64,000 nt of DNA from assembly GCA_021787565.1 (NCBI GenBank), contig JAJYLT010000002.1, positions 62,001 through 126,000 on the forward strand, given 5' to 3'. Positions 1-64,000 of this stretch are shown one piece after another. This stretch comes from Acidobacteriota bacterium. GTDB lineage: Bacteria > Acidobacteriota > UBA4820 > DSQY01. The position numbers and the translations under genes were made by a program. Numbering within the stretch: the first letter of the stretch is position 1; each line of letters opens with the position of its first letter. The notes under the pieces were generated by a model, which had not been told where the DNA came from, made no database searches, and saw only the letters and a program-made list of their open reading frames with translations.

Positions 1-47
1 GACGCGTCTCTCCAGGCGGTCACAGAGGGCTGCCGCAGAGAGCGCTC

Positions 48-228
48 CTATCCCGCGAACTGCTTTCGAAGAGCCGCCTTGTGGAGCTTGCCCGCGCTGG
101 TGAGGGGCAGGGTCTCCACGAAGACGAACCGTTCGGGGATCCAGAAGCGGGCCAACCTGCCCTCCCGAGCCTTGGATTGAAGATACTCGGCGCATGGGAG
201 TTCCGCAAGCGTGAGGCGAAGCCGCCGG
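48..228 (-). pseudogene. C-terminal remnant of an AMP-forming acyl-CoA synthetase
   Basis: Read on the minus strand, about 58 codons ending in a TAG at 48-50 match the C-terminal lid domain of AMP-binding acyl-CoA ligases. The stretch shows ARFWIPERFVFVETLP, then TSAGKLHKAALR, where the family has the P-x-T-x-x-GK-x-x-K-x-x-LR tail with the catalytic lysine. Upstream of about position 228 the family resemblance stops, and the 193-bp palindromic element begins at 241. No start codon or adenylation core is present, so this is a gene stub, probably cut by a deletion or by insertion of the palindrome. Fragment identity is fairly sure; the mechanism is inferred. Confidence 0.7.
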
Positions 229-240
229 CGCGCCGCCGCA

Positions 241-433
241 GTTCAACGTGGGAGGAAGCGAGCCCCAAATTCCGCGATGGAATTGCACTCGTAGGAGCGC
301 CGCCCCCGGCGCGACGGACCGTACGCGGGCACCGCATCCTGGTCGCAGGGTCACCCGGTTCGCGGCGAGGCGCCGCTCCTACGCAGGCGTTGAGCCGCTA
401 TCGCGGAATTGGGGCGAGCAAGCTCCGTTGAAC
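241..433. repeat. 193-bp interrupted palindrome, MITE- or REP-like
   Basis: Nested inverted repeats run from both ends inward. The outer arms are GTTCAACG (241-248) and CGTTGAAC (426-433). Next come CCCCAAATTCCGCGAT (263-278) and ATCGCGGAATTGGGG (400-414). Then GTAGGAGCGCCGCC (291-304) faces GGCGCCGCTCCTAC (369-382). The GTAGGAGCG...CGC core resembles the bacterial REP palindromes known from pseudomonads, but I cannot show homology. There is no coding content of its own. The right end supplies TTGAAC, a good -35 box for the next gene. A possible degenerate relative lies near 2749. Confidence 0.75.
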
Positions 434-456
434 TGGAGGGAATCAGTTGTTATACT
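428..456 (+). promoter_or_regulatory. sigma70-like promoter at the palindrome edge
   Basis: TTGAAC (428-433) and TATACT (451-456) are separated by exactly 17 bases. Transcription would begin near 462-464, just before the PAP2 gene. The -35 box lies within the right terminal arm of the 193-bp palindrome, so the repeat contributes half of this promoter. Confidence 0.55.
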
Positions 457-487
457 TCAAATGTATGGATTGGAGCCGGAGGCTTCT

Positions 488-1315
488 TTGGCCCACATAG
501 ATTGGGTATTGCTTTTCGGCGTGTGCATGAGCGGCCTGTCTCTGTGGGCGCTGCTCAAGTGGTGCCTTCCTCAGAACAACCCGCTCAAGGTCATCTGGGA
601 GGTGGTGCGCGCCAACGCCGCCAGGACGGCCTCGCTGTTTTACGTCCTGACGATCTCCGGCATCATATTCCTGGATATCCTGGAGACGAAATACGACGCG
701 GCCATCACCCGCTATCTGAACTGGGACTTCACGGGACTGTTCCTCCGGGTGGAGGGGTCGGCCACCGCCCTGTTCCAGATCGTCCATTTCACCGCACTCA
801 CCTACGCGCTTTCCGCGATCTACCTGTACATTTTCCCCGTCATGGGCGTCGTGGCAATCCTGGTGGCCTACCGAGACGGCGAACACAAGGTGGCCAGGAA
901 GATCTTTTGGGGGGCCGTGTTCAACTATCTCTTCATCCTCCCGTTTTACGTTCTGGTGCCCGTCACGGAGCGCTGGGCGGCTGGGGATGGCGAGGTCACC
1001 CTCCTCATGAACCAGATCTCCCCGCTTCTCATCGAGGGGCTCCGGCCCATGAGCGGCCTCAACAACTGCTTCCCCTCCTTTCACGTCTCGCTGTCGCTCA
1101 CCTTTGCCCTGCTCATATCGGAGAGCTCGAACCTGCGGCTCCGGCGGACCATGTTGGCACTCGCCGGCCTCGTGACCTACTCCACCCTGTACCTGGGATT
1201 CCATTGGGCCCTGGACGTGTTCGGGGGCGTCCTTTTCGCAGCCTTCTGCACCGTGATCGCCAATTGGGCCGTGGAGAATCTCCGCCTCGAACAGGTCCTG
1301 TACCGAGCCCGATGA
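488..1315 (+). CDS. PAP2-superfamily membrane lipid phosphatase/transferase (Aur1/IPC-synthase-like)
   Basis: An integral membrane protein of about 275 aa with several hydrophobic segments. It carries the late PAP2 signature motifs NNCFPSFHVSLS and GFHWALDVFGG, with the histidines expected for phospho-transfer. This arrangement (PAP2_3) is typical of inositol-phosphoceramide-synthase-like and lipid phosphatase proteins; the substrate cannot be told. I chose the TTG at 488 because GGAGG (478-482) sits five bases upstream and the promoter -10 box is at 451-456. The in-frame ATG at 461 would lie almost at the transcription start. Its stop overlaps the ATG of the next gene (ATGA at 1312-1315), suggesting a two-gene lipid-modification unit. 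Confidence 0.75.
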   Translation: MAHIDWVLLFGVCMSGLSLWALLKWCLPQNNPLKVIWEVVRANAARTASLFYVLTISGIIFLDILETKYDAAITRYLNWDFTGLFLRVEGSATALFQIVHFTALTYALSAIYLYIFPVMGVVAILVAYRDGEHKVARKIFWGAVFNYLFILPFYVLVPVTERWAAGDGEVTLLMNQISPLLIEGLRPMSGLNNCFPSFHVSLSLTFALLISESSNLRLRRTMLALAGLVTYSTLYLGFHWALDVFGGVLFAAFCTVIANWAVENLRLEQVLYRAR

Positions 1316-2397
1316 ACCCGCGGACCGCCATTCTCTCCTACGCACTGGGAACGGGCCACCGACGAGTGGCCGAACTGGTGCAGGGCGGCCTCACCAGCCT
1401 AGGTCACGACTGCGAGCACCGACCCCTTGAAGAGTGGGTGCCGTGGGAGTACGACGCGCTGTTCCGAAGCGGTTATCTCCTGCTGGCGCTCCGATTCCCG
1501 AAGGTCTGGGATTATATGTACAACTCGCCCTTCTTCACCCGTAGAGGAAAACTCGCGCTCCCCGGGATGGGGGGCAGGGTGATCCGGCGGTTCGCGCGCG
1601 AAGGTCTCTCGGAGTGTGACCTGGTAGTGGCTACCCAGTACAACGCGATGGAAGTAGCGGCGGACTGGAAGCGCGCCTCCGGATCACGACTGAAGCTGGC
1701 GGTGGTGATCACCGATTACGACGTCTATCCGCTGTGGGCACGGCCCGAGGTGGACCTCTACCTCATTCCGCATCCGGATCTCGTTGCCGTCCTGACGAAC
1801 CTGGGAGTCGCGGAGGAGCGCATCGCCCCTACGGGAATTCCCGTGTCCCCTGTTTTCGAGGGAATCCACGACGGATTGGCCGTGAGGGCCTCACTCGGCC
1901 TGGACTTGGCCAAACCGACCGCCCTCATTTTCGGCGGGGGAATCGGGGCGGGACCGCTGCGAGAGGCGGTTGAGGCCTTCCTGGGGCTGGGAGAGTGGCA
2001 GGCCCTGGTCGTCTGCGGACTCAACGAAAAGCTCAGGCGCTCGTTGAGATTAACGGCGCAGAAACATTCGGACCGTCTCCGCGTGCTTGGATTCCGGAGC
2101 GACATGGCCCTTCTCATGGCGGCCAGCGACGTGGTGGTGACCAAGGGAGGAGGATTGAGCTTGAGCGAAGCACTCTACATGGGCAAGAGGGTGGTGGCCC
2201 TGCCCAGTCTCCCCGGTCAGGAACGGGCCAACATTGCCTTCTTGGCCGCGCGGGGATGGATCAGCGTTTGCGAGGATCCTAGGCAGATGGGCCGGATTCT
2301 AGACGTTCCTCCGGCCGATTCTCCCGTTTCCTTGCCTCCCGCTCCACTGGAGGCGGCCGTCGGGCGCCTGGACGCGCTGGCTCGCTCGTCCTTCTGA
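1312..2397 (+). CDS. MGDG-synthase-like glycosyltransferase (GT28 family)
   Basis: A 361-aa soluble or membrane-associated protein resembling monogalactosyl/processive diacylglycerol glycosyltransferases. The N-terminus has LSYALGTGHRRVA, the GxGH motif of the lipid-acceptor domain. The C-terminal half has LIFGGGIGAGPLREA and the nucleotide-sugar-binding stretch VVTKGGGLSLSEAL with a later PGQERAN, typical of MurG/MGD1 folds. It would transfer a sugar from a nucleotide donor to a lipid at the inner membrane. The translationally coupled PAP2 gene upstream makes a joint glycolipid pathway plausible. The sugar and acceptor are unknown. Confidence 0.8.
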   Translation: MNPRTAILSYALGTGHRRVAELVQGGLTSLGHDCEHRPLEEWVPWEYDALFRSGYLLLALRFPKVWDYMYNSPFFTRRGKLALPGMGGRVIRRFAREGLSECDLVVATQYNAMEVAADWKRASGSRLKLAVVITDYDVYPLWARPEVDLYLIPHPDLVAVLTNLGVAEERIAPTGIPVSPVFEGIHDGLAVRASLGLDLAKPTALIFGGGIGAGPLREAVEAFLGLGEWQALVVCGLNEKLRRSLRLTAQKHSDRLRVLGFRSDMALLMAASDVVVTKGGGLSLSEALYMGKRVVALPSLPGQERANIAFLAARGWISVCEDPRQMGRILDVPPADSPVSLPPAPLEAAVGRLDALARSSF

Positions 2398-2763
2398 ATG
2401 GTGCTCTCCCGCCGAGGGCCGAACCACCCGTCTCGTGCGTATTTCCGTGAAAAACCCGCGCTACCAGCTGACCTCTTCGGCGCGGTTTCTGGAAACGAAC
2501 CCCCCCGATCCCGCGATGGGAGCCGAAATGGCGGTGCAAATCCCTATGGATCTTGCTGATCGGCATAGCCGCACAGCCAGCTGCCAAGGGATTGGGGGCA
2601 TACGAGCCGGAGGCGAAGAATGCGCCAAGGGTGGGGTGAGGCTCCGCGGGCTTTGCCCACGGAGCGGGGAGGGAATGGCCCTCCCCGTTCAGGAGACAAA
2701 GCCTTTCCCCCGTGAGCCACCCGCACCGCCGAAGGAAGGACCATTCGATCGCGGAATTTGGGA

Positions 2764-2799
2764 ACCCAAGGGGGGGGACCCAAGGGGGACCCAAGGGGG
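2764..2799 (+). repeat. three-unit ACCCAAGGGGG tandem repeat
   Basis: Units starting at 2764, 2778 and 2789 each read ACCCAAG followed by a run of five to eight G. The first unit has the longest G run, which is typical of slippage. Confidence 0.8.
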
Positions 2800-2801
2800 A
2801 C

Positions 2802-2830
2802 TGGACAAGAGCCGCCGCGGAGCGTATGAT
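2802..2830 (+). promoter_or_regulatory. sigma70-like promoter before the DUF3047 gene
   Basis: TGGACA (2802-2807) and TATGAT (2825-2830) are 17 bases apart. Transcription would start around 2837, at the chosen start codon, implying a leaderless or very short-leader mRNA if this promoter is used. Confidence 0.45.
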
Positions 2831-2837
2831 TCCGCCG

Positions 2838-3518
2838 ATGCGGAAGGCTCTTCTGAGCGCCTTGGCGCTGGGCTTGTTTCTGATCTTGATTCCATCCCGC
2901 CTGAACGGCATTCCCGTTCCAGACACCATGGTGGAGTCCTTCTCCAGCGCACGGGCGTTCTATTCCACCTGGAGGATCAAGAAGTGGACCGGGCAGGTGG
3001 ACCTCTCGTTCCTGCGGAACGCTGAAGATCCGTACCTGCAGTTGGTCTGCCCGAGCTCCTCGTGGGCCTTCGTGCGGAACGTGAGCGTCAATATTCGCAA
3101 TACCCCCATCCTTGCCTGGAGCTGGAAGGTGAAGGCGCTGCCCAAGGGGGGGGACGGCCGTTTCCGACCGACGGATGACGAAGCGGCCCAGGTATACGTA
3201 GTCTTCCCGGGCTCCGGACTTTTCGGCTTCGGAGCGTGGAGCAGCCGCATCCTTGGCTATACCTGGGAGACGGTTCCTGCGCCCGGCACCTTCTATCACT
3301 CTTCAAGGCCCGCCGATACCCGGATCTTCGTCCTGCGAAACGAAAGGGACGGACTGAACGTCTGGAAGTCTGAGAGCCGGGATGTGGTGGCCGACTTCGA
3401 ACAGGCCTTCGGCGCTCCGCCTCCCAATCCCAATTACTTCTGCATTCAGATCGACTCCAACGACACCCACTCCCTGGCCGAGAGCGACTTCGGCCCGATC
3501 GAGTTCCGGGCTCGCTGA
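2838..3518 (+). CDS. DUF3047 family exported protein
   Basis: A 226-aa protein with an N-terminal hydrophobic signal (MRKALLSALALGLFLILIP) and a mature part resembling DUF3047 proteins. Recognisable stretches are PILAWSWKVKALPKGGD, DDEAAQVYVVFP and NPNYFCIQIDSNDT. The family is periplasmic or secreted with no established function. An in-frame ATG at 2826 is possible, but its GGAG is only three bases away and it falls inside the -10 box, so ATG 2838 is preferred. The downstream gene begins ten bases after the stop and may be co-transcribed. Confidence 0.75.
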   Translation: MRKALLSALALGLFLILIPSRLNGIPVPDTMVESFSSARAFYSTWRIKKWTGQVDLSFLRNAEDPYLQLVCPSSSWAFVRNVSVNIRNTPILAWSWKVKALPKGGDGRFRPTDDEAAQVYVVFPGSGLFGFGAWSSRILGYTWETVPAPGTFYHSSRPADTRIFVLRNERDGLNVWKSESRDVVADFEQAFGAPPPNPNYFCIQIDSNDTHSLAESDFGPIEFRAR

Positions 3519-3527
3519 TCGCGGACC

Positions 3528-3884
3528 ATGCGCTTCCTCCTGAGGACCTTTCTGCTGATGGCCTCCATGGGAGTGGTCAGCATGCTCATGCCGGGCATCC
3601 ACTTCGACGGATTGCTCGCGCTCTTCTTCGCGGCCCTCACGGTGGGGCTGGCCAACGCGCTGCTCCGGCCCGTGCTCATCTTTTTCACGCTTCCCCTGGT
3701 GCTGGTGAGTCTGGGACTCTTCATCATCGTGATCAACGCGGGTTTGCTCTACCTGGCGGCGTGGATCGTGCCCGGCTTTCACCTGGCGGGATTCGGCTGG
3801 GCGCTCGCCGCGGCCGTCCTGATTTCGCTGGTCTCCTTCGTGTTGAACCGGCTGGTGCTGGGGCCCGACAGACGCAGGAGATAG
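3528..3884 (+). CDS. PF04020-type small integral membrane protein (phage holin family 4 by name only)
   Basis: A 118-aa protein made almost entirely of four hydrophobic segments, ending in a basic tail (LGPDRRRR). The pattern with VGLANALLRPVLIFFTLPL and a later NAGLLYLAAWIVPGFHL fits the chromosomal PF04020 family, annotated as phage holin family 4 but found widely outside phages. No phage genes are nearby, so a prophage role is not supported. It probably shares a transcript with the DUF3047 gene. The function is unknown. Confidence 0.75.
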   Translation: MRFLLRTFLLMASMGVVSMLMPGIHFDGLLALFFAALTVGLANALLRPVLIFFTLPLVLVSLGLFIIVINAGLLYLAAWIVPGFHLAGFGWALAAAVLISLVSFVLNRLVLGPDRRRR

Positions 3885-3905
3885 CGGCTCTTGGGCGGAT
3901 TTGCC

Positions 3906-4364
3906 TTAGGGCTCCAGGTCCCCGCTCTTCTGCTGGCGCTTCCAGATGGAAAAGGCCGAAGGGCGCTTGAAACGGCCGATGACGTCGGAGACCTCGATGA
4001 CCGTGACGAAGGCCGAAGGATCTTCTGAGCGGATGATGTCGCGCAGCTCCCTGAGTTCAAATCGGGTCACGATGCAGAGCAGGACGTCGCTGACGCTGCC
4101 CGTGTAGGCTCCTTCCGCCTTCAGGATGGTGACTCCGCGGCCCCCCAGCAGGAAGATCGGAGCGTTGAAGATCAGCACCACCAGGCCGACGGGGGTGCGA
4201 AAGACGGCGTTGAGCAGAAGCGAGAGCCCCGTGACACCACCGCTCAGCAGGTGGTTGGGCATGATGAAGCTTCGGACGGAGAGAACAAAACAGAGCGTGC
4301 CAGCCACGAGCAGGAAAAATCGCCAGCCCTCTCGGGCGGCCCGCAGCCCCCACCGGCGTCTCAT
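3906..4364 (-). CDS. YitT family membrane protein with an in-frame internal deletion
   Basis: The N-terminus (GTLCFVLSVRSFIMPNHLLSG, then two more hydrophobic segments) matches the first three membrane spans of YitT proteins. The C-terminus (RGVTILKAEGAYTGSVSDVL... through FVTVIEVSDVIG) matches the cytosolic DUF2179 domain. Family members of roughly 280-300 aa have further membrane spans in between. Here TM3 (IFLLGG) runs straight into the DUF2179 domain, giving about 152 aa. The frame is kept, so a short product could be made, though transport function seems unlikely. The ATG at 4364 is chosen because a GAGGGGG motif precedes it. The gene is divergent from dgt. Confidence 0.7.
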   Translation of the reverse strand: MRRRWGLRAAREGWRFFLLVAGTLCFVLSVRSFIMPNHLLSGGVTGLSLLLNAVFRTPVGLVVLIFNAPIFLLGGRGVTILKAEGAYTGSVSDVLLCIVTRFELRELRDIIRSEDPSAFVTVIEVSDVIGRFKRPSAFSIWKRQQKSGDLEP

Positions 4365-4564
4365 GTGCCCCCTCTCTTCCCACAAGGCCATGGACCGAGC
4401 CTTACGATAGCAGAGCCTGCCGCTCGGCGCCACGGGCCGGAACACCGTCTTCATTCGTCCTCCACCTTCGCCCGTCAATGGGCATGGACCACCCAGGCGG
4501 GCGCGTGGTAAGGTGACTCCTTCGGAGAAGGGACGGCGCCAGCCAGGGAAACGGGAGGTCAGGC

Positions 4565-5869
4565 ATGACCCGTAGCGACCACCACAACGCGGCCTGCGCC
4601 ACCAGGAACGGAGGCCTGAAGGCCTGGGCCACGGCGTGCGGCGGTTCGGTGAACCACGAACACCCGGCGGAGCACCCCGCCCTGCGGACCTTCTTTCAGC
4701 AGGATCGGGACCGGGTGCTCCACTCCGAGGCCTTTCGCCGCCTCGGTTACAAGACGCAGGTCTTCGTGGTCCACGAAGGCGATTTTTACCGGACGCGTCT
4801 TACCCACACGCTTGAGGTGTCTCAGGTGGCCAGGGGCTTGGCCTGCGGCCTTGGGGCGAGCGAAGACCTCTGCGAGGTGATCGCCTACGCGCACGATCTG
4901 GGCCATCCCCCTTTCGGCCATCGGGGGGAAGCGGCTCTGGACCGCCTCTTCGGCCGGGCCCTGGAGGAGAGGTTGGGCATTGGACGGCCCGAACAGGGAA
5001 AGGCCTTCGAACAGAACTTCCAGTCGTACCGCATCGTGAGCCGGCTGGAGCGGCGCTATCCGAAATTCCCGGGCCTGAACCTGAGCTGGCCCGCCCTCCA
5101 CGGCATCCTCAAACACCACACCGCCTTCGATTCCCCCACGCTGCCCTACCCCCTCGAAGTCAGCCAGCCCAAGGAGGCCGACCGCGTACGGCAATCCTAC
5201 CTCACGACCAACGGATGCTCGGGGGAGGCGCAGATCGTCAACCTGGCCGACCAGATCGCCTGGGTCACGCACGATCTCGAGGACGCCCTTCGGGTCCGGT
5301 TCATAACGGTGGAGGAACTGCGCGACCTTCCCATTCCGCTGCTTCAGAGGGCGTGGGAGCGGGCCCAGGGCGGCGCGCCGGGCTGGGAGAAGGATCGGAT
5401 TCTCTGGGGGCGGATCATGGTGCGCAACATGATCGATCTCCTCATCAACGATGTGCTTGCGGTTTCGGCCGAGGGCCTTTCGGCCATGAACTCCGTCGAG
5501 GAATTGATGGCCCGGCGCGAGCCCGTCGTGGACTTCTCTCCAGAGATGGCCTCCTCCGTCGGCGAGCTGCGGGAGTTCCTCTTCGCCCGCGTCTACACCC
5601 ATCCCGTCGTAGAGCGCATGTCCGCCAAGGCGGCCGGCATCCTGGAAAGGCTCTTCCAGAGCTTCACCTCGGACCTGCTGGAGAATGGCTCCATGGCCGC
5701 CCGGCTTCTGCCCCACACCACCCGCGAGCGCCTCGAGGAGGCGCCCGATGCCGTGGGCAAATTCCAGGTCGTGGTGGATTTTCTCGCGGGCATGACGGAC
5801 CGCTTCGCCACCGAGTTCTACCGCGTCCTCTACGCCCCCGACGAGAAGGGGATCACGAGCCTTTACTGA
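4565..5869 (+). CDS. dgt: dGTP triphosphohydrolase-like HD protein
   Basis: A 434-aa HD-superfamily phosphohydrolase expected to split dNTPs (typically dGTP) into nucleoside and triphosphate. It begins with the family opening DRDRVLHSEAFRRLGYKTQVF. Metal ligands lie in RLTHTLEV (H about residue 82) and in AHDLGHPPFGH (about 109-119). A GREGEAALD-like segment appears here as RGEAALDRLF. The length fits the non-enteric dGTPase-like group. GGGAGG lies upstream of the ATG, and the gene stands alone between the divergent yitT remnant and the tRNA. Confidence 0.9.
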   Translation: MTRSDHHNAACATRNGGLKAWATACGGSVNHEHPAEHPALRTFFQQDRDRVLHSEAFRRLGYKTQVFVVHEGDFYRTRLTHTLEVSQVARGLACGLGASEDLCEVIAYAHDLGHPPFGHRGEAALDRLFGRALEERLGIGRPEQGKAFEQNFQSYRIVSRLERRYPKFPGLNLSWPALHGILKHHTAFDSPTLPYPLEVSQPKEADRVRQSYLTTNGCSGEAQIVNLADQIAWVTHDLEDALRVRFITVEELRDLPIPLLQRAWERAQGGAPGWEKDRILWGRIMVRNMIDLLINDVLAVSAEGLSAMNSVEELMARREPVVDFSPEMASSVGELREFLFARVYTHPVVERMSAKAAGILERLFQSFTSDLLENGSMAARLLPHTTRERLEEAPDAVGKFQVVVDFLAGMTDRFATEFYRVLYAPDEKGITSLY

Positions 5870-5935
5870 TACCGGGCTCCGATCAAGACTCGGCCACAGG
5901 GGGCGGCCGTCGAAGGTCTGGCCTAAGCCCCGCAC

Positions 5936-5964
5936 TTGACCCGCGGGCCCGTTTTCCCTATACT
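5936..5964 (+). promoter_or_regulatory. tRNA-Ala promoter
   Basis: TTGACC (5936-5941) and TATACT (5959-5964) are spaced by 17 bases. The mature tRNA begins 12 bases after the -10 box, leaving a very short 5' leader. Confidence 0.7.
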
Positions 5965-5975
5965 AAAGGCTCGGT

Positions 5976-6051
5976 GGGGCTATGGCGCAGCTGGGAGCGC
6001 GCTTGAATGGCATTCAAGAGGTCGGGGGTTCGATCCCCCCTAGCTCCACCA
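5976..6051 (+). tRNA. tRNA-Ala, anticodon GGC
   Basis: A 76-nt cloverleaf. The acceptor stem GGGGCTA pairs with TAGCTCC (one G-U), followed by A73 and an encoded CCA. The anticodon arm is CTTGA-ATGGCAT-TCAAG with GGC at positions 34-36, reading GCC codons. The T arm is GGGGG-TTCGATC-CCCCC. It is a single tRNA between dgt and recJ with its own promoter and terminator. Confidence 0.95.
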
Positions 6052-6101
6052 AAAAAATAGACGGGCTGCCCCGCAAGGTGAGGCGGGGATCTTGGGGTTG
6101 G

Positions 6102-6132
6102 GGTGCCGGGACGTAGGTTCCGGCGCCTTTTT
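6102..6132 (+). terminator. rho-independent terminator after tRNA-Ala
   Basis: GGTGCCGG (6102-6109) pairs with CCGGCGCC (6120-6127, one G-T wobble) and is followed directly by TTTTT (6128-6132). Confidence 0.8.
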
Positions 6133-6158
6133 CGTGTAGGCTGGGAGGAAGAGGCGCG

Positions 6159-7820
6159 TTGAGCAACGCGGGATGGATCCAGGCGGAAGGGTGGCAAGAT
6201 TGGGCCCGTGAGGCCGTGGCGCGCCTCGGCGTGAGCGAGACGATGGCCATGCTCCTGTCCCGGCGATCGTGGGACAACGGAGATCTGGAATCCTTCCTGA
6301 GGCCGGACGGCGTGCCCTGGCCCGATCCGCTGCGAATCCCGAGCATGGCCGACGCCGCCGCCCGGATCAGGGCGGCGGTAGGCAACGGCCGCGCGATCCT
6401 CATTCACGGCGATTACGACGTGGATGGGCTCATGGGGACGGCGGTGCTGATGGGGGGGCTCAAGGCCCTGGGCGGCAAGGTGGAGGCCTTCATTCCCTCC
6501 CGCTTTGAAGGCGGATATGGCCTCTCGGAAGCGAGCCTGGAGGCGGTGCGGCAGAGCGGCGCATCGATGCTGGTGACCACCGACTGCGGAACGAACTCGC
6601 GAGAGATCGGCGAAGAGCTCGCCGCCAGGGGGGTGGAGGTCATCGTCACGGACCACCATCGCCCCGCGGAGGGGCAGCAGCCCCCGGCCCTCGTGGTGAA
6701 CCCCCACCTGATGCCGGATCACCCGGACCAGAGCCTGTGTGGTACCTTTGTCGCCCTGCAGACGCTTCGGCAGGTGGCGGTCGAATTGGGGCGGGATCTT
6801 CCCTTGGAGCCCTTTCTCCGCCTGACGGCCATCGCCACCGTGGCGGACCTGGTTCCCATGTCGGCCGTCAACCGCAGGGCCTGCAAGGCCGGCTTCCGCG
6901 CCATGGAGTTCACGCCCAGCCCTGGCCTCGCCCTTCTGCTGGAGAAGGCCGGCATCAGAGAGGTGATCCGGAGCCACCACATCGCCTTCCACGTGGCTCC
7001 CAGGTTCAACGCGGCTGGCCGCATGGAAGACGCACGGCTCGTGCTGGATCTTCTCCTGGAGCGGGAACACGTCAGGGCGGCACACCTCATGGGGCGCCTG
7101 GAAAGTCTGAACCGCAAGCGCAAGGCACTGCAGGCCTCGACCTACGAGGAGGCCTGCGGCCAAGTGTTGGAGAAGGCGGGAGGCCGGGTCGTCTTCGTCT
7201 TCTCCGACCAGTGGCACCGCGGCATCATCGGGCCGGTGGCCGCGCGCCTGGCCGAGACCTTCCAGCGCAGCGCCTTCGTGGTGGCCGTCGAGGGGGGGGA
7301 GGGAGTGGGCTCGGCGCGAAGCTGGAACCACGACGACGTCTGCTCGGTCCTCGATCACGTCGGGCATCTCCTGGTGCGCTATGGCGGCCACGAAGGCGCG
7401 GCCGGCTTCACGGTCAAGGCGGAGCGCCTGGATGAGGTGGCCGGCATACTCCGAGCGCTTCCGGCGCAGGACGAACCTTCCTCAAGGGCGGATATCTACT
7501 ACCCCATCGAGCTCGGACTGCTCTCCCAAGCCTGGGAGGCGTGGGGGGAGCTGGATCCCTTCGGGCCGGGCAACGAGGAGCCGATCCTTGGCATCACCGG
7601 CCTCTACGCGAGAGGGCAGAGGGTCGTGGGGAACCGGCACCTGCTGTGGAGCGCGCTCCTTCCCGATGGCCAGCCGCTCAACGTGATCGCCTGGGATGGA
7701 GTGCCTCGAGGCATGGAGCCATCCACGCTCACACCTTCTCGGATGGTCATCGGCCGTCCCGCGCCCGACTCCCGTCCGGGCGGGCTGCCCTACTATTTGA
7801 ACGTCCAGGCCATCCTCTGA
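6159..7820 (+). CDS. recJ: single-stranded-DNA-specific exonuclease RecJ
   Basis: A 553-aa DHH-family 5'-3' exonuclease acting in recombination and repair. The DHH domain shows IHGDYDVDG (about residue 83-91), TTDCGTN and VTDHHRP (about 163-169). The DHHA1 region shows the family GGH motif as RYGGHEGAAGFTV near residue 410. A C-terminal OB-like part follows. It starts at TTG 6159, preceded by GGGAGG; no better in-frame ATG exists near the conserved N-terminus. It stands just after the tRNA terminator and before ppdK. Confidence 0.93.
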   Translation: MSNAGWIQAEGWQDWAREAVARLGVSETMAMLLSRRSWDNGDLESFLRPDGVPWPDPLRIPSMADAAARIRAAVGNGRAILIHGDYDVDGLMGTAVLMGGLKALGGKVEAFIPSRFEGGYGLSEASLEAVRQSGASMLVTTDCGTNSREIGEELAARGVEVIVTDHHRPAEGQQPPALVVNPHLMPDHPDQSLCGTFVALQTLRQVAVELGRDLPLEPFLRLTAIATVADLVPMSAVNRRACKAGFRAMEFTPSPGLALLLEKAGIREVIRSHHIAFHVAPRFNAAGRMEDARLVLDLLLEREHVRAAHLMGRLESLNRKRKALQASTYEEACGQVLEKAGGRVVFVFSDQWHRGIIGPVAARLAETFQRSAFVVAVEGGEGVGSARSWNHDDVCSVLDHVGHLLVRYGGHEGAAGFTVKAERLDEVAGILRALPAQDEPSSRADIYYPIELGLLSQAWEAWGELDPFGPGNEEPILGITGLYARGQRVVGNRHLLWSALLPDGQPLNVIAWDGVPRGMEPSTLTPSRMVIGRPAPDSRPGGLPYYLNVQAIL

Positions 7821-7922
7821 CCTCCAAGTCTTCCGCTGAAGGACACGGCAGCGAGCGCCTGCCGTGGGGGCGATTGCTCGCGGTGTGGTACACTTTTCTC
7901 CGATTGATGGAGAGGTCACACC

Positions 7923-10652
7923 ATGGCGAAATGGGTCTATTTCTTTGGGAACGGCAAGGCCGAAGGTCGCGGCGAGCAAAAGGAGCTCCTCGGGGGAAAG
8001 GGCGCGGGATTGGCCGAGATGACCAACCTCGGGATCCCGGTGCCTCCGGGATTCACCATCACTACGGAGGTCTGCTCCCACTATTACGCCCACAAGGAAT
8101 CCTATCCCACCGACCTGAGCGGCCAGGTGGCCCAGGCCCTGGCGGGCGTGGAATCCATCATGGGGCGGAAGTTCGGCGACCCGACGAACCCGCTCCTCTT
8201 TTCGGTCCGCTCGGGCGCGCGCGCCTCCATGCCCGGCATGATGGACACGGTGCTCAATTTGGGCTTGAATGACCGGACCGTGCAGGGACTGGCTGCGGTC
8301 ACGGGAAACCCGCGGTTCGCCTGGGACTCCTACCGGCGGTTCGTGGCCATGTACGGGGACGTGGTCCTGGGCCTCAAGCCCGTCAAGAAAACCGACGACG
8401 ACCCCTTCGACGTCATCCTGGAACAGGCCAAGAAAGAGGCCGGGGCCAAGTTCGACACCGACCTGGGGACGGAAGAGCTGAAACGGCTCGTCACCCTCTT
8501 CAAGGAAGAGATCCGCAACAGGCTCGGCGTTCGGTTTCCGGAAGATCCGCAGGAGCAGCTCTGGGGAGCCATCGGGGCGGTCTTCGGGTCGTGGATGAAC
8601 GACAGGGCCATCGCCTATCGCAAGATCTACAATATCCCCCACACCTGGGGAACCGCCGTGAACGTCCAGACCATGGTCTTCGGCAACCGCGGCGAGACCT
8701 CGGGAACGGGGGTGGGCTTCACGCGCGATCCGGCGCTGGGCGAGAACCGCATGTATGGTGAATTCCTCATGAATGCCCAGGGCGAGGACGTGGTCGCGGG
8801 CATCCGCACCCCGCGCCCCATCGGGGAGCTCGCCGCCATCCTCCCCGAGGCGCACCGGCAGCTTGTGGACATCCGCGCCAAGCTCGAGGCCCACTACCGG
8901 GACATGCAGGATTTCGAGTTCACCATCGAGGAGGGGCGCCTCTGGATGCTCCAGACGCGAACGGGCAAGCGCCACCCCTTCGCCGCGGCCCGCATGGCCG
9001 TTGATATGCAGGCGGAGGGCCTGATCACCGAGAAGGAGGCCGTGCTCAGGCCCGAGGCGGACGGCATCGCCGCCTTCCTCGCCCCGATCTTCGACGCGGA
9101 GGCGAGGGCCGAGGCCGTGCGCGCGGGAAACGTGCTGGCCAAGGGTCTTCCCGCCGGGCCCGGCGGAGCTTCGGGGCGGGTGGTCTTCAACGCGGCGGAC
9201 GCCGAGAATTGGGCCCAGCGCGGCGAGAAGGTCCTCTTGGTGCGCAAGTTCACGAGCCCGGAGGACATCCGAGGCATGAACGCGGCGCAGGGCATCCTCA
9301 CGGCCCAGGGAGGGATGACCTCCCACGCGGCCCTCGTGGCGAGGCAGATGGGCAAGGTCTGCATCGTCGGCTGCGGAGCGCTGGAGATTGATTACGAGAA
9401 GGGCGAGATGGAGGTGGCCGGTCGCATCGTCCGGGAAGGGGACTGGCTCTCCATCGATGGCTTCACCGCCGAAGTCGTCCTCGGACAGCTCCCCACCAAA
9501 CCGAGCGAGGTCTTGCAGGTGCTCGCCGGCCAACTGAAGCCAGATCAGTCCAGAAACTACCAGCAGTTCAGCACCCTCATGGGCTGGGCCGACCGCCACA
9601 GGCGCCTGCAGGTCTGGAGCAACGCCGACACGCCCGGGCAGGCCGCCATGGCGGTCAAGCTCGGGGCCGAAGGCATCGGACTCTGCCGCACGGAGCACAT
9701 GTTTTTCGAGGGCGAGCGCATCCACTACGTGCGCCGCATGATCCTCGCAAAGGACGTGGAGGAGCGCAAGAAGGCCCTGGCTTACCTCTTCCCCATGCAG
9801 AAAGAGGACTTCATCGGCATTTTCAAGGCGATGGGAGGCCAACCCGTCACGGTGCGGCTGCTGGATCCTCCTCTACATGAATTTCTGCCATCCAGAGAGG
9901 CGCTTAAGCCAGAAGATTTCTCTGAGAAGGTCAAGGCTGTGGCCGATGAGCTGAAGGTGAGCGTCCACGAGATCGAGGAGCGCATAGAGGCCCTCCACGA
10001 AAACAACCCCATGCTCGGCCACCGGGGCTGCCGCCTGGGCGTCACCTATCCGGAGATCTACGAAATGCAGGTCCGCGCCATCGTGGAGGCTGCCTGCGAG
10101 GTGGTTGGCCAGGGCGTCCCCGTGAAACCCGAAATCATGATTCCCATCGTGGCGACCGAGCAGGAGATGAAGATCTTCAACGACATGACGCGCTCCATCG
10201 CGGATCCCATCATAGCCAAGGCGGGCGTGCCCCTGCACTATCTCGTCGGGACCATGATCGAACTGCCCAGGGCCTGCGTGACGGCCGACCACATCGCCCA
10301 GCAGGCAGAGTTCTTCAGCTTCGGCACCAACGACCTGACGCAGACCACCTGTGGCATCTCCCGCGACGACGTGCGCGCGTTCCTCGCGGAATACGTCAAC
10401 CGGGAGATCTACGCGGCGGACCCCTTTCAGCGGATCGACCAGGAGGGGGTGGGACAGCTCATGAAGCTGGCGGTGGAGAAGGGGAGAGCCACCCGGAAGG
10501 ATCTCCAGATCGGAATTTGCGGCGAGCACGGCGGCGAACCCACCTCGGTGGAGTTCTGCCACAGAATCGGCCTCAACTACGTCTCCTGCTCGCCCTACCG
10601 CGTCCCCGTGGCCCGCCTGGCGGCCGCCCAGGCCGCGCTCAGGGACGAGTAG
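7923..10652 (+). CDS. ppdK: pyruvate, phosphate dikinase
   Basis: A 909-aa cytosolic enzyme interconverting pyruvate/ATP/Pi and PEP/AMP/PPi. The N-terminal nucleotide-binding domain carries LLGGKGAGLAEMTNLG and the GARASMPGMMDTVLNLG loop. The central phosphohistidine domain has GGMTSHAALVARQMGK with the catalytic His near residue 466. The C-terminal PEP/pyruvate barrel has GLCRTEHMFF, ENNPMLGHRGCRLG and the conserved FGTNDLTQ. The length is usual for the family. GGAGAGGTCACACC precedes the ATG. No PEP synthase-type regulator lies beside it. Confidence 0.96.
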   Translation: MAKWVYFFGNGKAEGRGEQKELLGGKGAGLAEMTNLGIPVPPGFTITTEVCSHYYAHKESYPTDLSGQVAQALAGVESIMGRKFGDPTNPLLFSVRSGARASMPGMMDTVLNLGLNDRTVQGLAAVTGNPRFAWDSYRRFVAMYGDVVLGLKPVKKTDDDPFDVILEQAKKEAGAKFDTDLGTEELKRLVTLFKEEIRNRLGVRFPEDPQEQLWGAIGAVFGSWMNDRAIAYRKIYNIPHTWGTAVNVQTMVFGNRGETSGTGVGFTRDPALGENRMYGEFLMNAQGEDVVAGIRTPRPIGELAAILPEAHRQLVDIRAKLEAHYRDMQDFEFTIEEGRLWMLQTRTGKRHPFAAARMAVDMQAEGLITEKEAVLRPEADGIAAFLAPIFDAEARAEAVRAGNVLAKGLPAGPGGASGRVVFNAADAENWAQRGEKVLLVRKFTSPEDIRGMNAAQGILTAQGGMTSHAALVARQMGKVCIVGCGALEIDYEKGEMEVAGRIVREGDWLSIDGFTAEVVLGQLPTKPSEVLQVLAGQLKPDQSRNYQQFSTLMGWADRHRRLQVWSNADTPGQAAMAVKLGAEGIGLCRTEHMFFEGERIHYVRRMILAKDVEERKKALAYLFPMQKEDFIGIFKAMGGQPVTVRLLDPPLHEFLPSREALKPEDFSEKVKAVADELKVSVHEIEERIEALHENNPMLGHRGCRLGVTYPEIYEMQVRAIVEAACEVVGQGVPVKPEIMIPIVATEQEMKIFNDMTRSIADPIIAKAGVPLHYLVGTMIELPRACVTADHIAQQAEFFSFGTNDLTQTTCGISRDDVRAFLAEYVNREIYAADPFQRIDQEGVGQLMKLAVEKGRATRKDLQIGICGEHGGEPTSVEFCHRIGLNYVSCSPYRVPVARLAAAQAALRDE

Positions 10653-10708
10653 GGGAAGAGGTCACGAGGCGGCGCACCTCTTGCCACCCGTAGGCGCCGC
10701 GAAAACGC

Positions 10709-10742
10709 AGCGGGCGCCGGTCCCATCGGACTGGCGCCCGCT
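10709..10742. terminator. strong hairpin between convergent genes
   Basis: A 15-bp stem with a four-base loop CATC: AGCGGGCGCCGGTCC (10709-10723) against GGACTGGCGCCCGCT (10728-10742), with one G-T wobble. It lies between the stops of ppdK and the convergent DUF4388 gene and probably ends transcription from both sides. There is no clear T-tract. Confidence 0.6.
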
Positions 10743-10768
10743 CGCTCCGTCCCAGCGCGCGGTGCCGT

Positions 10769-12550
10769 CTATTCGCCTCCCAGCTTGGGCATGCTGTGTT
10801 GCATCTTGTGGAGCTGCAGCTCCAGGAGCGCCTTCTCCATGGCCAGGCCGGCCTGGGTCATGAAGATCTCCACGCCCGTCAGATCCTCGATGGGAGAGCC
10901 GGACATCGCGTTGTCGCCGTAGAGGACGGCAATCACCCTTCCCCGGCTGACCATGGGGATGGCCGCCATCTCTTGGGGTTCATGCGCTCCCAAGGCCATG
11001 GCGTAGTCGCTGTCGGCCTGCGTGTAGGCACCCTGGTGGCGAAGCACCGTAGAGCGCTGCTGGGCAGCCGCGTCGAAAATGGAGGCGGTCCCGACGGGAA
11101 CTTTCAGCCTGCGGACCTTCTCCATCATCTTCTCCGTGTCTCCCGTCTCCCCGAAGCCTCCCAGCCCTACAATGAGGTCCCTCTTGACCAGGAAGAGAAC
11201 CGCGCGTTCGAAATACTCGGCGGCCAGTCTCAGGACCAGCAGCGATATCTCGCTGGACTCCCTGGGGCTGGCCAGTTCCCCCATGAGTCCCTTGAGCAGA
11301 CCGAGCTGGTCGCGGACTCGGTAGCCCTGGCTGACGGCCTCGGCTCCCAGGTCGCGAAAGAAGGTCACTACCTCCTCCTCCACCTCGACGGCGGGCAGGA
11401 ATTTCTCGATCTGGCTGACCAGCTCCGTTGAGAACCCGTCCAGGGATTTCTCGAACTGGTCTACGCGCAAGTGCGCCAGCCCAGGCTTCGGAACGATGGC
11501 GGCGGCTCCCCTGCTCCTGGCTACGCCCAGGATCCCCTCGTCCTCGAGGTCGCTCATCAGGATGACCTTGACCTGCGGGAACCGCACCGACGAGGCTTCG
11601 AGGATCTCCAATCCTCCGAGGTAGCCCTCGCCGTTCTGCGTGGGCATGAGGAGGTCCACCAGGGCGAGGAAGGGCTGGCGGTCCTGGAGGTAGTGATCGC
11701 AGGCCTGAACGTATTCGGCCAGCGAGCCGACGGCCTCGACCTGGGCGAAGCGGTCGAGAAGCCTTCGACGCAGAAGGTTCTTGAAGATGGATTCGTCGGT
11801 GGCGAGCACGACGTGAGCCCTGTTTTTCGCCCAGGGCGTGTGGCCGGCGTGACTCAGTTCGAAAGCGGTCCGCTCCGTTGGCTGCTCCTGCCGAGGTGAC
11901 GGCTTGAACTCAGGTTCCACGGTGGCGGGAGCGGCCCGTACCGGCGCCTCGACCGGCAGCGTGGGGGCAGCCGGCATCTTGGGCGGCGAAGACGTAGCCG
12001 CTCTCTCTTCCCCCTGGGGATGGGAGGTCGGGCCGGAGAGCCAATCGGACATGGAGGCCTCGGCCATGGTCTGGGTCAGCAGGTTCTGGGGCGAAACGGC
12101 CTTCGCGAGGGAACTGAAGGATGGGGGCGCATCAACTCCGGGGGTATCTCCCGCCTCGGTCAGGGCAAAGGAAAACTCGCCCGAGGACTGCTGGGTCAGG
12201 AGTTTGAGGCGACCTGCCAGTTCGATGCGACGGGCCTGATCGAGAAGTTTCGGGTTCAGGGCGCCGGTGTCGGACAGGCGCTTGAGGATTCCATGCGGAT
12301 CACTCCCGCCCCTGAAACGGGCCTCCCTGATCTCCTCCGCGTCCACCAGACCGTGCGTTTCAAAGAAGTCCAGGAAGGCCGTCTCGTCGAAGTCGCCTAC
12401 GATATCCAGGACGTTCCCACCGCTAAAATAGACGAACGCTCGCGCCACCGCCGGCGTCGCTAGACGAAGCACGCCGCTCCGCCGCGACACGTTGACGATC
12501 TGCAAGATGTCCAGGAGGGAGAGATCCTCCAGGCTGCCCACCAAACTCAT
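10769..12550 (-). CDS. DUF4388 - receiver - GAF-like signalling protein
   Basis: A 593-aa multidomain protein. Residues 1-110 form a DUF4388 domain (MSLVGSLEDLSLLDILQIV, RRSGVLRL). Residues 165-245 form a proline/alanine-rich linker. Residues 250-370 look like a receiver domain, with ATDESIFKNLLRRRLL, the phospho-acceptor region LALVDLLMP and a terminal IVPKPGL lysine motif. The C-terminal 200 residues resemble a GAF-like sensory fold (MAAIPMVSRGRVIAVLYGDN). No kinase or output domain is visible. Such proteins occur in Acidobacteria and Myxococcota, but their roles are mostly unknown. Its ATG overlaps the upstream gene's stop. Confidence 0.75.
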   Translation of the reverse strand: MSLVGSLEDLSLLDILQIVNVSRRSGVLRLATPAVARAFVYFSGGNVLDIVGDFDETAFLDFFETHGLVDAEEIREARFRGGSDPHGILKRLSDTGALNPKLLDQARRIELAGRLKLLTQQSSGEFSFALTEAGDTPGVDAPPSFSSLAKAVSPQNLLTQTMAEASMSDWLSGPTSHPQGEERAATSSPPKMPAAPTLPVEAPVRAAPATVEPEFKPSPRQEQPTERTAFELSHAGHTPWAKNRAHVVLATDESIFKNLLRRRLLDRFAQVEAVGSLAEYVQACDHYLQDRQPFLALVDLLMPTQNGEGYLGGLEILEASSVRFPQVKVILMSDLEDEGILGVARSRGAAAIVPKPGLAHLRVDQFEKSLDGFSTELVSQIEKFLPAVEVEEEVVTFFRDLGAEAVSQGYRVRDQLGLLKGLMGELASPRESSEISLLVLRLAAEYFERAVLFLVKRDLIVGLGGFGETGDTEKMMEKVRRLKVPVGTASIFDAAAQQRSTVLRHQGAYTQADSDYAMALGAHEPQEMAAIPMVSRGRVIAVLYGDNAMSGSPIEDLTGVEIFMTQAGLAMEKALLELQLHKMQHSMPKLGGE

Positions 12551-13650
12551 GGCACGCTCCGCAAGCCCCGCGCCCCGCCGTTTCGACTATAGAATACTAG
12601 ACTACGCTTGTCCATCGGACCGAGCGTTATCGGGGCTTCCACCGGAGGGCCTCCGGTGGGACGCAACACGACTCGGTACCGTCCGGGCTCCAGGTCGCGG
12701 AAGAAGAAATTGCCCTCCCAGAGGGGCATGGAAGTGGAGGCGCCGCCGCCGATGAGCTCGGCCTGGCCGGCGAGGGGCGCATCCATGGGGCCGAGCAGCT
12801 TTCCCGACAGCAGTATCCCCGTGAATGAAGACTGCTCGGGACGCTTCCAGAGAACGCACGCTTTCCCGGGGGCGGGCTCGTAGAAGAGGCGGTCGCGAAA
12901 ATCCAGGCGCGTCAGGGTTGCGCCCGCGTATCGAGCAAGCGTTCCTACGGAGAGACCCTCGCCGGATCTGAGGACGATATACTCCGCCGACACCCAACCG
13001 GCGGACCTCAGGGCATCGCAATAGACGCGGTTCGCCTCGCCGTAATCGACTTCGACCCACGCGTGCAGCATGCCTCCTTCCAGGCGGACGGAGGAGGTAC
13101 CCGAAGGGAGGAGAATCCCCACGACCTCGCGGCTGTGAATGCCCAGCGCGTTGAGGATGCCGCAAGCGGCCGCGGTGAGGCCCACGCAGGAGGCCTCGCC
13201 GCGCTCGAAGATCCTCGGAATGCTCTCGGTGAAATCCGGCCTGCCCGCGTAGTGCAGATGGGTCCGAAGGTAGAGCAGCACCGCTTCCACGGCCTCATCC
13301 GCCCGTTGGCAGCCGGCCAGCGCTTCCTGAAGACCGCGGGCGGCCTCCGGCGGCAGGCCCAGGCTACGCGGCAAAAGGCCCGGACGAAAGGGAATTCGCA
13401 CGCGCAAGGGCGGAGCCGAGACATCCACGTCAATGCGATAGCCTCGGGGTGTGCGTTCCACGGTCTGCTGGTAGCCGTTGATCTTCACCCCCGGTGGAAC
13501 GGGGGCTTGCGGAGCATCCAGAAGATACTGCCCTTGCTGCTGCCCGGAGACCCATCCGTACCCTTCGGCACGAAGGGGCTCAGCGGCCGGTGCGCTCGAT
13601 GCTGGAAGACTGGCCCCCGCGAGAAAGATCAGGAGAATGAAAAACCGCAT
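12547..13650 (-). CDS. exported transglutaminase-like cysteine protease-fold protein
   Basis: About 367 aa with a signal peptide (MRFFILLIFLAGASLPASS). The transglutaminase core has the Cys in EASCVGLTAA (about 154), the His in GGMLHAWVEV (about 196) and the Asp in VYCDALRSAGW (about 213), so the C-H-D triad is present. A C-terminal beta-rich region with GNFFFRDLEPGRYRVVL resembles a carboxypeptidase-regulatory-like fold. It is probably periplasmic, and the substrate is unknown. The ATG at 13650 lies inside the 3' end of nusB in another frame, so translation may be coupled. A longer in-frame ORF exists upstream but would bury the signal peptide. Confidence 0.75.
   Translation of the reverse strand: MRFFILLIFLAGASLPASSAPAAEPLRAEGYGWVSGQQQGQYLLDAPQAPVPPGVKINGYQQTVERTPRGYRIDVDVSAPPLRVRIPFRPGLLPRSLGLPPEAARGLQEALAGCQRADEAVEAVLLYLRTHLHYAGRPDFTESIPRIFERGEASCVGLTAAACGILNALGIHSREVVGILLPSGTSSVRLEGGMLHAWVEVDYGEANRVYCDALRSAGWVSAEYIVLRSGEGLSVGTLARYAGATLTRLDFRDRLFYEPAPGKACVLWKRPEQSSFTGILLSGKLLGPMDAPLAGQAELIGGGASTSMPLWEGNFFFRDLEPGRYRVVLRPTGGPPVEAPITLGPMDKRSLVFYSRNGGARGLRSVP
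12586..12614 (-). promoter_or_regulatory. internal sigma70-like promoter for the DUF4388 gene
   Basis: On the minus strand, TGGACA (12614-12609) and TATAGT (12591-12586) lie 17 bases apart. They overlap the end of the transglutaminase gene and could give the DUF4388 gene separate expression. Confidence 0.4.
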
Positions 13651-14029
13651 CCAACACGCCGTTGAGGAAGCGGGCGGATTCGTCGCCTCCGAACTTCTTG
13701 CCGATTTCCACGGCTTCATTGATGGCCACCTTCCCGGGGACTTCCGGATCAAAACACATCTCGTAGACGGCCATGCGCAGGAGGCCGCGGTCCGTTCGGG
13801 TGAGGCGCTCCAGCTTCCAGTGCATCAGGTTGGCGGAGATGAGGCGGTCCACCTCATCCCTCTGCGCCCATACGCCCCGAACCAGCTGCCGGGCAAACTG
13901 CTTGACCCGGCTGGAGGTCTTTCGCTCCTGGCCGATGGAGGCCTCCACGGAGGCTATGTCCTCCACCCCGAGATCCAGCTGGTAGAGGTAGGTGAGGGCC
14001 AACTCCCTGCCCTCGCGGCGAATGCCCAT
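13580..14029 (-). CDS. nusB: transcription antitermination protein NusB
   Basis: A 149-aa RNA-binding protein that joins NusE at boxA in antitermination complexes. It shows the NusB pattern RREGRELALTYLYQLD at the N-terminus and VPGKVAINEAVEIGKKFGG plus ARFLNGVLDAV at the C-terminus. The ATG at 14029 overlaps the ribH stop (TGATG). A GTG directly upstream is an alternative. The ribH-nusB order is a common bacterial pairing. Confidence 0.93.
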   Translation of the reverse strand: MGIRREGRELALTYLYQLDLGVEDIASVEASIGQERKTSSRVKQFARQLVRGVWAQRDEVDRLISANLMHWKLERLTRTDRGLLRMAVYEMCFDPEVPGKVAINEAVEIGKKFGGDESARFLNGVLDAVFHSPDLSRGGQSSSIERTGR

Positions 14030-14493
14030 CACAGCGCCTTGTAGAGGTTCGCCATCTCGATGGCGGCCATGGCGGCATCGAAGCCCTTGTTGCCCGCCTT
14101 GGTGCCGGACCGCTCGATGGCCTGCTCCAGGGTGTCCGTCGTGATGACCCCGAAGGCCACCGGAAGGTTGGTCTCGAGGGCGGAGGCGGCGAGGCCCTTG
14201 GCGACCTCTGCGGCGATGTACTCGAAATGGGGCGTATTGCCGCGAATGAGGGCTCCCAGGGCGATGACGGCGTCGAACTTACCGCCGGCCGCCATCCTCT
14301 TGGCGACCATGGGCAGCTCAAATCCCCCGGGCACCCAGGCCACGGTCACGGCTTTCTCGTCGCCGCCGTGGCGCACGATGCAGTCCAGCGCACCATCGAG
14401 CAGCTTCTTGGAAAAGAACTCGTTGAATCGGCTGACCACGATCCCGAACGAAAGCCCTTTGGCCGATAGGGCCCCCTCCAGCGTCTTCACCAT
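14029..14493 (-). CDS. ribH: 6,7-dimethyl-8-ribityllumazine synthase
   Basis: A 154-aa enzyme for the penultimate riboflavin step, condensing the ribityl pyrimidine with dihydroxybutanone phosphate. Visible motifs are [31 protein letters not shown], the phosphate-binding [15 protein letters not shown] with the catalytic His, and [17 protein letters not shown]. The start at 14493 is favoured because GGAGG lies five bases upstream of it; an ATG four codons earlier would lack that spacing. No other rib genes are in the window. Confidence 0.95.
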
Positions 14494-14557
14494 GGCGTCC
14501 TCCATTCATCGTCCCGGGCTCCAGCAGCCCCGGTCCGCTTCCACTCACTCTCGTGCT

Positions 14558-15469
14558 TCAGAGATCCCCAAATTCCGTCAATCGCCGGAAGCCCCGGTAT
14601 CTCTCGTCGATCTCCTGGCGGGAGAGGGAGGCGAGACGGGCCGTCGAAAAGTCCTCCACGTTGTAGGAGGCCATGACGCTCCCCATGATGATGGCCTGTC
14701 GGAGCGCCTCCGGCTGCAGGTTCCCGTTCCCCGCGAGGTGCCCGATGAACCCCCCGGCGAAGGAGTCACCCGCTCCCGTGGGGTCGAAAACCGATTCCAG
14801 GGGGTAGGCGGGGGCGGCGAAGACGGAGTCGTCGGTGATTTTCAAGACTCCGTACTCCCCGCGCTTGACGATCAGCATCTTGGGGCCGTAGGAGAGAATG
14901 CGGTGCCCGGCGCGCAGCAGGTTATAATCACCCGTCAGTTGGCGGACTTCCGCTTCGTTGATCACGAGGATGTGGACCCGGGCCAGGAGATCCAGAAGCC
15001 CCCCGCGTTTCTGCTCGATCCAGTAGTTCATGGTGTCCGCCGCCACCACCTTTGGCCCCGTGAGCTGGTCGAGGGTTTTTATCTGGATCTCGGGATCCAT
15101 GTTGGCCAGGAAGACATAGGGAACCTCGCGGAGGTGTTCGGGTACGATCGGATCGAAACTCTCGAGAACGTTCAAATCCGTGCGCAGGGTGACCGCCGTG
15201 TTCAAGTCGAATCCGTATTCGCCCTGCCAGTGGAAGCAGCGGCCGCCGGCGATAGTGGAAAGCCCGGACAGATCAACTTTGTGTCGAATTAGCAATTCTC
15301 GGTCGCTATCATTGAAATCCTCACCTACTACTCCAAGAATGGCCACCTCCGTGAAGTAGGAGGCCGCCAAGGCGCAATAGGTGGCCGACCCGCCCAGCGC
15401 CTGTTCGCGCCGGCCGAAAGGAGTTTTTACGGTGTCGTAGGCGACCGTTCCGAGCACCAGCAGCCTCAT
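14558..15469 (-). CDS. PfkB-family sugar or nucleoside kinase
   Basis: A 303-aa ribokinase-fold kinase. The N-terminal glycine motif is LGGSATYCALAA, and the C-terminal PfkB signature DPTGAGDSFAGGFIGHLA contains the catalytic Asp and anion hole. Its ATG overlaps the stop of mtnP (ATGA, 15466-15469). The tight coupling to a methylthioadenosine phosphorylase suggests action on a ribosyl product of nucleoside salvage. The substrate is inferred from context only. Confidence 0.85.
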   Translation of the reverse strand: MRLLVLGTVAYDTVKTPFGRREQALGGSATYCALAASYFTEVAILGVVGEDFNDSDRELLIRHKVDLSGLSTIAGGRCFHWQGEYGFDLNTAVTLRTDLNVLESFDPIVPEHLREVPYVFLANMDPEIQIKTLDQLTGPKVVAADTMNYWIEQKRGGLLDLLARVHILVINEAEVRQLTGDYNLLRAGHRILSYGPKMLIVKRGEYGVLKITDDSVFAAPAYPLESVFDPTGAGDSFAGGFIGHLAGNGNLQPEALRQAIIMGSVMASYNVEDFSTARLASLSRQEIDERYRGFRRLTEFGDL

Positions 15470-16341
15470 CGTGACGCTCTCTTTTCTTCCAGCCTTTGGA
15501 GTAGTGGCCGAAGCCGGTGGTACGTCGCTTCCGGCCAATGCTCCCTGGCCGTCACGACGGCGTGTTCCAGCGCGCGCTGGCAGGGGCAGCCCCGGGGGGG
15601 CGGAAGGCTCGCGACGGCAGCCAGGATCGCCTGCGCGTTCTCGGCGTTCTGCTTCAGGACCTTGAGCACGTCCTGAATGGCCACGGAGTCGTGGTCCGGG
15701 TGCCAGCAGTCGTAATCGGTGACGAGGGCCAAGGTGGCGTAGCAGATCTCGGCCTCTCTGGCCAGCTTGGCCTCCTGGAGATTGGTCATTCCGATGACGT
15801 CCATGCCCCAGGCCCGATACAGGTTGCTCTCGGCCCGGGTGGAGAACTGCGGGCCCTCCATGCAGAGGTAGGTGCCCTGCTCGTGCACCGGCATGTCCTT
15901 CTCGCGGCAGGCCGCGATCAGCCGGTGCCGCAGCTCCGGACAGAAGGGATCGGCGAAGCCGGCGTGGGCCACGATGCCGTCGCCGAAGAAGGTGTCGGGA
16001 CGGTGGCGCGTCCTGTCCACGAGTTGATCCGGAACCACCATGTCGCCTGGATGCAGGTCCTGCTTGAGACTTCCCACCGCGGAAGCCGAGAGGATGGCCG
16101 AGGCCCCCAGGAGCTTGAAGCCGTATATATTGGCGCGGAAATTGACCTCAGAGGGCAAGATGCGGTGGCCCTCTCCGTGCCGGGCGAGGAAGGCCACGCG
16201 CCGGCCGGCCAGGGTTCCCAACACGTAGGCGTCCGAAGGCTCCCCGAAGGGGGTCCGCAGGGCCACGCGGCCGGTGGCCTCCAGTCCGGCCATGCGGTAC
16301 AACCCTGAGCCGCCGATGATTCCGTAGTCCACGGAGTCCAT
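15466..16341 (-). CDS. mtnP: S-methyl-5'-thioadenosine phosphorylase (MtnP type)
   Basis: A 291-aa purine phosphorylase of the MTAP/PNP trimeric family. It begins YGIIGGSGLYRM and carries LARHGEGHRILPSEVNFRAN, SASAVGSLK, the substrate-binding CMEGPQFSTRAESNLYR and GMTNLQEAKLAREAEICYA. It splits methylthioadenosine into adenine and methylthioribose-1-phosphate. ATG 16341 is preferred because the family motif begins five residues later and GGGAGAA lies upstream. The coupled PfkB kinase may process the sugar product. It is divergent from aconitase. Confidence 0.9.
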   Translation of the reverse strand: MDSVDYGIIGGSGLYRMAGLEATGRVALRTPFGEPSDAYVLGTLAGRRVAFLARHGEGHRILPSEVNFRANIYGFKLLGASAILSASAVGSLKQDLHPGDMVVPDQLVDRTRHRPDTFFGDGIVAHAGFADPFCPELRHRLIAACREKDMPVHEQGTYLCMEGPQFSTRAESNLYRAWGMDVIGMTNLQEAKLAREAEICYATLALVTDYDCWHPDHDSVAIQDVLKVLKQNAENAQAILAAVASLPPPRGCPCQRALEHAVVTAREHWPEATYHRLRPLLQRLEEKRASR

Positions 16342-16455
16342 GCGTTCTCCCTCAAGCCAGACAGCATAGCATAGGGCCGTACGGAGGCAGAAGGCACCGA
16401 GCACGGGCCCGCGGTGTGTACTTTGGCCCGGCGGGCGCCCTGCCGCCTATGCTCC

Positions 16456-16484
16456 TTGACAGTCCACCGATGGCTCCCTAGAAT
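16456..16484 (+). promoter_or_regulatory. aconitase promoter
   Basis: TTGACA (16456-16461) and TAGAAT (16479-16484) have a 17-base spacer, a near-consensus sigma70 promoter about 50 bases before the aconitase start. Confidence 0.7.
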
Positions 16485-16533
16485 GATCGTCCGCCACGAG
16501 TCGGGGGACCCGGACAATGCGAAGGAGACAACG

Positions 16534-18462
16534 ATGGGTGAGAACCTAGTGCAGAAGATCCTCGGCAGCCACCTGGTCGCGGGCGACCTTCACCAGGGAG
16601 ACGAAATCGCCATCCGGGTGGACCAGACCCTCACCCAGGACGCCACGGGGACCATGGCATATCTCCAATTCGAAACCATGGGCATCCCGAGGGTCAAGAC
16701 CGAACTCTCGGTGTCGTACGTGGATCACAACACCCTTCAGGTGGGCTTCGAGAACGCCGACGACCACCGCTACCTGCAGACCGTCGCCGCCCACCACGGC
16801 ATCTATTACAGCAAGGCCGGCAACGGCATCTGCCATCAGGTTCACCTGGAGCGCTTCGGCGCGCCGGGCAAGACCCTGCTGGGCTCGGACAGCCACACCC
16901 CGACGGCGGGAGGGATCGGCATGATCGCCATCGGCGTAGGTGGGTTGGACGTGGCGGTGGCCATGGGCGGAGGGGCCTTCTACATGCCCAGACCCAAGGT
17001 GGTCAAGGTCTACTTGACGGGCAAGTTTCCCCCCTTCGTGTCGGCCAAGGACGTGATCCTCGGGCTGCTCTCGATCATGACCACCAAGGGGAACGTGGGC
17101 AAGATCGTGGAGTACGCCGGCCCGGCCCTGGCCCACCTCTCGGTGCCTGAACGCGCCACCATCACCAACATGGGCGCCGAACTGGGGGTGACCACGTCGG
17201 TCTTTCCGAGCGACGAGCAGACCCTCTCGTTCCTGAAGGCGCAGCGTAGGGAGTCCGTGTACAGGCCTCTGGCTGCGGATGCCGACGCGGCCTACGACGA
17301 GGTGATCGAGATCGACCTCTCCAAGCTCCAGTCCATGGTGGCCCAGCCCCACAGCCCCGACAGCGTGGCCACCGTGGCCGGCCTCAAGGGCAAGCGGGTG
17401 AATCAGGTCTGCATCGGTTCCTGCACCAACTCCTCCCTGCGAGACCTGGCGGTCGTGGCCCAGATGCTCAAGGGGCGCCACGTACACCCCGACGTGGAAC
17501 TGGTGATAGCACCGGGCAGCCGGCAGGTGGAGATGGAGGCCTCGCAGCGGGGCTTCATGACCCTCTTCCTCCAGGCGGGAGCGCGGATTGCCGAGACGGC
17601 CTGCGGCTTCTGTATCGGCTCGGGTCACGCCCCCGGGTCCGGAGAGGTATCGGTCCGCTCGAACAACCGAAACTTCAAGGGCCGCTCCGGTACGGCCGAT
17701 GCCATGGTCTTCCTGGCCAGCCCCGAAACCTGCGTGGCGTGCGCGCTGACGGGGGAGTTCACCGAACCCCGCGGCCTGGGCATCGCTCCGCCGGTCTTCG
17801 ATCTCCCCGAGAGCTTCATGATCGATGACTCCATGGTGCTCACTCCTCCGCCGGACGGTTCGGCCGTCGAGGTGATCCGCGGGCCCAACATCGGCGCCCC
17901 GCCAAAAACCCAGCCCCTGCCGGACCGCATCGAGAAGAGCGTGCTGTTGAAGGTGGGTGACAAGATCACCACGGACCATATCATGCCCGCCGGACAGTTC
18001 CTCAAGTATCGCTCCAACATCCCCCGGTACGCGGAGGTGGTCTTCAACGGCGTGGATCCCACCTTCCCGAAGCGGGCCTTGGATGCGGGCGGCGGCTTCG
18101 TGGTGGGGGGCGACTCTTACGGCCAGGGCTCGTCCCGCGAGCACGCGGCCATCTGCCCCAGCCACCTCGGGGTCAAGGCCGTCTTCGCCAAGGCCATCGA
18201 GCGGATCCACAAGGCCAACCTCGTGAATTTCGGCATCCTGCCGCTCGTCTTCGAGAACGCGGCCGATTATGACCGCATCGAGCAGGGAGATACGTTCGTC
18301 CTGGAGGGGATTCACGCCTCCCTCCTCGGGGATCGGGTTCTGACCGTCAAAGATGTGACGCGAAATTTCGAGTTCCGCGTGAAGGCGGACGTCACCCAGC
18401 GGCAGGCGCTGATTCTCAAGGACGGCGGGTTGTTGAACCACATCGCCATGGGAGGCAAATAG
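16534..18462 (+). CDS. acn: aconitate hydratase (642-aa mitochondrial-like/putative-aconitase class)
   Basis: A TCA-cycle [4Fe-4S] hydratase interconverting citrate and isocitrate. Cluster cysteines are in CIGSCTNSS and in ACGFCIGSGHAPGSGE. SDSHTPTAGGIGMIAIGVGG and the swivel-domain GDSYGQGSSREHAA are also present. At 642 aa it is much shorter than AcnA/AcnB and fits the TIGR01342-type aconitases. GAAGGAG precedes ATG 16534; the longer upstream frame lacks homology. It has its own promoter and a strong downstream terminator. Confidence 0.93.
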   Translation: MGENLVQKILGSHLVAGDLHQGDEIAIRVDQTLTQDATGTMAYLQFETMGIPRVKTELSVSYVDHNTLQVGFENADDHRYLQTVAAHHGIYYSKAGNGICHQVHLERFGAPGKTLLGSDSHTPTAGGIGMIAIGVGGLDVAVAMGGGAFYMPRPKVVKVYLTGKFPPFVSAKDVILGLLSIMTTKGNVGKIVEYAGPALAHLSVPERATITNMGAELGVTTSVFPSDEQTLSFLKAQRRESVYRPLAADADAAYDEVIEIDLSKLQSMVAQPHSPDSVATVAGLKGKRVNQVCIGSCTNSSLRDLAVVAQMLKGRHVHPDVELVIAPGSRQVEMEASQRGFMTLFLQAGARIAETACGFCIGSGHAPGSGEVSVRSNNRNFKGRSGTADAMVFLASPETCVACALTGEFTEPRGLGIAPPVFDLPESFMIDDSMVLTPPPDGSAVEVIRGPNIGAPPKTQPLPDRIEKSVLLKVGDKITTDHIMPAGQFLKYRSNIPRYAEVVFNGVDPTFPKRALDAGGGFVVGGDSYGQGSSREHAAICPSHLGVKAVFAKAIERIHKANLVNFGILPLVFENAADYDRIEQGDTFVLEGIHASLLGDRVLTVKDVTRNFEFRVKADVTQRQALILKDGGLLNHIAMGGK

Positions 18463-18495
18463 GCCTTTCCGCGGCGAATGGCTTTTAGGGTGAGG

Positions 18496-18533
18496 AAAGC
18501 GGGCGGCCGCCGCAAGACGACCGCCCGCTTTTT
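18496..18533. terminator. rho-independent terminator after aconitase
   Basis: AAGCGGGCGG (18497-18506) pairs with CCGCCCGCTT (18521-18530), followed by TTTTT (18529-18533). On the minus strand the same stem is followed by TTTCC, so it may also end the convergent response-regulator transcript. Confidence 0.85.
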
Positions 18534-19204
18534 CAGTCCGCCGTCTCGGCGATGAATTCCTGCAGGCGCCAGCGGTCCGCTTCGGATAAGCCGGCAAAAC
18601 CCAGGCCAAAGCCTCCGGGCGCGAGGCGAACCACGAACGCGTCTGCCCCGATCTCCTCGTGCGGCGGGCGGTAGGGCAGGCGGAACCGGACCGTGACCCG
18701 GTCGCCCAGCGACAGGTGCAGGTCCGTTTCGAGCCGCAGACCCGACACTGAGACGTCCGCCGTCACGCCCTCGCCTCCGACCCCATCCGCGGTAATCCTG
18801 CACCGGGCGAGGACTTCGCGCCTGGCGTCCATCCGTTCCCGAAGGGGGACGTGACGCCGGACGAGGTCGAGAAAGCGCTCCTCGTCCAGGGGCTTGGTCA
18901 CGAATTCGCGCGCCCCGGCGGCCAATGCTTCGTCCCTGCGCTGCGTCCCGGACACCATCACGACGGGTATGGCGGAGAGGCCGGGCGTTGTCTTCAGGAC
19001 GCGCGCCGCCTCGATGCCGTTCATCTCCGGCATCTCCACATCCAGGAGGATGAGGTCGGGCCTGTGGGCATGGGCGGTCTTGATGGCTTCCAGCCCCGTC
19101 GAGGCCGTGAGAATCTTGCAGACGGCCCTTCGCAGGAAGGTCCGCTCCAGATCCAAGAAGGCCCCCACGTCATCGACGATCAGCAGGGTGATGGCTCTAT
19201 CCAT
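18533..19204 (-). CDS. response regulator with C-terminal PilZ domain
   Basis: A 223-aa protein. Residues 1-120 form a receiver domain, with acidic LIVDDV, phospho-Asp in DLILLDVEMPEMNG (about 53), Ser/Thr in VVMVSGTQR and Lys in FVTKPLDE. Residues 125-223 resemble a PilZ domain, with R-x3-R-like RREVLARCR, DVSVSGLRLETD and LGLGFAGL-type ending. This architecture links phosphorelay input to cyclic-di-GMP-style output, though c-di-GMP binding is only presumed. No partner kinase is adjacent. Confidence 0.8.
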   Translation of the reverse strand: MDRAITLLIVDDVGAFLDLERTFLRRAVCKILTASTGLEAIKTAHAHRPDLILLDVEMPEMNGIEAARVLKTTPGLSAIPVVMVSGTQRRDEALAAGAREFVTKPLDEERFLDLVRRHVPLRERMDARREVLARCRITADGVGGEGVTADVSVSGLRLETDLHLSLGDRVTVRFRLPYRPPHEEIGADAFVVRLAPGGFGLGFAGLSEADRWRLQEFIAETAD

Positions 19205-19245
19205 GGGAACAGGATACACGGTCGCCGCGGGGGCGCAACCCCCAG

Positions 19246-20154
19246 TCATTCGTGCTCGGATAGCTGTCCCCAGAGCATGCCCGCCACGATGAGACCTCCT
19301 CCGAGGAGACCGCGGAGCCCGAGGGTTTCCCCGCCGACCCACACGGCGAAAAGTCCGGCGAAGACGGGCTCCATCGTGAAGATGAGCGCTGTCTTGACCG
19401 CGGAGACGTGCCGCTGACAGGCGGTCTGAACCAGGTAGGCGAGGGCCGTTGCCAGCAGGGCGGTGAGCAGGATTGCCCATGCCGCTACCGACGGAATGGG
19501 CCAGATCTTTCCCAGCCGGGGAATCGAAGCCAGCCAGGCGAGGCCCGCCACGGTGACGAGCTGGGCCAGGACCAGGACGCCCGTGTCGTGGCGGCGAGCC
19601 TGATGGCCCGTGACCAGGAGGTGAACGGCGTAGACCGCCGCGCAGATCAGGCTGAGAAGGTCTCCACGGTTCAATCCCTCAAGGCCGCCCGCAAAGGAGA
19701 GCAGAAAGAGGCCCGAGGAGGCCAGCAGCACGGCGGCGATGACGGCCAGTCTCGGGGCGCGCCTGAGCCAGAGGGCCTGAAAGACCGGTGTCAGAACCAC
19801 GAAGAGGCCGGTGATGAAGCCGCTATGCGAAGCACTGGTGAAGAGAAGGCCTAACGTCTGGAAGGCGTAACCGCAAAAGAGGGCCAGCCCCATCCAAAAT
19901 CCGCCGAGGAGCGCGCCCCGGTCTGAGCGCGAGAGCCTGCGCCCAAGGAAGGGCAACAGCACCAAGGCTCCCAGGGTGAAGCGAACGGCGAGGAAGGGGA
20001 AGACGGGGTAGACGGCCACGGCGTCCCGCACCCAGACGAAACTGATGCCCCAGACGGCCGTGATGGATAGGAGTGCCGCGGTGGAAAGCAAGGGAAGGCG
20101 CGACGCTCCTGCCACTGCCCGAGGCGGGGAATCAGGACCGTCGGCGTAGCTCAC
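19246..20154 (-). CDS. EamA/DMT-superfamily permease
   Basis: A 302-aa membrane protein with about ten hydrophobic segments arranged as two EamA repeats. It has the typical openings ITAVWGISFVWVRDAV and LSLICAAVYAVHLLVTGHQA, and FTMEPVFAGLFAVWVGGETLGLRG near the end. Such permeases export or import small metabolites, but the substrate cannot be predicted. It is followed at short distance by the response-regulator gene. Confidence 0.85.
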   Translation of the reverse strand: MSYADGPDSPPRAVAGASRLPLLSTAALLSITAVWGISFVWVRDAVAVYPVFPFLAVRFTLGALVLLPFLGRRLSRSDRGALLGGFWMGLALFCGYAFQTLGLLFTSASHSGFITGLFVVLTPVFQALWLRRAPRLAVIAAVLLASSGLFLLSFAGGLEGLNRGDLLSLICAAVYAVHLLVTGHQARRHDTGVLVLAQLVTVAGLAWLASIPRLGKIWPIPSVAAWAILLTALLATALAYLVQTACQRHVSAVKTALIFTMEPVFAGLFAVWVGGETLGLRGLLGGGLIVAGMLWGQLSEHE

Positions 20155-20178
20155 GCTCGCTTCTCCTCATCGGGTCCC

Positions 20179-20217
20179 CAAACGAAAACGGGGCCGCCCA
20201 CGGCGAGGGCGGCCCCG
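20179..20217 (-). terminator. rho-independent terminator after ornithine aminotransferase
   Basis: CGGGGCCGCC (20189-20198) pairs with GGCGGCCCCG (20208-20217). On the minus strand the stem is followed by TTTTCGTTT, typical of intrinsic termination downstream of the gene ending at 20239. Confidence 0.8.
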
Positions 20218-20238
20218 CGTCGGTCAAGGCGTCACCCG

Positions 20239-21441
20239 TCAGGCCAGCACCTTCCCGATCTGCTCCACCGCCCAGTCGACCTCCTCGCGGGTGATGACGA
20301 GGGCAGGGGCGAAGCGGATCACCTGTTCGTGCGTGTCCTTGGCCAGGATGCCGTGCTCCATGAGCTTCATGCAGAAGGGCCGGGCCGGGCCCGAGCCCGT
20401 CTTGATGACCACGCCGATGAGCAGTCCCTTGCCGCGCACCCGCTCGATGTGGGGACTCCCCAGCTTCCTGAGCTTCTCCATGAAGTGTTCGCCAAGCTCG
20501 GCGGCGCGCTTGTCGAGCTTCTCATCCCGCAGCACCTCGAGGGCCGCCTTGGAGACGGCGGCGGCCAGCGGGTTGCCCCCGAAGGTGGAGCCGTGGTCGC
20601 CGGGATGGAAGACGCCCATGACCTCCTCGTCCGCCACGATGGCGGAAACGGGGAACAGGCCGCCCCCGAGAGCCTTGCCCAGGACCATGATGTCCGGCTT
20701 GACGGCCTCGTAGTCGCACGCGAACCAGCGGCCCGTGCGGCAGAACCCCGTCTGAACCTCGTCGGCCACGAAGAGCACGTTGCGCTTCTTGCAGAGGTCG
20801 TAGGCGGCCTTCAAGAAGCCCTCCGGGGGCACCACGACGCCGGCCTCCCCCTGCACCGGCTCCACGAGAAACGCCACGGTATCGCTCGTGATGGCCGCAT
20901 CGAGGGCCTTCACGTCACCGAAAGGGATCATCTTGAAGCCGGGCGTGTAGGGACCGAAGCCCTCGCGAGTCTGGGCATCCGAAGAAAAACCGACGATGGT
21001 CGTGGTGCGGCCGTGGAAATTCTGCTCGCAGACCACGATCTCCTGGCGGCCCGCCGCCACCCCCTTGACGGTCTGGCCCCATTTCCGTGCCGCCTTGATG
21101 GCCGTTTCCACCGCCTCGGCGCCGGTGTTCATGGGCAGGGCCTTCTGGTAGCCCGTGATCTCGCACAGGAGCTTGAGCCAGGGGCCCATCTGGTCGTTGT
21201 GGAAAGCCCTCGAAGTGAGGGTCACGCGGTCCGCCTGGGCCTTGAGCGCCTCGACGATCTTCGGGTGGCGGTGGCCCTGATTCACGGCCGAGTAGGCCGA
21301 GAGGCAGTCCATGTACTTGTTGCCGTCCACGTCCCAGACCCAGACCCGTTCCGCCTTCTCGATGACCACCGGCAGTGGGTGGTAGTTATGGGCCCCGTAG
21401 GCATCGTCCATCTGGATGTACTCTTCGGTGCGCGAGGACAT
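20239..21441 (-). CDS. rocD: ornithine--oxo-acid aminotransferase
   Basis: A 400-aa class-III PLP aminotransferase converting ornithine and 2-oxoglutarate to glutamate semialdehyde. The match covers GAHNYHPLPVVIEKAERVWVWD, SAYSAVNQGHRHPKI, MNTGAEAVETAIKAARKWG, VEPVQGEAGVVVPPEGFL, VADEVQTGFCRTG and the Schiff-base Lys in VLGKALGGGLFPVSA. ATG 21441 is chosen for GGAGG upstream and agreement with the family N-terminus. It is a single gene with its own terminator. Confidence 0.93.
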   Translation of the reverse strand: MSSRTEEYIQMDDAYGAHNYHPLPVVIEKAERVWVWDVDGNKYMDCLSAYSAVNQGHRHPKIVEALKAQADRVTLTSRAFHNDQMGPWLKLLCEITGYQKALPMNTGAEAVETAIKAARKWGQTVKGVAAGRQEIVVCEQNFHGRTTTIVGFSSDAQTREGFGPYTPGFKMIPFGDVKALDAAITSDTVAFLVEPVQGEAGVVVPPEGFLKAAYDLCKKRNVLFVADEVQTGFCRTGRWFACDYEAVKPDIMVLGKALGGGLFPVSAIVADEEVMGVFHPGDHGSTFGGNPLAAAVSKAALEVLRDEKLDKRAAELGEHFMEKLRKLGSPHIERVRGKGLLIGVVIKTGSGPARPFCMKLMEHGILAKDTHEQVIRFAPALVITREEVDWAVEQIGKVLA

Positions 21442-21624
21442 GACAACCTCCAAAGTCTCAGGAAATCCGGTGAGGCCCCCCCGCCACCGCGAGGGGAACT
21501 TCCCGCCGGCATGGCCTTCAACCTTAACAAAATAGGGCTCTTTGGGCAAGCGCCCGTGGTCGAATCCGGGGCCGGGTTCTCTCCGGGAGGGGTTCGGCCT
21601 GCCGACGGGGCTGGAGACGGGATC

Positions 21625-22704
21625 TCAGACCTGGAACATTTGAATCGAGCAGAGCCCCAGATGGCCGTCCAACAGGCCGTACGAGATGGTGCAGGAAGGC
21701 AGACCTCCTTCCAGTGCCAGGCGCGCGGCCAGAAGTTCGGAGAGGGGGACCACCTTCACGCCCTTCCGGGCGGCCGCACCGAGAAATGCCTGGAAGGCTT
21801 CAAGGAAGACCATCCCCTCCACCTCCGGGTAAACGGTGAGGACGGGCCAGTGCCCCCCTCCCGTCTCCGCCAGGACCGACTCGTAAAAGGAGGCGGCATC
21901 GGGCGCGCTGATCCCCAAGGCGTCCAGAAGGGTGGGGGCCGTGTTGGGGACCTGGGGAACGCGGAGGGCGTGGGCTTCGATGCTCGGAAGGTACGGGTCC
22001 GTACCGTGCGAGTCCGAGGCGAGGCGCAGCCCGAGTTTCTCCTCGTGCCGAAGGCTTTCGTTGGAGCACACGAAGCCCGGCGAAGCCATGGTTTGGGGTT
22101 CCCGGCCGAAGATTTGTTCGTAGGCTTCGGCGGCCCTTTCCATCTGCAAATCGATGAGATCGGCCGACATGTGTTCGATGCCCGTCTGCCACGCGTGTCG
22201 GTCCCACGGCTGAACGCCCACCTCGTGTCCTTCTTCGGCGATCCGTCTGGCGAGGGGCGCCGCCTCGGCACCCACCACCCTCGGGGGAACAAGAAGCCCC
22301 GACAGCCTTGTCCGCCAGGAGCAGCCGCGGAGGAGTCCGAACCGGCGCAGGCGAAGGAGCTGGCGGGGATTTCTGAGGAGCCTGACGAAATAGAGGCCGG
22401 CGCGGTCTGGGCCCAGGTTCAGGTAGAAGGTGGCCCTTGCCCCTCCGGCCCGGAGCGCCTCCAGCAGCGGGGGAACTCCTTGAAAGAGACCCTCGTGGCT
22501 GGCGGGTTCCACGCGCAGACCCAACCGCGGGACCTCTGGCGCATCGGGCACGGGAAAAGCCTCCAGCAGCTTGTCCGCCGCCGTTCTCTCCTCCAGGCGC
22601 TTCTGGCGCCGCAGTTCCATCCGCGCCTCCTCGGGGATGTCGTAGATGTTGCGGTGTCCGCTACGTTGGGACTGCAGGCCAAACACCCGCTCGAACCAGC
22701 TCAT
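21625..22704 (-). CDS. ArnD/NodB-like polysaccharide deacetylase-fold protein lacking metal ligands
   Basis: About 359 aa. The central part follows ArnD-type deformylases: GVPPLLEALRAGGARATFYLNLGPDRAG, later GHEVGVQPWDRHAWQT. Key positions differ, though. The DVD-type catalytic aspartate region reads RVEPASHEG, and the metal-binding HAWDH reads QPWDR. The fold is therefore recognisable but standard catalysis is doubtful. Its ATG overlaps the stop of the upstream ArnT-like gene (ATGA), so the pair probably acts together on a lipid-linked sugar. Confidence 0.7.
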   Translation of the reverse strand: MSWFERVFGLQSQRSGHRNIYDIPEEARMELRRQKRLEERTAADKLLEAFPVPDAPEVPRLGLRVEPASHEGLFQGVPPLLEALRAGGARATFYLNLGPDRAGLYFVRLLRNPRQLLRLRRFGLLRGCSWRTRLSGLLVPPRVVGAEAAPLARRIAEEGHEVGVQPWDRHAWQTGIEHMSADLIDLQMERAAEAYEQIFGREPQTMASPGFVCSNESLRHEEKLGLRLASDSHGTDPYLPSIEAHALRVPQVPNTAPTLLDALGISAPDAASFYESVLAETGGGHWPVLTVYPEVEGMVFLEAFQAFLGAAARKGVKVVPLSELLAARLALEGGLPSCTISYGLLDGHLGLCSIQMFQV

Positions 22705-24407
22705 GGATACCACCCCCACATTGCACCCGAGAAGTCAGTCATCGTGCCGACCATTGACAGTGTGCCCCTCCGGGGATTTCGGCGCAAGCCGGCTGGCGCG
22801 AGCCGGCTGGCGTGAGAGTCGCCCCGCCTCTTCCAGAGGGAAAGTCCCCCCGTCGCCGCAAATGCGGCCCGAGCCTGCATCTCGAAGCCGAACCGCCGCA
22901 GATCGGTGTATCTATAGCCGGGACCCGCGTGCTCCAAGACCCATCCTATACTCGGAGCATTGCCCTGTATGGGCTCCACCAGCGGAACGACCGTGCGTTC
23001 ACCCAGAAAGGAGACCCAGCCGCGGAGGTCTTGCTCGCCGGCGGCAATCCCCACGGCCTGCCCGGGGGGCACCTCATCCTGGAGCCAGCGAATGGCGGGC
23101 GTGGGGTCCCGGCTCAGGTTCAGAAGGGGAACCAGCGACACGAGGACCGCCATGCAGAAAAGCGCGGCTCCCATTCTCTGGAGGTCCCATAGGTTGCGCC
23201 AGCGCCCGGCGCGGGCCGAGGCCAGTCCTCCTGCGCTCGCCAGCGCGCCCAATCCCAGCATGAGCGCGTAGGAGGGCCACAGGGAGCGGCTCCACAGGAT
23301 GGCCAGCGCCGGTGCCGCAACCGCGAGGAGCGCGGGGAAGTCCAAGAGGGGAAGGGCCAGGGAAGAGGGGAGCGCCGCGACCCACGGAGGGTCCGGCCCC
23401 ACCAGCTCCCGGGTGGCCGCGGCAACCAGGAGGAAAACGAAAGGAGCCAATGCCAGTACCAGACCTGGCCGTCCGCCCGGCCACAAGAGCAAGGCCCCGA
23501 AGGCCCCCGCCGAAAGCACCGCCAGCTCTGACAGTTCGGAGTTGCGGGCCACGACGCGGCGCCAGAATGCAGGCCGCCCCAAAGAAACGATCGGCACCAG
23601 CCACGGCACGGCCATGCTGCTCAGGATGAGGAGATCCAGTCCCATCCCCGACAAAGGCCAGAGGGAACGGCCAGCCGGCAACCCCATCAAGAGCGTGGTT
23701 CTCTGCGAAGGCGATGCCGTCGGCCACGTCGCCAGGAACCACGGAGCGCACCCGGTGATCGCGAAGAGGGTGGCCGTGACCAGAAGACGAACGGGGTGTT
23801 CCCTCTTGTCGCCGGTAGGGCGACTGTGGAGAAGGATTCCGGCCCCCGCCGTAACCCAGAGGCCGGCGACTCCCGAACACCAAAAAGTGAGCACCAGAGA
23901 GGCCGTGAGCAAAGCAGCGCGGCGCGGTGACGGCCCCCGCACGAAGTGCCACAGGGCCGAAAGCGCCAGGGCCCCACAGAGTCCTTCCAGGGCGGTGGGG
24001 CCTATCCAGTGGCCCGCGCCGAGGAGCGTGAGGCTCGTTGCCATGAGGAAGGCAGCCCTTCCGGCCAGCTCCCGCAGACCGGCGGCCGAGGCTAGCCGGT
24101 AGGTCAGCAGGAGGAGAAGGAAGGCCGCGAGCGCACTCACGATACGCATGGAAGCCGGGGTGAAGGATCCGGCGAGGGCAAAGGAAGAGGCGGCGAGCCA
24201 AGCGTACAGGGGAGGGAGATCGAGGACGAGCTCACCGTTGAAGCGCGGAACCATCGTCGGGCGAAGGGTCATCTCTCTGCCGATTTCCGCTTGTCTCGCC
24301 TCTCCGCCCGGCCAAAGGGGCCGATCCATGCCGAGAAGGCAAAGGCCGGCCAGGAGGGTCCACAGCAGGATCGAGGAGAGTCTCGGGCCGTCGCGGGGGA
24401 TGGCCAT
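22701..24407 (-). CDS. ArnT/PMT-like integral membrane glycosyltransferase (GT39/GT83 type)
   Basis: A 568-aa multi-span membrane protein. The first periplasmic loop has GGEARQAEIGREM and RFNGELVLDLPPLYAWL, the D/E-R-type loop and K/D-P-P-L-x-x-W pattern of ArnT/PMT glycosyltransferases. About a dozen hydrophobic segments and a C-terminal soluble tail follow. It would use a polyprenyl-phosphate sugar on the periplasmic side. The coupled ArnD-like gene supports an undecaprenyl-phosphate sugar donor. The final acceptor (lipid A or protein) is unknown. Confidence 0.72.
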   Translation of the reverse strand: MAIPRDGPRLSSILLWTLLAGLCLLGMDRPLWPGGEARQAEIGREMTLRPTMVPRFNGELVLDLPPLYAWLAASSFALAGSFTPASMRIVSALAAFLLLLLTYRLASAAGLRELAGRAAFLMATSLTLLGAGHWIGPTALEGLCGALALSALWHFVRGPSPRRAALLTASLVLTFWCSGVAGLWVTAGAGILLHSRPTGDKREHPVRLLVTATLFAITGCAPWFLATWPTASPSQRTTLLMGLPAGRSLWPLSGMGLDLLILSSMAVPWLVPIVSLGRPAFWRRVVARNSELSELAVLSAGAFGALLLWPGGRPGLVLALAPFVFLLVAAATRELVGPDPPWVAALPSSLALPLLDFPALLAVAAPALAILWSRSLWPSYALMLGLGALASAGGLASARAGRWRNLWDLQRMGAALFCMAVLVSLVPLLNLSRDPTPAIRWLQDEVPPGQAVGIAAGEQDLRGWVSFLGERTVVPLVEPIQGNAPSIGWVLEHAGPGYRYTDLRRFGFEMQARAAFAATGGLSLWKRRGDSHASRLAPAGLRRNPRRGTLSMVGTMTDFSGAMWGWYP

Positions 24408-24454
24408 GCTCTCGTCCTAGCACGGACCACGGCGGGGTACCGCCGAACGGGTCA

Positions 24455-25903
24455 TCAGGCAGCTCCGCGCGCGCTGAGCACGGCTGGGACGGTCTTGATC
24501 AGGATGACGAAATCCAGCATCAGGCTCCAGTGGTCGATGTACTGCAGGTCCAGGCGCATCCAGGTGTCGAAATCGAGGTTGCTCCGCCCGGAGATCTGCC
24601 AGAGGCAGGTGATGCCCGGGCGCATCGAGAGGCGCCTTCGCTGCCATCTCTGGTATTTTTCCACCTCCGAGGGGATGGGGGGGCGCGGTCCCACGAGGGA
24701 CATGTCGCCCTTGAGGACGTTCCATAGCTGTGGAAGTTCGTCCAAGGAGCTCTTGCGCAGCAAGCGCCCTACGGGCGTCACCCTTGGATCCTCCCGAATC
24801 TTGAATACGGGCCCATCCACCTCATTCATGTGCTCGAGATGGTCCTTGAGGGTTTCAGCGCCCTGCACCATGGTCCGAAATTTGACACACTTGAAGCGAC
24901 GGCCGTTCAACCCCATTCGCTCCTGAACAAAGAATATGGTGCCAGGGCTGGTAGCCCTAATGGCGATCGCGACAAGACCTAGTAGCGGTGCCAGAAGAAG
25001 CAGCCCTAGCGAAGAGACACATACGTCCAGGCTTCTCTTGAGGAAGAGTGCCACCTGATCGTGCGGCACCGTCGTGTAACGGAGGAGGGGAAGTTCCTCG
25101 ATCCGCTCCATCTGCACCGTCGCCGAGAGATGCGGGAAGAGGTTGGCAGCCACCAGCGTATCCAGTCCGAGGTCTTCACAGATCAGAAAAAGCTCCTCGA
25201 GTTCGGCGAGATCCTGGGTATCCACGCAGAAGATCACGCCGTCGACCACCTCCCTCGCGAGGAAGTGCGGCAGGGCCTGGACGTTCCCCAGATTGGCCAC
25301 CCCCAAGGCCTCCAGCGCAGCAGTGCCCTCCCTCTCGCCCTCTTGCCCGAGAGTCATGAAGCCCCGCGGGCAGACTCCCAGCTCAGGCCTCTCTAACAAG
25401 CGCTTGGCCACTTTCTGAGCCTTTTCCCCAGTTCCGACCAGAACCACGAGGCGGCAGTCCTTTCCGGCGGCGGCCCTTCGCCGGAACCAGATTGCCACCA
25501 CGTGCTTCAGAACCGTGGAGTGGATCACGAAGAGGCCAAGGAACGAGGCTAAGAAAAGCCGGCTCATGAAGGTCAGCTTCAGAAGGTAGGCGAGGGCCAG
25601 CGTCAGAAGCAACGCGATGGCGGCGGCCTTCACGTTACTCGCGAAGGTCAAAGTCAAGGAGACGCCCGGATTCTGCCGGTAGGCGCCAGCGGAGAAGAGG
25701 GTACCCATGATTACGAGTGAAGCCAGGAGAAACACCGGAACATAGTCGGCGAACCCGAACATCGGGCGTGAAGCCAGAATGGCGGAGAGGCGAGGGACAA
25801 GATCCCGGCGGGCCCAGAAGGCCAGGAAGAACGAAAAGAGCAGGGCCAGCAAATCGGCCAGGACACAGACTGAGTTGAATTGGTGACGGTAGTACTTCAG
25901 CAA
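24455..25903 (-). CDS. polyprenyl-phosphate sugar-1-phosphate transferase (WbaP/WcaJ family)
   Basis: A 482-aa initiating enzyme of exopolysaccharide or O-antigen synthesis. The N-terminal half has four to five membrane spans and a CoA-binding-like domain (RLVVLVGTGEKAQKVAKRLL). The C-terminal catalytic domain has KRSLDVCVSSLGLLLLAPL, FVQERMGLNGRRFKCVKFRTM and the signature SLDELPQLWNVLKGDMSLVG followed by MRPGITCLWQISGR. TTG 25903 is chosen because AAGGAG sits nine bases upstream. An ATG at 26029 gives a longer, unrelated N-terminus. Confidence 0.9.
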   Translation of the reverse strand: MLKYYRHQFNSVCVLADLLALLFSFFLAFWARRDLVPRLSAILASRPMFGFADYVPVFLLASLVIMGTLFSAGAYRQNPGVSLTLTFASNVKAAAIALLLTLALAYLLKLTFMSRLFLASFLGLFVIHSTVLKHVVAIWFRRRAAAGKDCRLVVLVGTGEKAQKVAKRLLERPELGVCPRGFMTLGQEGEREGTAALEALGVANLGNVQALPHFLAREVVDGVIFCVDTQDLAELEELFLICEDLGLDTLVAANLFPHLSATVQMERIEELPLLRYTTVPHDQVALFLKRSLDVCVSSLGLLLLAPLLGLVAIAIRATSPGTIFFVQERMGLNGRRFKCVKFRTMVQGAETLKDHLEHMNEVDGPVFKIREDPRVTPVGRLLRKSSLDELPQLWNVLKGDMSLVGPRPPIPSEVEKYQRWQRRRLSMRPGITCLWQISGRSNLDFDTWMRLDLQYIDHWSLMLDFVILIKTVPAVLSARGAA

Positions 25904-25984
25904 GGGGCAAAACTCCTTCCTTAGTCTAGCACAAGCCTTGGCCCAGTTGAATGCTGTCCCTTCTCCGACGCCGCCGTGGCTCGG

Positions 25985-26016
25985 GTGGCCACCCCTTGCT
26001 GTGGCCACCCCTTGCT
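25985..26016 (+). repeat. two tandem 16-bp copies upstream of nrnA
   Basis: GTGGCCACCCCTTGCT occurs at 25985-26000 and again at 26001-26016. The second copy ends at the -35 box of the nrnA promoter. Confidence 0.85.
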
Positions 26017-26044
26017 TGCGCGGCAGCACCTCATCCCCTAAGAT
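26016..26044 (+). promoter_or_regulatory. promoter of the nrnA-elbB-moaDE operon
   Basis: TTGCGC (26016-26021) and TAAGAT (26039-26044) are 17 bases apart and 25 bases before the nrnA start. Confidence 0.5.
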
Positions 26045-26068
26045 GCAAGATTACGTTAAGGAGACCAG

Positions 26069-27058
26069 ATGCACATCGGGTCACAAGAGGTGGATTTCCT
26101 TAGGTCCGGCCGAAAATTCGTTCTGACGACCCACGTTTCCTCGGACGGCGACGGAGTGGGGAGCCAGCTTGCGCTCGCGAGGGGGCTGCGGCAGTTGGGT
26201 TGTGACGTCGCGATTATCAATCCTACGCCCGTTCCGGAAAACCTCCGGTTTCTTCTCAAGCGCGCGTCGGAAATCCAATCGGTTCGGGAGATGGAGTCGC
26301 CGGAACGCTATTTCACCGGCGCCCTAACGGTGGTGCTGGATATCGGCGCCTTCGAGCGCCTGGGGGACGTGCTTCCGCTGGCCCGTCTGAGCGAGGGAAT
26401 CCTGGTGGTGGATCACCACCGCATGGACAGGACGAGCGGAGTCCACTACCTCTTGGACACACAGGCCTGTGCAACGGGCGAGGTCACGACGAGGATCCTG
26501 AAAGAGCTCAGCATACCCTTGACTTTGGACATAGCCGAACCCCTCTACGTGGCCATCCACACCGATACCGGTGGTTTCCGCTATCCCGGAACGACGCCCG
26601 AAACGCACCGACTCATAGCTAAGCTACTGGAAGCGGGCGTGGATCCGCAGAAAGTCTATACGGAGCTCTTCGAACGGCTGACGCCTCTACGGCTCTGGTT
26701 GACGAGTGAAGTCCTCTCCACCGTGCGCATTTCCCCCGGCGGAAAGGTAGCCTGGCTCCAAATCCGTCAGGCGGTGCTCCAGAAGTACGGAGCCCGGATG
26801 GAGGATGCGGACGATATGGTCAACTTCACGCTTGAACTGGACGGTGTCCTGGCCGGTTTCTACTTCAAGGAGTTGGGCGCTGGGGTAACGAAGGTTTCCT
26901 GCCGGTCGAGGGGGGATTTCGCCATCGACAAGTTCGTGAGCCCCTGGGGAGGTGGCGGCCACCAGCACGCGGCAGGGGTGAAATTGAACCTTCCCATCGA
27001 GGAGGCCACGAAGATGTTGGTCTCTGCCGCCGCCGAGGCCTTGGAGAAGAAGCCTTGA
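26069..27058 (+). CDS. nrnA: DHH-family nanoRNase/pAp phosphatase (NrnA-like)
   Basis: A 329-aa phosphoesterase that degrades very short RNAs and often 3'-phosphoadenosine 5'-phosphate. DHH-family motifs are in order: THVSSDGDGVGSQLAL (about 21-36), VVLDIG (near 90), VVDHHRMD (about 112-119) and the DHHA1 motif WGGGGHQHAAGV (about 291-302). GGAG lies upstream of the ATG. It heads a tight four-gene unit with elbB, moaD and moaE; the link to molybdopterin is positional only. Confidence 0.88.
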   Translation: MHIGSQEVDFLRSGRKFVLTTHVSSDGDGVGSQLALARGLRQLGCDVAIINPTPVPENLRFLLKRASEIQSVREMESPERYFTGALTVVLDIGAFERLGDVLPLARLSEGILVVDHHRMDRTSGVHYLLDTQACATGEVTTRILKELSIPLTLDIAEPLYVAIHTDTGGFRYPGTTPETHRLIAKLLEAGVDPQKVYTELFERLTPLRLWLTSEVLSTVRISPGGKVAWLQIRQAVLQKYGARMEDADDMVNFTLELDGVLAGFYFKELGAGVTKVSCRSRGDFAIDKFVSPWGGGGHQHAAGVKLNLPIEEATKMLVSAAAEALEKKP

Positions 27059-27684
27059 AGCGAAGGATAGGGGTCCTTCTGACCGGTTGCGGTGCGTACG
27101 ACGGGACGGACCCGCAAGAAGCCGTACTGGTCATGCTCGAGATACAGGCCGCTGGACACGAATTGGTGCCTTTGGCCATGGATGTGCCCCAATTTCATAC
27201 CGTCGATCATACTACGGCTCACGAGGTGGAAGGAGAAAGCCGCCGACAAATGCAGGAAGCGGCGAGGCTTGTGCGAGGGAAACTATATTTGTTGGATGAA
27301 ATATCACCCAACTTACTGGATGCGCTAATTATTCCTGGTGGTCAAGGTCCCGTCAAGAACTTGCTGACCGGTTTCGCCACCTTGGAGGAACGGAGTGCCG
27401 TAGAGGCCGTAGGCCGTTTTCTTGGAGCCGTCCACGAATCTGGAGGGCTGATTGGCGCCATCTCCCTCGCGGAATTCGTGGTGAGTTCGGTACTGGGTCC
27501 CTGGCCGGAGGGGAAGGGCTGCTTCGATCTTCAACAGGACGAGGTCCTTGTGGACGCTCAACGGGGGATTTACCTCACGCCAGGTTATACGGTGGCCACG
27601 TCACTGCCGCACCTGCAATCTGGAATCCACAACCTGTGCCAAAGAATATTCCAGGACCTTGAAAAACGAGAAGAGAGCCAATGA
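27055..27684 (+). CDS. elbB: ElbB-like DJ-1/PfpI superfamily protein
   Basis: A 209-aa class-I glutamine-amidotransferase-fold protein matching ElbB (glyoxalase III-like, once linked to isoprenoid synthesis). It opens with RIGVLLTGCGAYDGTDPQEA and has LDALIIPGGQGPVKNLL. The position where the family usually has the nucleophilic cysteine reads GLIGAISLAEF with no Cys, so DJ-1-type catalysis may be lost. TTG 27055 overlaps the nrnA stop; no ATG fits the conserved start. Confidence 0.8.
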   Translation: MKRRIGVLLTGCGAYDGTDPQEAVLVMLEIQAAGHELVPLAMDVPQFHTVDHTTAHEVEGESRRQMQEAARLVRGKLYLLDEISPNLLDALIIPGGQGPVKNLLTGFATLEERSAVEAVGRFLGAVHESGGLIGAISLAEFVVSSVLGPWPEGKGCFDLQQDEVLVDAQRGIYLTPGYTVATSLPHLQSGIHNLCQRIFQDLEKREESQ

Positions 27685-27926
27685 ACGTGCGCGTGGTTCA
27701 CTTTGCCTTGATGAGGGAACTCTGCGATTGCGACGCGGAGCTCTTGTCGATTCCAGCGGGGGCCAACATTCTGGAAGCATGGAGAGGCCTTTGCAAGCTC
27801 CATGCGGGGTTGCGGGATCTGCCCTACGACCCGAGGCCCGCGGTGGACCGGCGCTTTGCCTCCTGGGATGCCCCGCTTGTGGAGGGGCAGGAGCTCTGTT
27901 TCCTCTTGCCGACGAGTGGAGGGTAG
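27681..27926 (+). CDS. moaD: molybdopterin synthase small subunit MoaD
   Basis: An 81-aa ubiquitin-like sulfur carrier ending in the required Gly-Gly (LLPTSGG). The terminal glycine is thiocarboxylated and donates sulfur for molybdopterin. The ATG overlaps the elbB stop (ATGA). moaE follows immediately, so both synthase subunits are made together. Confidence 0.9.
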   Translation: MNVRVVHFALMRELCDCDAELLSIPAGANILEAWRGLCKLHAGLRDLPYDPRPAVDRRFASWDAPLVEGQELCFLLPTSGG

Positions 27927-27927
27927 C

Positions 27928-28392
27928 GTGAGGCCTCAATCCGATATGCTAATTGATCTTACTTATGAGCCCATAGATGAACAATCTATCATACGTCAGG
28001 TGAGAGATGAATCTGCTGGCTGCGTGCTGACGTTCACGGGGACGGTGCGGAACCATCACGAGGGCAAGCGCGTCTTGAGGCTGCGCTATGAGGCCTACGA
28101 AACCATGGCCGCCGAACTCCTCCAGCAGATCGCTGAAAAGGCACGACAGCGATGGGGGCTGCTAAGGATCGCCATCGTCCACCGCCTTGGATCCGTCGCC
28201 ATAGGCGAAACAGCGGTGGTCATCGCCGTCTCCGCGCCGCATCGCGCCCCAGCCTTCGAGGCCTGCCAACACTTGGTGGACGCCCTCAAGGACGATGTCC
28301 CCATCTGGAAGCTCGAAACCACGGAGGAGGGGAGCGCGTGGGTTGCCGAGAGCCGGGCCTTCAAGCGGCCGGAGGCCGGCAAGGACGGATGA
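27928..28392 (+). CDS. moaE: molybdopterin synthase catalytic subunit MoaE
   Basis: About 154 aa. It carries GCVLTFTGTVRNHHEGKRV, LRYEAYETMAAE, VHRLGSVAIGETAV and AFEACQHLVDALKDDVPIWKLE, which includes the active-site lysine and the Arg/His of the precursor-Z pocket. It forms a heterotetramer with MoaD and adds two sulfurs to cyclic pyranopterin monophosphate. GTG 27928 is chosen for GGAGG about six bases upstream; ATG 27946 is an alternative. No other moa genes lie in the window. Confidence 0.9.
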   Translation: MRPQSDMLIDLTYEPIDEQSIIRQVRDESAGCVLTFTGTVRNHHEGKRVLRLRYEAYETMAAELLQQIAEKARQRWGLLRIAIVHRLGSVAIGETAVVIAVSAPHRAPAFEACQHLVDALKDDVPIWKLETTEEGSAWVAESRAFKRPEAGKDG

Positions 28393-28636
28393 CACCCGGG
28401 AGGCGAAGCCTGTGGGCGCCGCCCTTTCCGCAGCCGCTCACTTCCAACACGACCTCATCCCTAATGTGCGAATGCCGTCGGCCTCTCTCTTGTTTCGCTG
28501 AGTATTTAACATAAGATATCTTATCAGACTTTGCTTGAGCGCGGTCACTCGCTCTTGCTGCTTTGACGATACGGCCAGCCTTCTTAATCCACGCCCCATT
28601 CTCTTGCTCTTGGCGTCACCGCTCCCGCAGCGCGGT

Positions 28637-28873
28637 CTACTCCGGCAATGCTGGCGACGGCAAGCCGTCTCCCGCTTTCGCGCCCCGGCTCGGAGTGCGG
28701 TCCGGCTCGTCGCCCAGCCGCTGCTCCCACAGGTCCACACATAGATCCTTATCTTCCAGCACCTCGCGGTCGTCCATCCAGTCGTCTGGGGCCACTGGAA
28801 CCAAGGGTACGGTGGAAACCTGTGTTGAAGTCCCCTTCCGCTGCCGCTTTGAGCGTACCTGGATTGCTGGCAT
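28637..28873 (-). CDS. small hypothetical protein, 78 aa
   Basis: I do not recognise it. AAGGAG (28881-28886 read on the minus strand) lies seven bases from ATG 28873. The product has a basic N-terminus (MPAIQVRSKRQRKG), then an acidic middle (DDWMDDREVLEDKDLCVDLWEQR). No membrane segment or known motif is seen. It lies alone in the gene-poor patch upstream of nothing obvious. The ribosome binding site is the main support. Confidence 0.4.
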   Translation of the reverse strand: MPAIQVRSKRQRKGTSTQVSTVPLVPVAPDDWMDDREVLEDKDLCVDLWEQRLGDEPDRTPSRGAKAGDGLPSPALPE

Positions 28874-29076
28874 GTGTGGGCTCCTTGTTCCGAACGTAAG
28901 GTGCAAGTTGGCCGGGTGCAACTGTGGTGCCTCCCCGGCCTGCACCGCCGCCCTATCACCAGCAGCCCGCGCGCCAGACATTCATACGCTTATTATACTG
29001 CAATGGCAGGTCACAGTAAGCCGCTATCAAATACTCTGGATTAGTATATTAGTAGTAAGGGAACTCCAATACAGCA

Positions 29077-29103
29077 ACTCCAGGCGGACAACCCGCCTGG
29101 AGT
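29077..29103 (-). terminator. hairpin downstream of fmdB
   Basis: ACTCCAGGCGG (29077-29087) pairs perfectly with CCGCCTGGAGT (29093-29103) around an ACAAC loop. It lies about 60 bases after the fmdB stop. No T-tract follows on either strand, so it is a likely but not classical terminator. Confidence 0.5.
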
Positions 29104-29164
29104 CAGTGCTCGCCTGCCGTACGTTTTCAGGGGCCGCTCACGGCGACCTGCGGTATCAACCCGC

Positions 29165-29383
29165 TCAGCTGAAGCCGGATCCGCATCCCGACGAGGAGGA
29201 GCCCCCCGAGGAGCCAAAGCCGCCGGACGTTGTTGCAACCCCGCAGGCACCCGGCACGGATATCAGTTTGTGCACCTTCTCCGAACCGCAGTTCGGACAA
29301 GGAGGTGGTGGCGCATCGGAGCGGAAGATGATCTTCTCGTACCGAAGCGCGCAGTTCTCACATTGGTACTCATAGATTGGCAT
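29165..29383 (-). CDS. FmdB-family zinc-ribbon protein
   Basis: A 72-aa protein beginning MPIYEYQCENCALRYEKI, with two CxxC pairs (CENC, CPNC) that form a zinc ribbon. A glycine/serine-rich tail (GGFGSSGGSSSSGCGSGFS) follows. These small proteins are called FmdB from a formamidase-linked regulator, but the function of most is unknown. It lies 16 bases after trxA and is probably co-transcribed. Confidence 0.88.
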   Translation of the reverse strand: MPIYEYQCENCALRYEKIIFRSDAPPPPCPNCGSEKVHKLISVPGACGVATTSGGFGSSGGSSSSGCGSGFS

Positions 29384-29399
29384 TGATATTCACTCTTTA

Positions 29400-29726
29400 T
29401 TAGAGGACCTTATCCAATAGTCCTTTAAGTGCGGCCTTAGAAAGAGCGCCCACATGCTGCTGCGCCACCTGCCCATTCTTGAAGATGAGCAGTGAGGGTA
29501 TGGCCATGATCCCAAACTGCGCCGCCACGTTCTGGTTCTCATCCACGTTCAGCTTGGTGAATTTGATTTTCTCGGATAGCTCGCCGGACAGCTCTTCCAC
29601 TACTGGGGCTACCATTCGGCATGGCCCACACCAGGGTGCCCAGAAATCCACGAGGACCGGCTTAGTGGACTCGAGCACCTCGGACTGAAAGGAGTTATCC
29701 GTCACTTCGGTTACGTTCTTCGCCAT
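29400..29726 (-). CDS. trxA: thioredoxin
   Basis: A 108-aa cytosolic disulfide reductase with the canonical active site WAPWCGPCRMVAP, the cis-proline region MAIPSLLIFKNG and the C-terminal helix. An excellent AAGGAGG precedes ATG 29726. The order DUF2892 gene, 31-aa gene, trxA, fmdB on one strand suggests an operon. Confidence 0.96.
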   Translation of the reverse strand: MAKNVTEVTDNSFQSEVLESTKPVLVDFWAPWCGPCRMVAPVVEELSGELSEKIKFTKLNVDENQNVAAQFGIMAIPSLLIFKNGQVAQQHVGALSKAALKGLLDKVL

Positions 29727-29781
29727 CACTTGGCCTCCTTGCTTCCGTGGGACCGGACCCGGTCCCGCAGGATTGAGACAT

Positions 29782-29877
29782 TCAGGTACCGACCCCCATC
29801 TTCGGCAACAGGAAGCGGTTGAGGAGATACCATGCCGCAATCACCGCGCCGTAGATGAGCAGGTCTCGTCCTGTCAT
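29782..29877 (-). CDS. 31-aa single-span membrane peptide coupled to the DUF2892 gene
   Basis: The ATG (29877) overlaps the stop of the DUF2892 gene (ATGA, 29874-29877). The 31-residue product has one hydrophobic span (LLIYGAVIAAWYLLNRF) and a short tail LLPKMGVGT. The translational overlap and clean membrane-peptide composition argue that it is real. I do not recognise a named family. It could partner the DUF2892 protein in the membrane. Confidence 0.5.
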   Translation of the reverse strand: MTGRDLLIYGAVIAAWYLLNRFLLPKMGVGT

Positions 29878-30059
29878 TGAAGCCCTGCCTTTTTCAGAAA
29901 CCACATCATGGGGCACCAGTTGGTGAGGAAGGACTGAAGCAAGTTCAGCCCCACGAAGGCGGTAAGAAGATACCACAACGGGCTGGCCCAAAATCCAAGC
30001 GCCACCGAGAGCAAGATGAAGAAGCCCGCAATTCCTCTCAGCGTACGGTCTACGCTCAT
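29874..30059 (-). CDS. DUF2892-type small inner-membrane protein
   Basis: A 61-aa protein opening MSVDRTLRGIAGFFILLSVALG, with two hydrophobic spans and a cysteine in LTNWCPMMWFLKKAG. This matches the YgaP-tail/DUF2892 pattern, which often sits beside rhodanese or thioredoxin genes. GGAGG lies upstream of the ATG, and a TATAGT -10-like box lies 25-30 bases further up. A sulfur or redox role is inferred from its trxA neighbour. Confidence 0.75.
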   Translation of the reverse strand: MSVDRTLRGIAGFFILLSVALGFWASPLWYLLTAFVGLNLLQSFLTNWCPMMWFLKKAGLQ

Positions 30060-30195
30060 TTCTCACCTCCACGTCAGGGTACTATAGATGCGTGAGAGGG
30101 CGCAACGGTAACATGACCTGTGATCGAGAAACGGCGGACCTTTCGCGTTGAACCCCCCGCGGAACCGAATGGACCGGGCCTGGGTGGAATGCCCC

Positions 30196-31452
30196 TCACC
30201 GGACCAGAAGCTTCCGGACCTCTTGAAGGGCGCCGAGAAGGACCTCCACCTCCGCCCGAGTATTGTAGAGATAGAGCGAGGCGCGAAGGGTATTGTCCAT
30301 GCCCAGGTGTGTCATCAGCGGTTGGGCACAGTGATGGCCCGAGCGCACGGCTATGGCGAAGCGGTCCAGCAGGTTGGCCGCGTCGTGGGGATGAGCGCCC
30401 TCGACGTTGAACGAGAACACCGCCAAGTGGTCCCCCGCAAGATGTCCGTACAGAGTAAGCCATGGACAGTTATTCAATCTTTCTAAGGTGTAGTGCTCCA
30501 GTTCCTTCTCATATTGATAAACATTGCCCATGCCGATGGAAGAGAGATAATCCACGGCGGCACCCAGCCCGATCCCTTCCGCGATGGCGCTCGTACCCGC
30601 CTCGAATTTCCACGGCAGCTCGTTCCAGGTAGCTCCCTCGGTGGTGACCGTGGCGATCATGTCGCCTCCGGTCAGGAAGGGGGGCATCTCCTGCAGGAGG
30701 GCCTTGCGCCCGTAAAGGAACCCGATCCCCGTCGGGCCGAGCATCTTGTGGCCGGAGGCAACGAAGAAATCGCATCCTAGCGCCTGCACGTCGACGGGCA
30801 GGTGGGGAATGGATTGGGCTCCGTCTAATAATAGAAGGGCCCCGACCTCCTTGGCCATGGCTCGAATCTCTTCGACCGGATTGATGACGCCGAGAACGTT
30901 ACTGGCGTGCACCAGCCCCACGAGCCTGGTCCTGGTGGTAATCAGGCGGCGGGCGGCTTCAAGATCAAGGGTCCCCTGGGGTGTCACGGGGATGAACTTC
31001 AGGACGATGCCGAGCCGGTCGCGCAGCATCTGCCAGGGCACGATATCGCTGTGGTGCTCCATGAGCGAGACCACGACCTCATCCCCGGCCCTCAGATTGG
31101 CCTGCCCCCAGCTCATGGCCACAAGGTTGAGCGCTTCGGTAGCGTTCCGGACGAAGACTATTTCGCGCCACGACTTGGCGTTGATGAAACGCGCCACCTT
31201 CTTGTGCGCATCCTCATAAGCCACCGTGGCTTCATAGCCGAGGGTGTGGATCGCCCTGTGGATGTTGGCGTTGTACTCCGTGAAGTAGGACACCATCGCG
31301 TCCACGACCTGCCGGGGGCGCTGCGTAGTCGCGGCGTTGTCCATATAAATCAACGGATGGTCGTGTACCCTGCGCTCGAGAATCGGAAAATCCCGGCGCA
31401 CGGCCTCCACGTCGAAGCCGTTTGGGGCTACCCGCAAAGCAGACTCGGTCAT
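30196..31452 (-). CDS. sufS: cysteine desulfurase SufS
   Basis: A 418-aa class-V PLP enzyme mobilising sulfur from cysteine for Fe-S assembly. Seen are YMDNAATTQRPRQVVDAM, RNATEALNLVA, HHSDIVPWQ, the PLP Lys in VASGHKMLGPTG (about 237) and the persulfide Cys in RSGHHCAQP (about 375). Its start overlaps the Rieske gene (ATGA). It is the last gene of the suf operon. Confidence 0.95.
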   Translation of the reverse strand: MTESALRVAPNGFDVEAVRRDFPILERRVHDHPLIYMDNAATTQRPRQVVDAMVSYFTEYNANIHRAIHTLGYEATVAYEDAHKKVARFINAKSWREIVFVRNATEALNLVAMSWGQANLRAGDEVVVSLMEHHSDIVPWQMLRDRLGIVLKFIPVTPQGTLDLEAARRLITTRTRLVGLVHASNVLGVINPVEEIRAMAKEVGALLLLDGAQSIPHLPVDVQALGCDFFVASGHKMLGPTGIGFLYGRKALLQEMPPFLTGGDMIATVTTEGATWNELPWKFEAGTSAIAEGIGLGAAVDYLSSIGMGNVYQYEKELEHYTLERLNNCPWLTLYGHLAGDHLAVFSFNVEGAHPHDAANLLDRFAIAVRSGHHCAQPLMTHLGMDNTLRASLYLYNTRAEVEVLLGALQEVRKLLVR

Positions 31453-31769
31453 GGCTGTGACTCCTTGAGGAAGACTTTTCCTTCAACAATCCGGACTTCG
31501 CGGGTGGCAATCGCCTCGATCGCGGGCATGGAGATAGCCTCTCCCGTCGCCACGTGGAATCGGGCACCGTGGTGCGGGCAAACCCAGGCGTCCCCTTCCA
31601 GGTGTCCTCCCTCCAGCTCCATGTCCTGATGGGAACAGAGATAGCCTAGCGCGAAGACCTCCTCGCCCCGGCGGACAAGCAGTACCTCCTCGCCATCGAC
31701 GATCACGCGGAGCCCTTCGGGGCCGATGTCATCAAGGGCGGCGACGGCTTCAAACCCCTCCATCGTCAT
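31449..31769 (-). CDS. Rieske-type [2Fe-2S] ferredoxin
   Basis: A 106-aa protein with both Rieske half-sites, CSHQDMELEGG and CPHHGARF, giving two Cys and two His ligands. The length matches ferredoxin components of non-haem oxygenase systems. Such a gene is common inside suf operons between sufU and sufS and may carry electrons or act in cluster handling. ATGA overlaps join it to both neighbours. Confidence 0.88.
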   Translation of the reverse strand: MTMEGFEAVAALDDIGPEGLRVIVDGEEVLLVRRGEEVFALGYLCSHQDMELEGGHLEGDAWVCPHHGARFHVATGEAISMPAIEAIATREVRIVEGKVFLKESQP

Positions 31770-32197
31770 TCGTCCTCCTCCTCACCGGGCCAATGAGCCT
31801 GCCCATACACCCCGGACTTGAGCACCTTGAGAGCCAGCAGGGCGCACTTCAGGCGCATGGGGCCGATGGGGATGCCGAGGTTTTCCAGCATGTCGTCCTT
31901 GGTGAACTCCTTGACCCGCTCCAACGACTCCCCCTTCATCAGATCCGTGAGGATGGAGGCGGCGGCCTGGCTGATGATGCAGCCCTTTCCCTCGAACTTG
32001 ATGTCCTGGATGAGGCCGTCGTGGGTCTTAAGGGCCATGCGCATCTGGTCGCCGCAGGATGGGTTCCCTTCCTCGTGAACGATGTCCGCACCGGGCAGGG
32101 GGCCAAAGTTGTGGGGATGCTTGTAGTGATCCAGGAGCAGATCCATCATCAGCGGATCCACATCCAGGATCTGGTTGGGATTGGGGATTTCCGTCAT
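31766..32197 (-). CDS. sufU: SufU-type Fe-S assembly/sulfur-relay protein
   Basis: A 143-aa protein with the three cysteine motifs GNPSCGD, FEGKGCIISQAAAS and RLKCALLALKVL. The family ligates zinc and takes sulfur from SufS to the SufBCD scaffold. ATG 32197 overlaps the sufD stop (ATGA). The longer upstream frame is antisense noise. Confidence 0.92.
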   Translation of the reverse strand: MTEIPNPNQILDVDPLMMDLLLDHYKHPHNFGPLPGADIVHEEGNPSCGDQMRMALKTHDGLIQDIKFEGKGCIISQAAASILTDLMKGESLERVKEFTKDDMLENLGIPIGPMRLKCALLALKVLKSGVYGQAHWPGEEEDE

Positions 32198-33417
32198 AGG
32201 CTCACCCTGTTCTCCAATAGGGGGTCGAGGATCTGCGGCACGAAAGCAAATGGAGCCCTTCCGAATAGGCTTTCCAGAAAACCAACCACCAGGAGCCGGC
32301 GCGCGTGCTCGGGGCTCAAGCCGCGGCTTTCCAGGTAGTAGAGCTGTTCCTCGTCCACCTGCCCGACGCTCGCCGCGTGGGATGCCTTCACGTCGAGGGC
32401 CTTGATCTCCAACCCTGGAATCGAGTCCGCCCGGGCCTGGGGTGAAAGGAGCAGGACGTGGTCGGATAAACGGGCTTCGCTGAAATTGGCCTCCTTTTCC
32501 ATGAGGAGGTTGCCCGTGAAGATGGCTCGGGACGCACCCGCGGCCACCGTCTTGACCTGGACGTCGCTGCGTGTGTGGTGTTCCAGCATGCGCACCCGGC
32601 TGTCGAGGTCGAAGTGCTCCCTTCCCGTGGAGAAGACGAGATGGCTCTCCGTCCAGCTCGCCCCGGGGGCGGTCAGATCCGCCTGCATCCGGGCGACGCG
32701 CCATCGTCCGCCCATCCACGCCGAGAAGATCTCCACGGCCGCATCCTTGCCCACCTTGAAGGAGGCCGAGAGGTGATGATGCGAGGCATGCCCTTCGTGG
32801 AGCAGGAAAAGCTTCAATCTGGCCCCGTCGGCGATCCGCATGCCTAACGTGCTAACCCGATACGACTCCGCCTCCGCCAGATCCCTGAAATGCAGGAAGA
32901 TGGAAAACTCCTCCCCCTCCCCTACCTCCAGAAACAGGGGTTCAAGAACGAGGCCGTCGGCCGCCTCCAGGGCAAGGTAGGCGACGCCTTCATCGGTCCG
33001 TCCGGAGGGCCTCTTCAGGTAGTACCCATTCTGCCACCCGGCCATGACCAAGTGGTCCCAGGCGGTGTCCGGCAGGGGCAGCCTGTCGAAGAAGGCGCGA
33101 TCCCCGCGGAGCACCTCGCCGAGCGGATGAACCGACTGCGACATTGCCTTCATGGACGCTAGGCCGACGACCCCGGGAGGGGTGGCCAAACTGGACGAAG
33201 GGGGCGCCGGAGAAAGCCGCTTCCAGTTCAGGTTCAGGCGGGAGTACCGGCCGAGGGCCGGGGGCGTTTCACCAAAGCTCAGGAGATGATCCTTGCGAGC
33301 TTCAAGCAACCATTCGGGCTCCCCCAAAGACCGCGAGGCCTCCCGCAGGGTTTCCAGATCAAAGGGGGCGACCGGTTCCGCCCCTTTCCCCCATCCGTTC
33401 GCCTGGCCCTGAGTCAT
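32194..33417 (-). CDS. sufD: Fe-S assembly protein SufD
   Basis: A 407-aa scaffold subunit partnering SufB and SufC. The beta-helix core includes [21 protein letters not shown] and the C-terminal SufB/D signature [25 protein letters not shown], including the conserved His. Its start overlaps the sufB stop. Confidence 0.92.
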
Positions 33418-34820
33418 CCCACCGCCCCTTCCATCTCGAGTTGAATGAGCCGGTTGAGTTCGATGGCGTATTCCATGGGCAGCTCCTTGGCGAAGGGCTC
33501 GATGAAGCCTTGGACGATCATGGCCGTGGCGTCCGACTCGGAGAGGCCGCGGGACATGAGGTAAAAAACCTGCTCGTCGCTGATCTTGCCCACCGTGGCC
33601 TCGTGAGCGATGGCCACCTTGTCCTCATCGATTTCCATGGTGGGATAGGTGTCCGAGCGACTTTCGGGATCCAGCATGAGGGCGTCGCATTTGACCGACG
33701 CCTTCACGCCGGTGGCGCCCTTTGCCACCTTGAGCAGGCCGCGATAACTGGTCCGACCCGCCCCCTTGCTGATGGACTTGCTCGTGATGGTGGAACTGGT
33801 GTTGGGGGCCTTGTGGATGATCTTCGCGCCTGCATCCTGGTGCTGGTCGTTGGTGGCGAAGGCGATGGAGAGAATGGTGCCGCGCGCATGCTCTCCAACC
33901 AGGTAGATCGATGGGTACTTCATGGTGAGGCGCGATCCCATGTTGCCATCCACCCACTCCATGGTCGCCCCCTCGTAGGCGATGGCCCGCTGGGTCACGA
34001 GGTTGTAGATGTTGTGAGCCCAATTCTGGATGGTCGTGTACCGCACCTTGGCCCCTCGCTTCACGAAGATCTCGATGACCCCCGTGTGCAGGGACTTGGT
34101 GGAGTACTGCGGCGCCGTACAGCCCTCGATGTAGTGGAGCTGAGCGCCCTCATCCGCGATGATGATGGTACGCTCGAACTGGCCCATGTTTTCCGAATTG
34201 ATCCGGAAGTAGGCCTGGAGGGGGATGTCCAGCTTCACTCCCTTGGGCACGTAGATGAAGCTGCCCCCGGACCAGCAGGCCGTGTTCAGCGCGGCGAACT
34301 TGTTGTCTTCGGGCGGCACCAGGGAGGCGAAGTGCTCCCTGAAGAGCACGGGGAATTCCCGAAGCCCCGAATCCGTATCCAGGAAGATGACCCCCTTCTT
34401 GGCCAGGTCTTCGTGGATGGAGTGATACACCATCTCCGACTCGTACTGCGCGCCGACGCCCGCCAGGAATTTCCGCTCCGCCTCGGGGATGCCCAGTCGG
34501 TCGAAGGTCTTCCGGATGTTTTCCGGGACGTCCTCCCACCGGTCCTCCCGCTTGTCGCTCGGCTTGATGTAGTAGGTATAGGCGTCGAAATCCATCTCCG
34601 AGAGGTCCCCGCCCCACCGAGGCATGGGCTTTCCCAAGAACACTTCATAGGCGCGCAGACGGGCGTCGGTCATCCAGTCCGGTTCCTTCTTTTGGCGCGA
34701 GATGTCGATGACCGTCTCCCGAGTAAGCCCCCTCGCCGAACGGTACACGGCGCTTTCGGGATCGATGAAGTTGTACTTGCTCTGATCTAGGTCGAGAGCG
34801 CTCGTGGTCTTGGCGTTCAT
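33414..34820 (-). CDS. sufB: Fe-S assembly protein SufB
   Basis: A 468-aa core scaffold of the SufBCD complex. Visible are [60 protein letters not shown] and the C-terminal [23 protein letters not shown]. The length is standard. A 66-base gap separates it from sufC; otherwise the operon is tightly packed. Confidence 0.96.
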
Positions 34821-34886
34821 TGCCCGCTCCTTGTATGGCGAAGGTTCCCCCGCCGGAGCCTGGCCCCCGCGGAAGGCCCGGAAGCA

Positions 34887-35666
34887 TTACACGACATTGA
34901 ATTCCTTGAGAATCCAATCGTAGCCCTTCTGCTCCAGTTCTCGCGCCAACTCCATGCCGCGGGAGCAGAGAACCTTCCCGGCGGCCATCACGTGCACCCT
35001 GTCGGGCTGAAGGTACTCCAGGATCCTGGGGTAGTGGGTGATGATCAGCGCCGTGAACTCCGAGCCCTTGAGTGACCGTATTCCCTCGGCCACGACCTTG
35101 GTTGAGTCGATGTCCAGCCCCGAGTCGATCTCGTCCATGATGACCATCCGGGGGGTTAGCATCTGCATTTGCGCGATCTCAACGCGCTTCTTTTCGCCGC
35201 CGGAGGCTCCCACGTTCAGGTGGCGCATGGCGAAATCCGCCGGCATCTTGAGGCTCTCCAGCGCGGCGTTCAGCCGCTTCCGGAAGGCCAGGATCTCCTT
35301 GGGGTTCTTCTTGCCGTTCCCATCTGCCCCGCTCCGACCGGCCTGACAGGCATTCCAGAGAAAGTGCGAGAGGGTGACTCCCGGGACTTCCACCGGGTAC
35401 TGATAGGCGAGAAAGAGGCCCTTACGGGCGCGCTCGTGGACCTTGAGGGAGAGAAGATCTTCCCCGAACAGGCACGCTTCGCCCTGCGTCACGGTGTAGC
35501 GGGGATGTCCCATGAGCGTGTGGGCCAGCGTGGTCTTGCCGCTACCGTTGGGGCCCATGATGACGTGGATCTCGCCCTTGGGGACCTCTAGGTCGATGCC
35601 CTTCAGGACCTCTTTTTCTTCGATGACCGCATGGAGGTTGCGGATATCAAGCGCCAGCTCGGGCAT
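34887..35666 (-). CDS. sufC: Fe-S assembly ATPase SufC
   Basis: A 259-aa ABC-type ATPase. Walker A is GPNGSGKTTLAHTLMG, the signature is VGASGGEKKRVEIAQM, Walker B is MVIMDEIDSGLDID and the switch His is in LIITHYPRI. It energises conformational change in SufB-SufD during cluster formation. Its start lies inside the 3' end of the Rrf2 gene (20-base overlap). Confidence 0.95.
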   Translation of the reverse strand: MPELALDIRNLHAVIEEKEVLKGIDLEVPKGEIHVIMGPNGSGKTTLAHTLMGHPRYTVTQGEACLFGEDLLSLKVHERARKGLFLAYQYPVEVPGVTLSHFLWNACQAGRSGADGNGKKNPKEILAFRKRLNAALESLKMPADFAMRHLNVGASGGEKKRVEIAQMQMLTPRMVIMDEIDSGLDIDSTKVVAEGIRSLKGSEFTALIITHYPRILEYLQPDRVHVMAAGKVLCSRGMELARELEQKGYDWILKEFNVV

Positions 35667-36114
35667 ACTTCCTCTCCTTCTCCTTCAACTGGGTCAGCCT
35701 CTGTTCCCCGGTCGGTTGGGGAAGGAGGTCCTTCAGCGTTGTCTCTCGGAATATCTCTTCGACGGCATTCTTAAGCCTATGCCACACGGATACCTGCGTA
35801 CATCCCTGAGAAAACATGCAATTCTTCTGGTCTTCCATGCACTCTACGAGCCGCATCTCGCCCTCGATGACCGCGTAAACCTGCATGAGAGTGATCTCTT
35901 CCGGAGAGCGCCGAAGGCAGTAACCGCCATCCCGCCCCAGGGTGGAGCTGACCACTCCTCCCCGCACCAGGTTGCGCATCACCTTGGCCAGGTAGGAGAG
36001 CGGAATGTTCTGCGATTCGGCGATGGTCCGCAGCTCAGCAGAAGCGCCATCGGGGAGGAGCGCCAGAAACACCAAGCTCCTCACCGCATAGTCGAACCCT
36101 TTGCTCAGTTGCAT
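35647..36114 (-). CDS. Rrf2-family Fe-S-type regulator of the suf operon
   Basis: A 155-aa winged-helix regulator. The N-terminal helix-turn-helix is seen in ALRTIAESQ-like LRTIAESQNIPLSYLAKV, with the wing LGRDGGYCLRRSPEEITL. Three cysteines in VECMEDQKNC and MFSQGC (spacing C-x6-C-x5-C) match cluster-binding Rrf2 proteins such as IscR. As the first gene of the suf operon with a perfect palindrome just upstream, it probably senses Fe-S status and autoregulates. Confidence 0.88.
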   Translation of the reverse strand: MQLSKGFDYAVRSLVFLALLPDGASAELRTIAESQNIPLSYLAKVMRNLVRGGVVSSTLGRDGGYCLRRSPEEITLMQVYAVIEGEMRLVECMEDQKNCMFSQGCTQVSVWHRLKNAVEEIFRETTLKDLLPQPTGEQRLTQLKEKERKYARAGA

Positions 36115-36135
36115 GAGCTTCTCCCTAAATCGTAC

Positions 36136-36162
36136 AATCGTGGAGTTAATGACTCCACGATT
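36136..36162. promoter_or_regulatory. palindromic Rrf2 operator before the suf operon
   Basis: AATCGTGGAGT (36136-36146) and ACTCCACGATT (36152-36162) form a perfect 11-bp inverted repeat around TAATG. The 27-bp size and symmetry fit dimeric Rrf2 binding. It lies 22 bases upstream of the Rrf2 start, where the suf promoter must be, so bound regulator would block RNA polymerase. TACGAT (36134-36129, minus strand) is a possible -10 box. Confidence 0.75.
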
Positions 36163-36275
36163 GAGAAGTTAATGTAACACTGGCCTCTGAGGCTGTCAAG
36201 CACACCCAGGCACACCCAGGCGCCTTTGCACACAGGTGGGTGAGTTTCCCATCGCCCCCATGCTAGAGTGGCTTC

Positions 36276-37856
36276 ATGGCTGCGGTCTCCAGCATGCGCT
36301 TCTTCAACCATTTGCTGCGCTCCATCAAGCGACAGATCCGCGAGGTCCGGGGACCCGAGGACGACGAGGTAGAGGCCTACTACCGGCCCTATTCCGACTT
36401 TTTTCGCCACCGAGGCGCCGTTTCCGTTGAACATTCCGCCTTCCTGGCGGAATGCGAGCTATCCCCTCTCGTCCTGGTGGGCGACTTCCACACCCTGGAC
36501 CAGGCCCAGAAGACCTTCCTGTGGATCCTCGACGAAATGGGCAAGAACCGCATCAGACCCATTGTGGTCCTGGAGATGGTCCTGGCCCGCTACGACACCC
36601 CCCTCCTGCAGTACGTCCGCGGGAAGATCGGAGAACTCGAATTTCTAGAGCAGACGCACTATTTCGACAACTGGGGGTTCGACTTCTCGCACTATAAGCC
36701 CATTCTCGCGCATGCCAAACGCTGGAAGCTAGCCGTGCACGGACTCAACCAGGGCCAGTCCCTTTCCTACCGCGACCACTTCATGGCCCACCGTCTCAAG
36801 CATCTGCGGGACCGATACCCGGGCCAGCCCCTGCTGGTCCTGGTGGGTGATCTCCACCTTGCACCCACTCATCTCCCCAGGGAGCTGGCCCAGGTTGGCT
36901 TCGCCCCCCCACTCGTTCTCTTTCAAAACAGTGAATCGGTCTACATGCGCAAGCTGCGCAACGGCGCCAACCCATCGGGATGGTTTCGACTCGGCGGAGG
37001 ACGGTACCTGGTGAACAACACCCCTCCGTGGGTCAAGATGCAGACCTACCTGACCTGGCTCGAACACGGTGGAGAGGCGCTCTGCCAGATGTACGGCTTC
37101 TGCCGGCGAGGCGAAGATCCCGAAGAAGCCCCCGATCTCACCGACACGGTGGTCCGTTACCTGGACGCGCTCGGCAACCTGCTCCAGATCCGGCCGGCTC
37201 CCCCGCCGGACTTTGAGGTCTACACCTTTCGCTCGCTGGAGTTCCTCCAGGATCCTTATTTCAGGAGGGGGGCCGGGCGACGCTTCGCGGCCCTGGTGCG
37301 GGACGGCCGGTCGGTCTACATCCACAAGCACCAGATCCTCTACGTTCCCGAGCTGGATCTGAACCGCACCGTCGAGGAAGCCATGCATTTTCTGATGCAT
37401 CGCGGCTTCCGTACCCGCTCCTCCCCCACCGCCTTCATGGGGCGAATCCATTACTACGCGTGCGGGTTCCTGGCATCCAAGCTGGTCAACCCGTTGCGGA
37501 AGACGCCGGATGTTAGCCAGATGCGAGACTCCCTCTCGAGCTTCTACTCCCTGGCCAGGGAAAAGGACAGGATCAAGCTCGGCCGGCAGACGCTCGTCTT
37601 CTCAAGGGCGCTGGAGTTCTTTCGGCTCATGAAACGACCGCTGGGGCTAGCCCGCCTCGAGCTGGAGCCCATGCTCCTGGCGGACTGGAAAACCCTCTAT
37701 GGGCTTTCGCAGCAGATCGGCTACACCTTGGGGCTATGGCTGTACGAGCGATTCGACCGAGGAGAGCTGTCCGCGCTCGACCTCCGCCGGTACGCCTTTG
37801 AACAGCAGGATCCGCTTCTCTTCCATGACTTGCGCATCGAGGCCGAGGTTTTATGA
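36276..37856 (+). CDS. ChaN-like (haem-binding-uptake/TIKI fold) protein with long C-terminal extension
   Basis: A 526-aa protein. Residues 45-240 resemble ChaN/DUF399, with LVLVGDFHTLDQAQ, VVLEMVLARYDTPLLQ, and a second GDLHLAPTHLP. The remaining 280 residues have no motif I recognise. Unlike E. coli ChaN it shows no signal peptide or lipobox, so a cytosolic location is likely. The mutY ATG overlaps its stop (ATGA at 37853-37856). The function is not established; the family binds haem or has TIKI-type hydrolase relatives. Confidence 0.65.
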   Translation: MAAVSSMRFFNHLLRSIKRQIREVRGPEDDEVEAYYRPYSDFFRHRGAVSVEHSAFLAECELSPLVLVGDFHTLDQAQKTFLWILDEMGKNRIRPIVVLEMVLARYDTPLLQYVRGKIGELEFLEQTHYFDNWGFDFSHYKPILAHAKRWKLAVHGLNQGQSLSYRDHFMAHRLKHLRDRYPGQPLLVLVGDLHLAPTHLPRELAQVGFAPPLVLFQNSESVYMRKLRNGANPSGWFRLGGGRYLVNNTPPWVKMQTYLTWLEHGGEALCQMYGFCRRGEDPEEAPDLTDTVVRYLDALGNLLQIRPAPPPDFEVYTFRSLEFLQDPYFRRGAGRRFAALVRDGRSVYIHKHQILYVPELDLNRTVEEAMHFLMHRGFRTRSSPTAFMGRIHYYACGFLASKLVNPLRKTPDVSQMRDSLSSFYSLAREKDRIKLGRQTLVFSRALEFFRLMKRPLGLARLELEPMLLADWKTLYGLSQQIGYTLGLWLYERFDRGELSALDLRRYAFEQQDPLLFHDLRIEAEVL

Positions 37857-39001
37857 GCCGCGGTCGGACTGAAGAGGTCAGCTTCGCCGCGCTGCTGGCG
37901 CGAGTTCCAGATCTGATGGGGACACTACTGGATTGGTATCGGAGGTCCCACAGAGACCTGCCGTGGCGGCATACTCACGATCCCTATGCCCTCTGGGTGA
38001 GCGAGGTCATGCTCCAGCAGACCCAGGTCTCAACCGTCCTGGCGTACTACGAGAGATTTCTCCGCCGGTACCCGGACGTGGAGTCCCTGGCGGCAACCGA
38101 TGAGGAGGCCCTTCTCAAGGCCTGGGAAGGCTTGGGGTATTACGGCCGCGCCAAGCGCATGCACCTGGCCGCGAGGGCCATTCTGCAAAGGGGCGGTTGG
38201 CCGCGCCGGGCGGTCGAGTTGCAGGCCCTTCCCGGCATCGGACGCAGTACCGCCGGCGCCATCGCCTCGTTCGCCTTCGGCGAGGCGGCGCCCATCTTGG
38301 ACGGAAACATCAGGCGGATCTGGGCCAGACTTCTGGGGTTGGATCGGCCCGCCTCCGGCCAAGTCCTGGTCAGCCTTTGGCGACTGTCCGGGGCGGCCGT
38401 CCAAAGCGCAGATCCGGCCCTGGTCAATCAGGCGCTCATGGAGTTGGGGGCCACCGTTTGCCGGCCGCGCAACCCCTTCTGCGGAGTATGCCCGCTTCCG
38501 AGCTGGTGCGAGGCGGCGCTCAGCGGTGATCCCGAGCGGTTCCCGCCACGGAGCCCCAGGCACGCCCGCCCCCTCCTGGAGGTTTCCCTGGGGATCATAT
38601 GGCGAGGCGGACGTTTCCTGGTAACCAAGCGCGCCCCGAATGGTTTTCTTGGCGGCCTCTGGGAATTGCCTGGGGGCAAATGGCAGGAGGGCGAGACCGC
38701 CCCCGAGGCCCTTCGGAGGGAGCTGCGAGAGGAACTGGCGCTTGAAGTCATCCACCTGCGTCCCCATCCAGCAGTGCGCCACGGCTACTCCCACTTCGAG
38801 GTGCGACTTCACCCGTTCGAGTGCGAAGCCGCCGACGATGCGGAGCCCCATACCCCCCTCGCCCACCGGTGGATACTGAGCGAAGAAATCGGAACGCTCG
38901 CCTTTCCGGCCGGCACCCACAAGGTCTTCGCCAGGATGTTCCCCATCAGGAGCCGAGCGGCCGAATCCGCCGGTCGGTACGGCACGCGGGACGGCCCGTG
39001 A
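37853..39001 (+). CDS. mutY: A/G-specific adenine glycosylase MutY
   Basis: A 382-aa repair enzyme removing adenine opposite 8-oxoG. Motifs in order are VSEVMLQQTQVSTV (catalytic Glu region), the helix-hairpin-helix LPGIGRSTAGAIASFA (about 125), catalytic Asp in APILDGNIRRIWAR (about 148), and the [4Fe-4S] loop C-x6-C-x2-C-x5-C (203-219). A C-terminal Nudix-like domain with GGKWQEGETAPEALRREL recognises 8-oxoG. Fe-S supply would come from the nearby suf operon. Confidence 0.95.
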   Translation: MSRGRTEEVSFAALLARVPDLMGTLLDWYRRSHRDLPWRHTHDPYALWVSEVMLQQTQVSTVLAYYERFLRRYPDVESLAATDEEALLKAWEGLGYYGRAKRMHLAARAILQRGGWPRRAVELQALPGIGRSTAGAIASFAFGEAAPILDGNIRRIWARLLGLDRPASGQVLVSLWRLSGAAVQSADPALVNQALMELGATVCRPRNPFCGVCPLPSWCEAALSGDPERFPPRSPRHARPLLEVSLGIIWRGGRFLVTKRAPNGFLGGLWELPGGKWQEGETAPEALRRELREELALEVIHLRPHPAVRHGYSHFEVRLHPFECEAADDAEPHTPLAHRWILSEEIGTLAFPAGTHKVFARMFPIRSRAAESAGRYGTRDGP

Positions 39002-39069
39002 CGGCCGCCGCAGCGCGGCCCTTGACCGCGCCGCGCCTTCTCTGTTTTCATAGGCGGGGGAGGCCGGCA

Positions 39070-39534
39070 TTGGCCAGTCGGACCGACAAGGTGTTGCTCT
39101 ACGCGCTCGTTACGCTGATCCTGCTGGGCGGCCTCTGTGCCTGTTGCCTTTTTGCTGCCATCTTCACCCCGCTCCGCTTTTGGACCCACGGTGGAGCCCC
39201 GGAGGCGGCCAAGTCCTATCTGCGCAACAATCCGGTCGTCGTGACTCAGATCGGCCAGGTCACCGGTTTCGGTTGGTTTCCCAGCGGCTCCGTGAGCGAT
39301 GTGGACGGGCGGGGGAAGGCCCATCTCGTCTTTGCCCTCAAGGGAACCAAGGGCGAAGGGCGAGCCGTTCTGGATCTGGAGAAAAAGCCGGATGCCAACT
39401 GGACCGTCGTTTCCGCCCGTCTCCACGTGGGGGGAAAGGAGTTCATCCTCCAAGAGCCCCCTCTCGGAAGCCAGCCGACGCCTCCTCTTCCTGGAAGCAA
39501 GTCCGAACAGGACTCGGATGGGTACAACACCTGA
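39070..39534 (+). CDS. Coa1/cytochrome-oxidase-assembly-like single-span membrane protein
   Basis: A 154-aa protein with one N-terminal transmembrane span (VLLYALVTLILLGGLCACCLFAA). Its soluble domain, EAAKSYLRNNPVVVTQIGQV, SGSVSDVDGRGKAHLVFAL and the GEGRAVLDLEKK pattern, fits the Coa1/Tim21-like family. The TTG at 39070 is chosen because GGGAGG lies seven bases upstream. No cytochrome oxidase genes are in the window, so the assembly role is a family name rather than evidence. Confidence 0.6.
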   Translation: MASRTDKVLLYALVTLILLGGLCACCLFAAIFTPLRFWTHGGAPEAAKSYLRNNPVVVTQIGQVTGFGWFPSGSVSDVDGRGKAHLVFALKGTKGEGRAVLDLEKKPDANWTVVSARLHVGGKEFILQEPPLGSQPTPPLPGSKSEQDSDGYNT

Positions 39535-39642
39535 TCCGGCCGTCCGCCCATCGCCGTCATCCTATTTCAAAATTCTTGCTGGTGGCCTATAGCTGGGCCG
39601 AGGCATGGTTCAGGTGGATTCTGGGATCGACTGGGTGATCGG

Positions 39643-40665
39643 TCAGCCCTCGAGGTCCAGGAAAAGGCGAAGCCTGTAGCGGCGACCTTCCAGCTCGATG
39701 GGGATATCGAGGGGCACGCCGGGGAGCAAGCGGACCCGGGAAAGGGCCTCCATCGGCGTCCCACCGGGAACGGCGAGATTCCCGTCGCTTCCCAACACCG
39801 CCTCCGGTTCCTGGGCGGCACGAGGAGTCCCCGCACTTCCAAAGGGCGAGCCCTCGAGGAATCCCTCCTCGAACAGGAGTTCGGCGGAATCTTCCACGGC
39901 GGACGCGAGGAGCGGATCCAGGGGCCTGCCCGGCCTCTCGGCACCGCTTACGTTCTCGGGGAGAAAGTCGCCACGTCCCACAGGGCCCTCCTCCAGAGGG
40001 CCGGCGCCCGACACCTTTCCCCATGGCCCTTGGCGAGACTGCAACGATGAGGGGGCCTCCATGCGTGGAGCGCCTTGCAGCGACTGGGTCATAAGGGTCC
40101 GTAACACCAGGGAGGTGATGGACTTGAGCGTGTCCTCAACTCCCACGCCTTCGCTGGCGATCGCTTCGAAGAATGGGCGATTGGAGGGATTCAGTTCGCG
40201 GTCGAGCTCATCGAGGCCCAGGATATCCTGAAGATCCCTCTTGTTGTACTGAATCACCATGGGCGTGGAGTCGGGATCCAGCCCGTTGTCCTGGAGGTGC
40301 TCGTGGAGCTGCATAAGGGACTGGAGGTTGGCTTCGCGCATCCTTCTCTGGCTGTCGGCCACGAAGATGACCCCGTCGGCCCCCTTGAGAACCTTGCGGC
40401 GGGTATCTTCATAGAAAACTTGGCCGGGAACGGTGTAAAGCTGAACGCGCAGCTTGTGGCCCTGCACGGTTCCCAATTCCAATGGGAGGAAGTCGAAGAA
40501 GATGGTGCGGTCGGCATCCGTGGAGAGGGTGAGGAGCTGGCCGCGCTGGTTCTCGTCCATGTTGTCGTACACGAACTTGATGTTGCTCGTCTTGCCGCCC
40601 AGGCCGGGGCCATAGTAAACGATCTTGGAGGTGAGCTCCCGGGTCGTGCGGTTGATGAGCGCCAT
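39643..40665 (-). CDS. mglA: MglA-type small Ras-like GTPase with C-terminal extension
   Basis: A 340-aa protein. Residues 1-195 are an MglA GTPase, with P-loop YYGPGLGGKTSNIKF, switch/G3 VPGQVFYEDTRRKVLKG and G4 IQYNKRDL. This family sets polarity in gliding and twitching bacteria. The extra 145 residues are proline/glycine-rich and end in a short beta-prone stretch (RRYRLRLFLDLEG). No MglB roadblock gene is adjacent. The downstream order on this strand is secreted coiled-coil gene, STAS gene, mglA. Confidence 0.85.
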   Translation of the reverse strand: MALINRTTRELTSKIVYYGPGLGGKTSNIKFVYDNMDENQRGQLLTLSTDADRTIFFDFLPLELGTVQGHKLRVQLYTVPGQVFYEDTRRKVLKGADGVIFVADSQRRMREANLQSLMQLHEHLQDNGLDPDSTPMVIQYNKRDLQDILGLDELDRELNPSNRPFFEAIASEGVGVEDTLKSITSLVLRTLMTQSLQGAPRMEAPSSLQSRQGPWGKVSGAGPLEEGPVGRGDFLPENVSGAERPGRPLDPLLASAVEDSAELLFEEGFLEGSPFGSAGTPRAAQEPEAVLGSDGNLAVPGGTPMEALSRVRLLPGVPLDIPIELEGRRYRLRLFLDLEG

Positions 40666-40683
40666 CGGCCCCCCTTCTCCGAG

Positions 40684-41031
40684 TCACGAAAACATGTCTT
40701 CGAGCGCCTTCTCTTCCGAATCGTAGATCCTGATGATTTCGTCCAGACGGGTGAGGCGCATGAGCTTCCGGATGGTCTCGTTGGGCCTCACCAGCTTGAG
40801 GCGCTTCCCGCTGTCCTCGAAGCGCGCCAGGTACCCCACCACCTCCCCCAAGCCCGTGGAGTCCATGTAGTTGATGTTCTCCAAGTTGAGAATCACTCCT
40901 TCGACGCCCTCCTCGCCCAGGAGCTTGGCCAACTCCTGGCTGAGTTGGCCGGCCGACTGCCCCAGCGTCACCTCTCCCGTGATGTCCAGAATGATCACGC
41001 TGTTGTCCAGCACCTTCTTCACGATCCTCAT
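40684..41031 (-). CDS. STAS-domain anti-anti-sigma-like protein
   Basis: A 115-aa SpoIIAA-like protein. The signature NINYMDSTGLGEVVGYL holds the phosphorylatable serine. Such proteins are switched by anti-sigma kinases and phosphatases; none is nearby. It overlaps the upstream gene (ATGA) and ends 19 bases before mglA, so it may feed regulatory input to the GTPase. Confidence 0.87.
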   Translation of the reverse strand: MRIVKKVLDNSVIILDITGEVTLGQSAGQLSQELAKLLGEEGVEGVILNLENINYMDSTGLGEVVGYLARFEDSGKRLKLVRPNETIRKLMRLTRLDEIIRIYDSEEKALEDMFS

Positions 41032-41747
41032 GGCGAGCCGCCCGCATCCCCCGTCCTGTCGAGGGAGAACAAACCCGTGATGGGCTGGCCCGAGGCGATC
41101 TCATAGCTGAACCAGGATCCCTTAACGCTCTTCTGGTCACTGGAGAGCGTGCCGTCCAGCCGCCCCATCTTGCCGAACTTGGCGTCGATCCGTTCGAGGA
41201 AGAGCCGGTTGTTGATGAAGGTGCCCTGGAGGCTGCCGGCCTGGCCGTTGTCGAGCGTGTAGTCGCCGGTCAGGAGCGTGCCGTTCTGGGAGAGGTACAC
41301 GTCGCCGTGAGTGCCGGCCGGCATGAGCACGAGGGTCCAATGGCCATCGAGCACCTGCCGGGCCTCCTGGAGATTGGTCCTGAGCTTCTGGATCTCGCCT
41401 TGAAGAACGGCCAGTTCGAGGTAGCCGTCGTGAAGCGAACGCAGGAGATCGAGCCTCTCCGTTTCCAGGTTTTGGCGGCGGGTGGCATTGCGCAGCAGCG
41501 CCTCGACCCGGTCCGCGTTCTTCGCGTCCGTTTCGGAGGCGGCCTGCTCGTCCGAGGACGCCAGGTCCTTGATCTGAGAATCGAGCTGGGCAAGGCCCCT
41601 CCACTTGGCCGCCATCAGCGCCTGCTGGGAAGTCTGCATGGCTTCCAGCGCGGCCAGCCGCATTTTCTGGACATCCCTTCCCCCGTCAGCGGCGAGCGCG
41701 CACACGCCTATGCCCACCGCTAGCAGAACTGGCAGTCTCTTGATCAT
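41028..41747 (-). CDS. exported coiled-coil protein of unknown function
   Basis: A 239-aa protein with a signal peptide (MIKRLPVLLAVGIGVCALA). An alpha-helical coiled-coil region, about residues 30-135, is rich in Ala, Gln, Leu and Glu. The C-terminal beta-type domain carries WTLVLMPAGTHGDVYLSQNG and LDNGQAGSLQGTFINNRLFL. I do not recognise the family. The inner ATG at 41747 is preferred since GGAG lies eight bases before it. It starts the STAS-mglA operon. Confidence 0.55.
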   Translation of the reverse strand: MIKRLPVLLAVGIGVCALAADGGRDVQKMRLAALEAMQTSQQALMAAKWRGLAQLDSQIKDLASSDEQAASETDAKNADRVEALLRNATRRQNLETERLDLLRSLHDGYLELAVLQGEIQKLRTNLQEARQVLDGHWTLVLMPAGTHGDVYLSQNGTLLTGDYTLDNGQAGSLQGTFINNRLFLERIDAKFGKMGRLDGTLSSDQKSVKGSWFSYEIASGQPITGLFSLDRTGDAGGSP

Positions 41748-41878
41748 GGCCGTCTCCATGGTGCGAAGATACCATAGGGGCATCACCTCGGCAAGCTCGC
41801 GCCCGCGGCCGTCCGCCCGGAGAATCGATTTCGCTCCGCCACCGAGGTCTGTGCTAGTGTAGAGCGCGGAGGGGTGGA

Positions 41879-43144
41879 ATGGCGAAGGAACGGGCATTGC
41901 TCGTCGGATTGGTCCTGCAAAACGTGCCTTTGCACAAGGTGGAGGAGTACCTGGACGAACTGGCCTCACTGGTGGATACGGCCGGCGGGCTGGTCGTGCG
42001 GCGAGAGGTCCAGTCGCGGGAGCATCCCGATCCCGCCACCTTCGTCGGGCGCGGCAAGGCCGAGGAGCTGGGAAGGCTCTGCGTTGCGGAAGGGATCAAG
42101 CTCGTGGTGTTCGACGACGATCTAACGCCCGCGCAGGTCCGAAACCTGGAGAAGGCCGTGGGCGTCAGGGTGACGGACCGGACGGGCGTCATTCTGGACA
42201 TCTTCGCCCGCCGGGCGCGGACCCGCGAGGCCAAAACCCAGGTGGAACTCGCTCAGTACACCTACCTCCTGCCGCGCCTGACCCGTGCATGGACGCACCT
42301 ATCCAGACAGGCCGGAGGTATCGGCACGAGGGGCGTGGGCGAAACGCAGCTCGAAACGGACCGGCGGGTGATCCGCCGCCGGATCGCCGTTCTCACTCGC
42401 GACCTGCGGCGTATTGCCGATCAGCGCGAGGTCCAGCGAAGGAGCCGCGAGGAGACCTTCGAGGTGGCCCTGGTCGGCTACACCAACGTGGGCAAGTCCT
42501 CTCTCATGAACAGGCTGACGGCGGCGCACGTGGCCGTGGAGGACCGCCTCTTCTCCACCCTGGACACCACCTTCCGGAGGATGCCGTCGGACGGGGCCGG
42601 CCTCCCGATCGTGCTCATCGACACCGTGGGTCTCGTGCGCAAGCTGCCGCATCACCTGGTCGCCTCCTTTCGATCCACCCTGGAGCAGGCGAGCGAGGCC
42701 GACCTGATTCTCCACGTGGTAGATGTCAGCCACCCCTCCTTCGAGGAGCAGGCCATCACCACTCTGGAGGTCCTCGCCGATCTTGGGATGGACAAAATCC
42801 CCGTCCTGACCGTGTTGAACAAAGTGGACTGCACCGGCGAAGGAGTCCTTGCGCGCGCCGCCAGCCTCTACCCGGATTCCGTAGCGGTGTCGGCGACCAC
42901 CGGGGAGGGCCTCGGTAGATTGCGCGAGGCGGTATCGGCGACCGCCCGCCGCGCTACAACAGGCCGAACGCTCTTCGTCCCGTACGAGGCCTGGCCGCAA
43001 TTCGTCACCTTGCGAACCGGTTACCGGACCCTCAGGGAGCACTACGAAAACGACGGCGTGACCGTCGTGCTGAGGGCCGGAGAGGAGGAGCTGGCCGAGC
43101 TCGCCGCGCGCCTGGGGATTCCCGCCGAGGCTCAGAAGACCTAG
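41879..43144 (+). CDS. hflX: ribosome-associated GTPase HflX
   Basis: A 421-aa GTPase that rescues or splits stalled ribosomes. The N-terminal HflX domain has FVGRGKAEELGRLC and FDDDLTPAQVRNLEKAVGVRV, then RQAGGIGTRGVGETQLETDRR. The G domain has P-loop GYTNVGKSSLMNRL (about 199), DTVGLVRKLPHHLV and VLNKVD. The length is usual. GGAGGGG precedes the ATG; it is divergent from the coiled-coil/STAS/mglA operon. Confidence 0.95.
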   Translation: MAKERALLVGLVLQNVPLHKVEEYLDELASLVDTAGGLVVRREVQSREHPDPATFVGRGKAEELGRLCVAEGIKLVVFDDDLTPAQVRNLEKAVGVRVTDRTGVILDIFARRARTREAKTQVELAQYTYLLPRLTRAWTHLSRQAGGIGTRGVGETQLETDRRVIRRRIAVLTRDLRRIADQREVQRRSREETFEVALVGYTNVGKSSLMNRLTAAHVAVEDRLFSTLDTTFRRMPSDGAGLPIVLIDTVGLVRKLPHHLVASFRSTLEQASEADLILHVVDVSHPSFEEQAITTLEVLADLGMDKIPVLTVLNKVDCTGEGVLARAASLYPDSVAVSATTGEGLGRLREAVSATARRATTGRTLFVPYEAWPQFVTLRTGYRTLREHYENDGVTVVLRAGEEELAELAARLGIPAEAQKT

Positions 43145-43173
43145 GTGAGGAACCTCACCCCGCCTTCCCAGGA

Positions 43174-43202
43174 TTGCGTTTCAGCAACGGGCTTGGTACA
43201 CT
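43174..43202 (+). promoter_or_regulatory. promoter of the DUF47-PiT operon
   Basis: TTGCGT (43174-43179) and TACACT (43197-43202) are 17 bases apart, about 60 bases before the DUF47 start. Confidence 0.5.
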
Positions 43203-43262
43203 TTCACCTCGTAAGGCCGGGGGGGGATCTACCCCACATAACGCGACGAGGGAAGGAAAACC

Positions 43263-43880
43263 ATGAGATTCTCTCTGGCTCCCCGTGAGGTGCGTTTCTT
43301 CGATATGTTCGAAGCCTCGGTGGAGGTGGTGCTCAAGGGCGCGCGCCTCTTCAGCGAGATGCTGCGCGACTACACCGACACCCCACAGAAGGCCAAGGCC
43401 ATCAAGGCCGTCGAGCTCGAAGGAGACCAGAACACCCATCAGCTGATGGACGCCCTCAACCACTCCTTCATGACGCCCATCGATCGCGACGACATCTGCG
43501 CGCTCAACTCGGGCCTGGACGATATCCTCGACTGCGTGGAGGCGCTCGCAAGCCGCATGGTGCTCTTCAAGATCCAGGAGCCCACGCCGGAGATGTGCGA
43601 GTTCGCGGACCTCCTGCTGGAGGCGGTGGAGCACTTGGCTGGAGCCGTCCATTCGCTTCGGAAGATGGACACGCTCATGCTTTACTGCCGCGAGGTCAAG
43701 CGACTGGAGAACCTGGGGGACGACCTGAGCCGGAAGGTCATCTCGGACCTCTTCGAAAATGAGGGGGATCCGATTCGGATCATCAAGCTCAAGGAGATCT
43801 ACGGCCGGATGGAATCGGCCATGGACCGTTGCGAGGACGTGGCCAACATCATCGAAACCATCTTCGCGAAAAATGGCTAA
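43263..43880 (+). CDS. DUF47 (PhoU-like) phosphate-transport accessory protein
   Basis: A 205-aa all-helical protein with the DUF47/PhoU-like pattern FFDMFEASVEVVLKGARLF, ELEGDQNTHQLMDALNHSF and TPIDRDDICALNSGLDDILD. Members sit before PiT transporters and are thought to regulate them. It overlaps the PiT gene by eight bases (ATGGCTAA), so both are coupled. Confidence 0.9.
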   Translation: MRFSLAPREVRFFDMFEASVEVVLKGARLFSEMLRDYTDTPQKAKAIKAVELEGDQNTHQLMDALNHSFMTPIDRDDICALNSGLDDILDCVEALASRMVLFKIQEPTPEMCEFADLLLEAVEHLAGAVHSLRKMDTLMLYCREVKRLENLGDDLSRKVISDLFENEGDPIRIIKLKEIYGRMESAMDRCEDVANIIETIFAKNG

Positions 43881-44865
43881 CCCGCTCTGGTTGTTCATCC
43901 TCTTCGTCGCCACCGCCCTTTTCTTCGACTACATCAACGGCTTTCACGACACCGCGAACTCCATCGCCACGACGGTCCTGACGGGCGCCCTCTCCATTCC
44001 CAAGGCCCTCCTGCTGGCGGCGGCCCTCAATTTCGTGGGCGCCTTCCTGGACAAGGCGGTCGCCACGACCATCGGAAAGGGCATCGTGGACCCGCACACG
44101 GTGACGCTCTCGGTGGTCTTCTCGGCCCTTCTTGGAGCCATCGCCTGGAACCTCATCACCTGGTGGAAGGGACTTCCCTCCTCCTCCTCCCATGCCCTGA
44201 TAGGCGGCATCGTAGGGGCGGTCGTGGCCCGGTACGGCTTCGGCGTCTTCCACCCCAGCGGCCTGAAGCTCATCATCGCCGCGCTCCTCCTCTCACCTCT
44301 CATGGGCCTGGTCGTGGGGCACCTTTTCATGACCGCCATCGTGTGGGCCTTCCGCCACCAGCGGCCCAGCACCCTCAACCACTACTTCAAGTTCTTGCAG
44401 GTCCTGTCGGCTTCGGCCATGGCCCTCGCCCACGGCGCCAACGACGCCCAGAAGACCATGGGCCTGATCACCATGGCGCTGGCCAGCGCCGGTTTTCTGA
44501 AAAGCTTTTCAGTTCCCCTCTGGGTGGTCGCCTCTTGCGCCGCCGCCATGGCCCTGGGCACGGCCGCCGGAGGTTGGCGGATCATCAAGACGGTGGACCG
44601 CCAGGTCCTCACCCTTCAGCCCGTCCACGGCTTCGCCGCGGAGACCTCGAGTGCGGGCGTGATCTTTCTGGCCACGGCTCTCGGCGCGCCCGTCTCCACC
44701 ACGCACGTCGTTTCGTCGGCCATCATGGGTGTTGGCTCGGCCCAAAGGCTCAGCGGAGTCCGCTGGAATGTAGTGAAACAGATTGTCTTTGCGTGGATGC
44801 TCACGTTGCCGATCTCCGCCCTGTTCGCCGGCACAGCCAGCTGGCTCTTCCACTTCATCTCTTAA
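43873..44865 (+). CDS. pit: low-affinity inorganic phosphate transporter, PiT family
   Basis: A 330-aa membrane protein with about ten spans. It bears the duplicated PiT signatures FDYINGFHDTANSIATTVLTG near the N-terminus and ALAHGANDAQKTMGLI in the second half, plus SSSHALIGG and STTHVVSSAIMGVG. It imports phosphate or metal-phosphate using the proton or sodium gradient. The DUF47 partner is directly upstream. Confidence 0.95.
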   Translation: MANPLWLFILFVATALFFDYINGFHDTANSIATTVLTGALSIPKALLLAAALNFVGAFLDKAVATTIGKGIVDPHTVTLSVVFSALLGAIAWNLITWWKGLPSSSSHALIGGIVGAVVARYGFGVFHPSGLKLIIAALLLSPLMGLVVGHLFMTAIVWAFRHQRPSTLNHYFKFLQVLSASAMALAHGANDAQKTMGLITMALASAGFLKSFSVPLWVVASCAAAMALGTAAGGWRIIKTVDRQVLTLQPVHGFAAETSSAGVIFLATALGAPVSTTHVVSSAIMGVGSAQRLSGVRWNVVKQIVFAWMLTLPISALFAGTASWLFHFIS

Positions 44866-44921
44866 GCGCGCTTGCCCTCCCACCGACACGGCGGTAGCCT
44901 ACGGCCACCCCGGGAGGTGGA

Positions 44922-47330
44922 ATGGCTCATCATAAGAAAGAAAAGCAGGGCGCCGAAGGGGGAGAGAGCGGACGGACGCGCCTGCGGATCCGCTGCACCG
45001 GCTTTGTCCAGGGGGTGGGATTCCGCCCGGCCGTGCACCGCCTCGCCACGAGCATGGAACTCGCCGGATGGGTCCTGAACGGGCCGGACGGCGTGGTCAT
45101 CGAGGTGGAAGGCGCGGAGGACTCGCCGCGGCGCTTCGCCCAGGCCCTGCCCACCTCACTGCCGCCCTTGGCCAGCCTGGAAAGCCTGAGCCTGGAACCG
45201 CGGGCTCCCCTGGGAGAAACCTCCTTTGAGGTGAGGGCATCGGAGCTCGGCGCCCGAGGCAGGGCCCTGGTTCCCCCCGACGCGGCCTTGTGCGCCGATT
45301 GCCGTCGGGAGATGGACGCGGCCGCCGACCGTCGGTTTCGCTACCCCTTCACCACCTGCACCAACTGCGGGCCACGCTTCTCGCTGGTTCGCTCCCTCCC
45401 CTACGATCGCGAGCGCACCTCCATGTCATGCTTCCCCCTCTGCAAGGCCTGCCGAACGGAATATGAGAGCCCCTTGGATCGGCGCTTCCACGCCGAACCG
45501 GTCTGTTGTCCCGAGTGCGGTCCAGATCTCTGGCTCTGTGCGCCGGACGGAGCGCGCCTGGCCCTCGGCGCGGAGGCGCTGCACGAGGCCCGGCAGGCGC
45601 TGGCTCAAGGGTCCATCGTCGCCGTCAAGGGGATGGGCGGGTTCCAGCTCGCGTGCTGCGCGGGTGACGAACGAGCCGTGGCGGAGCTTCGCGCGCGAAA
45701 GCACCGGCCGCGCAAACCCTTCGCGGTGATGGTCCGGGACCTGCCCGCGGCCCGAAATCTGGTCCAACTCTCGGTGGAAGGTGAAGCGCTCATGGCCTCG
45801 CCTCGCTCGCCGGTGGTGCTCGCCCCGCGGCGGTTGCCCTCTCCCCTCGCCCCGAACGTTGCTCCAGGTATCGGCGACCTGGGCCTCCTCCTTCCCACCA
45901 CGCCGCTTCACGTCGAGCTTTTCCGCGGCGCCGTTTACGACGCGCTGGTCATGACCTCCGGAAACCTCTCGGAGGAGCCGATCTGTCTGGGAAACCGCGA
46001 GGCCCTCGCGCGCCTGTCTGAGCTGGCGGACCTCTTCGTGCTGCACGACCGGGACATCCTTCGCCGGGTGGACGACTCGGTCGTGCGGCTCCGCGAAGGA
46101 GAGATCATGATGATCCGTCGGGCCAGGGGTTACGTGCCCGAACCCCTGGAACTCCCGAAGCCGGCCGCGGAACCCGTGCTCGCCCTCGGGGGCCATCTTC
46201 AGGTGACCGCCTGTCTCGCCGCCGGAGACCGGGCCTTCCTCTCGCAGCACGTCGGAGACCTCGAGGGTGACGCGGCCAGGGGCTTCTTGGCCGAGGCGGC
46301 GCTAGGCCTCGAAGATTTCCTCGAGGTGCGGGCGCGCCTGCTCGCCGTGGACGAGCATCCCGATTACCCCAGCGCCTGGAAGGGCGAAGAGATGGCTCGC
46401 CAGCGGGGAGGGCGCCTGTTGCGGTTGCAGCACCACCTCGCCCACGCCGCCGCGGTCCTGGCGGAGAACGGAGTCTTTCCTCAGGGCGAGGACACCGCGG
46501 CCGCGTTAATTCTGGACGGAACGGGCTGGGGGCCGGATGGAGAGGCGTGGGGAGCCGAATGGCTTCTCTTGGAGGGGATGGGACACTGGCGGCGCCACCC
46601 CGTCTTGTCTAGCGTGCCGCTGGTGGGAGGGGAACAGGCGGTGCGAGCCCCCTGGCGCGTGGCGGCGGCGGCCCTGGCCCTGGAGGATCCCGACCTGCTC
46701 GCCGCGGATCTTCCTATGATGCACCTGGTGCCGCGAGCGTTCGCGGCCCAGTTGGGTAGCCTGGCGAAAGGCCCATGGCCCATGGCCTGCGGCGCGGGCA
46801 GGCTGTTCGAGGCGGCCGGAGCCCTCCTCGGCCTCGCGGTCGAGAACGAATGGGAGGGGGAGGCCGCCGTCCGATTGGAGACCCTCGCGGCTCAGCACGA
46901 AGGTCCGGCGCCGTTCTGGAACGAGGTCGAGTTGAAGCCACGGGGAGAAGGCATGATCCTGCCCTTCGGCGCTCTGCTGGCCGCCGCTGCCCGCCGCCTC
47001 CAGGGCGGCGCGGAGCCGGCCGCGGTGGCCGCCGGCTTTCACGAGACCTTCTGCCGCCTCGCCGCCCGCTGCGCTCCGACCACTTGGCTCGCGGGACGGC
47101 CCAGCGTCGTGGCGCTGGGGGGTGGATGTCTGGTGAACCGACTCCTCCTCAGCGGCCTCAAGGGCGCCCTCGCTGAAGACGGGGCCACGGTAGTCATCGC
47201 CCATCGGCTTCCCCCGGGCGACGGTGGACTCTCTTACGGCCAGGTGGTTCTGGCCTGCTCGCTCGCGCCTGGACTCTCCGGATGGGAACTCAGTTCCTCT
47301 TGTATTCCTCGGTCGCCGGGCCGAAGATGA
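44922..47330 (+). CDS. hypF: hydrogenase maturation carbamoyltransferase HypF
   Basis: An 802-aa enzyme making the carbamoyl group that becomes hydrogenase cyanide ligands. The acylphosphatase domain comes first (RCTGFVQGVGFRPAVHRLA). Zinc fingers follow (CADCRREM, CTNCGPRFS, CKACRTEY, CPECGP), then a YrdC-like domain (VAVKGMGGFQLACCA, RKHRPRKPFAVMVRD). A Kae1-like domain ends the protein, with HHLAHAAAVLAE, DGTGWGPDG and VALGGGCLVNRLLL. All catalytic parts are present. It heads the hyp cluster. Confidence 0.95.
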   Translation: MAHHKKEKQGAEGGESGRTRLRIRCTGFVQGVGFRPAVHRLATSMELAGWVLNGPDGVVIEVEGAEDSPRRFAQALPTSLPPLASLESLSLEPRAPLGETSFEVRASELGARGRALVPPDAALCADCRREMDAAADRRFRYPFTTCTNCGPRFSLVRSLPYDRERTSMSCFPLCKACRTEYESPLDRRFHAEPVCCPECGPDLWLCAPDGARLALGAEALHEARQALAQGSIVAVKGMGGFQLACCAGDERAVAELRARKHRPRKPFAVMVRDLPAARNLVQLSVEGEALMASPRSPVVLAPRRLPSPLAPNVAPGIGDLGLLLPTTPLHVELFRGAVYDALVMTSGNLSEEPICLGNREALARLSELADLFVLHDRDILRRVDDSVVRLREGEIMMIRRARGYVPEPLELPKPAAEPVLALGGHLQVTACLAAGDRAFLSQHVGDLEGDAARGFLAEAALGLEDFLEVRARLLAVDEHPDYPSAWKGEEMARQRGGRLLRLQHHLAHAAAVLAENGVFPQGEDTAAALILDGTGWGPDGEAWGAEWLLLEGMGHWRRHPVLSSVPLVGGEQAVRAPWRVAAAALALEDPDLLAADLPMMHLVPRAFAAQLGSLAKGPWPMACGAGRLFEAAGALLGLAVENEWEGEAAVRLETLAAQHEGPAPFWNEVELKPRGEGMILPFGALLAAAARRLQGGAEPAAVAAGFHETFCRLAARCAPTTWLAGRPSVVALGGGCLVNRLLLSGLKGALAEDGATVVIAHRLPPGDGGLSYGQVVLACSLAPGLSGWELSSSCIPRSPGRR

Positions 47331-47403
47331 ACAGGTCTCCAGCTGGTCGCGCTTCGGTGAGGATCGCGTTTTCTTCTGCCGTGCATCTTCAAGGAGTCCG
47401 GGC

Positions 47404-47631
47404 ATGTGCTTGGCCATCCCCATGGAACTCAAGGAGCGCGACGAGTACGAAGCCATCGTGGAGCTGGGAGGGGTGCAGCGCAGGGTCTCCCTCCTGCTTT
47501 TTCCGGAAGCCGCCGTGGGTGACCATCTGCTCATTCACGCGGGCTTTGCCATCGGCCGAGTGGATGCCGAAGAGGCCCGCCTGACCATCGAGGGGCTGGA
47601 ACGGATCGCAGCCCAAGCGCGGCCCTCATGA
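47404..47631 (+). CDS. hypC: hydrogenase assembly chaperone HypC
   Basis: A 75-aa chaperone with the essential N-terminal MCLAIPMEL (Cys2) and the OB-like GGVQRRVSL and VGDHLLIHAGFAIG. It carries the Fe(CN)2CO unit with HypD and binds the large-subunit precursor. AAGGAG lies upstream of the ATG. It overlaps hypD (ATGA). Confidence 0.95.
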   Translation: MCLAIPMELKERDEYEAIVELGGVQRRVSLLLFPEAAVGDHLLIHAGFAIGRVDAEEARLTIEGLERIAAQARPS

Positions 47632-48737
47632 TCTCCCAAGAGCCATTCCGCGACCCCCGCCTTCTCGACTCGCTCTTCCAGGCCATTCGGAGCGAGGCGG
47701 AGCTCGCCGGGCGCCGATTCAGCTTCATGGAGGTGTGCGGCACCCACACCCACGCCATCGCCGAGGCGGGGCTGAGGCGGCGGCTCGGTCCGCAAGTCCG
47801 CCTGATCTCGGGCCCTGGGTGTCCCGTCTGCGTGACGCCCGTGGAGTACTTGGACCGCGCGATCGCGCTGGGCCGCCTCCCGGGCGTCCGCCTGGCCACC
47901 TTCGGGGACCTGTTCCGCGTGCCTTCCAGTCGAGGCAGCCTCGAGACCGAAGCGGCCGAGGGGCTCCGCGTGGAGGTCGTCTACTCCCCGCGGGATGCCC
48001 TCACCCTGGCCTCCGCCCACCCGGAGGAGCGGGTCGTGTTCCTGGCCGTGGGATTCGAGACCACCGCGCCGGCCATCGCCGCCACCCTGGCCGAGGCCGA
48101 CCGCCTGAACGTCTGCAACTTTTACATCTGGAGCGGACACAAGGTCGTCCCTCCGCCGCTGCGGCTGCTGGCCTCGGATCCGGGGCTGGCCCTCGACGGC
48201 CTGCTTCTTCCCGGCCACGTGAGCGTGCTCACGGGCTGGGGGATCTTCGAATTCCTGGCCACCGACTTCGGCCTCCCCTCGGCGGTGGCCGGCTTCACCC
48301 CGGCCGACATCCTCCTGGGCGTGCTCGAGCTCGTGCGCCAACGCCGCAAGGGAGAGGCGCGCGTAACCAACCTTTATGGCAGGGCCGTTCGCAGGGAGGA
48401 GAACGCGGACGCCCGCCGCCTCATGGACCGCTACTTCGCTCCCATCGATTCGGACTGGAGGGGCATGGGCGTGATTCCCGGCTCGGGCCTGGCGCTCCGT
48501 CCGGAATGGGCCGAGCGCGACGCGGGGCTCTGGCCCGTCACCGTGCCTGAACCGATCGAACCGGCGGGTTGCCGGTGCGGGGAGGTGCTCAAGGGCGCTA
48601 TCTCGCCTCCTGAGTGTCCTCTCTTCGCCGCGGCGTGCGACCCGGATTCCCCCGTGGGGGCCTGCATGGTCTCCAGCGAAGGCACCTGCGCCGCTTGGTA
48701 TCGCCACGAACGGTACCGCGGGGAGGCGGCGCCGTGA
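47628..48737 (+). CDS. hypD: hydrogenase maturation protein HypD
   Basis: A 369-aa [4Fe-4S] protein building the iron centre. Family motifs are MEVCGTHTHAIAEAG, LISGPGCPVCVTP, FLAVGFETTAPAIA and the cluster-region cysteines CRCGEVLKGAISPPEC and CACDPDSPVGAC-type ending. It overlaps hypC and hypE. Confidence 0.95.
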   Translation: MISQEPFRDPRLLDSLFQAIRSEAELAGRRFSFMEVCGTHTHAIAEAGLRRRLGPQVRLISGPGCPVCVTPVEYLDRAIALGRLPGVRLATFGDLFRVPSSRGSLETEAAEGLRVEVVYSPRDALTLASAHPEERVVFLAVGFETTAPAIAATLAEADRLNVCNFYIWSGHKVVPPPLRLLASDPGLALDGLLLPGHVSVLTGWGIFEFLATDFGLPSAVAGFTPADILLGVLELVRQRRKGEARVTNLYGRAVRREENADARRLMDRYFAPIDSDWRGMGVIPGSGLALRPEWAERDAGLWPVTVPEPIEPAGCRCGEVLKGAISPPECPLFAAACDPDSPVGACMVSSEGTCAAWYRHERYRGEAAP

Positions 48738-49753
48738 CTCTGCCCGACCGCATCCTCCTGGCCCACGGGGCCGGCGGGCGCAAGACCCGGGAACTCATCG
48801 AAGAGCTTCTCCTGCCTTCCCTGAGCAACGAGTTCCTGGCCACCCTTTCGGACGCAGCCGTCATGCCCCGCTTTCCGGAGGGCCGTCCCGCCCTCACCAC
48901 GGACGGCTTCGTCGTGGATCCTCCCCTCTTTCCGGGCGGCGACCTGGGCTACCTTTCCGTCTGCGGCACGGTCAATGACCTGAGCGTGGCCGGCGCCGAA
49001 CCCCTTTGGCTCACCTGGAGCCTCATCCTAGAAGAGGGGCTGGAGACATCGCTGCTCCGCACCTGCCTTGAAGGCGCGGTGCGGGCCGCGCGAGAGGCCG
49101 GGGTGCGCATCGTGGCCGGCGACACGAAGGTGGTGCCCAAGGGCAAGGGAGACCGGCTCTTCATCACCACGGCCGGACTGGGCGTTGTGCCGCCGGGGCG
49201 CGACCTGGGCGATCACCGCGTGCTACCCGGAGACGTCATCCTGGCCACCGGACCACTGGGAGACCACGGAGCCACCATCATGGCCAGCCGCCACGGCATG
49301 AGCGGGGCCGCGCTCCGGTCGGACTGCGCCCCTCTGAACGGCCTCATCGCCGCCCTGCTGGCCTCGGGGGCCGAGGTCCACTCCCTCCACGATCCTACAA
49401 GAGGAGGCGCCCTCGTCACCTGCCACGAGGTCTGTGCCCGCACGGGACTGAGGATGGTCCTGGACGAGGCCCAGCTCCCCGTTCGGGCGGAGGTGGCGGC
49501 CCTCTGCGAACTGCTCGGGCTCGCCCCCGTGGCGATGCCGTGTGAGGGACGGGCCCTGATCTGGTTGAAGGAATCGGACGCGCCCCGCGCCATCGAAGCG
49601 CTCCGCAGCCACCCGCTGGGACGATGGGCGTGCGCCATCGGGAGGGCCGAGGCCCCGAGGAAGGACCGGTCTCCCGTGGCCATGAGGACGCCCACGGGAG
49701 AGGAGCGGCCGCTCGATCTGCGAGCGGGCGCCGATCTGCCGAGAATCTGCTGA
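48734..49753 (+). CDS. hypE: hydrogenase maturation protein HypE
   Basis: A 339-aa PurM-like enzyme that dehydrates the C-terminal thiocarbamate to thiocyanate. It begins LAHGAGGRKTRELIEELLLP, has SVCGTVNDLSVAGAEP and VAGDTKVVPKGKGD, and ends PRIC with the modified C-terminal cysteine. It starts at GTG 48734 overlapping the hypD stop (GTGA), with GGGAGG upstream. Confidence 0.95.
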   Translation: MTLPDRILLAHGAGGRKTRELIEELLLPSLSNEFLATLSDAAVMPRFPEGRPALTTDGFVVDPPLFPGGDLGYLSVCGTVNDLSVAGAEPLWLTWSLILEEGLETSLLRTCLEGAVRAAREAGVRIVAGDTKVVPKGKGDRLFITTAGLGVVPPGRDLGDHRVLPGDVILATGPLGDHGATIMASRHGMSGAALRSDCAPLNGLIAALLASGAEVHSLHDPTRGGALVTCHEVCARTGLRMVLDEAQLPVRAEVAALCELLGLAPVAMPCEGRALIWLKESDAPRAIEALRSHPLGRWACAIGRAEAPRKDRSPVAMRTPTGEERPLDLRAGADLPRIC

Positions 49754-49787
49754 GAGGGGCGCCGCGTTGCCCCCGCCGGGGAGGGAC

Positions 49788-50159
49788 ATGCACGAGTGGA
49801 GCCTGGCCTGCGAGTTGGTGCGTGAGGCCGAGATCGAGGCCCGCCGCCGGAGCGCGCTGAGAGTCCATGCCGTCAAGGCCTCGGTGGGGGTGCTGACGGG
49901 GGTCGTCCCCGAGCTCCTCCAGCGGGCCTACGAGATGGCCCGGCAGGGCACCTGCCTGGAGGAGGCACCCTTGGAGATCGAGGTGGAGGCGGTCCGCGCT
50001 CGGTGCCCCCAGTGCGGACGGGAGGTCACCCTGCACTCCCCTGCCCTGGTCTGCCCGGACTGTTCCAGCCTGGGGTTGGAAATTCTCGGGGGCGACGGGA
50101 TCTTCCTCGCGAGCCTGGAGCTCGAGGTCGCCGAAGCGGCGGGAGGGAATCATGTGTGA
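49788..50159 (+). CDS. hypA: hydrogenase nickel-insertion protein HypA
   Basis: A 123-aa metallochaperone. MHEWSLACEL gives the N-terminal Ni ligand His2. Two CxxC pairs (CPQC, CPDC) hold structural zinc. GAGGGAC precedes the ATG. It overlaps hypB by eight bases, fitting their joint action on nickel. Confidence 0.93.
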   Translation: MHEWSLACELVREAEIEARRRSALRVHAVKASVGVLTGVVPELLQRAYEMARQGTCLEEAPLEIEVEAVRARCPQCGREVTLHSPALVCPDCSSLGLEILGGDGIFLASLELEVAEAAGGNHV

Positions 50160-50895
50160 CACCTGCGGATGCGGGCTTCCCGAGGAGGCCAAGAATCACG
50201 CCCATGAACACGATCATGATCCGGGACACACGCATCGCGAAGAGGCGGTGCTCTACCGCAACCTCCTGGCCGCCAACGAGGCCCAGGCGCGCGAAAACCG
50301 CGAGCACCTCATGGAACACGGCGTGCTGGCCGTCAACCTCATGTCCTCTCCCGGGGCGGGGAAGACCAGCCTCATCGAGGCCGTGGTCGATTCCCTGTCG
50401 GGAAAGCTCAGGGTGGGGGTCATTGAGGGGGACCTCGCCACTGACCGCGACGCCGAGCGCATAAGGGCCCTTGGGCTCCCCGTCTGGCAGATCACCACGG
50501 GCTCCACGTGCCACCTCGATGCCGCCATGGTCCACGAGGCGCTCCACCGCCTGCCGCTCGATTCCATCGACCTGCTCTTCGTGGAGAACGTGGGCAACCT
50601 CGTGTGCCCGGGCCTCTACGACCTTGGCTGTCACCTGAATGGGGTCCTCCTGTCGGTGACCGAGGGCGACGACAAGGTGGCCAAGTACCCGGTAATCTTC
50701 AGGTACGCCCAGTTCTTCTGCATCACCAAATCCGACCTCCTTCCCTACGTCTCCTTTGATTCCTCCAAGCCCCAGCGCGAGGCGCGGATTCTCAAGGGAG
50801 ACCTCAAGACCTTCTCGCTCTCCGCCAAGGGCGGCGAGGGGGTGGAGGCCTTTCTGAGCTACCTGTTGGCCGAACGGCACGCGCTCTCATCGTGA
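50152..50895 (+). CDS. hypB: hydrogenase nickel-insertion GTPase HypB
   Basis: A 247-aa GTPase. The N-terminal MCDTCGCG nickel motif and a His-rich run (HAHEHDHDPGHTHREE) store or bind nickel. The G domain has MSSPGAGKTSLIEAVV, EGDLATDRDAERI and ITKSDLLPY. It ends the hyp operon; the hydrogenase structural operon follows after a promoter region. Confidence 0.95.
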   Translation: MCDTCGCGLPEEAKNHAHEHDHDPGHTHREEAVLYRNLLAANEAQARENREHLMEHGVLAVNLMSSPGAGKTSLIEAVVDSLSGKLRVGVIEGDLATDRDAERIRALGLPVWQITTGSTCHLDAAMVHEALHRLPLDSIDLLFVENVGNLVCPGLYDLGCHLNGVLLSVTEGDDKVAKYPVIFRYAQFFCITKSDLLPYVSFDSSKPQREARILKGDLKTFSLSAKGGEGVEAFLSYLLAERHALSS

Positions 50896-50951
50896 GGCCG
50901 GCGCCGCGCCGAAATCGAATGCTTGTGGGGTCCGCGGCCCCCGTGCGGGAT

Positions 50952-51010
50952 ATTGTAACAATGAGAAACGATGGGGGCATCTAGACAGGCGCAGGATGAC
51001 CCGATTGTTA
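50952..51010. promoter_or_regulatory. possible regulator sites upstream of the hydrogenase promoter
   Basis: ATTGTAACAAT (50952-50962) is a perfect 11-bp palindrome. TAACAAT (50956-50962) reappears inverted as ATTGTTA at 51004-51010, 38-45 bases upstream of the -35 box. This is typical spacing for an activator, but the regulator is unknown. Confidence 0.35.
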
Positions 51011-51048
51011 TCCGGAAAGAGTGAGTATTTACAAATTACTAAGGCCGA

Positions 51049-51077
51049 TTGACAAGGGAAGCTCGGGAACCTACATT
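51049..51077 (+). promoter_or_regulatory. promoter of the hyb operon
   Basis: TTGACA (51049-51054) and TACATT (51072-51077) with a 17-base spacer form a near-consensus sigma70 promoter about 65 bases before hybO. Confidence 0.7.
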
Positions 51078-51142
51078 AGCGACAGATTCTCATCCTTGGG
51101 GGGAACATCTTGAGCCGTTATCGGTCTTTTAAGGAGGTGGCC

Positions 51143-52312
51143 ATGGGTAAGGCCAGGGGGTTTCCCATATCGCGCGGCAGTGTAACTGACGAGAAAACGA
51201 GCGGCGTGGGCCGGCGGGATTTTCTGAAGGTGTGCACCATGGCCGCCGCCGCCGTGGGCCTTTCCGCTTCGACGGGAAGGGCCTGGGCCGAGGCGGCGGC
51301 GAAAGGGTTGAAACCCTCCGTCATCTGGCTCCACTTCCAGGAGTGCACCGGCTGCACCGAATCCCTCCTGAGAACCAGCCACCCGGCCGTGGCTGAGCTG
51401 ATCCTCGACCTCATCTCACTGGACTATCACGAGACCCTCTTCGCCGCGGCCGGGCACCAGGCAGAGGACGCGCTGAAGACCGCCATGGAGAAGGGCGCGG
51501 GCAAGTACATCTGCGTGGTGGAGGGCGGCATTCCCACCAAGGACGGCGGCATCTACTGCCAGATCGCCGGGCGCACGGCGCTGGATATGTTGAAGGAGGT
51601 CGCGGACAAGGCCGGCGCTATCATCGCCATCGGCTCCTGCGCCTCCTGGGGCGGCATCCAGGCGGCCGATCCCAATCCCACGGGCGCCAAGGGCGCGCCG
51701 CAGATCCTCGAAGGCAAGACCGTGGTGTCGATTCCCGGCTGCCCTCCCAACCCTTACAACTTTCTCGGTGCGGTTCTCCAACTCGCGACCTTTGGAACGC
51801 TTCCGGCCCTCGATGAGAAGGGGCGACCGAAATTCCCGTACGGGCGGACCATCCATGAGAGTTGCCCCCGCCGCGCGCAGTTCGACGCTGGCCACTTCGC
51901 CCACCAGTACGGCGACGACGCTCACCGCAATGGCGCATGTCTCTTCTCCCTGGGGTGCAAGGGGCCCTACACGCATGCTCCGTGCGCCACCATCGACTTT
52001 GGCGAGGTGCCTGGCGCGTGGCCGATCGGAATCGGCCATCCTTGCATCGGCTGCACCGAAGCGAAGTTGCTGTGGCGGGTATCGGCCTATCAGACGATCG
52101 AACCGCCACCGACGCTGCGGCCGGTGCTCGAAAGTAGTCAGGCCGAGGCTAGAGAGGCTGGAACGAGTGGCGGTCTCAACCGGGCCGTGGTCGGAGCGGT
52201 CGGGGTGGTCGGCGGCGCGCTGGTGACTGCGGGCGTGATGGCGGCGCGGAAAGGGGGGGGACAGGAACCGCCAGATCCTGCGCCACACGGTTCCAGCCCC
52301 ACCGCCGACTGA
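51143..52312 (+). CDS. hybO: [NiFe]-hydrogenase small subunit (HybO-like)
   Basis: A 389-aa Fe-S subunit exported by Tat (GRRDFLKVCTMAAAAVGL). Cluster ligands are seen in FQECTGCTESLLR, GSCASWGGIQ, PGCPPNPYN, HESCPRRAQ, CLFSLGCKGP and PCIGCTE. The proximal-cluster region has Gly where six-cysteine O2-tolerant enzymes have extra Cys (ECTGCT, WGGIQ), so a standard cluster is predicted. A C-terminal span (AVVGAVGVVGGALVTAGVM) anchors it in the membrane. AAGGAGG precedes the ATG. Confidence 0.95.
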   Translation: MGKARGFPISRGSVTDEKTSGVGRRDFLKVCTMAAAAVGLSASTGRAWAEAAAKGLKPSVIWLHFQECTGCTESLLRTSHPAVAELILDLISLDYHETLFAAAGHQAEDALKTAMEKGAGKYICVVEGGIPTKDGGIYCQIAGRTALDMLKEVADKAGAIIAIGSCASWGGIQAADPNPTGAKGAPQILEGKTVVSIPGCPPNPYNFLGAVLQLATFGTLPALDEKGRPKFPYGRTIHESCPRRAQFDAGHFAHQYGDDAHRNGACLFSLGCKGPYTHAPCATIDFGEVPGAWPIGIGHPCIGCTEAKLLWRVSAYQTIEPPPTLRPVLESSQAEAREAGTSGGLNRAVVGAVGVVGGALVTAGVMAARKGGGQEPPDPAPHGSSPTAD

Positions 52313-52343
52313 GGTGGGAGCGCTTCGAGCAAGGAGACAGAAG

Positions 52344-53216
52344 ATGTCCAGAAACGGACTCAGCCGCAGGACCTTTCTGGCCACACTCGGTGTAGCGGGC
52401 GCATCCGCCGCCCTCTCGACCATCACGAAGGCAAAGACGGGGAGTAGCCGGCCAGAGTTTCGAGGCATGCTCGTCGACACGACTCGGTGCATCGGGTGCC
52501 GCGACTGCGAGGTGGCCTGTGCCAAGGCGAAAGGGCTACCCATGCCGCAGCTCGGCATGGCAGAGCTCGACACCGTTCGCCAGACCGGCACCACCCAACT
52601 GACCGTCGTCAACCGTTTCAATACCCGCAACGGGTTCGCGTTCGCAAAGAGACAGTGCATGCACTGTGACGAACCGGCCTGTACCTCGATCTGCCTCACC
52701 AAGGCGATGCTCAAGACCCCCGAAGGGCCAGTCATCTGGCGAGGCGAGAAGTGCATGGGCTGCCGTGGGTGCATGATCTCGTGCCCCTTCGACATCCCGA
52801 AGTTCGAGTACCACAGCGCCAACCCCAAGGTCGTCAAGTGCGACATGTGCTTCGACCGTCAGAAGCAGGGCAAGCGGCCGGCGTGCGTCGAGGCCTGCCC
52901 AGCTGGGAGCCTCACCTTCGGCACCCGGCGCGAGCTGCTCGAAGAGGGACGGCGGCGCATCGCCACCAAGCCTGATGCCTATGTTCACCACCTCTATGGC
53001 GAGAACGAGGCGGGAGGCACCGGTGTGCTCTACCTGTCGGCCTCTCCCTTCAAGACCATCGGTATGAACACGAGCGTCGACCGAGAGGCCTATCCCGAGC
53101 TCACCGTGCCGTTCCTGTCGTCAGTGCCGCTCATCCTCACCCTCTTCCCCGTCTTTATGCTGGCGGCAAGCAGGGCCCGAGGCGGGGACCACCACAACGG
53201 CGAGGTGCCACGATGA
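52344..53216 (+). CDS. hybA: hydrogenase ferredoxin-type subunit HybA
   Basis: A 290-aa periplasmic protein with its own Tat signal (LSRRTFLATLGVAGA). Four cysteine clusters are visible: CIGCRDCEVAC, CMHCDEPACTSIC, CMGCRGCMISC and CDMCFDRQ with a later CVEAC. These ligate four [4Fe-4S] centres that pass electrons from HybO to HybB. A C-terminal hydrophobic span (PLILTLFPVFMLAA) anchors it. AAGGAG precedes the ATG. Confidence 0.92.
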   Translation: MSRNGLSRRTFLATLGVAGASAALSTITKAKTGSSRPEFRGMLVDTTRCIGCRDCEVACAKAKGLPMPQLGMAELDTVRQTGTTQLTVVNRFNTRNGFAFAKRQCMHCDEPACTSICLTKAMLKTPEGPVIWRGEKCMGCRGCMISCPFDIPKFEYHSANPKVVKCDMCFDRQKQGKRPACVEACPAGSLTFGTRRELLEEGRRRIATKPDAYVHHLYGENEAGGTGVLYLSASPFKTIGMNTSVDREAYPELTVPFLSSVPLILTLFPVFMLAASRARGGDHHNGEVPR

Positions 53217-54460
53217 ATGGCGACACTCAATCCATCACAGCCCCCCATCCGACAGCCCGCGAGGTCTGGCACCACGTGCGCACCGAGCTCAGGCCCAAAG
53301 GCAGGCTCCTGACGTCCTTCAACGTCATCTCGGGGGCCGTCATCGCGGTGGGCATAGTGCTGGTGATTATCCGGTTCGCGTTCGGCTTGGGGTCGATTAC
53401 CAACCTCTCGCAGGCCTTTCCGTGGGGGCTATGGATCACCTTTGACGTGATCACCGGGGTCGCCTTTGCAGGGGGTGCCTACGTCCTCACCTTCATGGTC
53501 TACGTACTCGGAATCGACCGCTACAAGCCGATCCTACGGGCGACGATTCTCAACGCCTTCCTCGCCTACGTGTTCTACGCAGGAGCGGTGCTTCTCGATC
53601 TTGGCCGGCCGTGGCACATCGCAAACCCGATCATCGGCAACTCCTTTGGCCTGAGCTCGGTTCTCTTCCTGGTTTCGTGGCACTTCGCGCTCTACATGCT
53701 GACCGCCCTCGTCGAGTTCTCACCTGCGATCGCCGAGTGGCTCGGCCTCCGACGCCTGCGCAAGCTGCTCGGTTCGCTGACCTTCGGCGCGGTCATCTTC
53801 GGCGTCACGCTCTCGACGCTGCACCAGTCCGGTCTCGGTGCCGTCTTCATGATGGCAAAGGACAAGATCTTCCCGCTTTGGTATTCGGAGTACATCCCAG
53901 TGCTCTTTTTCGTTTCGAGCATCTTCGCCGGTTTGTCGATGGTCGTGTTCGAAGGCACAATCAGCGAGCGGGTGTTCGACCACCTGATCACCTCGAAGTC
54001 TCGCTTGTCCCGCGCCGACATTCTCGTCGGGCTGGCGCGGATTTGCGCCGGTACCATGTTCGTCTATCTCTTTCTCGAGGTGCTGAGTCTGACCCACAGC
54101 CAGACTTGGCGCTATCTGTGGAGCAGCATGGGGCTCTGGTTCCTGGTGGAAGTAGTTGGCTTCGTAGCGGTGCCCTGCGTCTTTTATGTCGTCGCACTTC
54201 GCCAGCGCAACTTTCTCCTCATTCGGATCGCCGCGATCATGACCATGGTTGGCGTCGTCCTCAATCGGATGAACATCGCGATCTTCGCCTACCGCTGGGA
54301 CGCTCCCCACCACTACATACCAAGCTGGATGGAGGTCGAGGTGACGCTGGCCATCGTCTTCGCCGAGATCTGGGCCTTCCGCTGGATCGTCAACCGGATG
54401 CCGGTCCTCTCCGATCCACCCCTCTGGGCTAGCGAGCAACCTAAACACGCGAGTACGTAG
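53213..54460 (+). CDS. hybB: NrfD-like membrane subunit HybB
   Basis: A 415-aa membrane protein with about ten spans, matching HybB/NrfD quinone-interacting subunits. Seen are FPWGLWITFDVITGVAFAGG, VLLDLGRPWHIANP, STLHQSGLGAVFMMA and NRMNIAIFAYRWDAP. It passes hydrogen-derived electrons to the quinone pool without a cytochrome b. The ATG overlaps the hybA stop. Confidence 0.92.
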   Translation: MNGDTQSITAPHPTAREVWHHVRTELRPKGRLLTSFNVISGAVIAVGIVLVIIRFAFGLGSITNLSQAFPWGLWITFDVITGVAFAGGAYVLTFMVYVLGIDRYKPILRATILNAFLAYVFYAGAVLLDLGRPWHIANPIIGNSFGLSSVLFLVSWHFALYMLTALVEFSPAIAEWLGLRRLRKLLGSLTFGAVIFGVTLSTLHQSGLGAVFMMAKDKIFPLWYSEYIPVLFFVSSIFAGLSMVVFEGTISERVFDHLITSKSRLSRADILVGLARICAGTMFVYLFLEVLSLTHSQTWRYLWSSMGLWFLVEVVGFVAVPCVFYVVALRQRNFLLIRIAAIMTMVGVVLNRMNIAIFAYRWDAPHHYIPSWMEVEVTLAIVFAEIWAFRWIVNRMPVLSDPPLWASEQPKHAST

Positions 54461-54469
54461 GAGACGCCG

Positions 54470-54619
54470 ATGGACCCCTATCACTACGTCGACATCTTCG
54501 CCACCAAGGGCGTTGAGTACCTGCTGATCATCGGATTCTTGGTGGCCCTGCCCTTTGCGTGGCGTTTCTTGAACCGGCGTCGAGAGCATGGCCGAATGAA
54601 TCATCAAACGAGAGGATGA
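54470..54619 (+). CDS. 49-aa single-span peptide between hybB and hybC
   Basis: The ORF runs from ATG 54470 to TGA 54617. The product starts MDPYHYVDIFATKGVEYL, has one hydrophobic span (LLIIGFLVALPFAWRFL) and a basic tail (NRRREHGR). GGAGACGCCG lies directly upstream. Position and spacing inside the hyb operon argue that it is a real small subunit. It resembles in form the tiny membrane proteins of other NrfD-containing redox complexes (for example Hmc), but homology is not proven. Confidence 0.6.
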   Translation: MDPYHYVDIFATKGVEYLLIIGFLVALPFAWRFLNRRREHGRMNHQTRG

Positions 54620-54623
54620 GGCG

Positions 54624-56339
54624 ATGAACACAACAATCACTATCGACCCGATTACGAGAATCGAAGGTCACCTCCGGATCGACGTGGAGGTGAACGGCGG
54701 GGCGGTACAGGACGCCTGGTCCTCGGGCCAGATGTTCAGGGGTATCGAGATCATCCTGCAGGGAAGAGATCCCAGAGACGCCTGGCTCTTCACGCAGCGG
54801 TTCTGCGGCGTCTGCACGACGGTCCACGCCATCACCTCGGTGCGGGCCGTCGAAAACGCGCTGAACCTGGAGATCCCCATCAACGCGCAATACATCCGCA
54901 ATCTCATCCTCTGCGCCCACGCCCTCCACGACCATATCGTCCACTTCTACCAACTGTCGGCGCTGGACTGGGTGGACGTGGTCTCCGCCCTCAAGGGCGA
55001 TCCTACGCGCACCGCGGCCCTGGCTGAAAGCCTCTCGCCATGGCCCGGCAACAGCCGCAAGCAGTTCGAAGCGGTGAAGGACAAGCTGGCGGGATTCGTC
55101 CAAGCCGGACAACTCGGCATCTTCACCAACGGCTACTGGGGCCATCCGGCCATGAAGCTTCCGCCGGACGTGAACCTTCTGGCCGTGTCCCACTACCTGC
55201 AGGCCCTCGACATTCAGAGGAAGGCCAACCAGGTGGTGGCCATCCTGGGCGGGAAGACACCCAACATCCAGAACCTGGCCGTGGGGGGCGTGGCCAACGC
55301 CATCAACCTCGACAACGAATCCGCCCTAAACATGAACAAGCTGTTCATGATCAAGGATCTGCTCGATGAGGTGGCCACGTTCGTGCAACAGGTCTACCTC
55401 ATCGACGTCTGCGCCGTGGGAGCGCTCTACGCGGACTGGCTCAAGTACGGAGCGGGCGTGACCAATTACCTGGCCGTCCCCGATCTGCCCCTGGACACGA
55501 AGGGAACGCAGTTCGACCTGCCCGGAGGAACGATCTTCAATAAGGATCTGGGCACGGTGAAAGCGATCACCAGCTTCCAGGACCCCTATTTCCGCGACAA
55601 CGTGACCGAATGCATCGCCCACTCCTGGTACGATGGCGACTGGGACAAGCATCCCTACGAGGAGACGACCGAGCCGAAATATTCGGACTTCAACCCCTCC
55701 GGGAAGTATTCCTGGGTGAAGGCCCCGCGCTTTCAGAGCAAGCCCATGCAGGTGGGGCCCCTGGCCCAGGTGCTGGTGGGCTTCGCCACGGGACACGAGC
55801 CCACGAAGCGGTGGGCCACCCACGCGCTCCAGACCGCCGGCGCCGTCGCCAAGGCCCAGCTGAGCCCCGCCGTCCTCCATGGGACGCTGGGGCGCCACCT
55901 CGGCCGCGCCGTCAGGGCGGCCGTCATCTCCGAGCTCGCCCTCCAGCAGTGGCAGCGGCTGGCCGAGAACATCGGCAAGGGTGACGTGGCCATCTTCAAT
56001 CCCCCGACCTTCCCCAAGGGAGAGGTCCAGGGCTTCGGCTTCCACGAGGCGCCCCGCGGGACGCTTTCCCACTGGGTGGTCATCGACAACGGAAAGATCA
56101 AGAACTATCAGGCCGTCGTGCCTTCGACCTGGAATGCCGGCCCGCGCGACGAAAAGGGGCAGAAGGGGCCGTACGAGGCCTCCCTGGTGGGGAACCCCAT
56201 CGCCGATTCGGCGCGTCCACTGGAGGTCCTGCGCACCATCCACTCCTTCGATCCCTGCCTCGCCTGCGCCATCCATACGCTGGACGTGGAGGGAAAGGAA
56301 CTCTCGAAGGTCAACGTTTTCAACTCCCGCGACGTATGA
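54624..56339 (+). CDS. hybC: [NiFe]-hydrogenase large subunit (HybC-like)
   Basis: A 571-aa catalytic subunit. The L1 motif RFCGVCTTVHAITSVRAVENAL (about 60) and L2 motif DPCLACAIH (about 543) supply the four Ni-Fe cysteines. Residues after the L2 histidine, TLDVEGKELSKVNVFNSRDV, are the C-terminal extension removed by the protease encoded next. RIEGHLRIDVEVNGG opens the protein. It is a group 1 membrane-linked uptake enzyme with HybO, HybA and HybB. Confidence 0.96.
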   Translation: MNTTITIDPITRIEGHLRIDVEVNGGAVQDAWSSGQMFRGIEIILQGRDPRDAWLFTQRFCGVCTTVHAITSVRAVENALNLEIPINAQYIRNLILCAHALHDHIVHFYQLSALDWVDVVSALKGDPTRTAALAESLSPWPGNSRKQFEAVKDKLAGFVQAGQLGIFTNGYWGHPAMKLPPDVNLLAVSHYLQALDIQRKANQVVAILGGKTPNIQNLAVGGVANAINLDNESALNMNKLFMIKDLLDEVATFVQQVYLIDVCAVGALYADWLKYGAGVTNYLAVPDLPLDTKGTQFDLPGGTIFNKDLGTVKAITSFQDPYFRDNVTECIAHSWYDGDWDKHPYEETTEPKYSDFNPSGKYSWVKAPRFQSKPMQVGPLAQVLVGFATGHEPTKRWATHALQTAGAVAKAQLSPAVLHGTLGRHLGRAVRAAVISELALQQWQRLAENIGKGDVAIFNPPTFPKGEVQGFGFHEAPRGTLSHWVVIDNGKIKNYQAVVPSTWNAGPRDEKGQKGPYEASLVGNPIADSARPLEVLRTIHSFDPCLACAIHTLDVEGKELSKVNVFNSRDV

Positions 56340-56890
56340 GCGAGGAGACGAACGAGAACACCCGCCAGCGGATTCTGGTTTTGGGCCTGGGCAACGTCCT
56401 CATGGGCGATGACGGCTTCGGACCCACCGTGGTGACCCTCCTGGCGGCGCAGTACGAACTTCCCGAGGGGGTGTCGGCGCTGGACGCCGGCACCCCCGGT
56501 TTCGACCTGTCGCCCCACGTATCCGGCCTCGCCTCGCTGATCGTGGTGGATACGGTCAATCTCGACGCGCCTCCAGGCACGCTGCGCCTCTACCGCCTCC
56601 CCGAAATAGTGGCCCACGTGCCCGTGGTCAGGGCCTCACCACATGAGCCGGCGCTCCGGGAGACGCTGCTCGCGCTTCAGTTCGCGGGCCAAGCACCGGC
56701 CCAGGTCCTGCTCGTCGGCGCCGTCCCCGAGATCATCGATGTGGGGCCCGGCCTCAGCGCCTCTCTGCGGGCGGCCGTGCCTGATGCCTTGCGGGAGGTG
56801 GTGCTCGAATTGGAGAGGCTCGGGCGTCCCGCGCTTCAGCGGAGTGCTCCCCTGCCGGCCAACCTCTGGTGGGAAGAGAAGGTCACCTGA
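56336..56890 (+). CDS. hybD: hydrogenase maturation protease
   Basis: A 184-aa endopeptidase with the family N-terminus ILVLGLGNVLMGDDGFGPTV (nickel-sensing Asp/Glu region), DAGTPGFDL and the conserved His in VVRASPHEPALRETL. It trims the HybC C-terminal extension after nickel insertion. Its ATG overlaps the hybC stop (ATGA). Confidence 0.93.
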   Translation: MSEETNENTRQRILVLGLGNVLMGDDGFGPTVVTLLAAQYELPEGVSALDAGTPGFDLSPHVSGLASLIVVDTVNLDAPPGTLRLYRLPEIVAHVPVVRASPHEPALRETLLALQFAGQAPAQVLLVGAVPEIIDVGPGLSASLRAAVPDALREVVLELERLGRPALQRSAPLPANLWWEEKVT

Positions 56891-56910
56891 CGCTGCAAGC
56901 TGGAGGTTGA

Positions 56911-57058
56911 GTGGCGCGCCTGGAACGCTGGCTGGTCATTCTGATCGCTCTGCACGTGGATCGTTCCCGCGTCAGGCCTGCGCGATGCCCTGATGGGGAT
57001 CAGCATCATCTTCGTCCGACGCTGGCGCGCCTCTTCAGAGCGCCGGAGACCTCACTAA
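56911..57058 (+). pseudogene. collapsed membrane-protein gene, ends joined out of frame
   Basis: A GTG (56911) with GGAGG five bases upstream begins a membrane-type N-terminus (ARLERWLVILIALH). From TGG 56957, one base out of frame, WIVPASGLRDALMGISIIFV runs to TAA at 57056. The two pieces look like the first span and last span of a small membrane protein with its centre removed. The parent family is a hypothetical one I recall only loosely. It lies between hybD and the convergent SDR gene. Confidence 0.55.
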
Positions 57059-57087
57059 CAGCCCCCATGGCCGGGTCCCGAACCGGC

Positions 57088-58614
57088 TCAGTTCACATTG
57101 CGAGGCACGGGAGAGGTCCCGCTGAGGGCTTCGTAGGTGTCCTCCACTTCGTCGATCCCCAGGCGAAGGGTCATGGTGACGTGGTTGTAGAGGCACATCT
57201 CCAGGCCCTGGCACGCGGGGTCCCGTCCCAGTACCCTGACGATGACCTCGTTCGTGCTCGACAGGGCTTCGCAGACCTCCTGCACGCTGAAGCCCTGGCT
57301 GAACCTGCGTTCCGCCAGGTCGCGGCAGTAGCCGAGGAAGGTGGACCGTTCCCGCGTGCGCACGGCGTTCATCAAGTGCCGCATGAGCTGACGGAGGTAC
57401 CACCTCAGGTCCTGGGCCTCTAGCCGCCGGTAGCCGAGAAACCACTGTTTGGCCCGCGGGCCCTGGAAGGCCTGCACGAGGGCCTCCATGATCTCCTCCT
57501 CGTGCTGGTCCATGAGGCGGTGCACCCGGAGATTGGCGCGAACCCGCACCTCCTTCATGGCCGCTCGGTTCCGGGCTGCCCACTCGCTGGGATTGCTCTT
57601 GAGGTTCTCGATCAAGAACGGCATGCGCCGGAGGATCTCGAGCCGCTCCTTGGGGCGCCATCCGATGCGCTCGAAGGAGTGGCAGGCATCCACGGTCATC
57701 GCCAAGTCGATGTAGCGGCCCATCCACGGGCGCTCGAAGGGGCGCTCGCCCAGAAGCCGCCCCGCGATGTCCCTGGCGTACAGTCCGGGCCAGCAGACCA
57801 ATCGCGGTAGAAAGATGGGCTCCACCTTGCGACCGAAATAGGCCGCGCAGGCCGCCTCGTAGAGTTCTACGTGGCTGACGGCTCCGTTCGCGCTCGCGAT
57901 GACGATCTCGCCAGGATTGAGGATCTGGTGGCGTTCCAGCAAGGCCAGCAGGAAGGATGCTCCATCCCTCACGTGGAGGTAAGGGACGGACGAGGCGCCC
58001 TTTCCCGCCAAGATCCTCGCGTTCCAGGCCTTCGAGAGCCAGGTCTGGAGGAAGACATACAGCGGCGGATACTCGCACCAGTCCGAGAAAATGGCCCCGA
58101 AGCGGACGATGCACGAGGGGATGGTGTCCCGGTATTCGCCGAGCATGGCTTCCCCGATCCGCTTGGTCTTGGCGTAGATGTGGTCGCCATCCGGAGGCGA
58201 GCTTTCGTTCAATGCGCCTCCAGGCGGCGGAAACTGGGAGGCGGCCACGGAGCTAGCAAAGACGAACCGCCTGAGGTGCAAATGCTTGCACCGCTCCAGC
58301 ATGTTGCGAAGGCCGTGGACGTTGGTGCGCCAGTATTCCGGGTGGTCCTCCCCCGTGAAGTCATAGTGCGCAGCGAGGTGGATGACCACCTCCGCGCCCC
58401 CCTCGCCCTCAATCTCGCGAAACACCTCGTCCAGCGGTTCCCCCTCGCCGATGTCCACCTGGTACCAGGAGATGCTGTCATGGATCGGCGCGCCGCATTC
58501 GTGCTGCGACCGTCTGGCGATGGCGAGAATCCGGTAGCGGCCCTTGAGCGCCTCCAAGAGATGACGCCCGAGGAAACCCGAGGCCCCCGTGACGACTAAT
58601 CTCGGAAGATCCAT
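57088..58614 (-). CDS. extended SDR (NAD-dependent epimerase-like) fused to a helical RsbRD-N-like domain
   Basis: A 508-aa protein. Residues 1-335 are an extended SDR with VTGASGFLGRHLLEAL, HLAAHYDFTG and a Y-x3-K motif (IYAKTKR). Residues 370-508 are helical (HEEEIMEALVQAF, RYLRQ-like LRWYLRQLMRHLMNA, FSQGFSVQEVCEAL) and resemble the RsbRD/histidine-kinase-type four-helix N-terminal domain. This is an unusual enzyme-plus-sensor combination. The substrate and signal are unknown. Confidence 0.75.
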   Translation of the reverse strand: MDLPRLVVTGASGFLGRHLLEALKGRYRILAIARRSQHECGAPIHDSISWYQVDIGEGEPLDEVFREIEGEGGAEVVIHLAAHYDFTGEDHPEYWRTNVHGLRNMLERCKHLHLRRFVFASSVAASQFPPPGGALNESSPPDGDHIYAKTKRIGEAMLGEYRDTIPSCIVRFGAIFSDWCEYPPLYVFLQTWLSKAWNARILAGKGASSVPYLHVRDGASFLLALLERHQILNPGEIVIASANGAVSHVELYEAACAAYFGRKVEPIFLPRLVCWPGLYARDIAGRLLGERPFERPWMGRYIDLAMTVDACHSFERIGWRPKERLEILRRMPFLIENLKSNPSEWAARNRAAMKEVRVRANLRVHRLMDQHEEEIMEALVQAFQGPRAKQWFLGYRRLEAQDLRWYLRQLMRHLMNAVRTRERSTFLGYCRDLAERRFSQGFSVQEVCEALSSTNEVIVRVLGRDPACQGLEMCLYNHVTMTLRLGIDEVEDTYEALSGTSPVPRNVN

Positions 58615-58725
58615 CCCCCCATCCTCTGCTCACAGCATAGCAAGAAGCGCCTGGCGTAGGAAGATACTAGTGAGGATCCACGGCCGCGCGGCGCCAACAG
58701 CCTGTAACGCCGCGTCCGGCTCACG

Positions 58726-58950
58726 TCACCCGAAAGGGTGATGGCGGACAGGGCCACGTTCACCAAGATGAGAGGGCTCGTAGGTCTTGACGCCGTTCAG
58801 GCTGAGGCCCAGTTCATCGGCGATCTCCCGAAGGGTCAGCTTCCCAGCCAGCCGCTGGAGGATCTCCCTCTCCTTGGGGCTCAGCCCGGAAGGCGGCCGG
58901 GCCGTCGGGTGCTCACCCTCCGCTGCCCGCGCAAGCGCTGATTCTCACAC
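58726..58950 (-). pseudogene. LuxR-type helix-turn-helix remnant
   Basis: On the minus strand, about 72 codons between stops read SGLSPKEREILQRLAGK and LTLREIADELGLSLNGVKTY, the helix-turn-helix of LuxR/MalT-type regulators. After VKTY the sequence diverges from the expected LSSIYRKLGV-like ending, and no N-terminal domain or start is present. It is a decayed regulator stub between the SDR and pgl genes. Confidence 0.7.
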
Positions 58951-58970
58951 CACGGGCTGGCCCCGTTGAA

Positions 58971-59702
58971 TCAGCGCCCTCGCGCCGCCCGGTCGAGGAA
59001 CCACGCCACCGGACCCGCGGCCCGGACGCGGCCGGCCGGCAGTTGTGCGGCCTCGGACTCAGATCCATCGAGAAGGATGCGGACCACGGGAGCCTTTTCC
59101 GCGCCCGCTACCAGGAACCAGATGGCCCTTGCCGCGGACAGCCCGCGCAGAGTGAGGGTGATCCGGCTCCGGGGGATGATGCCCGGCGCGGCCTCCGCCG
59201 CCGCCACCCAGGCTTCCCGTTCCGCGAGCGCCGGCGAGCCGGGGAAGAGCGAGGCGGTATGGCCCTCGTCCCCCAGCCCGAGGAGCACCAGGTCGAAGAC
59301 GGGCTCGCCCTCATCGGCGAAGAAGGCGCGAAGCTCTTTCTCGTAGGAGGCGGCCGCCTCCGCCGGAGAGCCGAGGCCGACGGGCACGGGGTGGAGGTTG
59401 CCCGGGGGGATGGGAATCCGCTCCAGGAGCGCCTCCCTCACCATCCCGAAATTGCTGGCCGGATCGCTCGGCGGAACGAACCGCTCGTCGCCCCAGAAGA
59501 GGTGGATGCGGTCCCATGGAAGCTCCCCCGCTCCGCCCTCGGCGAGGAGTACGTACAACCGCCGAGGGGTGTGGCCTCCCGAGAGGGCCAGGGAGAAGCG
59601 CCCACGCTCGCGCACCGCCTCGCGCGCCATCCGGCCCAGGCGCTCGGCGGCACTCAGACTCAGTGCCTCCAGCCCATCGAAAACCAGGACCTCCGGCTTC
59701 AT
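58971..59702 (-). CDS. pgl: 6-phosphogluconolactonase
   Basis: A 243-aa DevB-type lactonase hydrolysing 6-phosphogluconolactone. Motifs are [40 protein letters not shown] and [16 protein letters not shown]. The ATG overlaps the zwf stop (ATGA), coupling two consecutive steps of the oxidative pentose phosphate pathway. Confidence 0.94.
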
Positions 59703-61162
59703 CGCGTCACCCAGCCGCCCGCCAGGTCCGACACGAGGGAATCGGCCTCCTCCGGCCCCATGGAGCCCGCGGCGTAGCCCCGCACCGGGGCCCCCGTCTC
59801 CAGAAGCGGCGTGTAGAGGCTCCATGCGGCCTCGACCTCATCCGCGTGCACGAAGAGGGTCTGGTCGCCCGCCAGCACGTCGTAGAGCAGCGTCTCGTAG
59901 GCCTCGGGAAGTGGCTTGAAGGCCTCCGAATAACGGAAATGGAGCTTCTGGGTGGCGAGTTCCACCCCCTGGCCCGGCGTCTTCACCTCGAAGTGCAGGT
60001 CGAACCCCTCCTCCGGCTGGATGGTGATGACCAGGACGTTGGAGTGGATCGCGCAGGTGTCGAAGGGGTGGAAGATGAAGACGGGAGGGCACCGAAAGGC
60101 CACGGCGATCTGGCTGACCCGACGGGCCATCCGCTTGCCGGTCCTGAGGATGAAGGGCACGCCGTGCCAGCGCCAGTTGGCCACCTGGAGGCGCAGGGCC
60201 GCGAAGGTGGGCGTGCGCGAGCCCGCGGCCACGCCGGGTTCTCCGAGGTAGGCCGGCACCTCCCCTCCATCCACCGCGCCCGTCCCGTACTGGCCCAGGA
60301 CCATCTCCTCCGGACCGATGGGTGCGACGGCCCTCAGTACCTTGGCTTTCTCCTGGCGGATGGCGTCCGCCTCGAAGGCCCCCGGCACCTCCATGGCGGT
60401 GAGCGCCAGAAGCTGGGTCAGGTGATTCTGGACCATGTCCCTCATGACCCCGGCCCGCTCGTAGTAGCCTGCTCTCCCCTTCACACCCAGGGTCTCGGCC
60501 ACGGTGATCTGGACGCTTTCCACGCGGTCCCGGTTCCAGAGCGGCTCGAAGAGCGAGTTGGCGAAGCGGAAGACCAGGAGGTTCTGCACGGTCTCCTTGC
60601 CGAGGTAGTGGTCGATCCGGTAAATCTGGGATTCGTCGAAGCGCTGGTGGATGAAGTCGTTCAGCGCCTTGGCCGACGCCAGGTCGCGGCCGAAGGGCTT
60701 CTCGATGACCAGCCGAGTCCAGCCCCGGCTCCGGTTCAGGCCCGCCTGACCGAGCGCCCCGATGACCTCCGGGAAAGCCTGGGGGGGCAGCGCCAGGTAG
60801 AAGACGCGGTGTCCCGGGTGGCCAAGCTGGTCTTCGATCTGGGCCAGTCGGCGGTCGTAGGCCTCGTAGCTGGCGGCGCTCCGATCGGGCACGACCTGGT
60901 AGAACAGGCGGCTCGCCCAAAGCTTGCCGGCTTCATCCCCCGAGGGAGGAGCACCGGCCTCCTTCAGCGCTTCGGCGGCCATGGCCCGGAAGCCCCCGTC
61001 GTCCATGTCGCTCCCCCGGCCCACGCCGACGATGGCGCTGCCCGGGTGGAGGCGTCCCTCGTTCGCCAGGTGCGAGAGAGCGGGCAGCAGCTTTCGCATG
61101 GAAAGGTCTCCCCTCCCCCCGTGGATCACGAAAAGCACGGGCTCGGGGCCTCCTGAAGCCAT
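59699..61162 (-). CDS. zwf: glucose-6-phosphate 1-dehydrogenase
   Basis: A 487-aa enzyme oxidising glucose-6-phosphate to the lactone. The nucleotide loop is [15 protein letters not shown]. The signature [13 protein letters not shown] (about 181) has the catalytic His, and [15 protein letters not shown] precedes it. [17 protein letters not shown] lies in the C-terminal domain. It starts four bases after the collapsed gnd stop. Confidence 0.94.
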
Positions 61163-61165
61163 TGG

Positions 61166-61339
61166 TCAGCCCTCCTTCTTGATGGCGTGGCCGCCGAACT
61201 TGTGGCGCATCATGGCCAGGAGGCGGTCCGAGATCGAATCGGCGTCCCGCGAACGAAAGCGCTCCCTATGTCCCTGATCGAGCAGCCGCTCGGCCACGTT
61301 GGCTCCCATGCGGCCAAGTCCGATCATCGCGACTTGCAT
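61166..61339 (-). pseudogene. gnd: 6-phosphogluconate dehydrogenase reduced to 57 codons by in-frame deletion
   Basis: The ORF begins with the Rossmann motif of 6PGDH (MQVAMIGLGRMGANVAERLL) and after DQGH passes directly into the C-terminus of the short decarboxylating type (ERFRSRDADSISDRLLAMMR, HKFGGHAIKKEG). About 240 central residues with the catalytic site are missing, but frame, start and stop are intact. It sits exactly where gnd is expected, between tal-pgi and zwf. The product cannot be an active dehydrogenase. It is either a genuine deletion or an assembly collapse. Confidence 0.85.
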
Positions 61340-61383
61340 GTCCGTCTCCTAGGGTGGGGCCGGCCCGCGGACGGTCCAATCGT

Positions 61384-64000
61384 TCAGCCGGCCAGCGCGA
61401 CCAGGAGGAGGTCCAGGCCGGCGAGCGCGTCGCGTCCCGCATTGACCCTGAGCACCCGTCGTTTTCTCTGCCGCAGGGCATCCAGGTCACCCAGCGCCTG
61501 CGCGCGGATCAGGGCGCCGAAGGTGAAATCGGTCTCCGGCACCGCTACCGCCGCGGCCGGCTCGTCCACGATCTGTAAAAACAGGCCCGTGTTGGGGCCG
61601 CCCTTGTGAAGCTGCCCCGTGGAGTGGAGGAAACGGGGGCCGTAGCCGGTGGTCACCGCGATGCCCAGCCGTCTTCGGAGGCGTACCGCGATCTCCTCAA
61701 GGCGCCGGTCCACCTCCGCCCGCGGGGCGAGGTAGGCCTGAAGGCACGCGTAGTCGCCGGGATGGCCCTGGCCGAGCCAGGCCTCCAACGACCGGGCAAG
61801 GGAGCTCGCATCTCCTGTATTCACCTCTTCAGCGGGCGCACCTCCGCCCCCCCCTTCCGCCATGGCCTTTTTCGCGAGGTCCTTCGCCAGTTGCACGTCG
61901 GGCTGGTTGAAGGGCTGGATGCCCAGCACCACTCCCGCCGAGGCCACCGCTACCTCCCAGCGGAAGAACTCCCCGCCCACGGCCTCCAGCGAGGAAAGCG
62001 ACAACTCGATGACGGGGTGGCCCGCCTGGCGAAGATCAGCCTGAAGTTTCGCCACGGCTTCTCCATCCGTCCCACCGAGGGTCAGATAGATGAAGAGCCG
62101 GTCCTCGCCGTACTCGCTGGCCTCTCCCAGGGGCTCCCCCGCGACGGGGACGATGCCTTTGCCCTCTTTCCCCGTGCTCTCGGCGATGAGCTGCTCGATC
62201 CAGACGGGAAAGGCGGCCAGGGGCGCATCGGCGAGGAAGGTCACCTTGTCGCGGCCCCCCTCGGCCAGCTCTCCGAGGATCGCGCCGAGCTGGAGGCCCG
62301 GGTTCCGGGCGGCGTCATTTTCCGCGCACCGTCGGGCCATGGCGCGGCCGGACTCCAGCAGGGCCCGCACGGGAACGCCCATCAGGGCCGCCGGCACCAG
62401 ACCGAAGTGGGTGAGCGCCGAGTACCGGCCCCCCACCTCGGCGTCGGCCAGGAATACTCTCCTGAACCGGCGCTCCTCACCGAGCGCCTGAAGCGGCGTC
62501 CCGGGGTCGGTGACGGCCACGAAGTGCCTTCCGGGCGTCTGGGTGAGGGCCGCCACCTGGGCCCAGAAATAGCGGAAGAGGGAGAGGGTCTCCAGCGTGG
62601 TTCCCGACTTGCTCGACACCACGAAGAGCGTCCGCTCCGGATCGAACCGCGCCGCCACGTCCAGGACGGCCTGCGGGTGGGTGCTGTCCAGCACGATCAG
62701 CTCCGGGGCGCCTTGGGAGGCCGCGAAGGTCTTGCTGAAGACCTCGGGCGCCAGGCTCGAGCCGCCCATCCCCAAGACCACCGCGTGGCGCATCCCCTCG
62801 TGCCTCACCTCGGCCGCCAGTCCTTCCAATTCGGCCGCCGCCGCCCGCATCGTTTCGGGGAGGTCCAGCCAGCCCAGCCGGTCGGCAAGCTCCGGGACTT
62901 CCCGCTCGGACCAGATCGTCGTGTCCTTTTTCCAGAGCCTTGCGGCGACCTTCTCTCTGCTCCACGCCGCCAGGCGCGCCTCCACGGCACCCGCCGATGC
63001 GCCGAGGCCGAGACGCGAACCGACGGTCCCGCCGGACATCGCGAGGGCCTTTCGACGCTCCGCAATGGTTTCCAGCAGGCGGTCGTAGGAGTCGGAGAAG
63101 GCCTTCACCCCCTCTTCCTGCAACTGTTCGGTAATCGCCCTCAGATCGATCCCGAGCGCGGCGAGTCTGCCCAGGTCGGCTTCGGCCCGCTCCATCCCCT
63201 CCTCGACCGAGGCCCTGGCGCGTCCATGGTCCCTGAAGGCTTCCAGGGTCTCGGGGGGCATGGTGTTGACCGTATCCGGGCCGATGAGCTCCTCCACGTA
63301 GAGGACGTCACGGTAGGCCGGGTTCTTGGCGCTCGTGCTGGCCCAGAGGGGGCGCTGCGGGTGCGCTCCCTTCTCGCGGAGCGGCTGGAAGGCCTTCCCG
63401 TGAAACAGCTCACGGAACCGCCGGTAGGCCATCTTCGCGTTGACGATGGCGACGCGGCCCCGCAGCGCCAGCGCCTCCTCGCCGCCGACGGCATCGAGCG
63501 CCTTGTCCACGGCCGTGTCCACCCGGCTGACGAAAAAGGAGGCCACGGAGGCCAGTCGCTCGGGCTGCCCGGCCCTGGCCAGGCCCCTGAGGTAGGCCGC
63601 GCTGACGGCCTCGTAATGATCCATGGAAAACATGAGCGTCACGTTGACGCTGATGCCCTCGGCGATGAGCGTCTCGATGGCCGGGATCCCCTCTCTCGTG
63701 GCGGGGACCTTGATGAGGAGGTTCGCTCTGTCCACCTCGCCCCAGAGCCGGCGCGCCTCATCCACCGTGCGCTCCGTGTCGCGCGCCAGCCGCGGCGACA
63801 CCTCCAGGCTGACGAAGCCGTCCGTTCCGCCGCTCTCTTCATACACGCCGAGAAGAATGTCGCAGGCGCGCTGGATGTCGTGCACGGCGATGCGCTCGAA
63901 AAGCTCGGCCTCCGTCGCCCCTGGCACCTCTGCCAGGAGAGCCCGCAGCCGGGCCTCGTAGCCTGGATCCCCGGCCAGCGCCTTCTGGAAGATGGAGGGG
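61384..64000 (-). CDS. bifunctional transaldolase/glucose-6-phosphate isomerase (N-terminus beyond window)
   Basis: At least 871 aa, running off the right edge. The N-terminal transaldolase part has SLEVSPRLARDTERTVDEAR, the Schiff-base Lys in ANLLIKVPATREG, and SVNVTLMFSMDHY. The isomerase part begins near residue 350 of the visible protein, with VVLGMGGSSLAPEV and VVSSKSGTTLETLS, and ends in LHSTGQLHKGGPNTGLFLQI. Such fusions are known from several phyla. It recycles pentose phosphates in the same cluster as zwf and pgl. Confidence 0.92.
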   Translation of the reverse strand, partial: PSIFQKALAGDPGYEARLRALLAEVPGATEAELFERIAVHDIQRACDILLGVYEESGGTDGFVSLEVSPRLARDTERTVDEARRLWGEVDRANLLIKVPATREGIPAIETLIAEGISVNVTLMFSMDHYEAVSAAYLRGLARAGQPERLASVASFFVSRVDTAVDKALDAVGGEEALALRGRVAIVNAKMAYRRFRELFHGKAFQPLREKGAHPQRPLWASTSAKNPAYRDVLYVEELIGPDTVNTMPPETLEAFRDHGRARASVEEGMERAEADLGRLAALGIDLRAITEQLQEEGVKAFSDSYDRLLETIAERRKALAMSGGTVGSRLGLGASAGAVEARLAAWSREKVAARLWKKDTTIWSEREVPELADRLGWLDLPETMRAAAAELEGLAAEVRHEGMRHAVVLGMGGSSLAPEVFSKTFAASQGAPELIVLDSTHPQAVLDVAARFDPERTLFVVSSKSGTTLETLSLFRYFWAQVAALTQTPGRHFVAVTDPGTPLQALGEERRFRRVFLADAEVGGRYSALTHFGLVPAALMGVPVRALLESGRAMARRCAENDAARNPGLQLGAILGELAEGGRDKVTFLADAPLAAFPVWIEQLIAESTGKEGKGIVPVAGEPLGEASEYGEDRLFIYLTLGGTDGEAVAKLQADLRQAGHPVIELSLSSLEAVGGEFFRWEVAVASAGVVLGIQPFNQPDVQLAKDLAKKAMAEGGGGGAPAEEVNTGDASSLARSLEAWLGQGHPGDYACLQAYLAPRAEVDRRLEEIAVRLRRRLGIAVTTGYGPRFLHSTGQLHKGGPNTGLFLQIVDEPAAAVAVPETDFTFGALIRAQALGDLDALRQRKRRVLRVNAGRDALAGLDLLLVALAG

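Follow-up and report, generated by a model that had tools for sequence, protein, structure and literature searches.

YitT-family proteins (PF02588 with PF10035, COG1284) combine a membrane domain with a DUF2179 domain. Compact membrane-anchored proteins carrying DUF2179 also exist in nature: UPF0316, which we take to be the name for the pairing of DUF5698 (PF18955) with DUF2179 (PF10035), is exemplified by a 193-aa protein in G230:C74. The gene described here retains the C-terminal DUF2179 match of the YitT family, without most of the membrane domain. In having a short membrane anchor followed by DUF2179 it resembles the UPF0316 type; however, the membrane part of the latter belongs to a different Pfam family, and the protein studied here has no PF18955 match. 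In PMC4944035, DUF2179 is linked to the solved structure 3HLU, and YitT and YczE proteins are described as having either one or two copies of DUF161. Likeness to PII proteins, together with peroxide-sensitive mutants, has been reported for BB0017 of Borrelia, a protein annotated as belonging to the YitT family (PMC6516651, PMC5333916). A short YitT form appears in no title among the listed literature matches for YitT, DUF2179, UPF0316 and DUF5698.

The gene lies in a window of 64,000 nt, the whole stretch of DNA that was analysed, from an Acidobacteriota bacterium (G000). Coordinates refer to this window, whose position 1 is C6:62001, unless a contig is named. The features discussed are the following.

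3528..3884, plus strand: PF04020 4-TM protein, convergent neighbour (Pfam)
3906..4364, minus strand: YitT deletion derivative of 152 aa, orthologue group A, with ATG at 4364; orthologue of the 298-aa YitT at G001:C109
3975..4139, minus strand: DUF2179 (PF10035 1-55 of 55), structural domain apparently without its first strand and helix (Pfam, G000:C6:65975-66139; structure comparison)
4136..4147, minus strand: deletion junction (base-by-base comparison with G001)
4137..4319, minus strand: N-terminal remainder of the YitT membrane domain (PF02588 2-62 of 205; Pfam, G000:C6:66137-66319)
4565..5869, plus strand: HD-domain, dGTPase-like protein, divergent neighbour (Pfam); also adjoins the G001 orthologue

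The reading frame is intact: the start codon and a purine-rich stretch ahead of the ATG are kept, and neither a stop nor a frameshift has accumulated. Pfam recognizes YitT_membrane at residues 16-76 (58.7 bits against a cut-off of 24.3) and DUF2179 at residues 76-130 (76.9 bits, above the curated cut-off). The full membrane domain of 205 Pfam positions is not present in this protein: the first match covers profile positions 2-62 only, against 2-204 in the G001 orthologue. The PF04020 gene adjoins the orthologue also in G001, G002, G005 and G007; we did not find it in the stretches covered for G003, G004 and G006, nor the HD/dGTPase-like neighbour in those covered for G002-G007.

We searched 60 genomes (the organism's own and 59 relatives) and obtained YitT matches in 18, its own included. 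Only one of the 59 relatives, G001, belongs to the same genus. At the same place in this genome we found an intact 298-aa orthologue with the same neighbours on both sides, the dGTPase-like and PF04020 proteins each being 95.6% identical between the two genomes. The flanking DNA is 93% identical on either side of a single gap (803/863 and 693/744); this identity and the shared neighbours show that the gene has the same ancestry as full-length YitT genes. The gap measures exactly 438 bp, or 146 codons, in frame, and G001 residues 75-220 are missing. Protein identity to G001 is 97-99% over the N-terminal 76-78 residues and 88-92% over the C-terminal 78-83. The in-frame loss of the middle of a YitT homologue, proposed in the initial annotation, is thus real in the assembled sequence; the loss was put there at 120-140 residues without a frameshift, of which the frame holds and the size proves slightly too small.

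The junction, predicted at about 4130-4160, was located at about 4136-4147. The sequence follows the N-terminal side of G001 down to 4143, with a single mismatch at 4146, and agrees with the C-terminal side from 4143 onwards. A CCGCG at 4140-4136 fits both sides of the breakpoint; otherwise only single bases are common to both in register. We considered a repeat-mediated deletion and found no direct repeat joining the two breakpoints beyond these shared bases. Relocation of the missing segment was likewise rejected: a search of the rest of the 3.47-Mb assembly yielded nothing beyond short stretches of matching DNA (the best with E 0.008 over 35 bases) and, at the protein level, a divergent paralogue at G000:C44 with 37% identity.

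That paralogue, which we call B, is a full-length YitT with an intact 301-aa frame (G000:C44:44939-45778, L023). Of the seven relatives whose group-A YitT could be read, six also have paralogue B; in the remaining one, G003, we found only a 32-position DUF2179 fragment, at C8. The two groups differ in their C-terminal ends, which read GEGF(R/K)P in B copies and GRF(K/R) in A copies.

What the deletion took away can be judged from an AlphaFold model of the intact G001 orthologue (pLDDT 77.9, pTM 0.61, alignment of 9 sequences). This model shows helices at 2-37, 43-55, 59-77, 80-99, 109-129, 137-148, 152-170 and 173-194, followed at 199-270 by a strand-helix-strand-strand-helix-strand domain. 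In its numbering the deletion removes 80-194 together with the first strand (199-206) and helix (209-220) of that domain. The retained stub consists of helices 2-37, 43-55 and 59-77, the second of which is too short to fully span the membrane. An N-terminal stub is indeed kept, as first annotated, although the "TM1-3" assigned to it would amount to two long helices and a short one rather than three full spans. In the intact protein, the alignment with the solved structure 3HLU spans residues 201-279 (E 2.8e-11) and begins about 20 residues ahead of the Pfam boundary, whereas in the short form it spans only residues 76-131 (E 2.6e-7). Foldseek matches the full-length model to 3HLU (E 9.5e-4), PstA (from 7e-3) and GlnK (from 2e-2), a PII-likeness that agrees with the reports on Borrelia BB0017 (PMC6516651, PMC5333916). 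The AlphaFold (AF2) model of the short form scores pLDDT 56.6 and pTM 0.28 (alignment of 10 sequences), and its best Foldseek match has E 3.1, with no PII-like fold; given the low confidence of this model and the few sequences behind it, we take this as supporting evidence only. Judged by alignment and structural model, the DUF2179 of the window protein is an incomplete PII-like fold whose first strand and helix have been deleted. The 55-position DUF2179 profile starts after this strand and helix, and the truncated fold is therefore hidden in two whole-looking Pfam matches. DUF2179 does follow the stub directly, as originally described, with a match to all 55 profile positions, but the domain itself would not be complete.

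Other YitT genes were surveyed for the same short form, a check on relatives that the initial annotation had suggested. Group-A orthologues are full length in all seven readable family members (G001-G007), with no stop seen in any of them; an eighth, in G008, is truncated where its contig ends and is left out of this count. Eight other alignment rows, comprising seven paralogue-B copies and one sequence from G009, which belongs to a different family of the same order, are also full length. Across 396 genomes of the phylum, themselves taken from a larger group, we obtained 85 PF02588 matches, distributed over 69 genomes. Seventy-six of these are full length, beginning at profile positions 1-5 and ending at 202-204. 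The nine partial ones comprise five at contig ends (G254 twice, G192, G008, G327), one that runs into a stretch of N (G279:C282), G340, G081 and the window copy, which alone among the 85 shows an internal-deletion architecture. A wider search of genome contigs, which may leave out near-identical records of the organism's own genome, gave 10 loci: nine hold the middle region, recognized by shared invariant columns, and the tenth (L033) is a 220-aa frame with no DUF2179 visible at its end. No second example of the short form was found among the 7 group-A orthologues, the 85 PF02588 matches in the phylum and these 10 loci. Of the signs that the initial annotation named as refuting its reading, lack of conservation of the short form is observed; a stop in relatives is not, since they have the whole gene.

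Substitutions differ between the two sides of the junction. Against G001, with junction codons 74-75 dropped, we counted no non-synonymous and 14 synonymous changes (0N/14S) in codons 1-73 and 7N (in 6 codons)/6S in codons 76-152, a contrast that is significant by Fisher's test (p=0.0019). This contrast arises partly from exceptional conservation on the left (p=0.037 relative to dgt and the PF04020 gene), where the 14 synonymous changes may all predate the deletion. Baselines between the two genomes are 20N/58S for dgt (omega 0.10), 6.5N/16.5S for the PF04020 gene (0.14) and 26N/46S for paralogue B (0.19). Set against dgt and the PF04020 gene, the counts to the right of the junction are of borderline significance (p=0.052), and with paralogue B included in the baseline they fall short of significance (p=0.12).

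Pairs of intact genes give a further reference. Omega values left and right are 0.27/0.14 for G001A-G007A, 0.23/0.16 for G002A-G007A, and 0.14 with no change on the right for G002A-G005A. Paralogue-B pairs give 0.33/0.05 (G002B-G007B), zero/zero (G002B-G005B) and 0.08/0.15 (G000B-G001B). Among the intact group-A pairs, the DUF2179 half is never the less conserved of the two, although it is in G000B-G001B. At residue 125 the window protein has Val where 15 of the 15 other aligned sequences have Ala, a residue that is not universal, distant homologues L030, L031 and L032 carrying others. Residue 98 is Ile, against Val in G001 and six outgroup orthologues, and residue 139 is Ser, against Asp or Ala in the same seven. 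For codons 80, 93 and 150, half of the six that changed, the residue of the window protein also occurs in some outgroup orthologue, and these changes therefore cannot be placed on its branch with certainty. Overall, the substitution pattern leans to relaxed constraint after the junction, a suggestive and borderline signal.

We consider it likely that the gene is a lineage-specific, probably non-functional deletion allele, an early-stage pseudogene of an ordinary YitT gene. By comparison with G001, a single 438-bp deletion, with breakpoints of little homology, would have removed codons 75-220 in one lineage after the split from this same-genus relative. The frame presumably survived by chance, an outcome with odds of 1 in 3, so that an intact frame is by itself no evidence of selection. 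According to the alignment and the AlphaFold prediction, the protein would retain the beginning of the membrane domain but lose the remainder, along with the strand and helix that open the PII-like domain; most likely it is poorly inserted or degraded and has no function. The loss may have been tolerated because the divergent full-length paralogue remains at G000:C44. The disruption is confined to this gene among close relatives, the orthologues being intact in 7/7 readable family members. The initial annotation had left the choice between a new functional form and a decaying gene. The intact relatives, the unique architecture, the truncated fold and the changes after the junction speak for decay, while the functional form found no positive support. 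What speaks against decay is the kept start and open frame, and the lack of amino-acid change ahead of the junction, although that conservation may wholly predate the deletion. As it stands, this is an ordinary recent event of gene damage, and it cautions that two complete-looking Pfam matches in an open frame can mask a truncated fold.

The absence of the middle region might also be an artefact of assembly or strain mixture, the organism having a full-length gene and the gap being a chimeric join or a minority variant in the consensus. That the genome is in 77 contigs and that its three nearest named relatives among the genome contigs searched are MAGs would fit such an origin. We find it unlikely, however, as the junction is internal to a contig of 172,634 bp, our searches placed the lost segment on no other contig, both sides of the junction show ordinary divergence from G001, and the breakpoints share only a few bases, without a joining direct repeat. 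So few shared bases are far below an assembler's overlap length.

If the assembled gene is taken as correct, its product might instead be a membrane-anchored, shortened DUF2179 sensor, perhaps an oligomer of half-size units with one suspected repeat each. In its favor, comparison with G001 shows the frame, the start and all residues of codons 1-73 unchanged, natural proteins of the DUF5698-DUF2179 type provide a compact precedent, and what remains of the membrane domain matches the first of two suspected repeats within it, the second being in the lost part. These repeats align over 33 columns with 30% identity (E 0.015), with an HHalign probability of only 3%; a control with the DUF2179 part gave E 0.39. 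Against a working sensor stand a PII-like domain without its first strand and helix, the restriction of the form to this genome among all relatives examined, the change at the Ala shared by the 15 other aligned sequences, and a short model, of low confidence, that matches no PII-like fold. We regard this reading as quite improbable. Its most specific version, a new half-size YitT with one membrane repeat and a trimmed PII-like domain, acting as a functional oligomeric sensor or as a modulator of the full-length paralogue, seems to us very improbable indeed. Were the short form functional after all, it would offer a minimal system for the poorly understood YitT/DUF2179 family.

Apart from the probable pseudogene in the window, three observations concern other YitT genes. 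A distant genome of the phylum holds a YitT remnant (G081:C15:253441-253800, L051) that matches profile positions 142-204 with a stop, followed by DUF2179; the product of the gene upstream looks similar to ribosome recycling factor. At G340:C135:22608-22940 (L053) we found a truncated YitT of 137 aa that covers PF02588 positions 3-114 and is devoid of DUF2179. Both are reduced YitT genes, as is the window copy. Unlike the latter, neither has an internal deletion: the G081 remnant keeps the 3' end only and has an internal stop, and the G340 gene ends without DUF2179. Finally, the group-A YitT genes of G002:C35 and G005:C388 (L040, L041) show patchy divergence, with 6N/15S in the 70 N-terminal codons, 1N/17S in the middle 148 and no difference in the last 74, a pattern that may reflect recombination.
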